DNA from: Geobacter sp.
GTDB taxonomy: Bacteria; Desulfobacterota; Desulfuromonadia; Geobacterales; Geobacteraceae
NCBI GenBank assembly: GCA_003574885.1
Contig: PJFC01000006.1
Span: forward strand, 124,001 to 188,000
Length of the DNA stretch: 64,000 bases
Direction: 5' to 3'
The position numbers were made by a program, and so were the translations under genes. This document shows, in pieces, positions 1 through 64,000 of the stretch. Under the pieces are notes generated by a model. The model saw only the letters and a list, made by a program, of their open reading frames with translations. It did no database searches and was not told the origin of the DNA. Every line of letters starts with the position of its first letter. Position 1 is the first letter of the stretch.

Positions 1-15
1 GTACTACGAATAGAA

Positions 16-42
16 AAAGGCCGGGGTGATTCCCCGGCCTTT
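16..42. terminator. Intrinsic terminator at the left edge
   Basis: An 11-bp perfect stem (16-26 with 32-42) has a 5-base loop. It is A-rich on the left and T-rich on the right, so it can act in both directions. It lies just beyond the stop of the minus-strand gene that ends at 49 and would end the transcript of the accessory cluster. Confidence 0.8.
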
Positions 43-48
43 CCTTTT

Positions 49-270
49 CTAGTCCTCTGCTAACTTTAATTCGTCCTCTCTCGCAAAGTCGTCCCAATCT
101 ACGAAGCCGTATGGATACACGTGGTTTTCCATCACCGTTGCAATCTCACATACAGTCCCTACCGGGATATTGCACTTGTCACCAGTGGCGGAACCAAAAA
201 ACCTAACCTTATCACCAATACTAAAAGCCAGTCCCTCTGCTGTTCCCTTGACGCACTCTGCTGTCCCCAT
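49..270 (-). CDS. Hypothetical 73-aa protein of the accessory element
   Basis: I do not recognise a family. The protein is small and acidic at the C-terminus. Its central stretch (about residues 17-60: KVRFFGSATGDKC, then VGTVCEIATV, then VDWDDF) resembles a small SH3-like or KOW-like beta-barrel; this is inference from the pattern of Gly, Val and aromatic residues. The start is supported by an AGGAGG-type ribosome binding site just upstream and by a promoter at 307-334. It is the last gene of the minus-strand accessory cluster and is followed directly by a terminator. Confidence 0.6.
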   Translation of the reverse strand: MGTAECVKGTAEGLAFSIGDKVRFFGSATGDKCNIPVGTVCEIATVMENHVYPYGFVDWDDFAREDELKLAED

Positions 271-306
271 GTTGCCCTCCTAGTGTGAAATAAAAATCAT
301 GTGAGC

Positions 307-334
307 AACATATCATGACAAAAACCTATGTCAA
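307..334 (-). promoter_or_regulatory. Sigma-70-type promoter for the 73-aa gene
   Basis: On the minus strand a TTGACA box (329-334) is followed by a 16-bp spacer and TATGTT (307-312). It is about 37 bp upstream of the ATG at 270. No experimental data; assigned by consensus match and spacing. Confidence 0.55.
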
Positions 335-436
335 GAAAATTAATTTAACGATATCAGCTAGTTATGCAAATGTGAGTGGTTAAACAGTTGTGAATATTTG
401 CGACATAAAGCAAAAATAATGCCAACATTTCATTTT

Positions 437-546
437 TTACTTGACAAAATCAAGAAAGTGTGATACCCTAAGGACAACTTTGCCAAAGCGAAGTTGTCCT
501 AGAGAGATACTAATAGATACCTTAGGGGTACCCCATAGGGTACCCT
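437..546. repeat. Palindrome-rich control region, possible replication origin or operator
   Basis: Within about 110 bases lie the operator-like inverted repeat CTTGA-N5-TCAAG (440-454), a perfect 10-bp hairpin (471-480 with 491-500) and two KpnI-type palindromes, GGGGTACCCC (525-534) and AGGGTACCCT (537-546). Related GATACC(C) words are repeated around them. A TTGACA box (441-446) with TACCCT 17 bp on overlaps the first repeat and points rightward. The position between two minus-strand genes of a Rep-bearing element suggests a control region or origin; which of these is not decided by sequence. Confidence 0.45.
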
Positions 547-567
547 ACCGATACCCCTACCGACTGC

Positions 568-816
568 CTACACGTACCCCAGTAACCCGATAGCTGCATC
601 ATCACCATCCCCGTATTGATGTTCATCCCCAGCGTGCTCCTCCATCTCCTGACTATCTGCAATCACCGGTTGTGCCTTTGGTATTAGTTCCGGGTGGTTC
701 CAACAACCGCGGTATATCTTCAAGTCTGATGCTTGCCGAAATGCACAATTGCACTTGGGGCAACTATGATGTTTGTAGTTGTTGGGAACTCTCTTTCCAC
801 AAAATGGACATGTCAT
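568..816 (-). CDS. Small zinc-ribbon protein (82 aa)
   Basis: The N-terminus has two CxxC knuckles, CPFC (residues 3-6) and CPKC (19-22), typical of a structural zinc ribbon. The rest is acidic and His/Asp-rich (GDEHQYGDGDD near residues 63-73) and looks unstructured. A GGAGA ribosome binding site precedes the ATG. Such proteins are common in phages and plasmids and may bind nucleic acid or a partner protein; no specific role can be assigned. It sits in the same-strand cluster with the Rep gene. Confidence 0.6.
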   Translation of the reverse strand: MTCPFCGKRVPNNYKHHSCPKCNCAFRQASDLKIYRGCWNHPELIPKAQPVIADSQEMEEHAGDEHQYGDGDDAAIGLLGYV

Positions 817-939
817 GTTTATCTCCTATATCGTTGTGCAAGCTGTTTCAGCCGTTTAGATTTGTTGGGCTAGGGGTTACCCTTCCCCCTGGCAAGTTAA
901 TTGATGTAATGGGGTGTGTAGGGGGTTACAGCGACAAGA

Positions 940-1167
940 TTACGAATCTTGCGCTAGGGTGTTGCAGGGGCTGTGCGGATACAACGGGCACGATACTACG
1001 GTACAGGGTTGCAAGCCGTCGGGATACCCACCAGAGCAGTCGTAGCACTTGGCCGATATAGCTTGCTGCCGGGTTATGGATTCCCCGTGCAGGTACTTCG
1101 ATAACTCCGCCTTACCCTTTCTGCGGGGCCAGTTGGTTATGATGTTTAAAAACTCAAGTTTATTCAT
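940..1167 (-). CDS. Cys-rich 75-aa phage/element-type protein
   Basis: Residues 39-69 hold a CYDCSGGYPDG segment followed by PC, then SCPLYPHSPC. The pattern of CxxCSGG, then C, then CPLYP is one I know from small uncharacterised proteins of phages and integrated elements, and it probably binds zinc. The N-terminal half is basic and helical. Only a weak ribosome binding site is visible. It lies between the zinc-ribbon gene and the 184-aa gene. Confidence 0.6.
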   Translation of the reverse strand: MNKLEFLNIITNWPRRKGKAELSKYLHGESITRQQAISAKCYDCSGGYPDGLQPCTVVSCPLYPHSPCNTLAQDS

Positions 1168-1210
1168 GGGTTAGCCTTTTTAGTGGTTGTTTTTACGAAA
1201 GTGAAAGAAA

Positions 1211-1276
1211 AGGGGGATACGGATGTATCCCCCTAGCGATTCAGAGGCCGCACACGGCAAATATAGGGGCCGTGTG
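1211..1276. repeat. Two hairpins downstream of the 184-aa gene
   Basis: The first is a perfect 10-bp inverted repeat with a 4-base loop (1211-1220 with 1225-1234). The second has 8-bp arms CACACGGC/GCCGTGTG (1251-1258 with 1269-1276). The right arm of the second, GGGGCCGTGT (1266-1275), recurs at 1889-1898 and, inverted, at 1929-1938. Neither has a T tract suited to minus-strand termination. Confidence 0.6.
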
Positions 1277-1295
1277 GGTGTGTTTGGCGGGTCTT

Positions 1296-1850
1296 TTATG
1301 GTTTAGTCGGGTCGTAGGGTCTAACCGATGCCAGAACGTCAAACCCCGTAATGGGATAGGTATCCTCCACCACGTACATCTCCCCTGATTTCCGGATAAT
1401 GCTTCCGACGGTCAAGCCGTAACCTTTCAAAGCGCAAAGCTTACCATCTCGGAAAACCACGGGTATACCTGTGGAGGTCGTGCGGTGCCGGTACGTGGTT
1501 GCATTTGGCTTGCCGGGCGTGGTGCCTACTACGTCTTTTGTTATGATGTCAATGGTTCCCTGGACAGCAACAACAGTAGCTTTTAGTCGGCCTGCTTGGG
1601 TTTCGACGCCAGTAATGATTAAATCACCGCTACCCGTGTCGGCTTGAATGCGGTGGCCGGTGTAGATGTTGGCCGATGTGTCAAGGTAAACCGTATCTTT
1701 GTCTGTGGGGTCGGAGAGGAGCTTAAACAGCTTAGAGCCGCCGTACAGGTGGTAATCGGTGCCTTTCCTAGCGAGTTCGTTAATGCGGTTGGCGGTAAGT
1801 GTGGTTAGCTGTTTGTGATAGCTGTCGAGGTCTTTGTCGGTGTATTTCAT
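1296..1850 (-). CDS. Hypothetical 184-aa protein bracketed by related hairpins
   Basis: I do not recognise this protein. The N-terminal 60 residues are polar and helical (MKYTDKDLDSYHKQL, then ANRINELARKG). Residues 60-184 are rich in Thr, Val and Gly with alternating beta-type stretches, as in a virion or baseplate-like beta protein, but no domain can be named. No signal peptide or membrane segment is visible. The gene is flanked on both sides by inverted repeats that share a GGGGCCGTGT word, so it may be a discrete cassette within the element. Confidence 0.6.
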   Translation of the reverse strand: MKYTDKDLDSYHKQLTTLTANRINELARKGTDYHLYGGSKLFKLLSDPTDKDTVYLDTSANIYTGHRIQADTGSGDLIITGVETQAGRLKATVVAVQGTIDIITKDVVGTTPGKPNATTYRHRTTSTGIPVVFRDGKLCALKGYGLTVGSIIRKSGEMYVVEDTYPITGFDVLASVRPYDPTKP

Positions 1851-1888
1851 TGTGTATTTCCTTTGTATTTTAGTTAGTTAAGTAAGAT

Positions 1889-2019
1889 GGGGCCGTGTAC
1901 CGACCGACCGCCCCCGCAGACAGACAGCACACGGCCCCGGTATGCCCGGCGAGAAGGAGGTAGACGCCGGGCGACTGTTGAGGGGCGTTACCGGCTATTG
2001 TATGGCCGATAACACCCCT
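1889..2019. repeat. Three consecutive stem-loops between genes
   Basis: Hairpin 1 has perfect 10-bp arms GGGGCCGTGT/ACACGGCCCC (1889-1898 with 1929-1938). Hairpin 2 has perfect 8-bp arms GCCCGGCG/CGCCGGGC (1944-1951 with 1965-1972). Hairpin 3 has 15-bp arms with two G-U-type pairs (1981-1995 with 2005-2019). They fill the space between the 184-aa and 68-aa genes and leave little room for other function. They could be a single-strand or double-strand origin, a transfer origin, or RNA processing signals. Confidence 0.6.
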
Positions 2020-2027
2020 TAGCTATG

Positions 2028-2234
2028 TCACTGGAAACGGACGGGGGCCGCAATAGGCCCTGAAAGGTAAACCGTGAAGTCTTCAGCGTTGGGCCTCTTA
2101 GTCCGGACAAGGCCCTTTGCTGTAATTAGGGCGGCCTCGTAAGTCGGGCCGGGTATTTCAAAAGACAAGTTTTCTTTGCTGTTATCAGAGTAGGTGACTA
2201 CGGCCATGGCAAGAAACCAGAACGGACTAGACAT
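2028..2234 (-). CDS. Hypothetical 68-aa protein, coupled to the upstream gene
   Basis: No family recognised. Residues 10-30 (MAVVTYSDNSKENLSFEIPG) look like a small beta-rich module followed by a helix. The start at 2234 is chosen over an internal Met because an AGGAGG lies 7 bases upstream, inside the end of the preceding gene. The two genes overlap by 8 bases, which implies translational coupling. A small protein directly after a rolling-circle Rep gene could be a single-strand DNA-binding protein, but nothing in the sequence proves that. Confidence 0.55.
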   Translation of the reverse strand: MSSPFWFLAMAVVTYSDNSKENLSFEIPGPTYEAALITAKGLVRTKRPNAEDFTVYLSGPIAAPVRFQ

Positions 2235-2484
2235 TAGTGGCCTCCTTAGTAGGTTTGCAGAAACTTTCTCTAAAACTTTCGGTGCAGATTGTGATGGTGA
2301 GGATAACAGCCTGTGTTAATGCCTGATATACATCTCTATTTTCTGCGTAAGCATCAAACAGTGCATCTAGCGTTTTACTGTCAGGACAGCCGGAGGGCGT
2401 AGACAGTCTTTTGATTTTTTGTCTGATTTCTTTGAGGTCTTTTAGTTCCTGTTGGATGGTTGCAAGTTCTTGCTTTGTTGACAT
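2227..2484 (-). CDS. Hypothetical 85-aa helical protein
   Basis: The N-terminal 30 residues form a charged heptad-like helix (KQELATIQQELKDLKEIRQK), suggesting a coiled coil. The remainder has one short helix and a Cys/Thr-rich segment. No family recognised. It follows the Rep gene on the same strand and overlaps the next gene by 8 bases, so the two are probably translated together. Confidence 0.55.
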   Translation of the reverse strand: MSTKQELATIQQELKDLKEIRQKIKRLSTPSGCPDSKTLDALFDAYAENRDVYQALTQAVILTITICTESFRESFCKPTKEATNV

Positions 2485-2512
2485 TGATAAACTCCTGAGT
2501 GTGTGGTTGTTG

Positions 2513-2553
2513 CTGGGGGCGTAGCCCCCAGTGCTCGCACCTGCGGTGCTCGC
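2513..2553. repeat. GC-rich hairpin and short tandem repeat downstream of rep
   Basis: A perfect 8-bp hairpin CTGGGGGC/GCCCCCAG with a 3-base loop (2513-2520 with 2524-2531) is followed by two copies of GTGCTCGC (2531-2538, 2546-2553) at 15-base spacing. It lies in the 156-base gap between rep and the 85-aa gene, where no other gene is supported. Confidence 0.55.
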
Positions 2554-2640
2554 CTGTGATAGTGTGGTTGTGATTTGTGGTTGGTTTCAGTTTGGTGTGT
2601 GTGGTAAATAGACCCATGTATTTCTGAGCTATTTGCCATA

Positions 2641-3585
2641 CTAGAAAGTTAGGCCAGATTGATATGCTGTGCGGCACTCCTCTACGACCCCGAACAGAGC
2701 GGCTAGAATGTCATTATCCCCCGTATCGAACGCAGTCTTGAACGCGCGCCGTACCCGTGCGACGACTGACGGCACAAACTCATAATGTGGGCTGTCGTTC
2801 CGTATCCGTTTTAGACCCGTTGCCGCTACCCCCTGCAAAAACTCATTCCACCACGGCTCTACTAGTCGGTGGTCTTTCCGGCATGGTCCTGCGGCTAGAA
2901 ACTCTAACCGGCTACGGAGCAGGCCAGCAAACAGGGGACCGACGTCATCACCTGCTGCCAGTGCATGGCAAATAGCCCGGCAGTCCTCCCTGTGGGTAAT
3001 TCTCAGCTCACCCCGCAACCACGGATACTCTACGCCCTCCACGAATTGACGGTCATATATGACAAAGCAGTTAGCCGACTTTTCAGAACCATACAGTATC
3101 CGGCGGGGCTGTACGGTGACTGTAGGGAACGGGTTGGTTTTGCTGCTACCTGAGCGGTTGAACTTCGTACGCACCCGAGTCTTGAAATTATCGGCTAGTG
3201 ACAGCAATACGAGGGTATCCCAGTCTAGACAGTTGTCGAAGTCATCAAAGGCCATATCCACGGCGCACAGGTTTCCCTTGCTGGCTACTATATACTGGCA
3301 CATGGTGTGTAGGTCTGGGTTGATAAGCTCCATCCCCCTACCGGTTACAGCTATGCAGGTAGTCCCACGGTTGCGCATCCAACCATCCCGGTACACCGTA
3401 ACAAGCTCACCGCCGGTATCACTAAGTACATGGATGGTTTGGTAGCAATCTCGGCCCTGATACAGTCTCTCGAATCTGCAGAAAGAATAGCCGAAAAGGT
3501 CTATGCAGACTTTTTCTAACTCTGCGTGGGTTAAATCACCTGGAACGGTGAACTTGAACTTGTGGCAGGATATGACAGCTGACAT
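2641..3585 (-). CDS. Rep_trans-family replication initiator/relaxase (314 aa)
   Basis: The central region matches the replication initiation factor (Rep_trans, NicK/MobT-like) family. It has the acidic strand LCAVDMAFDD (residues 106-115), a YGSEKS turn (165-170), the IYDRQ motif (176-180) and the RGELR strand (191-195), in the order usual for this family. These enzymes nick one DNA strand at an origin through a tyrosine and start rolling-circle replication or conjugative transfer. No helix-turn-helix or helicase domain is fused. It leads a minus-strand cluster of small genes in hairpin-rich DNA, so it is the defining gene of a plasmid-like or integrative element. Plasmid Rep, phage Rep and MobT relaxase cannot be told apart from this sequence alone. 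Confidence 0.75.
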   Translation of the reverse strand: MSAVISCHKFKFTVPGDLTHAELEKVCIDLFGYSFCRFERLYQGRDCYQTIHVLSDTGGELVTVYRDGWMRNRGTTCIAVTGRGMELINPDLHTMCQYIVASKGNLCAVDMAFDDFDNCLDWDTLVLLSLADNFKTRVRTKFNRSGSSKTNPFPTVTVQPRRILYGSEKSANCFVIYDRQFVEGVEYPWLRGELRITHREDCRAICHALAAGDDVGPLFAGLLRSRLEFLAAGPCRKDHRLVEPWWNEFLQGVAATGLKRIRNDSPHYEFVPSVVARVRRAFKTAFDTGDNDILAALFGVVEECRTAYQSGLTF

Positions 3586-4012
3586 GGTTGTGTCTCCTAA
3601 TTACAAAAAATACCCTCTACATATTAATTATGGATAAAACAGCCGAAAAATATAAAAGAGGTGGTAAATAAAATTATCTCCTACAATAATACTATGTGCC
3701 TAAAGCCCCCTTTTCGTGCCGCTCAAACCAACTATTTTTTCACCTGATTGAGTTTACTTTATGTTACCCTAACGGTAACTAGCCGGAATCATACACGGCA
3801 CTGTCAGCAATATTAAATAATTATAATGTCAGATTGAGTATTTTGCTGGTTGGCTATTTACAATCGACCGGGTAGGGGGTGTGTCGGTACTTGGGGTGCT
3901 GCCGGGAGAGTTGCGGTTTTTTAGGTTTGCCGGGAGAGTTGCGGGTAGTGGGATTTAAAAGAGCTATACAGGATAATAAATCTTGCTGCAAATCACGTCT
4001 TGTGATACATTT
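3586..4012. other. Gene-free junction region with repeats
   Basis: No credible gene is seen. The stretch holds an inverted repeat GTTACC-N5-GGTAAC (3763-3768 with 3774-3779) in AT-rich DNA upstream of rep, which could be its operator or nick region. It also holds a 17-bp direct repeat (3900-3916 and 3928-3944, period 28). The element's right end probably lies here, but no attachment site can be defined. Confidence 0.5.
3900..3944. repeat. Tandem 17-bp direct repeat
   Basis: Two exact copies of TGCCGGGAGAGTTGCGG at 3900-3916 and 3928-3944 are separated by 11 T-rich bases. Possible iterons, operator pair or element-end repeats; function not shown. Confidence 0.7.
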
Positions 4013-4055
4013 TGTGACACAAATCACGCCAAACTATGAACTGCTAGCCTATAAA
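4013..4055 (+). promoter_or_regulatory. Crp/Fnr-type class II promoter of the hydrogenase operon
   Basis: TGTGA-N6-TCACG (4013-4028) matches the Crp-type half-site consensus with one mismatch. A TATAAA -10 box (4050-4055) lies downstream, which puts the site centre about 41.5 bases before a start near 4062, the class II activator position. There is no -35 consensus, as expected for an activator-dependent promoter. A second inverted repeat ATCAC-N5-GTGAT (3992-4006) lies just upstream. Regulator identity (Crp, Fnr, HcpR-like) is not determined. Confidence 0.55.
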
Positions 4056-4110
4056 TATCGGATACTTATAGAAATGGTGGGTTTTCCCATGCCGCCCGCC
4101 ATATCAACAA

Positions 4111-4132
4111 AAAGGGAGCAAAAGCTCCCTTT
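4111..4132 (+). terminator. Intrinsic terminator in the hydrogenase leader
   Basis: A perfect 9-bp stem (4111-4119 with 4124-4132) with an AAAA loop runs into a T tract (through 4136). It stands between the promoter at 4013-4055 and the GTG start at 4199, so it either ends a short RNA of about 75 nt or attenuates the operon. It could also end a transcript coming from the left. Confidence 0.75.
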
Positions 4133-4198
4133 TTTTGTGTCTTGCCAACCCCCCCCACCGTGCTAAACTATACCCATGCCGACGGATGAGGAGGAGAT

Positions 4199-5188
4199 GT
4201 GGTGCGGCACTTCCTTCCAGACAACTCCCTGGGACAATTCCTCGACGGACTCTCCCTGTTCGGAGCGCTTCACGGCCCGGTCCGTACCACCGAAGGAGTA
4301 GAGGTTTTCGGCCCGGTTCGGACCGAGAGTGATCTGCTCCTCAACTACCGGCGCACCCTCATTCCCCCCAAGAAATACCTTCTCCCTCCCCGCCAGACTA
4401 TCCTGAACTATACTGTCGCCGCCGGATATACCCTCCCCGATGAACCGGAACCCCACATAATACTGTTCGGCGTGCATCCCTGCGACCTGCAAGGGATTGC
4501 CTACCTGGACCGCGTGTTCCTGGGAGACCGGCCCGACCGCCTCTATCGTCGCCGCAGGGAAGCAATCACCTTGGTTGGGCTCTCCTGCGAACCAGACGAA
4601 TTCTGTTTCTGCACCTCTGACGAAAACATTCCCCGTAACGCAGACCTGTTCCTCCAGCATGTGGAACATGGTTTTCTGGTAAGCGCCGTCACATCAAAGG
4701 GTGAAGAAATGCTCGACGGTCTCGGAAAGTTGTTGGCGAGCAGCCGAATCACCCCCCAAACGTCAGCAGAACACCGGATGATGACCAGAATCCGGGAAGT
4801 GGCCAGGAGCGGCAAAACATTTCCCGACAGTCCTCTCTGGGAACGTTTTGCTGCACGCTGCCTTTCCTGTGGCGCATGTTCGGTCTGCTGCCCAACCTGC
4901 TACTGCTTCGACGTTCTTGAAAATGGAGCACTCGATGGGACGACGGCCGACCGGTTTCGGGAGTGGGATAACTGCCTGTTCCGGGCCCACGGTGAAGTAG
5001 CCGGTGGAACCAACTTCCGGCCTGACCGCAGGGAACGCTTTCATTACCGCTATCTCCACAAATATCTGGGGTTCGGCACGCTGGCAGGAGTACCGGCCTG
5101 CGTCGGCTGTGGCCGCTGCCGGGTAGTTTGCCCGGTGGACATCGATCTAACCGAGTTATTCACGGAGGACGGCGATGCATGCTCCTGA
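4199..5188 (+). CDS. hydB: Group 3b [NiFe] hydrogenase/sulfhydrogenase beta subunit
   Basis: This 329-aa iron-sulfur protein carries two [4Fe-4S] motifs near its C-terminus: C221, C224, C227, C231 and C301, C304, C307, C311. The N-terminal 210 residues are the domain shared by sulfhydrogenase beta subunits and anaerobic sulfite reductase subunit A. In the holoenzyme it passes electrons between the flavin subunit and the hydrogenase small subunit in the cytoplasm. The GTG at 4199 follows a strong GAGGAGGAG site. The gene order beta-gamma-delta-alpha matches the Pyrococcus hydBGDA operon. Asr-type sulfite reductase is unlikely because hydrogenase subunits follow. Confidence 0.9.
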   Translation: MVRHFLPDNSLGQFLDGLSLFGALHGPVRTTEGVEVFGPVRTESDLLLNYRRTLIPPKKYLLPPRQTILNYTVAAGYTLPDEPEPHIILFGVHPCDLQGIAYLDRVFLGDRPDRLYRRRREAITLVGLSCEPDEFCFCTSDENIPRNADLFLQHVEHGFLVSAVTSKGEEMLDGLGKLLASSRITPQTSAEHRMMTRIREVARSGKTFPDSPLWERFAARCLSCGACSVCCPTCYCFDVLENGALDGTTADRFREWDNCLFRAHGEVAGGTNFRPDRRERFHYRYLHKYLGFGTLAGVPACVGCGRCRVVCPVDIDLTELFTEDGDACS

Positions 5189-6014
5189 ATTCGACTCTGT
5201 ACCGATTCCCGCCCGCATTCAGACCATCCAGCAACTGACCGCCGACACCGCCCTGTTTCGGCTCAAGTTGGAAGAAAAACTCCCGTCCGTCTTCATACCT
5301 GGACAGTTCATCCAGCTATCAGTTCCGGCTGGCGGCGAGATACCCATTTCTCCCGCCGACCTTCCGGCAGAGGATGGGACCATGGAACTTTGCGTACGCC
5401 GCTTCGGCCATGTGACATCGCTCCTTCACAGGACAAAGGAGGGAGACCAGGTCGGCATTCGCGGACCGTTCGGAAACGGTTTCCCCGTCGATGCGATGTC
5501 CGGGAAGGACGTCCTGCTCCTCGCGGGGGGACTCGGCATTGCGCCACTCCGTTCCCTCCTCTTCCATCTGCTGCGCCATCGATCAGACGTACGCTCCCTC
5601 ACCCTCATGTACGGAGCACGGGAACCGGCCGTCATGCTCTTCAAAAATGAGCTTCTGGACCTGGCCAACACCGGCTCACTACGCCTGCTGCTTACCGTCG
5701 ATTTCCTGACAGAGACCTGCCAGACGGAACCGGCATGCAATGTCGGCCTGCTTCCGACCCTGCTCAAGGGTGTGCAGTTGGAACCAGGCCATTCCTGCGC
5801 CGCTGTCTGTGGTCCCCCGCCTCTTTACCGTTGCACCATCGACGAGCTACTTCGGGCCGGCGTAGTTGAAGATAACATCTACCTTTCCCTGGAACGACGG
5901 ATGAAGTGCGGCGTCGGACTCTGTTGCCATTGCGCAGTAGGGCAGTATTTCTGCTGCTGCGACGGTCCAGTCTTCCGTTACCGGGACATCAAAGACATTC
6001 CCGGTGCCCTATGA
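5175..6014 (+). CDS. hydG: Hydrogenase gamma subunit, FAD/NAD(P)-binding
   Basis: A 279-aa ferredoxin-NADP-reductase-type protein. Residues 13-100 form the flavin-binding barrel, LLLAGGLGIAPLRSL (114-128) is the dinucleotide-binding loop, and a C-terminal cysteine group (C245, C250, C253 and one of C260-C262) fits the [2Fe-2S] cluster of this family. It couples the hydrogenase to NAD(P)H. The ATG lies inside the end of hydB (14-base overlap), indicating translational coupling. It is also similar to AsrB and dihydroorotate dehydrogenase electron-transfer subunits; the neighbours decide the assignment. Confidence 0.9.
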   Translation: MHAPEFDSVPIPARIQTIQQLTADTALFRLKLEEKLPSVFIPGQFIQLSVPAGGEIPISPADLPAEDGTMELCVRRFGHVTSLLHRTKEGDQVGIRGPFGNGFPVDAMSGKDVLLLAGGLGIAPLRSLLFHLLRHRSDVRSLTLMYGAREPAVMLFKNELLDLANTGSLRLLLTVDFLTETCQTEPACNVGLLPTLLKGVQLEPGHSCAAVCGPPPLYRCTIDELLRAGVVEDNIYLSLERRMKCGVGLCCHCAVGQYFCCCDGPVFRYRDIKDIPGAL

Positions 6015-6766
6015 CCAGACCAACCCTTGCCATAGCCGGTCTGACCGCCTGTTTCGGCTGCCAGCTGACGCTCTTCAACTGCGAAGCGGAGCTCCCGACC
6101 CTCGCCGAATGTTTCGATTTCACGTACTTCCCCATGGGTAACAGCAGGCACGACATCGGCGGAGAATTTTCAGCAGCCCTCGTCGAGGGTGCGGTTTCCA
6201 CGCCAGACGACCTTGAAACCCTGATCAGGCTCAGGAGCCGGAGCCGTATCCTTATCGCTTTCGGCACCTGCGCCCGTTGGGGAGGGGTTGCCGCCATGAA
6301 CAACCATCTTTCGCGCGAGGCAATGGCAGAATCTGTCTACGGCAAAGGGACGGTCCTCACCGGAAGCTTCAACCCCGGTCCGCTGGACCGTTTTGTCACG
6401 GTGGACTTCTCCATTACCGGCTGCCCGCCGGAAAAAAACGAGCTCTTGGCAACGCTCGCGGCGCTTCTCCACGGTACCCTGCCAGTATTTCCCCAGTACC
6501 CGGTCTGCACCGAATGCCGCAACAGGGAATGTCTCTGTCTCCTTATAGAACGGGGAGAACCGTGCCTTGGGCCCATCACCCAGGCCGGCTGTAATGCCCG
6601 CTGTCCGGCTGTCTCTATTAAATGCGAGGGTTGCCGAGGGCCGGTAACGGAAGCAAACGTGGCTTCGGAACTTGAGATGCTCCAGGAGAAGGGGATATCA
6701 CGGGAAGAACTGATACGCCGCATGCGGCGCTTTTATCCGGAGTGGGATTATGGGCAACGTGCTTGA
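6011..6766 (+). CDS. hydD: Hydrogenase delta (small) subunit
   Basis: A 251-aa protein of the NADH dehydrogenase 20-kDa/[NiFe] hydrogenase small subunit family. C14 and C17 (ACFGCQLTLFNC), C87 (AFGTCARWGG) and the Cys of ITGCPP are the ligands of the proximal [4Fe-4S] cluster. Further cysteines in the C-terminal third (CTECRNRECLC, then GCNARCPA) suggest additional clusters. The chosen ATG overlaps the hydG stop by four bases; an in-frame upstream extension inside hydG is rejected. There is no Tat signal, so the enzyme is cytoplasmic. It partners HydA. Confidence 0.9.
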   Translation: MTRPTLAIAGLTACFGCQLTLFNCEAELPTLAECFDFTYFPMGNSRHDIGGEFSAALVEGAVSTPDDLETLIRLRSRSRILIAFGTCARWGGVAAMNNHLSREAMAESVYGKGTVLTGSFNPGPLDRFVTVDFSITGCPPEKNELLATLAALLHGTLPVFPQYPVCTECRNRECLCLLIERGEPCLGPITQAGCNARCPAVSIKCEGCRGPVTEANVASELEMLQEKGISREELIRRMRRFYPEWDYGQRA

Positions 6767-8033
6767 GATAAAACCGCTCAGCCGAGTCGAAGGACATGGG
6801 ACGGTACGGGTTTTCCTCACCGGGCGCAAGGTCGAGTCGGTCCAGCTCAACCTCAGCGAATCGCCGAGACTTTTCGAAGCACTTCTTGTAGGCAAGCCCT
6901 ATGACGAATTACCGGAGATAATCTGCCGAATCTGCTCCATATGCTCTTCGGTGCATCGGGTCACATCATTGCAAGCCATCGAAAGCGCGCTCGGGGTAGA
7001 TATATCGGAAACAACCGGACTGTATCGGGAACTGATACTTGCAGGTGGGCAGATCGAAAGCCACAGTCTGCACCTGTTCTGTCTTGTGCTCCCTGACTAC
7101 TTAAACGCCACCGGTTTTGCCGACCTGGCGGCAAAAGCCCCCACAGAACTCAAAGCCGGGCTCCGTATCAAGGCGGCTGGCAACCGCATCCAGGAGATTG
7201 TCGGAGGAAGGCTCATTCATCCCGCTAATCTGGTCCCCGGGGGGATGGGAAAACATCCGACCCTTGATCAGTTAAAGATGCTCAAGGATGAGTTGCAGAC
7301 GGTACTCCCGGATGCGGAAAAAGCCTGCAAACTATTCGGCACGCTGAATACACCTCTGCATCAGGCAGACCTCGCACAGCCCTGCTATATGGCGGTCCAG
7401 AATGAAGATTCGGGATCATTGCCGACAAAACAGCTCGTCATGAGTAACGGAGAACATGCAGACATCACACGATATCGTGAACTGCTCACCGAACAGGTTG
7501 TCCCCCACTCCAACGCCAAGCAGTGTCGGGCCGGAGATGTGATCGTAACAGTCGGCGCATTGTCCCGCCTGAACCTGGGCATCCAGCTTGAGTCGAGAAG
7601 TGCTCAGGCGTTTTTCGATGCACGCGCGCAACTGCTCGGTGCCCACATGACGGCCAACACTCTGGCGCAGGGAGTCGAACTGATCCATTCCATCGAACGG
7701 GGAATTGCGCTTATCGACGCTCTGCTTGACCTGTCTGGCCCCCTTGAACTGCGGGCACCATTCCAAATTCACAAGGGGAGCGGGACTGCGGCACTGGAAG
7801 CCCCGCGGGGTGCATTGATCCACAAGTACGAACTTGATGCTGACGGTATTTGTACCGGTGCCGACATTGTCACCCCTACCGCTATAAACCAGTCTGCCAT
7901 GGAACGTGACCTCTATTCTCTGGCATCTGCGCTCACGGGAGCAGACGATTCGGATCTGGCGCGACAGCTCGAAATTCTCGTTCGAGCCTACGACCCCTGT
8001 ATCTCCTGTGCAGTCCACATCGTCAGAATTTAA
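6750..8033 (+). CDS. hydA: Hydrogenase alpha (large, NiFe) subunit
   Basis: A 427-aa large subunit with both active-site cysteine pairs: RICSIC with H69 (C62, C65) near the N-terminus and DPCISCAVH (C417, C420, H423) at the C-terminus. Only four residues (IVRI) follow the last His, like the short tail cleaved from the Pyrococcus alpha subunit during maturation. It binds the NiFe(CN)2CO centre and oxidises or evolves H2; related enzymes also reduce sulfur to H2S. It overlaps hydD by 17 bases. No hyp maturation genes or endopeptidase are visible in the window, so they must be elsewhere. Confidence 0.92.
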   Translation: MGNVLEIKPLSRVEGHGTVRVFLTGRKVESVQLNLSESPRLFEALLVGKPYDELPEIICRICSICSSVHRVTSLQAIESALGVDISETTGLYRELILAGGQIESHSLHLFCLVLPDYLNATGFADLAAKAPTELKAGLRIKAAGNRIQEIVGGRLIHPANLVPGGMGKHPTLDQLKMLKDELQTVLPDAEKACKLFGTLNTPLHQADLAQPCYMAVQNEDSGSLPTKQLVMSNGEHADITRYRELLTEQVVPHSNAKQCRAGDVIVTVGALSRLNLGIQLESRSAQAFFDARAQLLGAHMTANTLAQGVELIHSIERGIALIDALLDLSGPLELRAPFQIHKGSGTAALEAPRGALIHKYELDADGICTGADIVTPTAINQSAMERDLYSLASALTGADDSDLARQLEILVRAYDPCISCAVHIVRI

Positions 8034-8093
8034 TTTTGTACGTACTCACCGTTTCCGGTTGTCACTGTTGTATTCACATGCTACAACTCACCC

Positions 8094-8789
8094 ATGCAAC
8101 TTCCCGCCTCACTCCTATCCGGCCGGCTTATCAACCGCTACAAGCGCTTTCTTGCCGACGTGCAACTTGACACCGGTGAGATCGTCACCGCACACTGTCC
8201 CAATTCCGGCAGCATGACCGGTTGCAATACCCCAGGCAGTGAGGTCCTTCTTTCCATAAGCGACAACCCATCCCGAAAACTCAAATACACGTGGGAACTG
8301 GTTTCCGCTCAGGGATATTGGGTCGGAATCAATACTGCCCGACCGAACAATCTCGTAAGAGAAGCAATCGAATCAGGTGTGGTTAAAGAGTTGCAAGGAT
8401 ATCCTGCCATCAGGCCGGAAGTCCCCTATGGGAAAAACAGCCGGATAGATCTATTGCTGAATGGTTCAAACGGTTACTGCTACGTGGAAGTGAAGAACGT
8501 TACACTAAAGGAGGGGGATAAAGCTCTGTTCCCCGATGCTGTTACAACGCGGGGGCAGAAGCATCTGCGTGAGCTTATGGAGGTGGCTAGAAACGGGTCC
8601 AGAGGCGTAATCTTCTTCGTGGTGCAGCGGGGGGACTGCATGTCGGTAAGCCCTGCAGACTTGATAGATCCGGAATATGGTCGCCTGCTACGTGAAGCGG
8701 TAAGGAACGGGGTCGAAGCAGTCGCCTACCAGGCGCTCGTTACCCCGGAGGAAATCCTGCTCGTTCGGCCCCTGCCGATACTACTTTGA
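8094..8789 (+). CDS. sfsA: SfsA family protein
   Basis: This 231-aa protein has the SfsA signature throughout: the OB-like N-terminus with NRYKRFLADV and AHCPNSGSMTGC, then a nuclease-like core (PEVPYGKNSRIDLLL, then CYVEVKNVTL, then DAVTTRGQKHLRELM). SfsA was named sugar fermentation stimulation protein and proposed to bind DNA; the fold resembles a restriction-type nuclease. Only a weak ribosome binding site precedes the ATG. It may be cotranscribed with hydBGDA, 60 bases downstream, and ends at a shared terminator. Confidence 0.9.
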   Translation: MQLPASLLSGRLINRYKRFLADVQLDTGEIVTAHCPNSGSMTGCNTPGSEVLLSISDNPSRKLKYTWELVSAQGYWVGINTARPNNLVREAIESGVVKELQGYPAIRPEVPYGKNSRIDLLLNGSNGYCYVEVKNVTLKEGDKALFPDAVTTRGQKHLRELMEVARNGSRGVIFFVVQRGDCMSVSPADLIDPEYGRLLREAVRNGVEAVAYQALVTPEEILLVRPLPILL

Positions 8790-8834
8790 GTCCTACGGCA
8801 AAATGAAAGCGCTGAAATGCGTTGGCGCACACGA

Positions 8835-8862
8835 AAAAAGGCGAGGTTTCCCTCGCCTTTTT
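8835..8862. terminator. Bidirectional terminator between sfsA and rplQ
   Basis: A 12-bp stem (8835-8846 with 8851-8862) with a TTTC loop has A tracts on the left and T tracts on the right. It separates convergent sfsA and the end of the ribosomal superoperon. Confidence 0.85.
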
Positions 8863-8880
8863 GACTCAAGTATTAACCAA

Positions 8881-9426
8881 TTAATCTGCTTTTGCTTCGC
8901 AGCTTTCATCACCCTCGGTGACATTGGTTTTAGGTGCATCTTCCGTAACAGTCTCGGCAGTCGCAGCATCCGACTGAGGAGCTGCGGCAGCAACGGCAGC
9001 AGCAGCCTTGGGAGCAGCCTTCTTTGCTGGAGCTTTTTTCGCTGGTTTTGCCTCACTTTTAACCTTAAGTTCCTCTTCAACCAGCTCAATGATGGAAAGA
9101 GGAGCATTATCGCCAGGGCGTATCCCCAGCTTAATGATGCGAGTGTATCCGCCAGAGCGCTCTTTATAGCGGGGAGCGATGGTCGCAAAAAGCTTGGTTA
9201 CCACCTTCTTATCCCTGATATATGCTGCAGCCTGCCGCATAGCATGAAGATCACCCTTCTTGCCGAGGGTTATCATTTTCTCTGCGATGCTGCGGAGTTC
9301 CTTTGCCTTGGCATCGGTGGTTGTTATTTTTTCGTGGTCGAGGAAAGACGTCACCATGTTACGAAACATGGCTATTCTGTGGCTTGTTGTTCTCCCCAAC
9401 CTTCTGCCTGCATTATTGTGACGCAT
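8881..9426 (-). CDS. rplQ: 50S ribosomal protein L17 with Ala/Lys-rich tail
   Basis: The N-terminal 120 residues are a normal L17 ([17 protein letters not shown], then the NLVTSF-type helix, then [12 protein letters not shown]). About 60 extra residues follow, rich in Ala, Lys and Pro and then acidic, making 181 aa against 115-130 in most bacteria. L17 binds 23S rRNA near the exit tunnel. It is the last gene of the alpha operon, 34 bases after rpoA. Confidence 0.95.
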
Positions 9427-9460
9427 GACTACGGGTTCCTTTCTCTTTTAGCCTTGCGGA

Positions 9461-10483
9461 TTACTCTTCCTCTTTACGGTCACCGCGGAGCCGACGCATT
9501 ATTTCAGGATCAGGGAAATCATCAAGTTTCATACCGAGCGTCAGGCCCATGTCCGCAAGAATATCTTTTATTTCGTTGAGAGATTTGCGGCCGAAATTCT
9601 GGGTCTTGAGCATTTCCGCCTCACTACGGGAAACAAGCTCACCAATCAGTTTGATCCCTGCATTCTTGAGACAGTTTGCCGAACGTACCGATAACTCCAA
9701 CTCGTCGACCGAGCGATAGAGATTCTCGTTAAACTTCTCTCGCTCCTCCAGAGGTTCACCCTCTTCCGATGGCTCAGATTCTTCATCGAAATTGATAAAT
9801 ATGGTCAATTGTTCCTTAAGAATTTTGGCTGCATAAGCAACCGCATCATCAGGTTTTACGCTACCGTCGGTCCATATTTCCAAGGTAAGTTTGTCATAAT
9901 CGGTTATCTGCCCGACGCGGGCATTGGCAACCGTGAAATTAACTTTTTGGATCGGAGTAAAAATAGAGTCTATCGGAATGGTCCCGACTGGCGACTTCTC
10001 ATCACGATTACGGTCCGCGGGGACGTATCCACGCCCCATTTTCACCACCATTTCCATTTCAAGGTTTGCATCCTTTGAACAGGTCGCAATATGATGATCG
10101 GCGTTAAGCACCTCAATGTTGGAATCGGTGATAATATCGCCTGCAGTGATAATGCCTTCTCCCTTGTGAATCACTCTGATAGTACGGGGTTCCTGACCAT
10201 GCATCTTGAAGCGAACACTTTTGAGATTGAGGATAATATCTGTTACGTCTTCGGTAACGCCGGGAATAGCTGAGAATTCGTGGAGAACACCCTTAACTTT
10301 CACGGAGGTAATGGCTGCACCCTGCAGTGAAGAAAGCAGCACCCTGCGCAACGAGTTGCCAAGTGTCGTTCCGAACCCGCGCTCGAACGGTTCGGCATAA
10401 AATTTTCCATACGTATTTGTAAGCGATTCCGCTTCAACCTGCAGCTTTTTGGGTCTGATCAGGTCGCGCCAGTTTTTATACAT
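9461..10483 (-). CDS. rpoA: RNA polymerase alpha subunit
   Basis: A 340-aa subunit with the N-terminal dimerisation/assembly domain (residues 1-235; [17 protein letters not shown] is the conserved assembly helix) and the C-terminal domain (about 265-325; [14 protein letters not shown], then [11 protein letters not shown]) that contacts UP-element DNA and activators. The two are joined by an acidic Glu-rich linker. It is in the alpha operon between rpsD and rplQ. The likely UP elements at 28190 and 42054 would be read by this subunit. Confidence 0.98.
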
Positions 10484-10513
10484 TAGTGCCTCCCTGTCGG
10501 GTGTAGTTAGCCT

Positions 10514-11140
10514 TTACTTGGAATAGAGCTCGACAATCAACTGCTCCTGGATTGGCATGGTTATATCTTCCCGCACCGGCAGGGATTTAACCATACCCTT
10601 GAAAGCATCCTTATCCAACTCAAGCCACTGCGGGATACCCCGCCTAACTACTCCTTCCAGGGATTCAATTATGGAAGAAACCTTTCGACTCTTCTCACGC
10701 AACTCAAGAACATCTCCGACTTTTACCTGAATAGAAGGGATATTTACTTTCCGTCCATTAAGCGTAAAGTGGCCGTGGCGTACAAGCTGACGCGCTTCAA
10801 TCCTTGAGGTTGCAAAACCGGAACGGTAAACTATGTTATCGAGTCTCCGCTCGAGAAGAGAGAGCAGATTCTCACCTGTTACCCCCTTCATACGATCGGC
10901 TTTTTCAAAATAAGAGCGGAACTGCTTTTCAAGAATTCCATAAATGCGGCGCACTTTTTGTTTTTCGCGCAGCTGAACACCGTAATTGGAAACCTTCGAC
11001 CGCCCCTGGCCATGCTGACCCGGCGGGTAATTTCGTCTCTTGATGGCGCATTTGTCAGTATAACAGCGCTCGCCTTTCAGAAACAGCTCCATGTTTTCCC
11101 TTCTGCACAAACGGCAGGAGGGTCCTGTATATCTAGCCAA
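10514..11140 (-). CDS. rpsD: 30S ribosomal protein S4
   Basis: A 208-aa S4 with the N-terminal zinc-type cysteines CRLC and CYTDKC (residues 10-13 and about 26-31) and the S4 RNA-binding domain ([20 protein letters not shown] and following). It nucleates 30S assembly on 16S rRNA and in many bacteria represses its own operon. It lies between rpsK and rpoA with 30-base spacings. Confidence 0.97.
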
Positions 11141-11172
11141 TGAAGACCTCCTTAACTATGGTTAGCGTGCGA

Positions 11173-11568
11173 TTAAACTCTTCTTCTTTTTGGCGGACGG
11201 CAACCATTGTGGGGAATAGGGGTTACGTCGCGGATAAAACTTATGCTGAAGCCTGCGGCCTGTAGCGCTCTGAGTGCGGATTCTCTGCCTGAGCCGGGGC
11301 CCTTCACGTAAACCTCCACACTCCGCATGCCGTGGTCCTGAGCTTTCTTTGCACAATCTTCAGCGGCCATTTGGGCGGCAAAGGGAGTGCTCTTCCGAGA
11401 ACCCTTGAATCCTTTACTTCCTGCGGTAGACCATGCAACCACATTTCCGACAGGGTCGGTGATGGTAATAATGGTATTGTTAAAAGTGGCTTGAATATGC
11501 GCCACACCATTGGGAATATTCTTACGTTCTTTCTTTTTCTTGACGACCTTTTTTGCAGGGCTAGCCAT
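11173..11568 (-). CDS. rpsK: 30S ribosomal protein S11
   Basis: 131 aa, full length, with the conserved [18 protein letters not shown] and [13 protein letters not shown] segments and the basic [12 protein letters not shown]-terminus. It binds the 16S platform near the E site with S18 and S21. It follows rpsM by 21 bases in the alpha operon. Confidence 0.97.
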
Positions 11569-11589
11569 TATTCCTCCAGATTACTCGTT

Positions 11590-11958
11590 CTATTTCTTCT
11601 TGCCAGCGACCGTTCTGGCCGGCCCTTTTCTGGTTCTGGCATTCGTCTTTGTCCGCTGGCCACGCACCGGCAGCCCTTTGCGATGGCGAAGGCCACGGTA
11701 GCAACCGAGATCCATGAGACGTTTGATATTCATGGATATATCGCGGCGCAGGTCCCCCTCTACCTTGACATTCTTGTCGATATTCTCTCTTATCCGTGCG
11801 ACTTCAGCCTCGGTGAGATTATCTGTTCGGGTGTTCATGTCAACACCACAGTCCGTAAGGATTTTCTGTGCCATGGATCTGCCTATGCCGTAGATATAGG
11901 TTAAGGCGATCTCAATCCGTTTGTTTCTGGGTAGGTCTATGCCCGCGATACGTGCCAA
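11590..11958 (-). CDS. rpsM: 30S ribosomal protein S13
   Basis: 122 aa with the S13 helix-two-turn-helix ([14 protein letters not shown], then [14 protein letters not shown]) and basic tail ([17 protein letters not shown]). It contacts 16S rRNA in the head and P-site tRNA. First ribosomal gene after rpmJ in the alpha operon. Confidence 0.97.
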
Positions 11959-11987
11959 TGCCCGCTCCTCCTGAGTGTTATTGCTTT

Positions 11988-12101
11988 TTAACCCTGTCTC
12001 TGGGAATGCTTGGGAATGTCACAGATGACCCTGACAACTCCCTTGCGTTTGATGATTTTACATTTGTCACAGATTTTTTTTACCGATGCGCGTACCTTCA
12101 T
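11988..12101 (-). CDS. rpmJ: 50S ribosomal protein L36 (37 aa)
   Basis: Reading the minus strand from 12101 gives a complete 37-residue L36: [20 protein letters not shown], ending IPKHSQRQG. It keeps the zinc ligands CDKC, C27 and H32, so it is the zinc-binding (C+) form. It sits between map and rpsM, its usual place. No infA reading frame fits in the 37 bases between it and map. Confidence 0.95.
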
Positions 12102-12138
12102 GAGTTATCCTTTCACCTCAACATATCCGCAAACAAAG

Positions 12139-12885
12139 CTAAAGTTTCGTCAAAATATCAGGGCCATTCTCAGTAATCGCCACTGTATGCTCAAAATGGG
12201 CTGACAGTCCGCCATCACAGGTTACTGCAGTCCAACCATCCTTCAGCACCTTAACATCAGGGCCAAATTCGTTAATCATCGGTTCGATAGCCAAAACCAT
12301 CCCGGGCTTGAGCTTGACGCCCCTTCCCGGCAGACCGAAATTGGGCACCTGCGGGCTTTCATGGAGATTTTTACCTATCCCATGCCCGACAAACTCTCTG
12401 ACGACAGAAAAACCACGGGCCTCAACATAACTCTGAACAGCATGTGATACATCCGAAAGGCGGTTGTCCGGCTTGGCCTGGGCTATTGCTTCATATAGAG
12501 ATTTCTCAGTGACCGCCATGAGGCACTTTGCACTCTCGGAAACATCACCCACCGAAAGCGTCATTGCAGCGTCACCGTAAAAGCCTCCATACACAACACC
12601 AAAATCGACGCTCAATATATCACCCTGCTTCAACGGGTGAGTGGTGGGCATCCCGTGAACTACCTGATCGTTAAGCGAGCAACAGAGTGAAAACGGATAA
12701 CCACTGTAACCTTTGAATGCTGGAAGCGAACCATGTTTCCGTGCTTCCTTCTCCGCCAGGTTATTCAATGCCATGCTTGTTACGCCGGGGCGAATTTCAT
12801 GTTTGAGCAACTGGAGAATCTCGGCAACAATCCTGCAAGGTATCCGCATCCTTTCAATCTCCTGAGGAGATTTAAGGATTATCAT
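12139..12885 (-). CDS. map: Methionine aminopeptidase, type I
   Basis: A 248-aa type Ia enzyme. The five metal ligands lie in the expected segments: D in GDILSVDFG, D in GFYGDAAMTL, H in FVGHGIGKNLHE, E in LAIEPM and E in HFEHTVA. It removes the initiator Met from nascent proteins. Its start overlaps the adk stop by four bases, in the order secY-adk-map-rpmJ common in bacteria. Confidence 0.97.
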   Translation of the reverse strand: MIILKSPQEIERMRIPCRIVAEILQLLKHEIRPGVTSMALNNLAEKEARKHGSLPAFKGYSGYPFSLCCSLNDQVVHGMPTTHPLKQGDILSVDFGVVYGGFYGDAAMTLSVGDVSESAKCLMAVTEKSLYEAIAQAKPDNRLSDVSHAVQSYVEARGFSVVREFVGHGIGKNLHESPQVPNFGLPGRGVKLKPGMVLAIEPMINEFGPDVKVLKDGWTAVTCDGGLSAHFEHTVAITENGPDILTKL

Positions 12886-13535
12886 CGACAGCCACCCTCC
12901 AGAACACCCAGGATGGCACTTTGGATTTCATCGATCGAACCCATTCCTGGTATACGTCTGAGGAGGTTCTCGTTGCCATAATAACTGACAAGGGGTGCAG
13001 TCTGCTCATCATATACAGACAAACGTTTTGCCATAGTCGCTTCACTATCGTCATCACGCTGGTAGAGTTCGTTGCCGCACTCATCACACTTGCCTGCTGA
13101 CTTGGGTGGGTCGAAAACGATGTGATAACCCCTGCCACAACCTCTGCAAGTCCTGCGACCGGTGATACGCTGCAACAACTCATCCCTATTTACTTCAATG
13201 GAAAGGACATGTTCGATCGACTTCCCATTAGAAATCAACATGCTTTTCAAGGCATCTGCCTGAGCGACCGTTCGAGGAAAACCATCCAGAATAAAACCGG
13301 CCGCACAATCGGCCTGAACCAAGCGCTCTCCCACGATTCCGACAACAACCTCATCGGGAACGAGAGCACCGCTATCCATGAATGCCTTGGCCTTGACACC
13401 CATCGGTGTCTGATCCTTTACTGCCCGACGAAGGATGTCGCCTGTGGAAATCTGGGGTATCCCGAATTTTTTAATCAATATATTTGCCTGGGTTCCCTTA
13501 CCGGCGCCCGGAGGTCCCAACAAGATAATATTCAT
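12882..13535 (-). CDS. adk: Adenylate kinase with zinc-type lid
   Basis: A 217-aa long-form adenylate kinase: P-loop GPPGAGKGTQ (residues 7-16), the DGFPRT motif, and a lid with four cysteines (CRGC, then CDEC), so it binds zinc. It interconverts ATP, AMP and ADP. The start is placed at 13535 (MNIILLGPP) rather than 14 codons upstream because family members begin there. Between secY and map. Confidence 0.96.
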   Translation of the reverse strand: MNIILLGPPGAGKGTQANILIKKFGIPQISTGDILRRAVKDQTPMGVKAKAFMDSGALVPDEVVVGIVGERLVQADCAAGFILDGFPRTVAQADALKSMLISNGKSIEHVLSIEVNRDELLQRITGRRTCRGCGRGYHIVFDPPKSAGKCDECGNELYQRDDDSEATMAKRLSVYDEQTAPLVSYYGNENLLRRIPGMGSIDEIQSAILGVLEGGCR

Positions 13536-13551
13536 GCCGATCTTTCCCCTA

Positions 13552-14859
13552 CTACCGTCTCCCTTTAATCTTGACACCCTTCATAAAGCCTTCATAACTT
13601 CTCGTTATAAGGTGCGACTCTATTTGCGAAACAGTATCCATGCCAACACCAACCGCAATAAGCAGGGCCGTGCCACCAAAATAAAAAGGAAGATTGAACT
13701 TACCAATCAATATAGACGGAAGAACACACACAAGAGAGATATATATTGACCCGGCAAAAGTAAGCTTGGTCAACACACGATCCAGATATTCGGAAGTCTC
13801 CTTGCCTGGACGTATCCCGGGGATATAACCGCCATGCTTCTTGACGTTCTCTGCGACATCGACAGGGTTAAAAGTTACAGCCGTATAGAAATAGCAGAAA
13901 AAGACTATGAATGCAACATAAAACATCTCATAGGCAAAGTTGCCAGGACTCAGGCTTTTCGCTGCGTTTTGAACCCACGGAATATTTATGAAATTACCTA
14001 TAGTTGCCGGGAACATAATTATTGACGAAGCAAATATAGGCGGTATGACACCTGCCATGTTTACCTTAAGTGGCAGGTGCGAGGTCTGCGCACCGAACGT
14101 CTTAAGGCCGACCACGCGCTTTGCGTAATGTATCGGTACACGTCGTTGCCCACGCTCAACAAATACAACTGCAGCTATGACTGCAAACATGAGCGCAGCT
14201 ACCAGCAAAAGGGCAAAAAGGGAAAGTTGTCCCGCTTTCAACAGCCGTACGCTATTTAGTATTGCCACAGGAATGCGGGCAACTATGCCGGCAAAAATAA
14301 TCAGGGAAATTCCGTTGCCAATTCCCTTCTCTGACATCTGCTCCCCGAGCCACATGATAAATGCTGTTCCCGCAGTAAGCGTCATTATGGTCATCAGGCG
14401 AAAACCCCATCCGGGGCTGGGGACTACAAGTTCTCCGGCAGGACCACGCATGCTTTCCAGGCCGACGGCGATACCGGCAGACTGGACAACACTAAGCACT
14501 ATCGTACCATAACGTGTATACTGGATGATCTTTTTCCGACCGGACTCACCCTCTTTTGATAGTTTTTCGATGGAAGGGACAACAACAGTAAGCAGCTGGA
14601 ATATGATCGAAGACGAAATGTATGGCATGATGCCGAGGGCAAATACCGTCAACTTTTCCAGTGCCCCACCCGAAAACATATCAAACATGCCGAGAAGCGT
14701 TCCCTGAGCTTGTTTAAAAAAATGGGAAAGAGCCTGCCCGTCTATGCCTGGTGTCGGTATATGACAACCGACCCGGTACACAGCCAGCATGCCCAAGGAA
14801 AACAGCACACGCTTCTTTAACTCCGGGATTTTGAATATGTTCTGAAAGGCTCCGAGCAA
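13552..14859 (-). CDS. secY: Protein translocase subunit SecY
   Basis: A 435-aa channel protein with ten transmembrane segments. The signature YRVGCHIPTPGID is near residue 30 and the plug-proximal segment MFSGGALEKLTVFALGIMPYI is near 60-85. With SecE (39691-39876) it forms the inner-membrane channel for secretion and membrane insertion. It follows rplO by 2 bases at the end of the spc operon. Confidence 0.97.
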   Translation of the reverse strand: MLGAFQNIFKIPELKKRVLFSLGMLAVYRVGCHIPTPGIDGQALSHFFKQAQGTLLGMFDMFSGGALEKLTVFALGIMPYISSSIIFQLLTVVVPSIEKLSKEGESGRKKIIQYTRYGTIVLSVVQSAGIAVGLESMRGPAGELVVPSPGWGFRLMTIMTLTAGTAFIMWLGEQMSEKGIGNGISLIIFAGIVARIPVAILNSVRLLKAGQLSLFALLLVAALMFAVIAAVVFVERGQRRVPIHYAKRVVGLKTFGAQTSHLPLKVNMAGVIPPIFASSIIMFPATIGNFINIPWVQNAAKSLSPGNFAYEMFYVAFIVFFCYFYTAVTFNPVDVAENVKKHGGYIPGIRPGKETSEYLDRVLTKLTFAGSIYISLVCVLPSILIGKFNLPFYFGGTALLIAVGVGMDTVSQIESHLITRSYEGFMKGVKIKGRR

Positions 14860-14861
14860 GA

Positions 14862-15302
14862 CTATATCTCCTCGACAGTACCGCCCGCAGCAAGAATCTT
14901 TTCCTTAGCAGCAGCGCTGAATTTGTGGGCTTTTACTGTAAGGGCCTTTGTAAGGTCTCCTGTCGCCAGTACTTTAATCCCGTCTCGAACGCCGCTGATA
15001 ATGCCGCTTTTCAGAAGCGCTGCAGCATCCACGTTGCTAGCAGACTCGAAGATATCCAACTGCCCGAGATTCACAATTGCATAGTCTTTACGAGTGAGAG
15101 GAGTAAATCCACGCTTCGGCAGACGGCGATGCATAGGCATCTGACCACCCTCAAAGCCGGCTTTAATGCTTCCGCCGCTCCTTGCTTTCTGACCCTTGTG
15201 TCCTTTGGTAGCTGTTTTACCATGACCCGAACCAGGTCCACGGCCGATTCTTTTTCTATCTTTGCTTGCCCCGACAGCAGGCTTTAAACTATTCAATTCC
15301 AT
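14862..15302 (-). CDS. rplO: 50S ribosomal protein L15
   Basis: 146 aa from the ATG at 15302 (MELNSLKPA), which has AGAGG at good spacing; a GTG two codons upstream is less likely. The glycine/lysine-rich N-terminus ([20 protein letters not shown]) is typical. It is a late assembly protein of the 50S subunit. Confidence 0.95.
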
Positions 15303-15321
15303 GTGCACACCTCTAGGGAAA

Positions 15322-15501
15322 TTACTCTGTTACGTTCACAAGGTGGGATACTTTGCGGATCATCCCTCTTATTTCAGGAGTATCTTTAAGAACAACCGAT
15401 TTATTTAACTTGTTGAGACCCATTCCGTTCAAAACGGCACGTTGATCAGCTGGTTTACCTATGTGGCTTCTCACCAGTTTAATTGTAATCTCCTGCGACA
15501 T
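15322..15501 (-). CDS. rpmD: 50S ribosomal protein L30 (59 aa)
   Basis: The minus strand from 15501 reads [20 protein letters not shown] and continues through [16 protein letters not shown] to [10 protein letters not shown], a complete bacterial short-form L30. It lies between rpsE and rplO as in other spc operons, with 19- and 32-base gaps. Confidence 0.95.
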
Positions 15502-15533
15502 ATCACTTCTCCTTGCTGGATTTAAAACCGCTG

Positions 15534-16022
15534 CTACTCGGTCATGCCGCGGCGGGCCATGATCTCCTCAGGACTGCGAAGAGATTTAAGTCCGGCAAAA
15601 GCAGCCTTCACCACATTATGCGGATTATTGGACCCAAGACACTTGGCGAGAATATTGTGAACACCAGCTGACTCAAAAACTGCACGGGCGGCTCCGCCAG
15701 CGATAACACCGGTACCTGCGGAGGCCGGCATCATGAGCACACGTCCGGCACCAAAGTGCCCAATTATCTCATAAGGAATGGTCTGCCCCTGAACGATAGG
15801 AACCCTGATCAGGTTCTTCTTCGCCTGCTCCACACCTTTCCGGATAGCTTCCGGCACTTCGTTGGCTTTGCCGAGGCCATAGCCGACACAGCCATTACCG
15901 TCTCCAACAACGACCAGCGCGGAGAAACTGAAGCGACGGCCACCTTTCACAACCTTTGCAACACGACTGATATGAACTACTTTATCAGTTAAATTGATTT
16001 CGCTGGGATTGATCTTAAGCAA
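15534..16022 (-). CDS. rpsE: 30S ribosomal protein S5
   Basis: 162 aa with the N-terminal double-stranded RNA-binding fold ([19 protein letters not shown]) and the C-terminal domain ([18 protein letters not shown]). It lies near the mRNA entry site and influences fidelity. Between rplR and rpmD. Confidence 0.97.
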
Positions 16023-16045
16023 TTAACGCCTCCTGTATAATATCC

Positions 16046-16414
16046 TTAAAAGGATAGACCGTTCTCGCGTGCAGCCTCGGCAAGGGCCTTGACTCTTCCG
16101 TGGTAGAGAAATCCATTTCTATCGAAAACTACCGCTTTGATGTCACTGGCAAGAGCACGTTTAGCAACCTCAGCACCCACTTTCCTGGCTGCCTCGATAT
16201 TGCCTGTCGCCTTAAGATCTGCACCGACCTCTTTTATGAGGGTGGATGCCGCAACCAACGTTTTGCCCGTCGTATCATCGATAACCTGGGCATAAATGTG
16301 CGTAGCGCTCTTGAAAACGTTAAGGCGCGGCCGCTCAGTCGTGCCACGAATCTTCTTTCTTATTCTTGTTTGCCGTTTCAGACGGGCAGCTTTTTTCTGT
16401 GCGAGAGAACTCAC
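16046..16414 (-). CDS. rplR: 50S ribosomal protein L18
   Basis: 122 aa, with the [20 protein letters not shown] and [21 protein letters not shown] signatures. It binds 5S rRNA with L5 and L25. Confidence 0.97.
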
Positions 16415-16434
16415 GGTACTTCTCCTTGGCTTAA

Positions 16435-16974
16435 CTATTTTTTACCGGTTTTACCGGCTTTTCTCAGAATAACTTCGTCGGCGTATCTGATACCTTTTCC
16501 TTTATACGGTTCCGGGCCACGGAACGAACGGATCTTGGCGGCTGTCTGTCCAACCAGTTCTTTGTCGATTCCTTTGACAAGGAGCTTGGTCATTTTATCA
16601 ACCTCGACAGTTATCCCTTTGGGCAGTTGAAAATTCACCGGATGGGAGTAACCGAGGCTAAGATTGAGCACGTCACCCTTGGCCTCAGCACGGTAGCCGA
16701 CACCGCTTATTTCCAGAGCAGTCTCGAACCCTTTTGTTACACCGACAACCATATTATCAACGAGAGTCCGAGTCAGACCATGAGCCGAGCGGGCTTTAAT
16801 CCCGTCGTCGTTTCTGTTCACGACAATCGACTTGTCTGAAATCGTCAACGTTACGCCGTCCATGATTTTTCGGGAAAGAGTCCCTTTGGGCCCCTCCACC
16901 TTAAGGACAGCGCTATCAAAAGCTATTTTAACTCCCAGGGGAATCTCTACGGGAAGTTTACCAATTCTGGACAT
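16435..16974 (-). CDS. rplF: 50S ribosomal protein L6
   Basis: 179 aa with two repeated alpha-beta domains; starts [12 protein letters not shown] and has the C-terminal signature [14 protein letters not shown]. It binds helix 97 of 23S rRNA near the factor-binding site. Confidence 0.97.
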
Positions 16975-17001
16975 GCTGAATGCTCCTTGTTCCGGGGTAA
17001 A

Positions 17002-17400
17002 TTACCAGACTGTACAAATCAACTCACCACCCACGCCAGCTTCACGGGCGGCTTTGTCGGTAAGAATGCCTTTTGAGGTGGACAGAATGGCTATCCCCAT
17101 ACCGTTTTTAATGCTGGGGATTTCATCGCCTTTAACATAGCGACGCCCTCCCGGTTTGCTGACACGCTTGATTTCATTGATAACCGAATCTTTTTCGTCG
17201 ATATACTTCAAATAGACGCGCAGAACACCCTGCTTCTGGTCGGCGATCACTTTGTAATTCTTAATAAAGCCCTCTGTGCGCAGCACGTTAGCCAGACTCA
17301 CTTTGAGGTTTGACGATGGGATATCCACCTTCTGCAGCTTCGCCATGCTGGCGTTCCTTATCCGAGTCAGCATATCGGCAATTGGATCAGTCATCGACAT
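17002..17400 (-). CDS. rpsH: 30S ribosomal protein S8
   Basis: 132 aa; N-terminus [13 protein letters not shown] and C-terminus [20 protein letters not shown] are conserved. It binds the 16S central domain and in several bacteria represses the spc operon by binding its mRNA. Confidence 0.97.
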
Positions 17401-17433
17401 CGATTGTACTCCCTCTATACATTTTCTTAGCTG

Positions 17434-17619
17434 TTACCAGCTGGACTTAATAACGCCGGGAATCTGGCCATTGGATGCGTGTTTCCGGAGGCAGATCCTG
17501 CACATGTCAAACTTACGATAGTAGGCACGTGAACGGCCACACAAAGGGCAGCGGTTATATTCTCGCACCTTGAACTTGTTGCCTCTCTGCGCTTTTATTA
17601 TCATCGATGTTTTAGCCAC
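17434..17619 (-). CDS. rpsN: 30S ribosomal protein S14, zinc type
   Basis: 61 aa, the short zinc form (type Z): CPLC and CRIC knuckles (residues 22-25 and 38-41) are present. Begins [11 protein letters not shown]. Located between rplE and rpsH. Confidence 0.96.
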
Positions 17620-17639
17620 TTCTATCCTCCGAACCTGAA

Positions 17640-18179
17640 TTAATACCTGAACGGCATGCCCATCAGTTTAAGCAGGGCTCTACCTTCTTCGTCACTTTTA
17701 GCTGTGGTTACAATGGATATATTCATCCCTTTGATTTTGTCTACCTTATCATAGTCAATCTCGGGAAAAATCAATTGCTCCTTAACTCCGAGGGAATAAT
17801 TCCCATTACCATCAAAACCCTTTGCCGATACACCCTTAAAATCACGTACACGAGGAAGGGCAACATTCAGCAGACGATCAAGAAACTCATACATCCGCTC
17901 TTTTCGTAGCGTCACCATGCAACCAATCGGCATACCCTGACGCAGCTTAAAGCTTGCAATTGATTTCTTAGCTTTTGTGATGACCGTTTTCTGTCCACTA
18001 ATAGCCGACAGTTCCTCTGCTGCAGAATCAAGAATCTTCACGTTCTGGATAGCTTCACCTAGACCCATGTTAACAACTATCTTCTCGATTTTCGGCACTT
18101 CCATGATGTTCTTGTAGTTGAAATCCTTCATCAACTGGGGAACCATCTCTTTATTGTAAAGCTCTCTCAGCCTTGACAT
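17640..18179 (-). CDS. rplE: 50S ribosomal protein L5
   Basis: 179 aa; [11 protein letters not shown] and [15 protein letters not shown]-type segments and the C-terminal [19 protein letters not shown] are diagnostic. It binds 5S rRNA and contacts P-site tRNA and S13 across the subunit interface. Confidence 0.97.
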
Positions 18180-18192
18180 TTACCCCTCCAGA

Positions 18193-18519
18193 CTATTTAT
18201 CAAAAGACTCGCCGCACTTAACGCAAACGCGGGCCTTTTTGCCATCTTCAAGAACAGTGGTCCTTGTCCTTACCGGCTTTTTGCATTTTTCACAATAAAC
18301 CATTACATTGGAAATATGAACCGGAGCCTCTTTTTCAACAATACCGCCAGACTCATTACCACGGGCGCGTGTATGTCGCTTGACGATATTGAGGCCCTCA
18401 ACGATTACTCCATCCTTTTTGGAAAGGATCTGAATAATCTTTCCGGTTTTATCCTTATCTTTACCAGCAACAACCATGACGGTGTCACCTTTTTTCACAT
18501 GCAGATTCTTACCTAGCAT
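18193..18519 (-). CDS. rplX: 50S ribosomal protein L24
   Basis: 108 aa from [12 protein letters not shown]; an upstream in-frame extension (to 18558) overlaps rplN and is rejected. KOW motif [18 protein letters not shown] near the N-terminus, and zinc-type CEKC/CVKC pairs in the C-terminal part. It nucleates 50S assembly. Confidence 0.95.
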
Positions 18520-18538
18520 CGTCTGTCTCCGCTTATTA

Positions 18539-18907
18539 TTATAGTACTTCGGGGGCAAGAGAAATGATCTTCATGAACTTCTTCGCCCTCAGTTCTCGTG
18601 CCACAGGCCCGAAGATACGGGTACCAACCGGCTCACGCTGATTATTAATCACGACACCGGAATTGCTGTCAAAACGGATATAAGAACCGTCAGGGCGGCC
18701 TATCTCTTTAGCAGTCCTTACAACAACTACTTTGACCACATCACCTTTTTTCACCTTAGAGTTGGGAAGTGCCTCTTTTACCGAAGCAACAATTATGTCG
18801 CCTATACTGGCATACTTGCGCTTGGATCCACCCAAAACCTTGATGCAAAAGAGCTTTTTGGCCCCTGAATTATCCGCTACGTCGAGTATTGTCTGCATCT
18901 GAATCAT
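18539..18907 (-). CDS. rplN: 50S ribosomal protein L14
   Basis: 122 aa, standard length. [18 protein letters not shown] and [14 protein letters not shown] are typical. It lies at the subunit interface (bridges with 16S rRNA) next to L19. Confidence 0.97.
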
Positions 18908-18921
18908 AGATAACTCCTGCC

Positions 18922-19179
18922 TTACGCACTTTTATCGATTATCTGACGAACCTGCCAACGTTTATCCTTGCTTAACGGACGCATTTCAACGATAAGCACA
19001 CGATCGCCAGTTTTGCAGCTGTTGTCCTTGTCGTGTGCCTTATATTTAGCAGACCGCTTAATATATTTATTATAAACCGGATGTTTCACAAGGCGATCGA
19101 CCTTGACAACAACGGTCTTATCCATCTTGTCGCTCACTACCACGCCCGTCTGGGTTTTTCTGCTGCCGCGCTCACTCAT
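18922..19179 (-). CDS. rpsQ: 30S ribosomal protein S17
   Basis: 85 aa from [12 protein letters not shown]; an upstream extension to 19233 runs into rpmC and lacks family similarity. OB-fold core [20 protein letters not shown]. It binds the 5' domain of 16S rRNA. Confidence 0.95.
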
Positions 19180-19189
19180 ATCAGCCCCT

Positions 19190-19378
19190 CTAGCCTCTTT
19201 TTTCCTGAAGTAAAGTTTTAACACGCGCAACATCTTTTCTGATGTCAGAGAGCTTTGCGGTGTTTTCCAGACGACCGGTATGAAGCTGGAACTTGAGATT
19301 GAACAGCTCCTTCTTCAATTCCTTCTCTTTTGCCTGGAGTTCTTCCTCATTCATAGTCTTAAGGTCATTAACCTTCAT
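19190..19378 (-). CDS. rpmC: 50S ribosomal protein L29
   Basis: 62 aa helical hairpin ([37 protein letters not shown]). Near the tunnel exit, part of the docking site for SRP and trigger factor. Overlaps rplP by 11 bases. Confidence 0.96.
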
Positions 19379-19790
19379 GGCCGTCCTTCCTCGAAATAAA
19401 TTTTGTCGTGATAGGAAGTTTGTGGGCTGCCAGCCGGAATGCCTCGCGGGCGATCTCCTCGGTTACCCCTTCCATTTCGTAAAGTATATGGCCAGGCTTT
19501 ATGACGCAAACCCATGAATCAGGTGCACCTTTACCCTTGCCCATACGTGTTTCTGCAGGCTTCGAGGTCAACGGTTTATCAGGGAATATACGGATCCATA
19601 TCTTGCCACCCCTTTTAATATAGCGGGTCATTGCAATACGGGCGGCCTCGATCTGACGAGAGTCAAGCCAGCCGCAGGTAGTGGCCTGCAAACCAAACTC
19701 ACCGAATGCCAGCGTTACACCTCGTTGCGGCGTTCCGGTCATTCTCCCCTTCATCTGCTTTCTATGCTTAACACGTTTAGGCATTAACAT
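19368..19790 (-). CDS. rplP: 50S ribosomal protein L16
   Basis: 140 aa beginning [17 protein letters not shown], with [20 protein letters not shown] and the [20 protein letters not shown] signature. It organises the A-site finger and contacts aminoacyl-tRNA. Confidence 0.97.
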
Positions 19791-19807
19791 TGCTGACTAA
19801 CTCCTGT

Positions 19808-20443
19808 TTATTTTTGACCGGGAAGCACTTCACCCTTGAAAATAAGTACCTTGACGCCAATGATGCCGTAGGTAGTTTTTGCCTCGGCAAAGCCGTAGTC
19901 GATATCTGCCCGCAACGTATGCAGGGGGACACGACCTTCACGGTACCATTCGGTCCTGGACATCTCTGCACCACCCAGACGGCCGGAGCAGGTGATCCTT
20001 ATCCCTTTTGCGCCAAATTTGAGCGCAGATGTCACACTCTTTTTCATGGCACGACGGAAAGCAATCCGGCGCTCCAATTGAAGAGCAACGTTCTCTGCAA
20101 CCAACTGAGCATCCAGTTCAGGCTTACGCACCTCTTGGATATTGAGGAACACTTCCTTGTCGGTGAGTTTGGCCAGTTCCTTTTTAAGGGTTTCAACTTC
20201 CGAACCCTTCTTGCCGATGATAAGACCAGGACGCGCGGTAAAGATGTTTATCTTCGCCTTGTTAGCGGCACGCTCTATCTCGATTTTAGATACGCCGGAA
20301 TGGTAAAGCCGCTTCTTGAGGAAAGCTCTTAGCTTAATATCCTCATGCAGCAGTTTGGCATAATCCGCCTCGGCATACCACTTGGAATCCCAAGTCTTAA
20401 TGACCCCAAGTCTGAATCCTATTGGATTTACTTTCTGACCCAA
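19808..20443 (-). CDS. rpsC: 30S ribosomal protein S3
   Basis: 211 aa with an N-terminal KH domain ([20 protein letters not shown]) and the C-terminal S3 domain ([21 protein letters not shown]). It lines the mRNA entry pore and takes part in mRNA unwinding. Confidence 0.97.
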
Positions 20444-20473
20444 AACTTCACCTCCACCTAAGTGTGCTTATAC

Positions 20474-20809
20474 TTATTTCTTGTCGGCCAGAACCACGGA
20501 AATATGGCTGGTCGGTTTTCTGATCTTGCTTGCCCTGCCCATGGCACGCGGCACAAAACGCTTAAGCACCGCTCCACCGTCGACAAAAATTGTCTTCACA
20601 AAAAGACGGTCTACATCAGGCGCGCCTTTTTGCTCGGCATTCGCTACGGCAGAACTGAGAAGTTTCGCAACGAGTTTCGCCGAAGGCTGAGGAGAGAACT
20701 TGAGAATATTGAGAGCGTCCTGAATCCCCTTCCCGCGAACCATGTCAACGACAAGACGGGTTTTGCGGGGGGAAAGACGGGCTAATGACAACTTGGCGCT
20801 TGATTCCAT
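20474..20809 (-). CDS. rplV: 50S ribosomal protein L22
   Basis: 111 aa; ARLSPRKTRLVVDMVRGK at the N-terminus and the loop GGAVLKRFVPRAMGRA that reaches into the exit tunnel, the macrolide-resistance site in other bacteria. Confidence 0.97.
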   Translation of the reverse strand: MESSAKLSLARLSPRKTRLVVDMVRGKGIQDALNILKFSPQPSAKLVAKLLSSAVANAEQKGAPDVDRLFVKTIFVDGGAVLKRFVPRAMGRASKIRKPTSHISVVLADKK

Positions 20810-20828
20810 TTATCTACTCCTTTGCGGA

Positions 20829-21110
20829 TTACTTCTTTTTCAACTTGCTTTTCTTGTCTGCCGCATGGCCAAAGAAGGTCCTTGTGGGGGCAAACTCACC
20901 CATTTTATGACCAACCATGTTTTCAGTCACAAAAACCGGTATGAACTTCTTGCCATTATGCACGGCAAAAGTAAGTCCGATAAAGTCGGGAGTAATCGTA
21001 GACCGCCGCGACCAAGTCTTGATGACTTTTTTGGAAGAAGGGCTTTCTGTCTCGACTTTTTTTGCCAGGTGCCCATCTACAAACGGGCCTTTCTTAATAG
21101 ATCTTGCCAT
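20829..21110 (-). CDS. rpsS: 30S ribosomal protein S19
   Basis: 93 aa; [19 protein letters not shown] and [19 protein letters not shown] are diagnostic. In the 30S head with S13. Confidence 0.97.
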
Positions 21111-21134
21111 CGTATAAATCCTCTGTACAGAGTG

Positions 21135-21959
21135 TTATTTGCTACGCTTCTTAACGATGAAGCGAGTCGACGTTTTGTTGGTCCTGGTTTTATAACCCTT
21201 GGTCGGGATACCCCAAGGTGTTACGGGATGGCGGCCACCTGATGTACGACCTTCACCGCCACCGTGAGGATGGTCGACCGGGTTCATTGCAACGCCGCGA
21301 ACCTTGGGACGTTTGCCAAGCCAACGGGAACGTCCGGCTTTGCCTATTGAAACGTTCTCATGGTCAATATTGCCAACCTGACCAATAGTTGCCATGCACT
21401 CCTGAAGCACCATACGGACTTCTCCGGAAGGCAGCTTGACCTGGGCATACTTTCCTTCTTTTGCCATCAACTGCGCAAAGGTACCGGCACTGCGAGCAAG
21501 CTGTGCTCCTTTACCGATCTTCAGTTCTATGTTGTGAATAATCGTACCGAGCGGGATCGCTTTGAGCGGTAGCGTATTGCCCGGCTTGATATCGGCTTCG
21601 AGGCTGGATATAACTGTATCGCCGACCTTCAAATCAAGCGGTGAAAGGATATAACGCTTCTCGCCATCGGCATAGATCAACAGTGCTATCCTGGCGCTCC
21701 GGTTCGGGTCATACTCGACTGAGACAACGCGCGCGGGGATATTAAGCTTATCACGGCGGAAATCGATAATCCTGTATTTCTGTTTGTGACCACCGCCTAT
21801 ATGGCGAGAAGTGATCCGTCCAAATGAGTTCCTGCCACCGGTCTTATTCTTATGCTCAAGCAAAGACCTTTCCGGTTTCGTGCAGGTAATCTCCTCAAAG
21901 GTGGAGCAGGTCTGGTGCCTACGACCAGCGGATGTCGGTTTGTAACTCTTGATAGCCAT
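21135..21959 (-). CDS. rplB: 50S ribosomal protein L2
   Basis: 274 aa; conserved [16 protein letters not shown] and the [20 protein letters not shown] loop near the peptidyl transferase centre. Needed for subunit association and activity. Confidence 0.98.
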
Positions 21960-21982
21960 TATTTAAACTCCACAGAGATGGT

Positions 21983-22267
21983 CTAGACTTCGAAAAAATC
22001 CACATTGCTTCCCTCTTTGAGGGAGACGTATGCCTTTTTCCAATTGGAACGCTTGCCAATATGCTTGCCGACCCGTTTAACCTTGCCGGCAACGTTGACG
22101 GTGTTCACGTCGTCAACTTCTACCTTGAAGAGCTTTTCAACGGCCTGCTTAATCTCGATCTTATTGGCATTCCGGTCCACTTCCAAAGCGATGACATTGC
22201 GAGATTCCTTCTCTATCGTGCTTTTTTCAGTGACCAGCGGCTTCTTGATAACGTCATAAATGTTCAT
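21983..22267 (-). CDS. rplW: 50S ribosomal protein L23
   Basis: 94 aa; starts [17 protein letters not shown]. Docking site for trigger factor and SRP at the tunnel exit. Its ATG overlaps the stop of rplD by four bases. Confidence 0.97.
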
Positions 22268-22887
22268 GACTGTAACGCTCCTTCAACCTTCCGCACTGCA
22301 TCCTGAGTAAAGATGATGCTCTGGTATTTCATAATGTCAAAAATATTGAGGCTCTCAGACTTGAGAACTTTGACGTCTTTAATATTACGAGCCGAAAGTT
22401 CAAGATTAGGATTGGGCCCTTCTATAACGACAAGCGTCTTCTGAAGATCAAAACCATTCAAGACCCCGACAAAACTCTTTGTCGATATCTGATCGATTTT
22501 CAGAACGTCCAGAACAGTTAACTTGTTTTCCTTGAACATGAGCGATAATGCAGAGCGAAGTGCTGCTCTGCGCGCTTTTTTGTTCATGCTGAGATTGTAG
22601 GTCTTGGGTTGTGGCCCAAAAGCAACACCACCACCAGGATAGTGTGGAGCCCTGATGCATCCCTGCCGCGCTTGCCCTGTACCTTTTTGACGAAACGGTT
22701 TCTTGCCACCACCGGAGACGGCAGAGCGGTTCTTTACGGCAACAGTCCCTGCCCGACGGTTAGCAAGCTGAATCTTCACCGCTTCATGGATGAGGTATTC
22801 CTTGACGTCAGCATTAAAAACAACGTCACTAAGATCCATCTCACCCACTTTATTTTTTTTGACATCATAAACATCAATTGTTGCCAT
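22264..22887 (-). CDS. rplD: 50S ribosomal protein L4
   Basis: 207 aa; the tunnel loop [20 protein letters not shown] is conserved. In E. coli L4 represses the S10 operon through the leader; here the leader would have to lie in the 19 bases after tuf, too short, so that control is not evident. Confidence 0.97.
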
Positions 22888-22910
22888 AATCTATCTCCAG
22901 ATACTGCGCG

Positions 22911-23546
22911 TTATTTCGTGGCCTTGACACTGTCCCTGATGACGACTATGCCGTTGGTTGTACCAGGGATTGCCCCCTTTATCAGCAGCAGATTATCGGC
23001 AGAGTCCACCCGGACAACCTGCAGTCTCTGTATCGTAACCCGCTCGTTCCCCATCTGGCCCGGCATTTTCTTGTTCTTGAAAACACGTGACGGGGTAGCG
23101 GAACAGCCTATGGATCCAGGCGCACGGTGGAAACGGGAACCGTGGGTAGAACGACCACCCTTAAAGCCCCAACGCTTCATAACACCCTGATATCCTTTAC
23201 CGATACTGACACCAGTCACATCGATCAGGTCACCTGCAGCAAAAAGTTCGGCTCTGATCTCATCACCGACATTGAACTCGTCAACGCTATCAAGACGAAG
23301 CTCACGGAGATGAGTAAAAACACCTTTGTCTGCTGCTTTGCAATGCCCTAGTTGAGCACGGGTTGCCTTTGCCGACTCCTGCGAACCAAAACCGACCTGT
23401 ATGGCATTGTAGCCATCCTTTTCAGCGGTCTTCTTCTGGACAACATAGCACGGGCCAGCTTCAACGACAGTTACCGGAATACGACGTCCGTCCTCGACAA
23501 ATATCTGGGTCATCCCAAGTTTTTTACCAATCAATCCCTTAATCAT
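22911..23546 (-). CDS. rplC: 50S ribosomal protein L3
   Basis: 211 aa; [20 protein letters not shown] and the loop [20 protein letters not shown] near the peptidyl transferase centre. One of the first proteins in 50S assembly. Confidence 0.97.
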
Positions 23547-23575
23547 GGTTGACGATCCTATCCTTGTATTCTCAA

Positions 23576-23884
23576 TTACAGCTTGATCTCGACGTCGACG
23601 CCAGCCGAGAGGTCCAGTTTCATGAGCGCATCAACAGTCTGCTGAGTAGGCTCAAGTATGTCGATCAGCCGCTTGTGGGTTCTGATCTCGAACTGCTCCC
23701 TCGATTTCTTGTCCACATGAGGACCACGAAGTACGCAGTACTTATTGATAACAGTCGGAAGGGGAATCGGACCTGCAACCCGTGCACCGGTCCTTTTTGC
23801 TGTATCGACAATTTCCCCTACAGAAAGATCGAGAAGTTTGTGATCATATGCTTTGAGACGAATTCTAATTTTCTGACTTGGCAT
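23576..23884 (-). CDS. rpsJ: 30S ribosomal protein S10
   Basis: 102 aa; [16 protein letters not shown] and [20 protein letters not shown] are diagnostic. Besides its place in the 30S head, S10 (NusE) binds NusB and NusG in antitermination. Confidence 0.97.
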
Positions 23885-23903
23885 CGCGTCCTCTTATGTT
23901 CAA

Positions 23904-25094
23904 TTATTCGATGATGGAGCTGACCACGCCGGCGCCGACAGTACGGCCACCTTCGCGGATCGCGAAACGAAGCCCTTCGTCCATGGCGATCGGGGTGATC
24001 AGGTTGACCGTTACGGCTACGTTGTCCCCCGGCATGACCATCTCGGTCCCTGCCGCAAGATCAACTATCCCGGTAACGTCGGTTGTCCGGAAGTAGAACT
24101 GCGGACGGTACCCGTTGAAGAACGGCGTGTGACGTCCACCCTCTTCTTTGGTAAGGATGTAAGCTTCGGCCTTGAACTTGGTGTGCGGTGTGATGCTCCC
24201 CGGCTTGGCAAGTACCTGGCCACGCTCGATGTCTTCACGCTTCACACCGCGCAGCAGCGCACCGATGTTGTCCCCGGCACGGCCTTCGTCCAGAAGCTTC
24301 CGGAACATCTCTACGCCGGTTACGGTTGTCTTGGCTGTCGCCTTCATCCCGACAATCTCAACTTCCTCGCCGACCTTGACGATCCCGCGCTCTACACGAC
24401 CGGTAGCTACGGTGCCACGACCGGAGATGGAGAATACGTCTTCTACCGGCATCAGGAACGGTTTGTCGATGGCGCGCTCTGGCTCGGGTATGTATGCGTC
24501 AACGGCATCCATGAGCGCCAGGATTGCCTGCTCGCCCAGTTCGCCCTTGTCACCTTCCAGCGCCTTGAGGGCGGAACCTTTGATGATGGGAATATCGTCA
24601 CCGGGGAAGTCGTAAGAGGAGAGCAGTTCGCGAATCTCCAGCTCGACCAGCTCCAGCAGTTCGGCGTCATCCACCATGTCGGCCTTGTTCAGGAACACGA
24701 CGATGTAGGGAACTCCGACCTGACGGGCAAGCAGGATGTGCTCACGGGTCTGCGGCATCGGGCCGTCAGCGGCGGACACGACCAGGATGGCGCCGTCCAT
24801 CTGCGCTGCTCCCGTAATCATGTTCTTGACGTAGTCGGCATGGCCTGGGCAGTCAACATGGGCATAGTGACGCTTGTCGGTCTCATATTCAACGTGCGCG
24901 GTGGCGATGGTAATACCACGCTCACGCTCTTCCGGCGCATTGTCGATCTGGTCGAACGCTTTGTACTCGGCCTGACCTTTCCCCGCCAGAACCTTGGTGA
25001 TCGCTGCCGTCAGCGTCGTCTTACCGTGGTCTACGTGACCTATCGTCCCTATGTTTACGTGCGGTTTTGTTCTTTCAAATTTCGCCTTCGCCAT
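23904..25094 (-). CDS. tuf: Elongation factor Tu, copy 1
   Basis: 396 aa; G1 [11 protein letters not shown]3 DCPGHADY and G4 NKADMVDD motifs are intact. It delivers aminoacyl-tRNA to the ribosome with GTP. It is downstream of fusA in the str operon (the tufA position). The protein is identical to the copy at 40238-41428, and the DNA appears identical from 23896 to 25104. Confidence 0.98.
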
Positions 25095-25121
25095 GTCCGA
25101 TTCCCTCCTTCGCGGAAAAGT

Positions 25122-27197
25122 TTATCCTTTTACTTTAGCAATTATCTCTTCGGATACCGACTTCGGTACCTGCTCATAATGATCAAATGTCATGGTATAG
25201 GTAGCGCGGCCCTGAGTTGCGGAACGTACATCAGTAGCGTAACCGAACATCTGTGCAAGTGGAACCATGGCACTTACAACCTGCGCTCCTGCACGCCCTT
25301 CCATCCCCATTATTCTGCCACGACGGGAGTTAAGGTCGCCAATTACATCGCCCATGTACTCTTCAGGCACAACGACCTCAACAGACATGATGGGTTCAAG
25401 GAGAACCGCTCCTGCTTTTTGACATCCTTCTTTGAAACCCATGGAACCGGCAATTTTGAACGCCATCTCTGAAGAGTCAACTTCATGGTAGGAACCGTCA
25501 ATCAGGGTCACCTTGAAGTCAACAACCGGATACCCGGCAAGAACACCGGTATCCATTGCTTCCTGAATCCCTTTGTCGACAGCCGGGATGTATTCGCGAG
25601 GAACAACACCACCTTTGATACCGTCAACAAATTCATATCCCTTACCCGGCTCCTGGGGTTCGACTTCAAGCCAGACATGACCGTACTGGCCACGACCACC
25701 GGACTGACGAACGAACTTGCCTTCAACCTTGACCTTCTTGGTGACAGTCTCTCGGTAGGCAACCTGCGGTTTGCCAACATTTGCCTCGACCTTGAATTCG
25801 CGCATCAGACGATCAACAATGATCTCAAGATGAAGTTCACCCATGCCGGAAATAATGGTCTGGCCTGTTTCCTCATCTGTTTTTACGCGGAAGGAAGGAT
25901 CCTCGCTTGCCAGCTTGGCCAGACTCGTTCCCAGCTTCTCCTGATCAGCTTTAGTCTTCGGTTCGATTGCAATAGAAATAACAGGTTCAGGGAACTCGAT
26001 AGACTCGAGAATAACCGAATTATCTTCAGGACAGAGGGTATCGCCAGTGGTCGTATACTTAAGACCAACCGCCGCGGCAATGTCACCGGCATAAACCTCT
26101 TTTATCTCTTCACGCTTGTTGGCATGCATCTTAAGCAGACGACCGATGCGCTCTTTCTTGTCCTTAGTGGAGTTGAAAACGTACGAACCGGAATTAAGCA
26201 CGCCTGAGTAGACACGGAAGAAGCAGAGCTGCCCGACAAAAGGATCGGTCATGATTTTGAACGCGAGTGCGGAGAAAGGTTCGCTGTCAGACGCATGGCG
26301 TTCTATCTCGTTACCTTTTTCATCAAGTCCCTTAATAGCGGGGATATCCAGAGGAGAAGGGAGATACTCTACCACTGAATCAAGGAGGGGCTGAACACCC
26401 TTGTTCTTGAAGGACGAACCGCAAATAACCGGACAGATGGCAATTTCTATGGTAGACTTACGGACAGCAGCCTTGATCTCGGCGGTCGTCAACGCCTCTC
26501 CCGCAAGATACTTCTCCATAAGCGCTTCATCGTGGGAGGAAATTTCCTCGATCAGCTTCTCACGGTACTCTTCAGCCAGCTCCTGCAGATCAACCGGAAT
26601 CGGCTCCTCGTGATATTTTGCACCCAAGGCCTCCTCATCCCAGATAATTGCCTTCATCTCGACGAGATCGACAATGCCCCTGAACGTATCTTCAGCACCA
26701 ATCGGCAGCTGAATCGGCACAGGATTTGCCCTGAGACGATCCTTGATCATGGAAACGCCACGGAAGAAATCCGCACCCACACGATCCATTTTATTTATGA
26801 ATGCTATGCGGGGGACCTTGTACTTGTCCGCCTGACGCCAGACAGTTTCAGACTGCGGCTCCACACCACCGACCGAGCAGAAAACCGCAACAGCCCCATC
26901 AAGCACCCGTAGGGATCGCTCAACTTCAATGGTGAAATCGACATGACCGGGGGTGTCAATAATATTGATACGGTGGTCACTCCAGTGACATGTGGTGGCA
27001 GCAGAGGTAATGGTAATGCCACGCTCCTGCTCCTGCTCCATCCAGTCCATTGTTGCAGTGCCTTCATGCACTTCACCAATCTTGTGGGAAACCCCGGTGT
27101 AATATAGAATCCGCTCGGTAGTTGTCGTCTTACCGGCGTCAATATGAGCCATAATCCCGATGTTACGTGTTTTATCCAGCGATACTTGACGAGCCAC
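25122..27197 (-). CDS. fusA: Elongation factor G
   Basis: 691 aa, all five domains: GTPase ([36 protein letters not shown]), domain II, domain III, domain IV ([19 protein letters not shown]-type) and domain V ([13 protein letters not shown]). It drives translocation. Located between rpsG and tuf in the str operon. Many relatives carry a second EF-G elsewhere; this is the canonical one by position. Confidence 0.97.
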
Positions 27198-27239
27198 AAA
27201 AATCTCCTTCAGCTATTTACTTCTATGTACTTCTCGAAG

Positions 27240-27710
27240 CTACCAGCGGTAGTGAGCAAAAGCCCGGTTGGCCTCGGCCATCCGATGGACATCCTCACGC
27301 TTCTTCACCGCGGCACCGCGATTATTATAGGCATCCAGAATCTCGCCGGCAAGCTTGTCCGTCATGGTCTTTTCCGAGCGGTCATTGGCATATTTTATCA
27401 GCCAGCGCATGGCAAGCGACGTCCGCCGCTCCGCACGAACCTCGATAGGAACCTGATAGGTTGAACCACCGACCCGGCGGGACTTGACCTCCAACATCGG
27501 CTTGATGTTGTCGAGGGATTTTTTGAGCACCTTTACCGGCTCATCACTGGACCGCTGTGCAACCAGCTCGAGAGCACTGTAAAGGGCACGCTCAGCGGTA
27601 CTCTTCTTGCCGTCCAGCATCAATATATTAATAAGCTTCGCCACAACCCGGTCATTGTACTTGGGATCCGGCAAAATCACCCGTTTTGCTACTTCTCTTC
27701 TCCTCGGCAT
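27240..27710 (-). CDS. rpsG: 30S ribosomal protein S7
   Basis: 156 aa; [20 protein letters not shown] and the [17 protein letters not shown] segment are diagnostic. It nucleates the 30S head and in E. coli represses the str operon. 22 bases after rpsL. Confidence 0.97.
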
Positions 27711-27732
27711 AACAACCTCTCAGTGTGAACGT

Positions 27733-28104
27733 TTACTTGGGACGCTTGGCGCCATACTTGGAACGGCTTTTCTTGCGGTCTTTAACCCCGACCGAATCGA
27801 GGGTACCGCGAACGATGTGATAACGAACACCCGGCAAGTCCTTAACTCGGCCCCCACGGATAAGCACCACAGAGTGCTCCTGAAGATTATGACCAACACC
27901 GGGAATATACGAGGTAACCTCGATCCCGTTTGTCAGACGAACCCTCGCAACCTTACGGAGCGCTGAGTTAGGCTTTTTCGGAGTGGTGGTATACACCCTG
28001 GTGCAGACACCCCGTTTTTGCGGACAACTTTTCAGCGCAGGAGCAGTCGACTTGTCTTTCCTGCTCTCCCTGCCGATACGAATCAACTGGTTTATAGTTG
28101 GCAT
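27733..28104 (-). CDS. rpsL: 30S ribosomal protein S12
   Basis: 123 aa from [13 protein letters not shown]; an upstream extension to 28176 overlaps the promoter and is rejected. [12 protein letters not shown] and [13 protein letters not shown] are unchanged at the lysines where streptomycin-resistance changes usually arise. S12 monitors decoding at the A site. First gene of the str operon, with its own promoter. Confidence 0.96.
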
Positions 28105-28161
28105 AATACACATTCTCCCACATGCTTGTGCGCAAGGGCATTCTCCCTGCGGAAGCGACAA

Positions 28162-28190
28162 AAGTAACAGGGACAAACAAGCTTGTCAAG
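28162..28190 (-). promoter_or_regulatory. Sigma-70 promoter of the str operon with UP-type A tracts
   Basis: On the minus strand TTGACA (28185-28190) is followed by a 17-bp spacer and TACTTT (28162-28167), about 58 bases before rpsL. Immediately upstream are two A tracts (within 28191-28207), as in UP elements bound by the alpha-subunit C-terminal domain. This separates str from rpoBC transcription. Confidence 0.7.
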
Positions 28191-28206
28191 TTTTTTTTGA
28201 TTTTTT

Positions 28207-28232
28207 TACAGGGGAGGGTTCCCTCCCCTGTA
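28207..28232 (-). terminator. Strong hairpin just after rpoC, without a U tract
   Basis: A 12-bp perfect inverted repeat (28207-28218 with 28221-28232) begins five bases past the rpoC stop. In the minus-strand RNA it is followed by A-rich, not U-rich, sequence, so it is not a standard intrinsic terminator. It may protect or process the rpoBC mRNA 3' end or act with Rho. Confidence 0.4.
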
Positions 28233-28237
28233 AAGTA

Positions 28238-32386
<4,149 letters not shown>

Positions 32387-32492
32387 AATGTAATCCTCCT
32401 TCTGTGTAGGAGTGTAGTCTGGTTTAAAGTGGGTGAACGCCTTGGGGAGCGGGCATCGCTGCTTGTCCCCCAGCCGACCGGTAACGTGCCTG

Positions 32493-35400
32493 CTAGTCTT
32501 CCTCGCCTTCCAGCAGCTCAACGTCGAGGCCGAGAGACTGGAGTTCCTTGATGAGGACGTTGAACGACTCGGGAAGACCCGGTTCGAGGGTATGCTTACC
32601 CTTGACGATCGCCTCATACATCCTGGTCCTGCCGGCTACGTCGTCAGACTTGACCGTCAGGAACTCCTGCAGGGCATAGGCGGCGCCGTAGGCCTCCATG
32701 GCCCAGACCTCCATCTCCCCGAGACGCTGGCCCCCGAACTGCGCTTTACCTCCCAGCGGCTGCTGGGTAACCAGGCTGTAGGGACCAATGGAACGGGCAT
32801 GGATCTTGTCATCGACAAGGTGATGCAGTTTCAGGAAGTACATGACACCGACCGTTACCTTATGCTTGAAAGGAACTCCGGTCTTGCCGTCATAGAGTGT
32901 AACCTGGGCGCCGGCATCGAACCCGGCTTTACCCAGCATGGATACGATTGCTTCTTCCGACGCACCTTCGAAGACCGGCGACGCCATGGGCACGCCCCGT
33001 TTCAGACGTTTGGCAACCTTGAGAAGTTCGTCATCCTCCAGACCATCAAGGAACTTGTTCATATCCTTGTCGCCGTAGACGTCCTTGAGATACTTCTTGA
33101 GTGCCGCCGACGGCGAAGACTTTTCAAGCATCTCCTCGATCTGCCAGCCGATACCCTTGGCAGCCCATCCGAGGTGAGTCTCCAGTATCTGCCCCACGTT
33201 CATACGGGACGGAACGCCAAGCGGGTTAAGAACGATCTCGACCGGACGACCGTCCTCCATGTACGGCATATCCTCTTCCGGCAGGATACGGGAAACAACA
33301 CCCTTGTTACCGTGACGGCCGGCCATCTTATCACCCACCTGCAGCTTGCGTTTGATAGCGATGTAGACCTTGACCATCTTGATGACACCCGGAGGGAGAT
33401 CATCCCCACGCTTCAGTTTCTGCACCTTATCGTCAAAGACGTACTTGATTATGTCGATCTGCTGGTTCAGGGTGACCAGGAGTTGGGCAACCTTCTCCTC
33501 CACCCCCTCCTCTTCAGTAACAGACAGTTCATCCCAGCGATCCATCGAGATGGATGCCAGTGACTCCTCGCTGATTGTTTTACCCTTGGCAATAACGACC
33601 TTGCCGTCCTTCCCTTCTACCTTGACGGCAGCGGTCTTACCAACCAGCAGCTTCTTCAGTTTTCCTATGGCCGAATCCCTGATAATGCGGATCTCGTCCA
33701 ATTCATCCTTGCGGAGCTTTTCCTCTTCGGCCTTCTCAATCAGCTCGGTACGGGAATCCTTGTCAGACCCTTTGCGGGAGAATATTTTGGCCCCGATTAC
33801 CGTTCCTTCCACACCGGGGGGGACGCGTAGAGATGTATCGCGCACATCGCCGGCCTTCTCGCCGAATATCGCACGCAGCAGCTTCTCTTCAGGCGAAAGC
33901 TGGGTCTCACCTTTGGGGGTGATCTTGCCGACCAGGATGTCTCCCGGCTTGACCTCTGCCCCGATGCGGATGATCCCTGACTCGTCAAGGTCTTTCAGGG
34001 CCTCGTCACCCAGGTTGGGAATATCGGAAGTTATCTCTTCCTTCCCCAGCTTGGTGTCGCGGGCAACGCATTCGAACTCTTCGATGTGGATCGAGGTGTA
34101 GCGGTCATCCTTCACCAGTTTCTCGGAAATAAGGACGGAGTCCTCGAAGTTGTACCCGCCCCAGGGCATGAAGGCCAACACAACATTCTGGCCGAGTGCC
34201 AGTTCCCCCATGTCGGTGGAGGGGCCGTCAGCGATGACGTCTCCACGTTTCACCGCATCTCCGACCTTTACTACCGGCCGCTGATTGATGCAGGTATTCT
34301 GGTTGGAACGGGCAAACTTTATCAGGTTGTAGATATCCACGCCGGTGCCGGTCTCGTCGTACTCTTTTTCGTCGATCTTGACAACGATCCGGGAAGCATC
34401 CACCGTCTCAACCACGCCATTGTGCCGCGCAACTACGGACACCCCGGAATCCCGGGCAACAACGCGCTCCATGCCGGTACCCACAAGGGGAGAGTCGGCA
34501 CGCAGGAGCGGAACCGCCTGACGCTGCATGTTGGATCCCATGAGGGCGCGGTTTGCGTCGTCATTCTCAAGGAACGGAATGAGAGAAGCTGCAACCGATA
34601 CCAGCTGCATCGGCGCAACGTCCATCAGTTCCACCTCGTCCCGGCCGACCAGAACGAACTCGCCGCTCTTTCGGGCAGAGATGTAATCTGACGTGAAGCG
34701 GCCATCCTTGTCCACCTCGGCGTTGGCCTGGGCGATGGCATGACCTTCTTCCTCCAATGCGGAGAAGAAGCGGACTTCGGCAGTGACTTTCCCTTCCTTG
34801 ACGAGACGGTAGGGAGTTTCTACAAAGCCGTGCTCATTGATGCGGGCATAGGTGGAAAGAGAAGCGATAAGGCCGATGTTCGGCCCCTCAGGCGTCTCGA
34901 TGGGGCAGACGCGTCCGTAGTGGGTCGGATGAACGTCGCGGACTTCGAAACCGGCACGTTCCCTTGTAAGACCGCCTGGTCCGAGAGCCGACAGACGGCG
35001 TTTATGGGTAACCTCGGAAAGAGGGTTCGTCTGGTCCATGAACTGGGAAAGCTGGGACGACCCGAAGAACTCCTTGACCACTGCAGAAACAGGTTTGGAG
35101 TTGATGAGGTCGTGGGGCATGAGGTTCTCCACCTCCTGCAGGCTCATCCTTTCCTTGATGGCCCTCTCCATCCTGACAAGCCCGATACGGTACTGATTCT
35201 CCAGGAGTTCGCCAACCGCACGGACCCGGCGATTGCCGAGATGGTCGATATCGTCAATGGCCCCTTTGCCGTTCTTGAGTTCGATGAGATAGCGAACCAC
35301 TTCGAGCACATCTTCTTTGGTGAGCGTCTGGCAGTCGAGGGGGACGGTCAGACCAAGCTTGTAGTTCAGCTTGAGACGCCCCACGGCTGACAGATCGTAC

Positions 35401-36605
35401 CGCTCGGCGTTGAAGAAAAGATTCTCGAACAGGGCGAGGGCACTTTTCAACGTCGGAGGATCTCCCGGGCGGAGGCGACGGTAAATTTCGATGAGGGCGT
35501 CGTCCGTTGACGTAATCTTGTCCATCAGGATGGTATCACGCAGGGATGAGGTAACATGGAGATTATCTATGAAGAGCACTTTGAAAGAAGGAATGCCACG
35601 TGTCGTGATTTCTTCCAGGCGTGTCTGGGTAATCTCCTCATTGCACTCGACAAGGACCTCTCCGGTGGCCGGATCGACGATATCATGGGACGCAAACTTG
35701 CCAAGCAGGTCATCCGCCGTTATGGGAATGGTCTTGATATCATGCTCGGTCATCTTGCGGATGGCAGCCTTGGTAAACTTCCGGTTGGCCTTGAGCAGCA
35801 CCTCACCCGTGGCGGGATCGACGATGTCGAGGGCAGCCTTCTGGGTGGCAAGAAGCTCCGGATCGACACTCTTGGCCATCGTCTCGCCAGCCAGGAAGAT
35901 TTCTTCGCTCCGGTAGTAATAATTGAGGAGCTCCTCAGCCGAGTAGCCGAGAGCCTTCAGGAGCACCGTTGCCGGCATCTTGCGGCGGCGGTCGATGCGT
36001 ACGAACAGAATGTCTTTATGGTCAAACTCGAAGTCCAGCCAGGAACCGCGATACGGAATGACACGGGCGGAATAGAGCACCTTGCCGCTCGAATGGGTCT
36101 TCCCTTTGTCGTGGTCATAGAAAACGCCCGGAGAACGGTGCAGCTGACTGACGATAACCCGTTCGGTACCATTGATGATAAAGGTACCATTCTCGGTCAT
36201 CAGCGGGATTTCGCCGAAATAGACCTCCTGCTCCTTGATGTCGCGGATGGAGCGGGAGCCGCTCTCCTTGTTCACGTCCCAGACAACCAGGCGTACCTTT
36301 ACCTTCATGGGAGCGGCAAAGGTCATCCCACGCTGGTGACACTCCACCACATCATACTTGGGGGTGCCTAGGCCATAGGAAACGTACTCAAGAGATGCAG
36401 TTTCGCTGAAATCCCTGATGGGGAACACGCTCTTGAAAACCGCTTCAAGGCCACTGTTCTTACGGGTTTCTGCAGGTACATCGAGTTGGAGAAATCGTTT
36501 ATAAGAGTTTTTCTGGATATCAATCAGGTTGGGAATGTCGATGATTTTCTTGATTTTTGCAAAATTCTTACGCAGCAGGGGGTTATTCGCAATTGAATAA
36601 GCCAT
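32493..36605 (-). CDS. rpoB: RNA polymerase beta subunit
   Basis: 1370 aa from [15 protein letters not shown], preceded by AAGGAGA; ten more codons upstream are open but not needed. The rifampicin region ([40 protein letters not shown]) has Asp, His and Ser at the usual resistance positions, so it reads as the sensitive form. It forms the active-site cleft with RpoC, 106 bases downstream. Confidence 0.97.
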
Positions 36606-36725
36606 TAAAGGGGTCTCCTTCGTTACTATGCTCAAAAGGCGCAGGCGCTTTTGGCTGACTACCTGAATAGTAATAATTTCAAGTAGTTGGCGTCACGAAG
36701 CACTAGCCCGCCAACAAAATAGAAC

Positions 36726-36754
36726 AGCCAAGGCCGCACGTGGCGACCTTGGCT
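36726..36754 (-). terminator. Hairpin/attenuator between rplL and rpoB
   Basis: AGCCAAGG (36726-36733) pairs with CCTTGGCT (36747-36754), with an inner GC-rich stem, in the 173-base rplL-rpoB gap. In the minus-strand RNA it is followed by a moderately U-rich run. This gap holds a partial terminator in E. coli, and a similar role here is inferred from the position. Confidence 0.5.
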
Positions 36755-36778
36755 TGTACCACTCCTACGTGAGGAGAA

Positions 36779-37162
36779 TTATTTAACTTCCACTTCTGCG
36801 CCGGCTTCCAGAAGCTGCTTCTTGGCTTCTTCGGCTTCTTCCTTGGAAACGCCGGTCTTGAGGGGCTGGGGTGCACCGTCAACCAGATCCTTGGCTTCCT
36901 TCAGCCCGAGGCTGGTAAGAGCACGAACAACCTTGATGACAGCGATCTTGTTAGCGCCGGCAGCCTTGATGATGACATCGAACTCAGTCTTCTCTTCGGC
37001 AGCTTCAGCAGCAGCACCGGGTGCAGCAACGGCGGCCACGGCAACCGGAGCAGCGGCGGAGACACCGAACTTTTCTTCAAGTTCTTTCACCATTTCTGCA
37101 AGTTCGAGCACGGACATGCTTTCGATAAAGCTGATTACATCGGCTTTGGTAATTTCGGCCAT
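36779..37162 (-). CDS. rplL: 50S ribosomal protein L7/L12
   Basis: 127 aa: N-terminal dimerisation helix pair, an Ala-rich hinge ([22 protein letters not shown], about residues 35-55) and the C-terminal factor-binding domain ([20 protein letters not shown], then [12 protein letters not shown]). It recruits EF-Tu and EF-G to the stalk. Follows rplJ by 68 bases. Confidence 0.97.
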
Positions 37163-37230
37163 TGTTGTATTCCTCCATGTTAATAGTGTGTTTGAATAGC
37201 GGAACGCCTCTTGGCGTTTCCGGTCTGTTG

Positions 37231-37755
37231 TCAGTTGCCTTCTTTTTTAGCCCTGATGGCGTCGAGAGCCCGCACGAAACTGCCGGGGACAGCTGCCAGC
37301 ACACCAACAAAGTTGGTTGCAGGGGCTTGCATGGAACCGAGCATTTTGGCAAGGAGCACTTCACGGCTCGGCAGGTCAGCCAGAGCCTGGATATCCGCCA
37401 CGGTGATCGCCTTGCCAGACAGCAGGCCAGCCTTGAGTGTAAACGGGTTGGTCTGTTCCTTGGCAAACTTGGACAACACCTTGGCAGCAGCAACCGGATC
37501 GTCGTAGCTCAGGGCAATGGCAGTCGGTCCGGCATAATAGGCATTCAATGCTTCTTTGTCCGTATCCTTGGATGCCAGTTCAAGCAGCGTATTCTTGACT
37601 ACCTTGTACTCTACGGCCGCCTTGCGCAATTCTTCACGCAACGAAGTTGCCTGGGCCACGGTCATGCCGCGATAATCGGCAAGGAACACGGCCTTGGCAC
37701 GCTGCAGCTTGTCGTGCATCTCTGCAACTACTTGCTGTTTGTTTTCTTTATTCAA
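37231..37755 (-). CDS. rplJ: 50S ribosomal protein L10
   Basis: 174 aa; [18 protein letters not shown], then [13 protein letters not shown] and the C-terminal helices that bind L7/L12 dimers. It forms the stalk base. Regulation through the leader at 37797-37911 is likely. Confidence 0.97.
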
Positions 37756-37796
37756 GCGCCTTCCTCCTTTCTTTTGGTATAAGGGCTTGCGCCCCT

Positions 37797-37911
37797 GCCA
37801 AAGTCAGGAAGCTGCAGGAATTGCAATTCCTTCAACTACTCAAGTCTCGGCAGGCTGGAAATTTTAAGTCGGCGCACACTGCGACCGACGCCTGCTGTCT
37901 GTGACTTTGGC
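37797..37911 (-). ncRNA. Ribosomal protein L10-type leader of rplJL mRNA
   Basis: In the 179-base gap between rplA and rplJ a perfect 10-bp stem GCCAAAGTCA/TGACTTTGGC (37797-37806 with 37902-37911) closes a domain of about 115 nt. Inside is a 14-base palindrome (37817-37830) and other short stems. Position and architecture fit the autoregulatory leader bound by the L10-L7/L12 complex. A covariance-model search was not possible. Confidence 0.6.
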
Positions 37912-37934
37912 TTGCGACTACTACTTTCTATTAC

Positions 37935-38636
37935 CTAAAGCTGGGTCGACACTTCCGACACATCGAGCCGAACACCGGGGCCCATGGTGGAGGAAATGGT
38001 GATTTTCTTCATATAGGTACCCTTTGCTGCCGACGGTTTCGCTTTCATCAGCGCATCAAGCAGTGCCAGGATGTTCTCCTTCAACTTCTCACCTTCGAAG
38101 GAGACCTTGCCAACCGGCGCATGGATGATTCCGGCTTTCTCTACGCGGAATTCCACCTTACCGGACTTGGATTCCTTGACGGCACGAGCCAGATCAAAGG
38201 TTACCGTGCCGACCTTCGGGTTAGGCATAAGGCCGCGGGGGCCGAGAAGCTTGCCGATCTTGCCGACAACTCCCATCATGTCCGGTGTGGCGATGGCGGT
38301 ATCGAAGTCGAACCATCCCTCCTGAATCTTTGCCACCAGGTCCTCTGCACCGACATAATCGGCTCCGGCGTCCCGTGCTTCCTTTTCCTTCTCACCCTTG
38401 GCAAAGACGAGAACCCGTACATCCTTTCCCAAACCATTGGGGAGGACAACCGCACCGCGAACCATCTGGTCGGCATGACGCGGGTCAACACCAAGTCGCA
38501 CGGCAACGTCCACGGTTTCGTCAAATTTGGTAAAGGTGTTACTCTTCACCAGATTTATCCCATCCTGCAGGGGGTAGCTCTTTGCTCTGTCTACCTTGGC
38601 AAGGGCCTCTTTAAGCTTTTTACCGGTCTTAGGCAT
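37935..38636 (-). CDS. rplA: 50S ribosomal protein L1
   Basis: 233 aa; [20 protein letters not shown] and the [15 protein letters not shown] signature. It forms the mobile L1 stalk that moves deacylated tRNA out and in E. coli represses the rplKA mRNA. 23 bases after rplK. Confidence 0.97.
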
Positions 38637-38659
38637 TTCTCGTCACCCTCTCTCTGTCT

Positions 38660-39082
38660 CTAAACAATATCCACGCCCATGCTGCGGGCGGTACCTTCGA
38701 TGGTATTCATGGCAGCCTCAAGGCTGGCGGCATTGAGGTCAGGCATCTTCTTCTGGGCAATTTCCCGCACCTGGTCCTTGGTCAGCTTCCCAACCTTGGT
38801 CTTGTTGGGAACACTGGAACCGCTCTCGATGCCGAGAGCCTTTTTGATAAGAACCGAGGCCGGCGGCGTCTTAGTGACGAAGCTGAAAGAGCGGTCGGCA
38901 AAGACCGTGATCACCACCGGCGTGATGGTACCTTCGTCCGCCTGGGTTTTAGCGTTGAACGCCTTGCAGAATTCCATGATATTCACGCCGTGCTGGCCAA
39001 GGGCCGGGCCGATCGGCGGTGACGGATTGGCTTTGCCAGCCGGTATCTGCAGCTTGATGTACCCTGTTATTTTTTTTGCCAT
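38660..39082 (-). CDS. rplK: 50S ribosomal protein L11
   Basis: 140 aa; [20 protein letters not shown] is the thiostrepton-region signature. It forms the GTPase-associated centre with 23S rRNA and is needed for RelA activation. Between nusG and rplA. Confidence 0.97.
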
Positions 39083-39151
39083 TACTCTGCTCCTTTTGCG
39101 CTCTTCCTGAAAACATTCGTATAGGATCGGTACGGGCGGTTTTTCTCGCCC

Positions 39152-39679
39152 CTACTGCTTCTCTACCTGCATAAATTCGAGTTCTACCGGGGTGGCACGG
39201 CCGAAGATACTTACCATGACACGCAATTTACCCTTTTCAGGTTTAACATCCTCAACAACACCGGCAAAATTCAGGAACGGTCCATCAATAACCCGTACCG
39301 TCTCCCCAACCTCGAACAGAACCTTGGGCCGCGGCTTCTCAGCCCCCTCTTCCATGCGACGGGTGATCTTGCCGACCTCCTCATCAGGAATGGGAAACGG
39401 GTTATTGCCACCAACAAAGCCGGTTACCTTGGAGGTCTCCTTGACCACATGCCAGGTATCGTCGTTCAGCTCCATGTTGACCAGTATGTAACCGGGGAAA
39501 AACTTGCGCGAAGAGGTCCGCTTTTCGCCTTTCTTGAGTTCGACAACCGTTTCAGACGGTATCATCACATCGCCAAAGGAATCTTCTAGCCCCAGGTTTT
39601 TTATTCGCTCAATGAGCGAGAGTCGTACTTTATTTTCAAATCCGGAATACGTATGTACGCCGTACCATTTTTTCGCCAT
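39152..39679 (-). CDS. nusG: Transcription elongation factor NusG
   Basis: 175 aa from MAKKWYGVHTYSGFENK; an in-frame extension to 39736 overlaps secE and is rejected. NGN domain (residues 1-110) and C-terminal KOW domain (VRVIDGPFLNFAGVVEDVKP). It binds RNA polymerase and links it to Rho or to S10 on the ribosome. Classic secE-nusG-rplK order. Confidence 0.96.
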   Translation of the reverse strand: MAKKWYGVHTYSGFENKVRLSLIERIKNLGLEDSFGDVMIPSETVVELKKGEKRTSSRKFFPGYILVNMELNDDTWHVVKETSKVTGFVGGNNPFPIPDEEVGKITRRMEEGAEKPRPKVLFEVGETVRVIDGPFLNFAGVVEDVKPEKGKLRVMVSIFGRATPVELEFMQVEKQ

Positions 39680-39690
39680 AGAGAATTTCC

Positions 39691-39876
39691 TTACCCCAGA
39701 ATCCTGCGCATCAGCTTCGCCAGTATCACGTCGCACGCCCCGAGATAAAGGGATATGATGACAATGATCACCACTACCACCCAGGCAGTGGCCATGGTTT
39801 CCTTGCGGGTCGGCCAGGTAACTTTACCCAGTTCAACCTTTACCTCTTCCAGAAAATTCTTGGTCTTGGCCAGCAC
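39691..39876 (-). CDS. secE: Protein translocase subunit SecE
   Basis: 61 aa, the short single-span form: amphipathic helix FLEEVKVELGKVTWPTRKET followed by one membrane segment (about residues 30-52). It clamps SecY. Between tRNA-Trp and nusG. Confidence 0.96.
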   Translation of the reverse strand: MLAKTKNFLEEVKVELGKVTWPTRKETMATAWVVVVIIVIISLYLGACDVILAKLMRRILG

Positions 39877-39906
39877 GCGTCACACTCCGTTGCTTTATTA
39901 GTAAAG

Positions 39907-39983
39907 TGGCAGGCCAGGAGGGATTCGAACCCCCAACATCCGGTTTTGGAGACCGGCGCTCTAGCCGTTAGAGCTACTGGCCT
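39907..39983 (-). tRNA. tRNA-Trp (CCA anticodon)
   Basis: Full cloverleaf on the minus strand: 7-bp acceptor AGGCCAG/CTGGCCT, D arm GCTC/GAGC, anticodon stem CCGGT/ACCGG with loop CTCCAAA, T arm GGGGG-TTCGAAT-CCCTC and encoded CCA. Located between rpmG and secE, a common place for tRNA-Trp. Confidence 0.97.
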
Positions 39984-40027
39984 GCATGCCACGGGCAACA
40001 TCCTAAACTGCAGCCCACTCTTCCAGC

Positions 40028-40177
40028 CTACTTGGTTTCCTTGTGCGGAGTATGCTTTTGACAGAAACGGCAGTACTTGCTGAACTCAAGCTTTTCGGGC
40101 TTGGTTTTCTTGTTCTTGGTGGTGGTATAGTTTCTCTGCTTGCACTCGGTACAGGCAAGCGTGATGATATCTCTCAT
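40028..40177 (-). CDS. rpmG: 50S ribosomal protein L33 (49 aa)
   Basis: The minus strand from 40177 reads [20 protein letters not shown], then [20 protein letters not shown] and KHTPHKETK: a complete L33 with the zinc ligands CTEC and CRFC. It contacts E-site tRNA. Between tuf copy 2 and tRNA-Trp. Confidence 0.96.
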
Positions 40178-40237
40178 TGCATTCTTCCTTTATGACGTTA
40201 TACAGGGGCGACCTGGGTCGCCCCTGCAGATGTTCAA

Positions 40238-41428
40238 TTATTCGATGATGGAGCTGACCACGCCGGCGCCGACAGTACGGCCACCTTCGCGGATCGCGAA
40301 ACGAAGCCCTTCGTCCATGGCGATCGGGGTGATCAGGTTGACCGTTACGGCTACGTTGTCCCCCGGCATGACCATCTCGGTCCCTGCCGCAAGATCAACT
40401 ATCCCGGTAACGTCGGTTGTCCGGAAGTAGAACTGCGGACGGTACCCGTTGAAGAACGGCGTGTGACGTCCACCCTCTTCTTTGGTAAGGATGTAAGCTT
40501 CGGCCTTGAACTTGGTGTGCGGTGTGATGCTCCCCGGCTTGGCAAGTACCTGGCCACGCTCGATGTCTTCACGCTTCACACCGCGCAGCAGCGCACCGAT
40601 GTTGTCCCCGGCACGGCCTTCGTCCAGAAGCTTCCGGAACATCTCTACGCCGGTTACGGTTGTCTTGGCTGTCGCCTTCATCCCGACAATCTCAACTTCC
40701 TCGCCGACCTTGACGATCCCGCGCTCTACACGACCGGTAGCTACGGTGCCACGACCGGAGATGGAGAATACGTCTTCTACCGGCATCAGGAACGGTTTGT
40801 CGATGGCGCGCTCTGGCTCGGGTATGTATGCGTCAACGGCATCCATGAGCGCCAGGATTGCCTGCTCGCCCAGTTCGCCCTTGTCACCTTCCAGCGCCTT
40901 GAGGGCGGAACCTTTGATGATGGGAATATCGTCACCGGGGAAGTCGTAAGAGGAGAGCAGTTCGCGAATCTCCAGCTCGACCAGCTCCAGCAGTTCGGCG
41001 TCATCCACCATGTCGGCCTTGTTCAGGAACACGACGATGTAGGGAACTCCGACCTGACGGGCAAGCAGGATGTGCTCACGGGTCTGCGGCATCGGGCCGT
41101 CAGCGGCGGACACGACCAGGATGGCGCCGTCCATCTGCGCTGCTCCCGTAATCATGTTCTTGACGTAGTCGGCATGGCCTGGGCAGTCAACATGGGCATA
41201 GTGACGCTTGTCGGTCTCATATTCAACGTGCGCGGTGGCGATGGTAATACCACGCTCACGCTCTTCCGGCGCATTGTCGATCTGGTCGAACGCTTTGTAC
41301 TCGGCCTGACCTTTCCCCGCCAGAACCTTGGTGATCGCTGCCGTCAGCGTCGTCTTACCGTGGTCTACGTGACCTATCGTCCCTATGTTTACGTGCGGTT
41401 TTGTTCTTTCAAATTTCGCCTTCGCCAT
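40238..41428 (-). CDS. tuf: Elongation factor Tu, copy 2
   Basis: 396 aa, protein identical to copy 1 at 23904-25094. The identity of the DNA appears to run from 40230 to 41438, stopping a few bases outside the gene on both sides, which points to gene conversion. It lies directly after four tRNA genes, the same setting as tufB in E. coli. GTPase motifs intact. Confidence 0.98.
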
Positions 41429-41491
41429 GTCCGATTCCTCCCGGGTTTTTCCCCAATGATGATGAAGCTATTCTAGGTAGATCTGAAAAAA

Positions 41492-41567
<76 letters not shown>

Positions 41568-41580
41568 ATGTGTGAAAAAT

Positions 41581-41657
41581 TGGAGCGGGAAACGGGACTC
41601 GAACCCGCGACCCTCAGCTTGGAAGGCTGATGCTCTAGCCAACTGAGCTACTCCCGC
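41581..41657 (-). tRNA. tRNA-Gly (TCC anticodon)
   Basis: 77-nt cloverleaf on the minus strand: acceptor GCGGGAG paired with a slightly mismatched TTCCCGC, anticodon stem TCAGC/GCTGA with loop CTTCCAA, T loop TTCGAGT, CCA encoded. Thirteen bases upstream of tRNA-Thr(GGT). Confidence 0.96.
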
Positions 41658-41770
41658 CAATTTCTACGCGTATGAAGATTTTTGAGCCCGCGACTGCCAG
41701 CACAGCCACAGTACTATCGACCGATGGTCTCCTGGGACAGCGCCGCAAACGCGGACTCTGCAGCAATTTA

Positions 41771-41856
41771 TGGTGGAGGGAGGAGGATTCGAACCTCCGA
41801 AGTCGTACGACGACAGATTTACAGTCTGTTCCCTTTGGCCACTCGGGAATCCCTCC
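41771..41856 (-). tRNA. tRNA-Tyr (GTA anticodon)
   Basis: 86-nt class II tRNA on the minus strand with a long variable arm (CGTCGTACGACTT region), acceptor GGAGGGA/TCCCTCC, anticodon loop CTGTAAA and encoded CCA. The 113 bases to tRNA-Gly hold no recognisable gene. Confidence 0.97.
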
Positions 41857-41886
41857 AGATGAAGAACCAGCCAAAAAACCGTTTAG

Positions 41887-41962
41887 TGGAGCTGGCGATG
41901 GGACTCGAACCCGCAACCTGCTGATTACAAGTCAGCTGCTCTACCAATTGAGCTACGCCAGC
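41887..41962 (-). tRNA. tRNA-Thr (TGT anticodon)
   Basis: 76-nt cloverleaf on the minus strand: acceptor GCTGGCG/CGCCAGC, anticodon stem GCTGA/TCAGC with loop CTTGTAA, T loop TTCGAGT, CCA encoded. First gene of the superoperon, only about 5 nt from the predicted start of promoter P2. Confidence 0.97.
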
Positions 41963-41973
41963 GCAAAGAACCT

Positions 41974-42002
41974 TCTATACACGATTTTTGCGACCGGGTC
42001 AA
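41974..42002 (-). promoter_or_regulatory. Promoter P2 of the tRNA-tuf operon
   Basis: TTGACC (41997-42002), 17-bp spacer, TATAGA (41974-41979) on the minus strand; transcription would start near 41967, just before tRNA-Thr(TGT). Confidence 0.75.
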
Positions 42003-42024
42003 GCAACAAAAAAGCGGAATATCT

Positions 42025-42053
42025 CTTATAACCAACCAGCCCCTTTGTGTCAA
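42025..42053 (-). promoter_or_regulatory. Promoter P1 of the tRNA-tuf operon
   Basis: TTGACA (42048-42053), 17-bp spacer, TATAAG (42025-42030) on the minus strand, about 51 bases upstream of P2. An A/T-rich tract (42054-42075) upstream could be an UP element. Tandem promoters of this type are typical of stable-RNA operons. Confidence 0.75.
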
Positions 42054-42152
42054 GCGTTTTTTCTATTTATGATCTCATCATGAAAAATTTACACGGGAAG
42101 TTACCCTGATCCGTCAGGCAAATCTCTTCTGGATTCGCTCCGTCAATCCCGG

Positions 42153-43958
42153 TCAGCGGCCGCCAGGACGCTTGCGAGGAGCACTGTTGGCTGGAGCGGC
42201 CGACCGTCCTAACAGCTCAACCGCTGCATCTTCCCGTCCGCATTCCCGAAGTGCCTGAATGATGGTGGCCCTTTCAGCCGGGAGATGGGAAAGGAGGAGG
42301 GATTTCTGAAGTCGTTTTTCACGATCGCCGCGCGGCACGTAAACCGCCGCGCCGGTCAAAGGATCCAGTCCCGTGTGGTACATGCACGTGGCCAGGGTGC
42401 CCGGTGTCGGAGTAAAGTCCTGCACCTGTTCAACCCGGAGACCTGAGCGCTTGAGGAACAGTGCAAGCTCGACCATGTCGGCAAGGGTTGTCCCTGGATG
42501 TCCGGATATGAAATAGGGGACCACATGCTGGCGCTTCTCCAGCCGGGCGCTTTCCCGGTGGAACATCTCCAGGAATGCCACGAATGCCTGCCGTCCCGGC
42601 TTGCGCATGAGAGCCGTCACCTTGTCGACAGCATGCTCGGGGGCCACCTTGAGCAGCCCCCCGACGTGATGGGAGAGGAGCTCCCGCAGATAGTCGGGCT
42701 GGTGGGCCAGCAGGTCATATCTGACTCCTGAAGCGACAGCCACATGCCTGACACCGGAGACCCCGCGTACCTTCCTGAGAAGTTCTGCAGCAGATCTGCC
42801 GTTCATCACCAGATGCCGGCACGGCCGGGGGTAAAGACAGCTTTCACGCCGGCACACTGCCCGGGCGGAAGCATCACCGCAGCACAGGCCGTACATGTTG
42901 GCCGTCGGGCCGCCGACGTCACTGATGCTGCCCCTGAACCATTTCTGCTCTGCAAGCCTGCGCACCTCCTGCTGCACCGACGCAGCACTACGTGACTGGA
43001 TGAACCGCCCCTGGTGATGGGTGATGGCACAGAACGCACAGCCGCCGAAACAGCCACGGTGGGTTGTCAGAGAGGTCTTGATCTGTTCGTAGGCAGGTAT
43101 CGGATCCCGGTAGGAGGGGTGGGGCGCCTTGGTGAACGGCAGGGCATACACCGCATCCATTTCGGTTTCGACGAGGGGCATGGCAGGCGGGTTGCAAACC
43201 AGCAGGCGGCCACCGTGCCGCTGCAGCACGACTCGGGCGCAGTGGGGATTCTGTTCACCGGACAGGAGTCGAAACGCCTCGGCGTATTTCATCCTGTCAG
43301 AGGACAGCTCTTCATAGGAAGGAAGTTCGACTCCCCCTGGGCACGCTTCAGTGCCCTTTGCAGCATAGGCCGTTCCCCGTATATCCCTGATTTCGCCGAA
43401 CGGTTCCCCCTCCCGCAGGCGCTGTGCAAGCTCCAGAATCGGGCGCTCCCCCATCCCGTAGAGCAGCAGGTCGGCCTTGGCATCAAAGATGATGGAACGG
43501 CGGACCTTGTCCTCCCAGAAATCGTAGTGTGCGAACCGGCGCAGACTCGCTTCGATACCGCCGATTACGACCGGCACATCCTTGTACGCTTCCTTGAGAC
43601 GGGAGGTATAGATGATGGTAGCGCGGTTGGGGCGGGCACCGTGACGGTTCCCCGGCGTATAGGCATCATCATGGCGGAGCTTGCGAGCAGGGGTATAATG
43701 CGAAACCATGGAATCCATGGCACCGGCGGAAACCGCAAAGAAAAGACGCGGGCGGCCAAGAACCATGAACGGCTCCCGACTCTTCCAATCCGGTTGGGGG
43801 ATTATGCCAACCCGGAAGCCGTGAAACTCGAGCCAGCGGGCAAGAAGCGGCACACCAAAAGCGGGATGGTCGATGTAGGCATCACCGGTGACAAAGATGA
43901 CATCCAGCTCGTCCCAGCCCCGTTTCAGTGCTTCGTCTTTAGTTATTGGAAGAAACAT
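42153..43958 (-). CDS. YgiQ-family radical SAM protein
   Basis: 601 aa of the YgiQ (UPF0313) family. The N-terminal region (residues 1-290) carries the family signatures [31 protein letters not shown] and [20 protein letters not shown] radical SAM cluster motif CFGGCAFC lies in [20 protein letters not shown]. The C-terminus is Arg/Pro-rich. The reaction of YgiQ proteins is not established. It follows argC across a repeat-containing gap of 158 bases and is the last gene before the tRNA operon promoters. Confidence 0.9.
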
Positions 43959-43976
43959 TTAACCTTACCAAACACC

Positions 43977-44095
43977 GCCACAGAGACACGGGGGAAGCCA
44001 CAGAGAAAAACAGGCCAAGAGATCACGGGGAACAAGGGGAATGCTCCCCACAAGTCTATTGCGTGCTCCAAGCCCTTTCTCAGTGTCTCTGTGGC
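43977..44095. repeat. Paired inverted repeat, copy A (argC-ygiQ gap)
   Basis: GCCACAGAGACAC (43977-43989) faces its exact 13-base complement at 44083-44095. A shorter direct copy GCCACAGAGA is at 43997-44006. The same word forms a second pair upstream of argC (45186-45328). The gap has no gene. Confidence 0.75.
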
Positions 44096-44116
44096 AGGGT
44101 TTACCGTTTTCTGGCA

Positions 44117-45157
44117 TTACGGAAACAGCGCCAACCCGTCCAGACCGAGGTTTTCCGGGAAGCCGTACATGACGTTCATGTTCTGCACCGCCTGCCCTGA
44201 CGCACCCTTTACCAGATTGTCGATGGCAGAGACGACGATGACCCGGCCGGTCCGCTGGTCGACGGTAAAACCGATATCGCAGAAATTGGAGCCCCGGACA
44301 AAGGAGGTGGAAGGGAGCTGCCCTAGGGGAAGAACCCTGACGAATGTCTCGCCATGGTAAAACTCGTTGAAGATTGTTGCGAGTTGCTCAGCCGTAACCT
44401 TTTTCACCGGCCGGGCATAGATCGTAGAAAGAATCCCCCGATCCATCGGCACCAGGTGCGGGGTAAAGGAAATGGCGAGCTTTTCTCCCGCCAGGAGGGA
44501 CAGTTCCTGCTCGATCTCCGGAATGTGCCGATGAACACCCCCCACAGCGTAGGCCTTGAAACTGTCGTTAACCTCACAGTAGAGGTTTTCCACCTTGGCA
44601 CTCCGACCGGCGCCGGAAACCCCTGATTTGGAATCGGCGATGATCGTGGCCGGATCAAGCAGTTTCTTCCTCAACAGCGGCGCCAGGCCGAGAATGATGC
44701 TGGTCGGATAGCAACCGGGATTGGCAACCAGAGCAGCCCCGGCGACCTTCTCCCGCCGCAGCTCGGGAATGCCATACACTGCCTTTTTCAGGAGCGTGGG
44801 GCTCATGTGAGGCTCGTACCATTTCTCGTACTCGGCGGCATCCTGCAGCCGATAGTCGGCGGAAAGATCGACAACTCGCTTCTTCAGTTTGAGAAAAGTC
44901 GGGACCACCTCCATGGCCGCCTTGTGGGGGAGTGCCGTAAAGATCAGATCCGCCTTCCCGGCCACCCGCACCGGTTCCAGGTTTTCCAATATCTGGTCAT
45001 AACGGCCACGCAGACTCGGGAAGAGGTCGGAGACCGGCTTCCCGGCGCTCTGCTCGGACGTGACGCAGGTCACCGCAACCTCCGGATGACCATGGAGAAT
45101 TCGCAGCAGTTCCACCCCCGTGTAACCACTGGCACCGACAACGGCAACTTTCAGCAT
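44117..45157 (-). CDS. argC: N-acetyl-gamma-glutamyl-phosphate reductase
   Basis: 346 aa. NADP-binding loop [16 protein letters not shown] at the N-terminus, catalytic Cys in [18 protein letters not shown], and the GVSGAGR and [11 protein letters not shown] signatures. It makes N-acetylglutamate semialdehyde in arginine synthesis. It stands apart from other arg genes here, downstream of rplM-rpsI and between two copies of an inverted-repeat element. Confidence 0.97.
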
Positions 45158-45185
45158 GGTGGACTCCTTGATACCTTAATTATTC

Positions 45186-45328
45186 GCCACAGAGACACCG
45201 GGACACCGCACTAAAGCAACTGGACGAGGAGAAAACGGATACCGGCTTTGATCCTTTTCAGGTTAAAAAGCCTGGGCATCCTGCCATTCAAACAAAAGGT
45301 TTTCTCCGTATCTCTATGTCTCTGTGGC
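45186..45328. repeat. Paired inverted repeat, copy B (rpsI-argC gap)
   Basis: GCCACAGAGAC (45186-45196) faces its complement GTCTCTGTGGC (45318-45328). The left arm continues ACCGGGACACC. It is related to copy A downstream of argC. The 262-base gap between rpsI and argC holds no gene. Confidence 0.7.
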
Positions 45329-45419
45329 AGAGGAAATTGACTGCCGTTAAACGGAAACAGGGGAAACCCTTGCGGATTTCCCCTGTTGAAAGCATTCTGC
45401 AGGCGATGCTGCAAGCGGC

Positions 45420-45812
45420 TTAACGCTTGGAGAACTGGAAGCTGGCGCGGGCAGCTTTCTTACCGTACTTCTTCCGCTCCTTGATACGTGAATCGCGGGT
45501 GATGAAGCCTGCCTTTTTGAGGGTGCCACGCAACTCGGCATCCACTTCAAGGAGAGCCTTGGTGATGCCATGTTTGATGGCGCCGGCCTGGCCGGTATCA
45601 CCGCCGCCACTTACCGTGACATAAACATCGAACTTCCCGACATTCTCAGTAAGCTCCAAGGGCTGCTTGACAACCATCTTGGAGGTCTCGCGGCCGAAAT
45701 ACTCTTCGAGAGACTTGTTGTTCACCGTGAAGTTACCGGCGCCCGGCTTGAGCCAGACCCTGGCCACGGAGGATTTTTTCTTGCCTGTACCGTAATAGCT
45801 CTTTGCTGCCAT
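45420..45812 (-). CDS. rpsI: 30S ribosomal protein S9
   Basis: 130 aa from [19 protein letters not shown]; an upstream extension to 45857 overlaps rplM and is rejected. It ends in the conserved [13 protein letters not shown] tail whose terminal Arg contacts P-site tRNA. Paired with rplM as usual. Confidence 0.96.
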
Positions 45813-45846
45813 GTCTATCTCCTGATCTGAAATAAAGACCTGTTGT

Positions 45847-46275
45847 TTAAATTTCAAGTGCCTTGGGCTGCTGGGCTTTGTGCGGATGCTCGGAGCCGGT
45901 GTAGATTTTCAGCTTGCTCAGCATGTGCCGGGCCAACTTGTTCTTGGGAAGCATCCCCTTCACTGCTTTGCGGATCAGCTCTTCAGGCTTCTTGTCGATC
46001 AGTTTGCCAGCAGTGATTGACTTGATGCCGCCGGGAAAACCGGAGTGGCTGTAATAGACCTTGTCCGCCAGCTTGTTGCCGGTGAGGGCAATCTTCTCAG
46101 CATTCACCACGATGACGAAATCACCGGTATCAACGCTCGGCGTATACATGGCCTTGTTCTTGCCCCGCAGGACATTGGCAATCTGGGTGGCCACACGGCC
46201 GAGAACCCTGTCTTCAACGTTAACCAGGTACCAGTCTCTGGTAACCTGCTCTTTTTTAGCCACTTGCGTCTTCAT
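45847..46275 (-). CDS. rplM: 50S ribosomal protein L13
   Basis: 142 aa from [19 protein letters not shown], the length of the E. coli protein; an alternative ATG four codons upstream has a poorer ribosome site. [18 protein letters not shown] and [21 protein letters not shown] are diagnostic. Early 50S assembly protein. Confidence 0.95.
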
Positions 46276-46389
46276 CGAAACCCTCACTAATTTTGCGTAT
46301 ATTCCACAAGGAAGCGTTCAACATAATGGAATCGACCAGGCATGTCAAGAAAAATTTCATCCGCCTGTGATGCGAATCTTTTCACGCTT

Positions 46390-47124
46390 TCAGTAATAAA
46401 CTTCCACCAGGCAAAGTCCACAGGCGGGGGCGGTAAGCCCTGCCCTGCTCCGGTCGCCGGCCACGAGCATGGCGGAAATCGAATCGGCGGCACGACGCCC
46501 TTGTCCTACCTCCACCAGCGTCCCGACCATGTTCCGCACCATGTGCTTGAGAAAACCACTCCCCCTGACATCAATCGTGACCAGTTCGCCTTGCTTTTGA
46601 ATGGCAACTCCATCCATCCGCCGTACGGTAGTTTTGGCGACACACCCGGCCCCGCGCAGGGCAGCGAAATCGTGCTCCCCCTCCATGAAAAATGCCGCCT
46701 GTCGCATGGCATCGAGATCGAGCTTGCCCCGCAGACACCAGGAGTAAAGACGGGAAAGGGGTGAGCGGCGGCGACCGGTATGGATGGTGTAACGATAGAG
46801 CTTACCCGTGGCCGCATACCGAGGATGGAAGTCCGGTGCAGCTTCCGACGCCTCCCGCACGGCAATGTCTGGTGGAAGCAGGGAATTGAGTCCGTCACTG
46901 AAGGCCCGCAGTGGAATGGCCTTCTCCGTTTTGAAACAGGCCACCATCCCCCGGGCGTGCACCCCCGCATCGGTACGCCCGGAACCATGGAGCCGGACCG
47001 GCTCGCGCAGCAGGTTCGCCAGCGCCTCCTCCATCACCTGCTGGATGGAGACCCCGTTAGGCTGCAGTTGCCAGCCGACATAGTTGGTGCCATCGTATTC
47101 GATTGTCAGTTTGATATTTCGCAT
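46390..47124 (-). CDS. truA: tRNA pseudouridine(38-40) synthase
   Basis: 244 aa. The catalytic Asp lies in GSGRTDAGVHARG (about residue 52), with KLYRYTI and the C-terminal FLKHMVRNMVGTLVEVG motif. It modifies the anticodon arm of many tRNAs. It lies 10 bases after the dehydrogenase gene asd and upstream of rplM-rpsI, so it is probably cotranscribed with them. Confidence 0.96.
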   Translation of the reverse strand: MRNIKLTIEYDGTNYVGWQLQPNGVSIQQVMEEALANLLREPVRLHGSGRTDAGVHARGMVACFKTEKAIPLRAFSDGLNSLLPPDIAVREASEAAPDFHPRYAATGKLYRYTIHTGRRRSPLSRLYSWCLRGKLDLDAMRQAAFFMEGEHDFAALRGAGCVAKTTVRRMDGVAIQKQGELVTIDVRGSGFLKHMVRNMVGTLVEVGQGRRAADSISAMLVAGDRSRAGLTAPACGLCLVEVYY

Positions 47125-47134
47125 GGGGCAATCT

Positions 47135-48154
47135 TTACTTCAGGTATTTTTCGATCAGAATTTCCGCAATCTGCACCGCATTGGTCGCCGCGCCCTTGCG
47201 TATATTGTCGGCCACAACCCACAGATTGAGGCCGTTCACGATGGACTCGTCCTCGCGAATGCGCCCAACAAAGGTCAGGTCCTGGCCGGCGGCATCGATC
47301 GGCATTGGGTAGGCCCTGGTGGCCGGATCATCCACCAGTTCCACGCCGGGGGCGCTCTTCAGGAGCTCCCGGGCCTTGTCGACGGTTATCTTCTTAACGG
47401 TTTCGATATTCACCGACTCGGAATGGCCATAGAACACCGGTACCCGCACCGCCGTGGCGGTCACACCGATCTCCGTCTCCAGTATCTTGCGGGTCTCGTT
47501 GACCATCTTCATCTCTTCTCCGGTGTAGCCGTTCTCTAGAAAGGAGTCGATCTGGGGGAGACAGTTAAAGGCGATCCGGTGAGGATAGACGGTGCAGTCG
47601 GCAGGCAATCCCTGCAGCATGGACCTGATCTGGCCATGCAACTCCTCTATCGCCTTCTTACCAGTACCGGAAACTGCCTGGTAGGTTGACACGACGATCC
47701 GTTTTATGGCGGCGTAATCGTGGAGCGGTTTCAGTGCCACAACCAGCTGAATAGTTGAACAGTTGGGGTTGGCGATAATTCCTTTCTTCGTATAGCCGGC
47801 AATGGCGAGTGGGTTCACCTCCGGCACAACCAGCGGCACATCCGGGTCCATCCGCCAGGCGCTGGAATTATCGATACAGACTGCCCCCGCCCGTGCCGCC
47901 GAGGGGCAGAACTCCCGGGAGCGGTCCCCCCCGGCAGAAAAGAGAGCGATGTCGATCCCTTCGAAGGAATCGTGGGTCAACTCCTCCACCACCACCGGTT
48001 TCCCGCGAAATTCCAGGATCTCCCCGGCGCTCCGTGCGCTCGCCAGGTACTTGATCTTCCCGACCGGAAAGCTGCGTTCCTCAAGACATTCAATCATTTG
48101 GGCACCAACAGCGCCGGTGGCGCCCACGACAGCCACATTCCACAGTTTGCTCAT
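47135..48154 (-). CDS. asd: Aspartate-semialdehyde dehydrogenase (Gram-positive/archaeal-type subclass)
   Basis: 339 aa. N-terminal VVGATGAVGAQMIECLEERS nucleotide loop, IDNSSAWRM, catalytic Cys in IANPNCSTIQLVVAL, and YQAVSGTGKKAIEEL. It reduces aspartyl phosphate on the way to lysine, threonine and methionine. A terminator (48188-48213) lies just upstream of its start. A second dehydrogenase of another subclass is at 48356-49456. Confidence 0.95.
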   Translation of the reverse strand: MSKLWNVAVVGATGAVGAQMIECLEERSFPVGKIKYLASARSAGEILEFRGKPVVVEELTHDSFEGIDIALFSAGGDRSREFCPSAARAGAVCIDNSSAWRMDPDVPLVVPEVNPLAIAGYTKKGIIANPNCSTIQLVVALKPLHDYAAIKRIVVSTYQAVSGTGKKAIEELHGQIRSMLQGLPADCTVYPHRIAFNCLPQIDSFLENGYTGEEMKMVNETRKILETEIGVTATAVRVPVFYGHSESVNIETVKKITVDKARELLKSAPGVELVDDPATRAYPMPIDAAGQDLTFVGRIREDESIVNGLNLWVVADNIRKGAATNAVQIAEILIEKYLK

Positions 48155-48187
48155 CAGCCATTCTCCATTTTATGTCAGTAGAAAAGA

Positions 48188-48213
48188 AAAGCGCCCCGTC
48201 CACGGGGCGCTTT
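48188..48213 (-). terminator. Terminator/attenuator 33 bases upstream of asd
   Basis: A 12-bp perfect stem (48188-48199 with 48202-48213) is followed in the minus-strand RNA by a U-rich run (TTTTCTTTTC). It ends the leuB-asd2 transcript or, because asd starts 33 bases on with no clear promoter between, may act as a regulated leader terminator. Confidence 0.75.
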
Positions 48214-48355
48214 AAACAAACAAAAAACCCAGAGAGCGCGATTTTTGTGCAAGATCAAGGCTGTCGAGGGATTGCGCGGAGGTGTAGCAGAGCTAGACCG
48301 CACAAGTGATCCCGAAGACTTACGCAGATATTGCGCAAAAGGCGCGTTCTCTCCG
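48214..48355 (-). other. 142-base region between asd2 and its terminator
   Basis: No gene is seen. On the minus strand it holds a small GCGC-CTTTT-GCGC hairpin and a TTGATC box, but no convincing -10. It may contain the asd promoter or leader. I looked for a lysine riboswitch here and did not find its core. Confidence 0.4.
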
Positions 48356-49456
48356 CTACTTCTCCAGGAGGATGCGGAGCATCCTCCTGAGCGGCTCCGC
48401 CGCCCCCCATAGGAGCTGATCCCCGCAGGTGAAAGCCTGTACGTACTGGGGCCCCATCTTCATCTTGCGCACCCGGCCAACGGGGACGGTGAGACTGCCG
48501 GAAACCGCAGCCGGCGTCAATTGCGTCAGAGTATCCGCCTTGGTGTTCGGGACGAACTTGACCCACTGGTTGTCGTTGGCGATCAGGCTTTCGATATCGG
48601 CAATGGGAACATCCTTGTTCAGCTTGATGGTTATTGCCTGGCTATGACAGCGCATGGCGCCGACCCTGGCACAGATGCCGTCCACCGGGATCGGGGTGGA
48701 GGTACCGAGGATCTTGTTGGTTTCGGCATACCCCTTCCACTCCTCCCGGCTCTGGCCGTCCTCCACCTCCCGGTCGATCCAGGGGAGCACACTCCCCGCC
48801 AGCGGGAAGCCAAACTCCTTGGTCGGCATGGAACCGTCACGCAGGGCGGTGGTGACCTTTCTGTCGATGTCGAGGATTGCCGAGCCGGGGTTTTTCAGCT
48901 CTTCGGCCACGGTGCCGTGGAGAACTCCCATCTGGGAGAGAAGTTCGCGCATGTTGGGTGCGCCGGCACCGGAAGCGGCCTGATAGGTCATTGAGGAGAG
49001 CCACTCCACCAGGTTGGCACGGAACAGCCCGCCGAGCCCCATCAGCATGAGGCTGACGGTACAGTTACCCCCGATGAAGTCTTTCTGGCCATTGGCCAGG
49101 GCCTTGTCGATCACGTTGCGGTTCACCGGGTCAAGGATGATAACCGCGTTATCCTCCATCCGGAGCGTTGATGCGGCGTCGATCCAGTAGCCGTTCCACC
49201 CCTGCTTGCGCAGCTCCGGATGTACTGCCTTGGTGTAGTCGCCACCCTGGCAGGTGATGATGATATCGAGCTTTCTCAGCTCGGCGATATCATCGGCCTT
49301 TTTCAGGGTTCCGCCACCCATAGGCGCCGGCTGACCGGCCTGGGAGGTGGTGAAGAATACCGGCTCGAAGCCGAGGGCAAAATCGTTCTCCTCCTGCATC
49401 CGCTGCATGAGGACCGACCCAACCATACCGCGCCAACCGACGATTCCGACTTTCAT
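48356..49456 (-). CDS. asd2: Aspartate-semialdehyde dehydrogenase (proteobacterial subclass)
   Basis: 366 aa, of the E. coli Asd type: [20 protein letters not shown] at the start, [12 protein letters not shown], catalytic Cys in [19 protein letters not shown], and a His-containing [12 protein letters not shown] segment. Same reaction as the adjacent asd but a distinct subclass. It follows leuB by 39 bases and is probably cotranscribed with it. Confidence 0.95.
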
Positions 49457-49495
49457 ATCCGTAGCTCCTTTGCGAAGAGGTTAATGGTCCTTGAT

Positions 49496-50584
49496 TCAGA
49501 GAGCTGCAATGATCGCAGCCCCTATCTCCTTTGTGTTAACCAGTTTTTCCCCGGCCTTGTCCTGATAGATGTCCCGGGTCCGGTATCCCTGGTCGAGCAC
49601 GTTCGCCACGGCGTTGTCGATGGCGTCGGCCGCATCCACCATGCCGAAGGAGAAACGGAGCATCATCCCGGCAGAGAGAATCTGGGCGATCGGGTTGGCG
49701 ATCCCCTGGCCGGCAATGTCCGGGGCGCTGCCGCCGGAGGGCTCGTACATGCCGAAGGTCCCCTCGGCAAGGGAGGCGGAGGGGAGCATTCCGAGGGAGC
49801 CTGTCAGCATTGCCGCCTCGTCGGAGAGAATGTCGCCGAACATGTTCTCGCAGAGGATGACATCGAACTGCTTGGGCCAGCGCACCAGCTGCATGGCAGC
49901 GTTGTCCACGTACATGTGGGACAGCTCCACATCCGGATACTCTTTGGCAATGCCGGTCACCACTTCACGCCAGAGCACCGATGAGGAGAGGACGTTGGCC
50001 TTGTCAATGGAGCAGACCTTCTTCCCCCGCTTGCGTGCCGCCTGGAAGGCGACATGGGTGATCCGCTCGATCTCCGGCACGGAGTACTTCATGGTGTCTA
50101 TGCCGATCCGCTCGCGCCCCTGGCCTTCGATCCCCTTCGGCTGGGAGAAGTAGATCCCCCCCGTCAACTCGCGGATGACGAGGATGTTGAAGCCCCCCCC
50201 GATCACCTCTTCCTTGAGGGATGAGGCGCCGGTGAGAGAGGGGAAAATAATGGCAGGCCTCAGGTTCGCATAGAGACCGAATATCTTGCGCAGCGGCAGG
50301 AGCGCACCCCGCTCCGGTTGCTCGTCCGGGGGGAGGGTTTCCCATTTCGGGCCGCCTACCGAACCGAACAGGATCGCATCCGATGACTTGCAGATGTTCA
50401 CGGTGGTTTCGGGGAGCGCCTTCCCCTCGTTGTCGATTCCGGCGCCACCCACGTTGGCATGGGTCCGCTCGAATTTCACATCGTACTTTTTCTCCACAGC
50501 GTCCAGGACGTTAAGCGCCTCGGCCATTACCTCCGGCCCGATGCCGTCACCCGGCAGAACCGCTACCTTAAAAACCTTTGCCAT
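49496..50584 (-). CDS. leuB: 3-isopropylmalate dehydrogenase
   Basis: 362 aa from [19 protein letters not shown]; a longer frame to 50698 is open but lacks family similarity. It has [22 protein letters not shown], the substrate-binding R-x9-R-type region, and the metal site in [20 protein letters not shown]. It oxidises and decarboxylates 3-isopropylmalate in leucine synthesis. Confidence 0.96.
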
Positions 50585-50699
50585 ATCCGTAAGCCCCCCA
50601 ACCAAGTAATTGAATTGATAATCGTATGATTTTATTTGGGGGGGCAACACATTGTCAACAAAAAAAGCCGGCAGCCCGGTTGCGGGACAAGTTCGCACC

Positions 50700-52322
50700 T
50701 CACAGGATGAAATCGGTGGAAAGGAAGTTCGATTGTCGTTCCCGGACGATACGATCGATGAGGGCTTTGTTCATATCCACCTCCTTTGCCGCCACCATGG
50801 TCCTTATGGAAAAGGCGCGCAGGGCGTCGGAAACGGAGAGGGTCCCGACTGCGGAATCCTTCCGGCCGGTGAAGGGAAATATATCGGGGCCGCGCTGGCA
50901 CTGGCAGTTCAGGTTTACCCGGCAGACCTGGTTGACCAGCGGGTCGATGAGCCGGGCCAACTGCTCCGCGTCCTGTCCGAACAGACTCACCTGCTGGCCG
51001 TAATCGGACTCGACGATGTACCGTATCGGGGTTTCCAGGTCTTCGAAGGGAACAACCGGTATGACCGGACCGAACTGCTCCTCCCGGTAGAGGCGCATCC
51101 GCTCGTCAACCGGGTAGACAACGGCAGGGGAGAAGAAACTCTCCCTCACCGCCCCTCCTCCTTCGTTGACCACCCTGGCCCCCAGCTCAATGGCATCATC
51201 GACGATGCCGGCCAGGTAAGCGGTCTTGTCCGGCTCCGGCAGAGGGGTCACCATCACCCCGGGCTCCCACGGCATCCCTCCCGTAAGGCCATTGACGGCC
51301 ACAGCCAGGCGGGCAACGAACTCGTCGGCAATGGAGGCATGGACGAAGATGATTTTCAGGGCGGTACAGCGCTGGCCGTTGAACGACAGGCTCCCTGCGA
51401 TGCACTCCTCTACTGTCAGTTCCAGGTCCGCATCGGGGAGGATGATGGCAGGATTTTTCGCCTCCAGCCCGAGCGCCAGCCTGAGCCGGTGGGGTTTGGG
51501 GTGAACTTTCTGCAGGGCATCGGCAGCCCTGCTCGTGCCGATGAAGGCAAGTACGTCCACCCGGCCGTCGGCCATGAGCGGCGGTGTCACGGTCCGGCCG
51601 GCACCGTAGACCGTATTCACCACGCCGGGGGGGAATGCTTCCCGGAAGGCGTCCAGGAGCGGTTGAAACAGCAGCACGCCATGGCGGGGAGGCTTGAGGA
51701 TGACCGTATTCCCCATGATGAGGGCCGGGATCAGGGTGGTGAAAGTCTCATTCAACGGGTAGTTGTACGGCCCCATGCAGAGCGCCACCCCCAGCGGGGC
51801 GCGGCGGACCTGGCCGACGATCCCCTGGGCGATGGTGAATCGGGAAGAGACCCGGTCCAGATCCTTGAGAGCATCGATGGTGTCCGTGATGTAGTCGATG
51901 GTCCGGTCGAACTCCTTCTCCGCATCCTTGAGGGTCTTGCCGATCTCCCACATGAGGAGTCGCACCACCTCGTCCCGCACCCCCTTCATCCGCCGGGCGA
52001 ACTCCCGCACGCAGGAAATCCGCTCCGCCACTGACAGGGTCGGCCATGCGCCCCGCCCGCAGTCGTATGCCCGGGCCGCGGCATCCAGGGCGGTCAGCGA
52101 CTCTTCCACGGTGAGGAGTGGAAACCGCCCGACCAGCTGCCGCTCACACCCTGAGGCTGTCCGGATACAGACTGGCGAACGGACCTCCTGGAACGGGCCT
52201 CCCCACTGGCGCATCCGGCCATCGATCAGATAGTCAGTCTGCTCCAGCGGCTCATTCAGTCTGTAACGCTCCGGGATACTTTCAATCGTCGGAAAAAAAC
52301 CTTCATCGTTTGCCTGTTCCAT
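50700..52322 (-). CDS. gapN: NADP-dependent non-phosphorylating glyceraldehyde-3-phosphate dehydrogenase-like
   Basis: 540 aa aldehyde dehydrogenase. Catalytic Cys in [11 protein letters not shown] and Glu in [17 protein letters not shown]. The C-terminal [20 protein letters not shown] block is characteristic of GapN-type enzymes. It would oxidise glyceraldehyde-3-phosphate to 3-phosphoglycerate while making NADPH. The N-terminal 60 residues extend beyond typical GapN. The gap to leuB is 115 bases. Assignment to GapN rather than another ALDH is by signature only. Confidence 0.75.
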
Positions 52323-52458
52323 AACGCATCTCCTGTTGAGCTGTTCCGTGCCCCGCGCTTATGGCAAACTACGCACTACGAAAGATTTTTATGTTTGCGC
52401 AGGCCGCCCATCCATGTTACTCTTACTAAAATATTTTAGCGTCAATTAAACGGTCCCC

Positions 52459-52701
52459 ATGCACCTCGAATTTCACAAAATCGCCGAAGAAGAAATCCCC
52501 ACCGTCATCGCCGAATGCGATGCATGCGGCGGTGTCATCCAGATACCCGAACGCGACTTCCTCCTGAGCCGCCCCCTCGACTGCACCAGCTGTCACCACC
52601 AGCGCTACCTCAGTTACCGAGAGTACGTCACCCTTGCCGACACCTTCGCCGCCCAGCTCCTCAACTTTGCCATCGCCCGCTGGGACCGAAGGAAGCAGTA
52701 A
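52459..52701 (+). CDS. Small zinc-ribbon protein (80 aa)
   Basis: Two CxxC knuckles, CDAC (residues 20-23) and CTSC (42-45), suggest a zinc ribbon; the rest is acidic and helical (LADTFAAQLLNFAIARWDRR). No strong ribosome binding site is seen. Function unknown. It is a lone plus-strand gene between gapN and the antiporter gene. Confidence 0.6.
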   Translation: MHLEFHKIAEEEIPTVIAECDACGGVIQIPERDFLLSRPLDCTSCHHQRYLSYREYVTLADTFAAQLLNFAIARWDRRKQ

Positions 52702-52749
52702 CAGCCTTTCCCATCCCCCCACTCTAATTGCCGTTCCCCGCAGAACAGT

Positions 52750-54714
52750 TCAGAAAAGTTTAGCCGCGGCTACCAGTTGCTCGGGAGTCCCCAGGAGAAG
52801 CACGATATCCCCTTCCTGAAAATGCCAGACGGGATCGGGATTGGGCACGATTTCCTCTCCCCGCTTGACCATGAGGATGGATGCTCCGGATTGTGTCCGC
52901 AAAACCCCGTCCCTGAGGCTCGTCCCGGCCAGCTTCGATCCCGGCTTTAACCGGAAGGTAGTGATCTCGGCCCCGGACAGGAAGCCGGCGATGCCGACAG
53001 CATGGCTGTGCCGGCGGCTCAAGGAGCGGAACATCTCGTAGGAGTCCTTCCGCATTTCGGCCACATGCTTTTCGATCTCATCGTGGGGGATCATGAAGCG
53101 GCGCAGCACGCGGGTAAGTATTTCCACGGCGGTTTCAAACTCCTCCGGAATGACCTCGTTGGCGCCAAGCTTGTAGAGCGGTTCCATCTCGGCAAGATAT
53201 CTGGTCCTGACGATGATGTGGATGGCCGGGTTGAGCAGCCGCGCCAGGGACGCCACCCGTCGGCTCGCAGCGGCGTCGGAGATGGCGATCACCAGGATTC
53301 GGGCCTGTTCCACGCGGGTATGCTCCAGCACCTCCGGCCGGGTCGCGTCGCCGAAAACGATCTTCGTCCCCTTGCGGCGCTCACTGCTCACCGTGAACGG
53401 GTTCGTGTCGATAACCGCATGCCGGACCTTCATGTGCTGCAATACACGTGAAAGATTGCGGCCGTTTATGCCGAAACCGACGATGATCACGTGATCGGAC
53501 AGGGAGAGCGGCCGCTCGCTCCCCGCCATTTTCCCCCTCCCCCGGCTCCAACGGTGGGGGATTATTTTATCCAGCCGGTCTGCCACCGGCACGGAAATCT
53601 TGAGACAGAGCGGCGTCAGTGCCATAGTCGCAACGGATGCAGCAAGAAAGAGCTGGTAGGTGGTACCAGAGAGGATACCGTGCTTTACGCCTGCCTGGGC
53701 AAGGAGGAACGAAAATTCGCCGATCTGGGCAAGGGCAAGTCCCGACATCACGGCGACCCGCAGGGGAAGTCCCAGGGCCAGCACCGCACCGCCGGCAAAA
53801 AGGGCCTTGACCAGCATGATCAGGACGACGAGCCCCAGCACGATGGGCAACTGCCGGATCAGTATCTCCGGATCCAGAAGCATCCCGACCGAAATGAAGA
53901 ACAGGCTCATAAAGGCTTCGCGAAACGGCATGATATCGCCGAGGGCCTGCTGGCTGTATTCGGACTCCGAAATGGCCAACCCTGCAATGAATGCACCGAG
54001 GGCAAGCGACAACCCCGCCAGGGAGGTGAGCCAGGCAGTGCCGAAGCCGATGAAGATGATGGTCAGGATGAAGAGATCGCGACTGCGGGTCGTCACCACC
54101 TTCCTCAACACCCATGGAACCAGGAAGCGGGCGCCGAAGTGGGCGGCGACCACCACAGTGGCGGCCTTGGCACAGACCACGAGTATTCCCGTCATGCCGC
54201 TGCCGCTGCCGGCAAGGGCAGGAGTAAGGAGCATGAGCGGCACGATGCAGAGATCCTGGAATATCAGTATCCCGAGGATGGTCTTGCCGTGGGGGGTATC
54301 CATCTCCCCTGCATCGACGAAGAGCTTGAGGAGGATGGCCGTGCTGGACAATGCCACCAGGAAGCCGGCGAAAATCGCTTCGCGGACCGGCATCCGGAAG
54401 ATGACGGCGATCCCGGTCACCGCAAGGATGGTGAACCCGACCTGGAGACCGCCCCCCCAGATCACCAGTTGTTTTATCCGGGCCAGTTCCTTGAGCGAGA
54501 ATTCGATACCGATGGTGAAGAGGAGGAGTATGACGCCTACTTCGGCCAACTGCTCCACCTGATGGGTATCCCGGATAAGACCGAGTGCGGAGGGACCGGC
54601 CAGGATGCCGGTCACCAGGAACCCGATCACCGAGGGGAAGGAAAACCAGCGGAAAAAGACCACCGTAACGATCGCCAGGCCGAACAGAATGACCAGGTCG
54701 AGCAAAACTTCCAT
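52750..54714 (-). CDS. KefB-type cation:proton antiporter with TrkA domains
   Basis: 654 aa. Residues 1-380 form about 12-13 membrane segments of the CPA2 (Na+/H+ exchanger) family. A TrkA-N NAD-binding domain follows (HVIIVGFGINGRNLSRVL, about residue 410), then a TrkA-C domain at the C-terminus (AEITTFRLKPGSKLAGTSLR). Domain order equals KefB/KefC, glutathione-gated K+ efflux proteins; whether it is a Kef or another K+/H+ antiporter is not decided. Monocistronic. Confidence 0.9.
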   Translation of the reverse strand: MEVLLDLVILFGLAIVTVVFFRWFSFPSVIGFLVTGILAGPSALGLIRDTHQVEQLAEVGVILLLFTIGIEFSLKELARIKQLVIWGGGLQVGFTILAVTGIAVIFRMPVREAIFAGFLVALSSTAILLKLFVDAGEMDTPHGKTILGILIFQDLCIVPLMLLTPALAGSGSGMTGILVVCAKAATVVVAAHFGARFLVPWVLRKVVTTRSRDLFILTIIFIGFGTAWLTSLAGLSLALGAFIAGLAISESEYSQQALGDIMPFREAFMSLFFISVGMLLDPEILIRQLPIVLGLVVLIMLVKALFAGGAVLALGLPLRVAVMSGLALAQIGEFSFLLAQAGVKHGILSGTTYQLFLAASVATMALTPLCLKISVPVADRLDKIIPHRWSRGRGKMAGSERPLSLSDHVIIVGFGINGRNLSRVLQHMKVRHAVIDTNPFTVSSERRKGTKIVFGDATRPEVLEHTRVEQARILVIAISDAAASRRVASLARLLNPAIHIIVRTRYLAEMEPLYKLGANEVIPEEFETAVEILTRVLRRFMIPHDEIEKHVAEMRKDSYEMFRSLSRRHSHAVGIAGFLSGAEITTFRLKPGSKLAGTSLRDGVLRTQSGASILMVKRGEEIVPNPDPVWHFQEGDIVLLLGTPEQLVAAAKLF

Positions 54715-55041
54715 GAAAACCCCGCAAAATTGGCAGATAAAATAACAAGGTCTTACCGAAGCATGACAGGTGACTCTCAGGTGTCAAGCCGGTGAGAACG
54801 GCTCCCGGCCTTTGACTCTGCATATACATTGCAACCGGCAAACGGCATTTACTCACGCAACAACGCAACGAACGCCACGAAATTCAAAAGTTTAACAGGG
54901 TGTTGACCCAACCAATCCGGCAATGGTCTCCCAGGTTTTACGTCGCGTTCGTCGCGTGAACCGCTTTTCCAGGTTCAACTATGTATTCCCCACCGCAATG
55001 GTTGGACAGCCTGCATGAAGATAGTATAAACTGCCCGCATC
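54715..55041. other. Gene-free region with imperfect inverted repeat
   Basis: No gene in 327 bases. A repeat of TCACGC and ACGAACGC words (54853-54880) faces its approximate complement at 54945-54959, so the DNA or RNA could form a long hairpin. It also contains the upstream regions of the divergent antiporter and Smr genes. No consensus promoter stands out. Confidence 0.5.
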
Positions 55042-55356
55042 ATGAATGACAACGCATCGGATGAAATCGCCGTACAACTTCCCATCGATGGAGTGCTCGA
55101 TCTCCACACCTTCCGGCCGGCTGAGATGAAGGAACTGATCCCAGCCTACCTGGCCGAATGTCGCCGGCGGGGGATTCTGTCCGTGCGCATCGTCCATGGC
55201 AAGGGGATCGGCAACCTGCGCCGCACGGTGCACGCCATCCTGGAAAAGCTGCCGGAGGTGACCGCCTTCCGGCTGGCCGGGCAGGAAGCGGGCGGCTGGG
55301 GGGCCACCCTGGTGGAACTCCGGCCTTTTACCGCCGAGGAGCACCATGCCCCCTGA
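55042..55356 (+). CDS. Smr-domain protein
   Basis: 104 aa, a stand-alone Smr domain: LDLHTFRPAEMKELIPAYL (residues 19-37), RIVHGKGIGNLRRTV and GGWGATLVEL. Smr domains nick or cleave nucleic acids and are found fused to MutS2. It overlaps the MutY-like gene by 11 bases, so both are probably coexpressed. Confidence 0.9.
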   Translation: MNDNASDEIAVQLPIDGVLDLHTFRPAEMKELIPAYLAECRRRGILSVRIVHGKGIGNLRRTVHAILEKLPEVTAFRLAGQEAGGWGATLVELRPFTAEEHHAP

Positions 55357-56185
55357 ATCGGACTCTCTCAGGCTGACACCAGCCCAGGTCGCGGCATTCC
55401 GCACCCTCATCTACGACCACTACCACGCCAACCCGCGCCCCCTCCCCTGGCGGGACACCACCGATCCCTATGCCATCCTCGTCTCCGAAATCATGCTCCA
55501 GCAGACCCAGGTGGACCGGGTCCGGGAGAAATACATCGCGTTCCTTGCAGCCTTCCCCGACCTCGCCACTCTGGCGGCGGCGCCACTGGCTGAAGTTCTT
55601 ATCGCCTGGCAGGGGCTTGGCTACAACCGGCGCGCCATCGCCCTGCACCGCTGTGCCCAGACAGTAATGGCTGAACACGGTGGACGTCTCCCCACCGAGG
55701 TTGTCACTCTGGAAGCGCTGCCGGGGATCGGTCCCTACACCGCCCGGGCCATTGCCTCCTTCGCCTTCCGCCAGCCGACGGTCTTCATCGAAACCAACAT
55801 CAGGACCGTCTTCATCCACCAGTTCTGCCACGACCGGCACGGCGTCCACGACCGGGAAATCCTCCCCCGGGTAGAGCAGACCCTCGACCGGGACAACCCC
55901 CGCGACTGGTACTATGCCCTCATGGATTACGGTGTCATGCTGAAAAAGTCCCACCCCAACCCGGGTCGCCGAAGCGCCCACCACGTCCGCCAGACCCCCT
56001 TCAAGGGATCGAACAGAGAACTGAGGAGCCGCATTCTCAAACAGGTGCTGGCCGTCCCGGCGTGCTCCGCCGCCGAACTGGCCGCGATGCTCGGGGTGGA
56101 ACCAGCGGCAGTGGAAAAGAACCTGATGCAACTGGCCAGGGAAGGATTCATCGTCGAACGGGACGGATGCCATTTCATAAGGTAA
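55346..56185 (+). CDS. MutY-like HhH-GPD DNA glycosylase lacking the iron-sulfur cluster
   Basis: 279 aa. Glycosylase core with catalytic-type Glu48 (VSEIMLQQTQVDRV), the HhH motif LPGIGPYTARAIASFAF (125-141) and DWYYALMDYGVML. The four Cys ligands of the [4Fe-4S] loop that should follow near residues 195-220 are absent, and the position of the usual catalytic Asp (DGNV) reads ETNI (Glu149). The C-terminus looks like a winged helix (AAELAAMLGVEPAAVEKNL). It belongs with MutY/endonuclease III relatives; substrate unknown. Translationally coupled to Smr. Confidence 0.75.
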   Translation: MPPESDSLRLTPAQVAAFRTLIYDHYHANPRPLPWRDTTDPYAILVSEIMLQQTQVDRVREKYIAFLAAFPDLATLAAAPLAEVLIAWQGLGYNRRAIALHRCAQTVMAEHGGRLPTEVVTLEALPGIGPYTARAIASFAFRQPTVFIETNIRTVFIHQFCHDRHGVHDREILPRVEQTLDRDNPRDWYYALMDYGVMLKKSHPNPGRRSAHHVRQTPFKGSNRELRSRILKQVLAVPACSAAELAAMLGVEPAAVEKNLMQLAREGFIVERDGCHFIR

Positions 56186-56251
56186 ACTGTACACAGACCC
56201 TCAACGCGAACAACCTGTTCACGGCAATCCCCCATTGAAGGAGGTACGCAT

Positions 56252-57028
56252 ATGGAACTGCAACCCACCCCACCCGATTCGTGGCCGACGGTACGTCACT
56301 ACGGGAGGATTCTCCCCATCGCAGCGGTGGTGCTGGCCCTGATTGCCTCCATGACCCTGGTGGCTGCCGGCTTCGGTACCCGGCTCGGTTTCTGGCAATT
56401 CCGCACCGGCTTTGCCATCCTGAAATACGGTGCCTACGGCGGTTTGCTCAGCACCATGCTGGCCCTGGTGGCAATGATTGTCGCATTCAGGGGGAAGCAC
56501 CTGCCCGGCTTCGTCCTTTCCCTCATCGCCATGGCTATTGGGATTACTGTCTTTGGCCTCCCCTTCTCCTGGCAATCGACTGCCAAAAAAATGCCGCGTA
56601 TCCACGACATCACCACGGACATCGTCAATCCGCCACTCTTCGTCGCCATCCTCCCGCTCCGCGCCAACGCCACCAACCCTGCAGAGTACGGCGGTCCCGA
56701 GATTGCCGCCAAGCAGTTGGCCGCCTATCCCGACGTGAAGACCCTCGTCCTCAACGTGACGAGCGACCGGGCCTTTGCCCAGGCTCTCGATGCGGCGCAC
56801 AGGCTGGGATGGCGGATCGTCGCCGCCATTCCCGCCGAAGGGAGGATCGAAGCGACAGACACCACCTTCTGGTTCGGCTTCACCGACGACGTCGTCGTCC
56901 GGATAACCCCCGTCGGCAGCCGCTCCCTGGTGGACGTTCGTTCCGTCTCCCGGGTCGGCATCAGCGACGTGGGGACCAATGCCCGGCGCATACGGGTTTT
57001 TTTGAAGAAACTGGAGGGACGCAACTGA
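56252..57028 (+). CDS. Membrane protein with DUF1499 domain
   Basis: 258 aa. Three membrane segments (about residues 22-45, 52-75, 85-105) are followed by a soluble DUF1499 domain (SDRAFAQALDAAHRLGWRIV, TDTTFWFGFTDDVVVRI, DVGTNARRIRVFLKKL). DUF1499 function is unknown. AGGAGG lies at good distance from the ATG. Monocistronic; ends near a bidirectional terminator. Confidence 0.85.
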   Translation: MELQPTPPDSWPTVRHYGRILPIAAVVLALIASMTLVAAGFGTRLGFWQFRTGFAILKYGAYGGLLSTMLALVAMIVAFRGKHLPGFVLSLIAMAIGITVFGLPFSWQSTAKKMPRIHDITTDIVNPPLFVAILPLRANATNPAEYGGPEIAAKQLAAYPDVKTLVLNVTSDRAFAQALDAAHRLGWRIVAAIPAEGRIEATDTTFWFGFTDDVVVRITPVGSRSLVDVRSVSRVGISDVGTNARRIRVFLKKLEGRN

Positions 57029-57148
57029 AAGGCCGCGTTGATTCGCAAATGGTTATTCACACATTTACGGACTTCCGTCGTTGTCTCGGGAGGGGAGGGA
57101 AAGCCCGAGCGGCGGGTGTCCAGAGCCAGCGAATCCATTACACGTAAT

Positions 57149-57183
57149 AAGGGGGGAGACGGTGACAAACCGCTTCCCCCCTT
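57149..57183. terminator. Bidirectional terminator between DUF1499 gene and msrA
   Basis: AAGGGGGG (57149-57156) pairs with CCCCCCTT (57176-57183), with an inner CGGT/ACCG stem and a T tract to the right. It separates convergent genes. Confidence 0.7.
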
Positions 57184-57206
57184 TTCCATCGACCTCCTCA
57201 CGAAAC

Positions 57207-57833
57207 TCAATGCCCCGCGGCACCACCCCACAGTTCCTTGAGCCGCCGGTCCCGGCCGCACCCCGCCCGGTAGTACCTGTAGCGGAGCGGATTCTTCTTG
57301 TAGTAGTGCTGGTGGTACTCCTCGGCCGGATAAAAGGTGGAGGCGGCGGTGATCTCCGTGACGATCGGCTCTCGAAACGGCTTGTTCCTCTCCAACGCCG
57401 CTTTCGAGGCAAGCGCCAGGCGACGCTGCTCCGCGCCGTGGTAGAAGATGGCGCTCCGGTACTGGTGCCCCACATCGCAGAACTGGCGGTCTGTGACGGT
57501 CGGGTCGATGTTGTGCCAGAAGACGTCGAGGAGTTTCTCGTAGGATATCCGGGCCGGATCGTACACCACCTGCACCGATTCGGCGTGACCGGTCCCGCCG
57601 GCGGAGGCCTCCTCGTAGGTGGGGTTCTTCTTCTGGCCGCCGGTGTAGCCGGAGGTGACCGAGATCACGCCGGGAAGTTCATCGAAGGGATGCTCCATGC
57701 ACCAGAAACAGCCCCCCGCGAAGGTCGCCGTCTCCTGCTTCGATGCCGCCGCAAGTGCCGGGCCAACTGCAGTGGCAAGCGTCAGAACAAGACCCAGGAC
57801 AATGTGTCGCACGATGTCGCTTTTCACTGGCAC
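57207..57833 (-). CDS. msrA: Peptide methionine-S-sulfoxide reductase, exported
   Basis: 208 aa. N-terminal signal peptide (residues 1-29, ending ALAAA), then the MsrA active site GGCFWCMEHPFDELPGV with the catalytic Cys, GHAESVQVVYDP and AEEYHQHYY. The C-terminal part keeps one further Cys (AGCGRD) as a likely resolving residue. It repairs oxidised methionine in exported proteins. No MsrB domain is fused. Confidence 0.93.
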   Translation of the reverse strand: MPVKSDIVRHIVLGLVLTLATAVGPALAAASKQETATFAGGCFWCMEHPFDELPGVISVTSGYTGGQKKNPTYEEASAGGTGHAESVQVVYDPARISYEKLLDVFWHNIDPTVTDRQFCDVGHQYRSAIFYHGAEQRRLALASKAALERNKPFREPIVTEITAASTFYPAEEYHQHYYKKNPLRYRYYRAGCGRDRRLKELWGGAAGH

Positions 57834-57890
57834 ATACCCTCCCCAATAGAACTGCCTGCTGTGAGAAGGATAGCCCGAATACGTGCATTA

Positions 57891-59036
57891 TCAAGAACGA
57901 GGCGGCATTTCCTCCATACGGCCGCCGGGGAGGAGCCGGTAGAGGTGGCCACGCCAGCGGACCCGGTTTCCCAGGAAAGCCAGCCCCCAGGTTACGAAGG
58001 CGAGCCCGTCCCGCACCGGCAGGAGCCAGAGCCAGCGGGGAAGGATGTTATCCCTGAGGAAGGCGCGGCTGTATATGGTCGTCACGGAGCAGCGGACCAG
58101 GTAGAGGAGTCCGGCGGCGGCAAGGCCGGCAGGAGCGCAGCCTGCAACGAAGAGGGCAAGGCAGGCCGCCGGAAACGGCTGGGTAATACCGGAGGCGAAG
58201 TAGCCGCCGGGACGGGAGACCCGCATGGTCCGGGCCCAGCGGAGCTGACGGGACAGGATGTTTGCCAGGCTTTCCCGGTGCATGACGCTCTCCACGCAGT
58301 AATCGGAAAGTGCCAGCCGCCAGCCGGCACGGTGCACCTTGTTACCCAGCTGGTAGTCGTCCGCCAGGTAGTCGACCAGCGCCCCGAACCCGCCGATGGA
58401 CTCCAGTGCCTCCCGGCGCACCGCCATGGAGGCGCCGAGGGCGAAAGAGAGCCCCTCCAGCCTGAGAGCAACCATGACGTTGGGAACCATCTCGGCGGTG
58501 AACCCCATCGCCTCGATGGCGCATGCCGTCCCTTCGAAGCGGGAGGTGCGGTAGAGGGAGGTGACGAGACCAATGCCGGGATCGGCGAAGGGGGCACATA
58601 CCTCCCGCAGGTAGCGCGCCCCCACCCGGATATCGCTGTCACAGACAATAATAAGGTCGTGCTTCGCCTTCGGAAAGGCGTTCATCAGGTTGCAGACCTT
58701 GTAGTTGGGGCCGTAGATACGATCGTCGATCACGAGATCGATGTCGTGGGAAGGATAGGTCGACATCAGCTCCCGGATCACCTGAATAACGGGGTCGTTG
58801 TCCGAAGCGCAGGCGAAGACAATCTGATAACAGGGGTAATCCTGGCGACAGAAGGAGGCGAAATTCCCCAGGCTGTCGGCGTCCATCCCCTTCACCGGCT
58901 TCAGGATGGTGACCGGCGGCGCATGGTCGGTAGCCTCACGGCGCCGGCCGAAGTACGCCCGCCCACACCAGAGCGCGATCAGGGCATAGGCCAGGGGGGG
59001 AAGGATAATGAGAAATGGAAGCACGGAGCGGAGCAC
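57891..59036 (-). CDS. hpnI: Hopanoid glycosyltransferase HpnI
   Basis: 381 aa, GT2/GT21-type (ceramide glucosyltransferase-like). It has an N-terminal membrane anchor, VTILKPVKGMDADSLGNFAS, VCDSDIRVGARYL (the D-x-D metal site), DYLADDYQLGNKV and the QLRWARTMR signature, then C-terminal membrane segments. In the hopanoid pathway HpnI adds N-acetylglucosamine to bacteriohopanetetrol. Start is a GTG with only a weak ribosome site. No other hpn gene is in the window. Confidence 0.85.
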   Translation of the reverse strand: MLRSVLPFLIILPPLAYALIALWCGRAYFGRRREATDHAPPVTILKPVKGMDADSLGNFASFCRQDYPCYQIVFACASDNDPVIQVIRELMSTYPSHDIDLVIDDRIYGPNYKVCNLMNAFPKAKHDLIIVCDSDIRVGARYLREVCAPFADPGIGLVTSLYRTSRFEGTACAIEAMGFTAEMVPNVMVALRLEGLSFALGASMAVRREALESIGGFGALVDYLADDYQLGNKVHRAGWRLALSDYCVESVMHRESLANILSRQLRWARTMRVSRPGGYFASGITQPFPAACLALFVAGCAPAGLAAAGLLYLVRCSVTTIYSRAFLRDNILPRWLWLLPVRDGLAFVTWGLAFLGNRVRWRGHLYRLLPGGRMEEMPPRS

Positions 59037-59134
59037 GGCAGATCCCGGTGTTGGTTTGTTTTTCAGGTCGGATCGATTCTGAAGGGGATACTACGACAGG
59101 GATGATGACCATGTAAAGCAATTTGCGGTAGGCT

Positions 59135-59734
59135 CTATCGGTGGTCTCCCCGCGACTGGCGGGTTCTCTGCACCATCAGGCGGAAGAGTTCTTCCAGCCC
59201 CGACTGGACGGCGGGAGATTCTATGACCCCGAGCGCCCTGGCAATGGCTTCGAACGTCGCCAGCCCGTCGGGATGGTTTTCCCGGCGAAGTCCCCATTCG
59301 GTCGGTTCCCCCTGGGGAAGTCGGACCATCTTGGCATGGTCGAGACCGGGAAGCCGGCGCCCCATTCTGGAAGCCTGACGCCAGGTGCCATCGGGCACCA
59401 CCAGGGTGACAGGACGGTCATCCCGATCAAGCAAACGCCTGCTGAGGACGGGGACATCCTCGCCGGGGAAGAGGAGGAGCGTCCTTCGTTCGGGAATATC
59501 GAGATCGCTGAAATCGAGGGGGCGGTCAGGATAACCGTGAATGCGCAACTCGCTGTTCGGGAGCGCTTCGAGAGCCAGCGGGCCGGTTGCCGTGGTTTTT
59601 ATCCATTCACGATGATGCATCACGAGGACAATCCGGGTGGGCAGATCATACCGGGGAATCGACGGACAGACACAAAGGTCATTAAGCATCCGGCAGCGGG
59701 AACAGCGTTCACTTCTTTTTGATCGTGTACCCAT
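59135..59734 (-). CDS. DTW-domain protein, probable tRNA aminocarboxypropyltransferase
   Basis: 199 aa from MGTRSKRSERCSRCRMLNDL; a longer upstream frame is antisense-like and overlaps the rhomboid gene. N-terminal zinc-type cysteines (CSRC, CVC), HHREWIKTTATGPLAL, and the DTW-family core PDGTWRQASRM. Such proteins (TapT/YfiP) make acp3U at tRNA position 47. Two bases downstream of the rhomboid-like gene. Confidence 0.88.
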   Translation of the reverse strand: MGTRSKRSERCSRCRMLNDLCVCPSIPRYDLPTRIVLVMHHREWIKTTATGPLALEALPNSELRIHGYPDRPLDFSDLDIPERRTLLLFPGEDVPVLSRRLLDRDDRPVTLVVPDGTWRQASRMGRRLPGLDHAKMVRLPQGEPTEWGLRRENHPDGLATFEAIARALGVIESPAVQSGLEELFRLMVQRTRQSRGDHR

Positions 59735-59736
59735 CC

Positions 59737-60531
59737 CTATTTCACATGCTCGTGACTGAAGATGTGCTCCTGGCAGTAGCCGTGCTGGCCGGCACACTGG
59801 GGACAGTACCGGAAATCCATCCGGGGATGGGTCTTGTCCGTAATGCCGCAGACCGTGCAGCGATGGAGCGGCTCGTCGTCGCGCCGTACGGAGGGCTGGC
59901 GACCCTTCCACGCAATGTGCCGCCCCTCCCTTTTCGCCAGCCAGCGGAGATCTTTTGCAAAGAAGATGAGGAAGTTGCCGACGGATGCCAGAATCAGCAG
60001 GCGGGTCGGCCAGCCACCGGTAATGAAAAGGTAGGCATACGAAAGCCAGGTCAGGAGAGCGAGCCATTTGATCCGGACGGGGAGGACAAAGAAGAGCATC
60101 AGGGTGAAATCGGGATAGAGAAAGGCAAAGGCAAGGAAGACCGAGCCGGCGATGTAGGTATTGCTCACCGGATAGGCCGGCATGAGGAAGGATACTCCCA
60201 CCGTAAGGAGATAACCGATGAGGATATAGGCATTGTAGCGGAAGGCGCCCCACTGCTCTTCCAGAGCCGACCCCATGAGATAGAAAAGATACCAGGCGAA
60301 CAGGGCAAATATGACACTCAGCCCCGGCGGATCGAAGGGAAAGGTGATTAGACGCCACCACTCCCCCTCCATGAGCCGTCCGGCAGCGAGAAGAGATACC
60401 CCCCGATCGAGTTTTCCGGTCATATAGAGGACGTAGAAAAACGTTTGCCCGGCAATCAGGTAGATGGTCAGGTTCGACACGGCAAAACGGCTGAAGGTTT
60501 TCTCCAGTCTGTCGAGCAGTCGTTGCGGCAT
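59737..60531 (-). CDS. Rhomboid-like membrane protein without catalytic residues, zinc-ribbon tail
   Basis: 264 aa from MPQRLLDRLEKTF, with GAGGAAG upstream. Six membrane segments in rhomboid order, with the L1-loop GEWWRLITFPFD (56-67) and GSALEEQWGAFRYN (87-100). The GxSG serine motif and the paired histidine are missing (YIAGSVFLAF, ASVGNFLIFF), so it should not be a protease. The C-terminus has four zinc-type cysteines (C225, C228, C243, C246) plus a Cys/His-rich end. It may bind membrane substrates like other pseudo-rhomboids. Confidence 0.75.
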   Translation of the reverse strand: MPQRLLDRLEKTFSRFAVSNLTIYLIAGQTFFYVLYMTGKLDRGVSLLAAGRLMEGEWWRLITFPFDPPGLSVIFALFAWYLFYLMGSALEEQWGAFRYNAYILIGYLLTVGVSFLMPAYPVSNTYIAGSVFLAFAFLYPDFTLMLFFVLPVRIKWLALLTWLSYAYLFITGGWPTRLLILASVGNFLIFFAKDLRWLAKREGRHIAWKGRQPSVRRDDEPLHRCTVCGITDKTHPRMDFRYCPQCAGQHGYCQEHIFSHEHVK

Positions 60532-60729
60532 GGCTTCCTCCCCTTTTTTTATGTCATTCTTTTGCTGAAGGCGCAAGAGGAATGATTCAACCTGCGGAAT
60601 TCATCAGACGGGACGACAACTGGCGGCTGTCCGGGTGAAGTGCCGGACGGGGCAACGGAGGTGCGGAATAACTTGACACAAACTCTGAACTCTGCCAGTT
60701 TTGGGAATGCCATCGGGAAAGGGGGAACT

Positions 60730-61053
60730 ATGGGAAGAGAGCTGTACGTTGGAAGTATCTCGTTCGACGCGGGAGAGGAAGACCTGAGGGTCCTGTTCAC
60801 GGTCTCCGGAACGGTCAGTTCGGTCCACCTGATAACCGATTCCCAGACGGGGAAGTTCAAAGGGTGCGCGTACGTTAAAATGTCCACTGCTGACGAGGCA
60901 AAGGATGCCATAGCAAGCCTGGATGGAGCGTTGCTCCTCGGCCGGCTCATAACCGTCTCTGAAGCCAAGCCGCAAAAACCGAAGGCGCAGACTGCCGGCG
61001 GATATCAACGAAAGCCGGGACCGGGGAAAGCCCCCGGCAAAGGAAGAAAATAA
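60730..61053 (+). CDS. RNA-recognition-motif RNA-binding protein
   Basis: 107 aa from MGRELYVGSISFDAG, with AAAGGGGG upstream. One RRM: RNP2 LYVGSI (residues 5-10), RNP1 KGCAYVKM (about 45-52), then a basic Gly/Pro/Lys tail (GPGKAPGKGRK). Such short RRM proteins occur in cyanobacteria and deltaproteobacteria, some cold-induced. Monocistronic, with a terminator directly after. Confidence 0.92.
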   Translation: MGRELYVGSISFDAGEEDLRVLFTVSGTVSSVHLITDSQTGKFKGCAYVKMSTADEAKDAIASLDGALLLGRLITVSEAKPQKPKAQTAGGYQRKPGPGKAPGKGRK

Positions 61054-61087
61054 TCTTCACATTCCAGCGTTAGAAGAACAAGACAAG

Positions 61088-61119
61088 AAAAGGCCCCCCG
61101 CTAAAGCGGAGGGCCTTTT
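61088..61119. terminator. Bidirectional terminator after the RRM gene
   Basis: AAAAGGCCC (61088-61096) pairs with GGGCCTTTT (61111-61119), one mismatch then a GC inner stem. T tract follows. It separates the RRM gene from the convergent lipoprotein gene. Confidence 0.8.
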
Positions 61120-61147
61120 CTTTTGCAGAAGGCGTAGCGTTGCCCTG

Positions 61148-62116
61148 CTACGGCCCCAGTAGCAGGTTCGCCGTGCCACTCGGCGGCACGGAGTTATCGG
61201 TATTGGCCTGCACAGTTATGGAGGGAGAGGAATAGACCCGGAACTTGCTCCCCGGGTTCACGACATTGATAAAGACTTTGTATGAGGCGGACGACATCAT
61301 TGACGAACCGTTCGGCGGGACGTAGGCAATGAATGGCGCCTTCCAGACGCTGGGACTGCTGAAGTTGCTGAAGACGTCCCCACTGACAATGGCCGGCGCC
61401 GCCGGATTTCGCGGCGCAATCGAGATGGTCGCGCTGGACCAAGTCGCAAAGGCCGGCGAGCGGATCAGACCCGAGATTGATCCGGTAGTGCTGTTCAGTG
61501 CCGTCGATACCTGCTGAATACGAATGCCGGTCGGCTTGAGATTGTTATTACCCGAACTCCCCGCCTTGACAATGGCTGCATCGGGATTGAATTCGAGAAG
61601 GACAGTGTTCAGCGTCCCCGCTGTCACGGTAAAGTGACCGACAATTTTTACTCCGGTCTGTTGTGCACTTGGAGTGGTTAGAGGGACCTTCGTTGTGGTG
61701 CCGGCCAGGATAAAATAGTTATTGAGGGTCGGCTGGTTGGGAGCTAGGATCAGGCGGACCTGGTTGTACGTTCCCGCCGGGATAATAGATTCCCCCAGGA
61801 GTTGTTGCAGGAAGTGGAGCTTGAGAATATCGACGTCCTGGCCTCCGCTTGCCGTGAAATCGGCGATGACCGGTAGTCCGGGATCATTGTCATTGGCATT
61901 CTCCTTACCGGCCGGCACAACAGCTACCTTGGTAACCCTGATGTGCACACTGGAAAAATCCCGGAACGCCGGACTGTCCGTAATGCCGACCTGGAGAGTG
62001 CCGGTCGTTGCCGTCCCACCTCCACCCCCACCACAACCCGGCAATTGGCTAACTGCGAAAACCGCCAGCACTACCGCACCTGCCAGACAGAATCCATTGA
62101 AATACCTGTTCGCCAT
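61148..62116 (-). CDS. DUF4382-domain lipoprotein under riboswitch control
   Basis: 322 aa from MANRYFNGF, with GGAGG upstream. Lipobox LPGC (residues 25-28) after a signal helix, then a Gly-rich linker. The DUF4382-type domain follows (TLQVGITDSPAFRDFSSVHI, VDILKLHFLQQLLGES, IIPAGTYNQVRLIL, about residues 38-205), then a Ser/Thr/Pro-rich C-terminal part. It is probably anchored at the outer membrane. The GEMM-I riboswitch at 62202-62289 and terminator at 62180-62222 lie in its leader. Confidence 0.82.
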   Translation of the reverse strand: MANRYFNGFCLAGAVVLAVFAVSQLPGCGGGGGGTATTGTLQVGITDSPAFRDFSSVHIRVTKVAVVPAGKENANDNDPGLPVIADFTASGGQDVDILKLHFLQQLLGESIIPAGTYNQVRLILAPNQPTLNNYFILAGTTTKVPLTTPSAQQTGVKIVGHFTVTAGTLNTVLLEFNPDAAIVKAGSSGNNNLKPTGIRIQQVSTALNSTTGSISGLIRSPAFATWSSATISIAPRNPAAPAIVSGDVFSNFSSPSVWKAPFIAYVPPNGSSMMSSASYKVFINVVNPGSKFRVYSSPSITVQANTDNSVPPSGTANLLLGP

Positions 62117-62179
62117 GATAAATACCTCCATAGGATAGATTGTCCCTTTCCACCCCGCTGAAACACTTGCAAAACAAAA

Positions 62180-62222
62180 CAGCCGGGGCAGAAATATGGA
62201 TGATATTTCGGCAACCCGGCTG
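62180..62222 (-). terminator. Riboswitch expression-platform terminator
   Basis: In the minus-strand RNA CAGCCGGG pairs with CCCGGCTG, extended by GAAATAT/ATATTTC, followed by TTTTGTTTTG. Its 5' arm reuses the last aptamer bases (62210-62222), so it can form only when the aptamer is not folded. Confidence 0.85.
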
Positions 62223-62289
62223 TCTCGGTGAGACCCGTAGGCTTTCCGCCCCATCCTCGCGGATGGTTGAGTATTATCGTGTTACCATC
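62202..62289 (-). promoter_or_regulatory. GEMM-I cyclic-dinucleotide riboswitch (GEMM-Ib/cGAMP type likely)
   Basis: The minus-strand RNA has the GEMM-I core: P1 GGTAAC/GTTGCC (62281-62286 with 62210-62215), a stem ACCATCC-GCGA-GGATGG with a GNRA loop, GGGGCGGAAAGCC, then TACGGGTCTC and GAGACAGCCGGGTTGCC, in the order known for c-di-GMP-I RNAs. The base aligned with Vc2 G20 reads A, the feature linked to cyclic AMP-GMP selection in Geobacter. Ligand choice is inferred from alignment by eye. Confidence 0.9.
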
Positions 62290-62312
62290 TCTGAAAGAGA
62301 CTTGTTGTACCT

Positions 62313-62341
62313 GATTAAAACAGAAAAGGCGTGATTGTCAA
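62313..62341 (-). promoter_or_regulatory. Promoter of the riboswitch-controlled lipoprotein gene
   Basis: TTGACA (62336-62341), 17-bp spacer, TTAATC (62313-62318) on the minus strand; start near 62306, 17-20 bases before the aptamer. Confidence 0.7.
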
Positions 62342-62372
62342 TGACACGGTCCAGATCTGCCATTCGACGCCC

Positions 62373-62753
62373 CTACTCTCCTCTGAAAAATTTCCTGATA
62401 TCCCGTCCCATCTGCCTGAACGCGTCACCTGTTTTCTTCCCCGCATCACGAAACCATTCTCCCATGGACCTTCCGGCTTTCCTTGTTTCCTCCTTGGTTT
62501 CCTTTCCCATTTCCTTGAACCCTTTGCCAACTTCCCTGCCACCTTCCTTGAAGGCGTGGCCGGTTTCCTTCCCTGCCTCCTTGAAGGCGTGACCTACCTC
62601 CTTGCCTCCTTCTTTAAAGGCATGTCCGGTCTCCTTGCCTGCCTTCTTCAAGGCCTGGCCGACCTCTTTTCCTTTTTCCTTTACCGCGTTATCTCCCCAC
62701 ACCGGTGTGACCAGGAAGAGTGCAACGACGGCACTCATCAGCATTTTACCCAT
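62373..62753 (-). CDS. Secreted protein of nine 11-residue amphipathic repeats
   Basis: 126 aa from MGKMLMSAVVALFLV, with AAGGAGG upstream. A signal peptide (1-20) and a 7-residue linker are followed by exactly nine 11-residue units from residue 28 to the C-terminus (consensus GKEVGHAFKEA; later units vary). The period of 11 and the charge pattern resemble LEA and synuclein-type helices, which coat membranes or protect under stress. Function unknown. Confidence 0.8.
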   Translation of the reverse strand: MGKMLMSAVVALFLVTPVWGDNAVKEKGKEVGQALKKAGKETGHAFKEGGKEVGHAFKEAGKETGHAFKEGGREVGKGFKEMGKETKEETRKAGRSMGEWFRDAGKKTGDAFRQMGRDIRKFFRGE

Positions 62754-62861
62754 AAAATCCTCCTTTTCACCAGAGTACGGACACTTTACCATGACAGGGC
62801 TCTGACGTCAAAAGGGAACGCGACACCGGGCACTGGCAAGCTATAGGGCCGTGCAGAAAAA

Positions 62862-62892
62862 AAAAGGGGCGCATCGGAAGTGCGCCCCTTTT
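62862..62892 (-). terminator. Intrinsic terminator after the DUF937 gene
   Basis: A 12-bp stem (62862-62873 with 62881-62892), 7-base loop, and a run of nine A on the left, which is the U tract in minus-strand RNA. Confidence 0.85.
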
Positions 62893-62924
62893 CCCACCAC
62901 TGTTACGGTTATCAATAGGTCAAC

Positions 62925-63335
62925 TCAGGATATTCGCCCCTTGAGGAATTCCAGCCCCTTTTCCAGCAATCCTCCTTCAGGGATGGTCCCATCGGGCGTC
63001 ATTTTGTCGATAATCCCGGGAAGAAACTCGGCAAGCTTGCCGCTCAATTCCTCCGGAGCAATACCTGCCTTGGCGGCCAGGTTCTGCAACGTGTCGCTCC
63101 CGAGCACCTGCTGGATTTGTTCTGCGGAAACAGGAAGGTTCTCTCCCGTCCCGACCCACGAGGAGATGACACCACCCAGACCCTTCTCCTGAAACGACTG
63201 CACCAGACCTCCAAGGCCGCCCGTCTCATTGTTGGTAAGCATTTCCATGACTCCTCCCACGAGCCCGGATTGCTCTCCTTCGCCACCACCCGGCATACTG
63301 GATGCCTTCCCAACCAACTCGTCAAACAGTCCCAT
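62925..63335 (-). CDS. YidB-like DUF937 protein
   Basis: 136 aa. MGLFDELVGKASSM at the start, GGVISSWVGTGENLPVSAEQIQQVLG and ELSGKLAEFLPGIIDKMTPDG are the DUF937/YidB signatures. Small, helical, no signal peptide; function unknown. Terminator directly downstream. Confidence 0.88.
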   Translation of the reverse strand: MGLFDELVGKASSMPGGGEGEQSGLVGGVMEMLTNNETGGLGGLVQSFQEKGLGGVISSWVGTGENLPVSAEQIQQVLGSDTLQNLAAKAGIAPEELSGKLAEFLPGIIDKMTPDGTIPEGGLLEKGLEFLKGRIS

Positions 63336-63392
63336 GGTATTTATCCTCTTTGCCCTGCGGGTAGCCGCACCATGTTCCGGCGCGACAAGACT

Positions 63393-63971
63393 CTACTTGG
63401 CCCCGGACCTGGACTCCCGGTAGCCTGCCTTGATTGCCTCGGGCTCGGGCATGTAGCTCCCCTGCTTGGTCTTGCCATACCACTTGCTCCCCGGCTTGTG
63501 ATATATCTTGGAGTCCGTGTTGACCCAGACCATGTCCTTGCCGGCCGGCGGAGGGGTAACGGATTTGGCGGACTTGGCTGCTGCGCCGGCATTATGGGTT
63601 GCAGGGGCCTTAACCGGAGCAGCAGTGGGCATGCCGACCCCCTTAGGCGCCGCAGGTTTCGCCGGGGCGGCCGTTGCTGAACCAACTATCACCAGGGGGG
63701 TTATTTTTGCGATCGTCTTTGCAGGGACCCCCGCTTTGGCAAGGTCACCGACCGCAGCATACGGACGACCGGCGATGATTTTCTTCGCGGTGGCGGCACC
63801 GATGCCGGGAAGCTTCTCCAGTTCCGCAGAGGAGGCAGAATTCACATCCACCTTCGCCGTTGCAACTGCTTTCTTTGTATCAGCCTTAGGAGCCGCCTTA
63901 GTTTCAGCATGACATACGGCGCCAAGTAACATCATCGCTACAATTGCAGCAAATACGCGGTACATTTTCAT
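63393..63971 (-). CDS. Exported helix-hairpin-helix (ComEA-like) protein with C-terminal extension
   Basis: 192 aa with GAGGAGGAG before the ATG. Signal peptide (1-22), helix-hairpin-helix pair (residues 42-95: VNSASSAELEKLPGIGAATAKKI, then ADLAKAG-type repeat), an Ala/Pro/Lys linker (98-145) and a conserved-looking C-terminal part (VWVNTDSKIYHKPGSKWYG). HhH domains bind double-stranded DNA without sequence preference, as in ComEA of DNA uptake. No other competence gene is present here. Confidence 0.82.
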   Translation of the reverse strand: MKMYRVFAAIVAMMLLGAVCHAETKAAPKADTKKAVATAKVDVNSASSAELEKLPGIGAATAKKIIAGRPYAAVGDLAKAGVPAKTIAKITPLVIVGSATAAPAKPAAPKGVGMPTAAPVKAPATHNAGAAAKSAKSVTPPPAGKDMVWVNTDSKIYHKPGSKWYGKTKQGSYMPEPEAIKAGYRESRSGAK

Positions 63972-64000
63972 GCACTCCTCCTCGCTTTTTGTGGGTTATG

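Follow-up and report, generated by a model that had tools for sequence, protein, structure and literature searches.

A probable GEMM-Ib (3',3'-cGAMP class) riboswitch, predicted to act as an ON switch, ahead of a DUF4382 lipoprotein gene in Geobacter

Introduction

In Geobacter, riboswitches that sense 3',3'-cGAMP are reported to favour respiration of solid iron oxides and to control, among others, genes for cytochromes, pili and lipoproteins (PMC6456294). Genes behind GEMM-Ib RNAs showed decreased expression in a gacA deletion, and the pgcA switch was about 1200-fold selective for cGAMP (PMC6456294); for Gm0970 the selectivity was about 1600-fold (PMC8835794). Molecular dynamics of the crystallised cGAMP riboswitch gave contacts at G8, A9, A11, A12, A14, C15, G40, A41, A42 and C75, and the structure pairs C15 with G40 in P2, A42 with U73 in P3 and G74 with C75 in J1/3 (PMC6274999).

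Selectivity in this class is graded. A20 is described as a selectivity factor and no hard filter (PMC9262584); an A20 aptamer from Desulfobacca gained cAMP-GMP binding, with c-di-GMP binding perhaps slightly down (PMC9481103). The omcST riboswitch is reported to be dual, sensing both cyclic dinucleotides (PMC6456294).

Here we describe an RNA element on the minus strand of a 64,000-nucleotide stretch of a Geobacter sp. genome (the window). We consider it very likely that this element is a GEMM-Ib (3',3'-cGAMP class) transcriptional ON riboswitch ahead of a DUF4382 lipoprotein gene.

Results

The leader elements, all on the minus strand, lie between the DUF4382 gene and an open reading frame whose end is at 62373. 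A -35 element TTGACA (62336..62341) and a -10-like element TTTAAT (62314..62319), with a spacer of 16, were read off the sequence, as was the Shine-Dalgarno GGAGG (62125..62129), 8 nt upstream of the ATG at 62116. Downstream of the promoter lies an aptamer of the GEMM-Ib (cGAMP) type with A20, A47 and C92 (62207..62282), assigned by RF01051 and its contact residues, followed by an intrinsic terminator, ACAGCCGGG...CCCGGCTGT plus a T-rich tail (62171..62223), supported by shuffles and transcript folds. The gene (61148..62116) encodes 322 aa. A preliminary description had reported promoter, aptamer and terminator as visible and had named no strand; every part was present on the minus strand. The extent it gave was 62180-62341, and the boundary at 62180 clips the T-rich tail. 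The open reading frame upstream (62373-62792, minus strand) encodes a small protein of 11-residue repeats resembling KEGGKEVGHAF, with sub-threshold Pfam matches only.

The product of the downstream gene (62116-61148) matched DUF4382 (PF14321, E 1.8e-28, 99.9 bits, cut-off 25), in agreement with the target first proposed. A hydrophobic stretch leads to a lipobox-like LPGC and then a Gly run, and Cys31 of this site was invariant in 16/16 aligned relatives. Proline at position -2 is unusual for a lipobox. A cell-envelope location is inferred from the lipobox-like site. The protein has two Cys in all and lacks the CxxCH haem motif. A profile of 16 sequences gave no significant match to solved structures (best E 0.18), and AlphaFold2 with a three-sequence alignment gave an unusable model (mean pLDDT 40.4). 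The next predicted gene downstream, encoding an RRM protein (60640-61053), is convergent, and the DUF4382 gene is therefore probably monocistronic.

DUF4382 homologues were found in 21/38 genomes of relatives and in 37/48 genomes of the family; the two sets overlap and the window's own genome is in both. We scanned 41 DUF4382 loci, window locus included, with 25 from the 38-genome set and 16 new ones from the 48-genome set; six match rows without a locus, in G042, G043, G061 and G057, were excluded. At 30 of the 41 loci a GEMM-I aptamer lay upstream on the same strand, and at 11 none was detected even at E values up to 5. The switch-less loci comprise six distant, longer members, a clade of four (L029, L030, L047 and L071) and the isolated L035. 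Because six of the 11 are distant members, the link holds for 30/35 close family members. Geobacter sp. AOG1 (protein 87% identical) and the metagenome-assembled genome SKS4.bin43 (78%) also carry a GEMM-I aptamer upstream; these two cases probably overlap with the 41 loci and are not independent. This conservation is the strongest evidence against a chance arrangement. In the protein tree, the four-member switch-less clade is sister to a group made up of the window protein and its two closest relatives (support 0.83), and the link is therefore no simple vertical trait.

Comparison with two relatives, L027 and L031, gave different affinities for different parts of the locus. The window signal peptide was closer to L031 (20/28 identical) than to L027 (13/28), and the mature protein closer to L027 (273/295) than to L031 (171/272). 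The window aptamer was identical to those of L027 and L031 at 76/76 and 75/76 positions, respectively. Judged from these alignments, the pattern points to a recombination event close to the Gly run that follows the lipobox Cys.

A further arrangement was seen at eight loci of genus g13, where DUF4382 lies between two GEMM-I RNAs (L038, L040, L074, L076, L079, L080, L082 and L083). At the four that we read in detail, L038, L040, L074 and L076, a hemerythrin-like protein (PF01814 in L040) and, by eye, a SYLF-like protein come next. L038, L074 and L076 have a small secreted protein ahead of DUF4382 that looks, by eye, like the one encoded behind L008 in the window's own genome.

Each of the 30 DUF4382 leaders has a TTGAC hexamer that begins 50-64 nt ahead of the aptamer, and -10-like hexamers at equal spacing were present in relatives (TCTAAT in L027, TTTAAT in L028). 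The putative window promoter was absent from the output of a generic promoter scan because the scan rule requires A at -10 position 2. Likewise, a generic terminator scan did not return the window terminator because it permits loops of at most 8 bases.

Assignment of the RNA to GEMM-I, as originally proposed, was upheld by an Infernal search with Rfam models: cmscan of the 64-kb window matched 62282-62207 to RF01051 with 49.1 bits (cut-off 35, E 1.4e-6). The region 62300-62170 had a fold z of -3.69, and 0/200 shuffles were equally stable. Across the 30 DUF4382 leaders, 97.4% of 660 pair cells were standard pairs, compared with 29-50% in slid controls. Covariation support for the three-helix fold across relatives is modest: 15 of 22 aptamer pairs were invariant, only 2 changed on both sides (matched by 29/500 shuffles), and one P3 pair was broken in 13/30 leaders. 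Folded on its own to minimum energy, the aptamer contained P2 and upper P3 and lacked lower P3 and the junction pairs. In the known aptamer fold, lower P3 is held by tertiary contacts. The c-di-GMP-I riboswitches of the Vc2 type have fold and Rfam family (RF01051) in common with the window aptamer; we take them to carry G20 and a P2 base of G-C/C-G, where the window RNA has A20 and C-G/U-G.

A sequence pattern for the crystallised G. sulfurreducens RNA searched poorly (exact in 0/48 genomes; 5/141 at up to two mismatches), and the ligand comparison was therefore based on published residue numbers (PMC6274999). Numbered from G8, the window RNA has 10/10 of the published cGAMP-contact nucleotides at identical spacing, with C15-G40, A42-U73 and G74-C75 in register (PMC6274999). 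All ten contacts were present in 28/30 DUF4382 leaders; in L028 and L031, position 12 is C. A14 of this numbering falls at window position 62272 and is the residue equivalent to G20 in Vc2 numbering, where the first description had placed an A; the A is indeed there. Positions 20, 21, 22 and 47 were A, C, U and A in 30/30 leaders, all of which end in GCCGAA.

We also examined the genome for a potential source of the ligand. There were 18 GGDEF matches, of which 16 fit the motif pattern and represent 15 distinct genes; L066 and L067 fell outside it, and a single gene is split between L065 and L068. The substrate position was Asp in 13 genes, Thr in one (L061) and Ser in one (L060). L060 has receiver and GGDEF domains, a Hypr-type Ser and the motif GGDEY. 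Its best solved relative among the matches listed was 6d9m (E 1.3e-72), in which lysozyme is fused to a response-receiver diguanylate cyclase, presumably GacA, that likewise has Ser at this position. A cGAMP supply in this genome appears likely because L060 combines the receiver-GGDEF architecture, Hypr Ser and GGDEY motif with closest similarity to 6d9m. The structure named in PMC6456294 is 5VS9, which was not among the best 60 structure matches listed for L060. Natural Ser/Thr enzymes are described as carrying GGDE[F/Y] exclusively (PMC6456294), a rule that both L060 and L061 obey. The ten contact nucleotides, together with the Hypr-type Ser of the receiver-GGDEF protein, support the earlier proposal of 3',3'-cGAMP as the predicted ligand.

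We think it improbable that in the cell the aptamer responds to c-di-GMP, or to both cyclic dinucleotides, while the mechanism is otherwise unchanged. The fact that A20 confers a preference rather than a filter (PMC9262584, PMC9481103), the dual behavior of a native Geobacter GEMM-Ib switch, omcST (PMC6456294), and the canonical Asp in 13/15 distinct motif-fitting GGDEF genes all lean towards such a reading, and are opposed by the match of 10/10 contact nucleotides to the cGAMP riboswitch (PMC6274999) and the retention of A20 in every DUF4382 leader.

The direction of control was assessed from the terminator. Its arms occupy 62223-62215 and 62187-62179, followed by a T-rich tail to about 62171, and the tail TTTTGTTTT is interrupted by a G. 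The 5' arm (62223-62215) doubles as the 3' strand of helix P3 in the aptamer. When the 75 nt downstream were dinucleotide-shuffled, 1/2000 sequences reached the observed terminator score and 1220/2000 formed a weaker stem that still qualified. A stem of at least 7 pairs that reuses the aptamer AGCCGGG and is followed by a T-rich tail was found in 30/30 DUF4382 leaders, the tail (4 or more T among 8 bases) being imposed by the stem search itself.

With the transcript folded at increasing lengths, one C in the P3 strand paired upstream with probability 0.89 when the 3' end lay at 62187, and downstream with probability 0.94 at 62183 and 0.96-1.00 in longer transcripts. The P3 strand is thus predicted to leave the aptamer for the terminator as the 3' end passes from 62187 to 62183, and in these computed folds the terminator and helix P3 are mutually exclusive. 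Because the P3 strand moves into the terminator as the transcript grows, ligand should turn the gene ON. The original suggestion that the terminator reuses aptamer bases, with ON control predicted, is consistent with both the recurrent stem and the computed switch. In the full-leader fold the Shine-Dalgarno was mostly paired (predicted 0.11-0.40 unpaired), and translation may therefore contribute to control.

It is very unlikely, in our estimate, that the aptamer is real and the platform is mainly an OFF or translational switch, or a decayed element. The weak -10, the interrupted T tract and the mostly paired Shine-Dalgarno in the predicted full-leader fold would suit that explanation; the P3-overlapping stem with its T-rich tail in 30/30 leaders, and an aptamer identical at 76/76 positions to that of the nearest relative, argue against it. 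Least credible of all, to the point of being nearly negligible, is that the aptamer is a c-di-GMP-I-GGC variant (RF03167) whose ligand might differ: this model aligned with the window aptamer over its whole length and displaced RF01051 (49.1 bits) in a local scan with laxer filters, but its 51.2 bits are below its cut-off of 59, and its consensus has G at 20 and 47 where the window has A at both, so that the class was rejected.

The GEMM-Ib element of the window is one of many related RNAs in the genome. At least 23 GEMM-I RNAs were over the cut-off, with 150 of 250 candidates scored. Fourteen of these combine the Ib scaffold with A20; eight have G20 (by eye), and c-di-GMP-type RNAs therefore coexist with them. 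Ib RNAs precede CxxCH proteins (L015, L018/L019 and L021), a PilM-like protein (L010, by eye) and, behind two switches, a likely lipoprotein (L007/L022, by eye). These genes resemble the published cGAMP regulon of cytochromes, pilus genes and lipoproteins (PMC6456294).

Three RNAs of the genome depart from the usual combinations. By eye, L013 1501-1577 (G000:C10:348094-348170) has A20 in a c-di-GMP-type (Ia) scaffold with G21-C46 and C22-G45; it precedes a protein with six CxxCH motifs and is a candidate dual or cGAMP sensor. L014 (G000:C10:197656-197734) and L016 (G000:C1:348948-349026) have, by eye, a GEMM-Ib-like CGGAAAGC junction, yet carry G20, and are possibly c-di-GMP sensors on an Ib-like scaffold.

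Tandem aptamers were also observed. L092 (G000:C10:99900-103500) has a cGAMP-type (A20) aptamer at 2028-2103 with its own terminator, followed by a c-di-GMP-type (G20) aptamer at 2225-2314. The same A20-then-G20 order occurs in L093, L094 and L095, the gap being 109-156 nt, so that four genomes in two genera share it. After the second aptamer, a Shine-Dalgarno complement, AGTACCTC / GAGGTACT, was seen by eye in L092-L094, and a shorter one in L095. In all four loci the protein encoded after the tandem leader has repeats of the InlB type and an fn3 match below threshold. Judged by its arrangement, such a leader could be a two-signal AND gate acting on transcription plus translation. In another genome, L096 (G021:C1) has three RF03167 aptamers over the cut-off (1010-1089, 1551-1629 and 1794-1873) within less than 900 bases on one strand.

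Discussion

The predicted mechanism at the window locus is as follows. Without ligand, the terminator would be completed by capture of the P3 strand ACAGCCGGG, and transcription would halt near 62171. Binding of cGAMP would hold P3 and the junction and leave the 3' arm CCCGGCTGT unpaired, and the lipoprotein would be produced. A GacA-like protein of the Hypr GGDEF type, with its gene elsewhere in the genome, would presumably supply the cGAMP, making the lipoprotein one putative non-haem cell-envelope output of the signal. The lipoprotein may belong to an electron-transfer or surface-contact programme: several genes that follow RNAs of this kind in the genome fit one, but the lipoprotein itself lacks a CxxCH motif.

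The recurrent link between the switch and DUF4382 (30/41 loci) nominates a little-studied, non-haem envelope protein for the cGAMP response. A bolder proposal, which we put forward tentatively and consider rather unlikely as a whole, is that cGAMP uses the DUF4382 lipoprotein as a dedicated non-haem output for contact with surfaces or attachment to minerals, with the switch kept in at least two families of the order, and also that promoter, riboswitch and signal peptide form a recombining cassette. If this were true, the cassette could be joined by recombination to different mature DUF4382 proteins, as in the window, L027 and L031.

A full-text literature search for DUF4382 listed a paper on archaeal glycoproteins. 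The search found no published link between DUF4382 and cGAMP; the tables of the founding papers (Kellenberger 2015, Nelson 2015) may contain one, and the gene lists of Ren 2015 and Keller 2018, beyond what the search covered, could likewise already contain it.

The tandem A20 and G20 leader is more unusual than the window switch. No such pair appears among the natural tandem riboswitch gates tabulated in the accessible part of PMC9481103.

Compared with the Geobacter GEMM-Ib switches already described (Gs1761/pgcA, Gm0970 and pilM), the window RNA has contact residues, junction spacing and A20 in common. In the pgcA and pilM switches a terminator competes with the aptamer, as in the window. 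ON logic was shown by reporter for pgcA and is predicted likewise here. The difference lies in the target, which in the window is a DUF4382 lipoprotein rather than a cytochrome or pilus gene. The window RNA itself is one more conserved, ordinary member of the described GEMM-Ib class.
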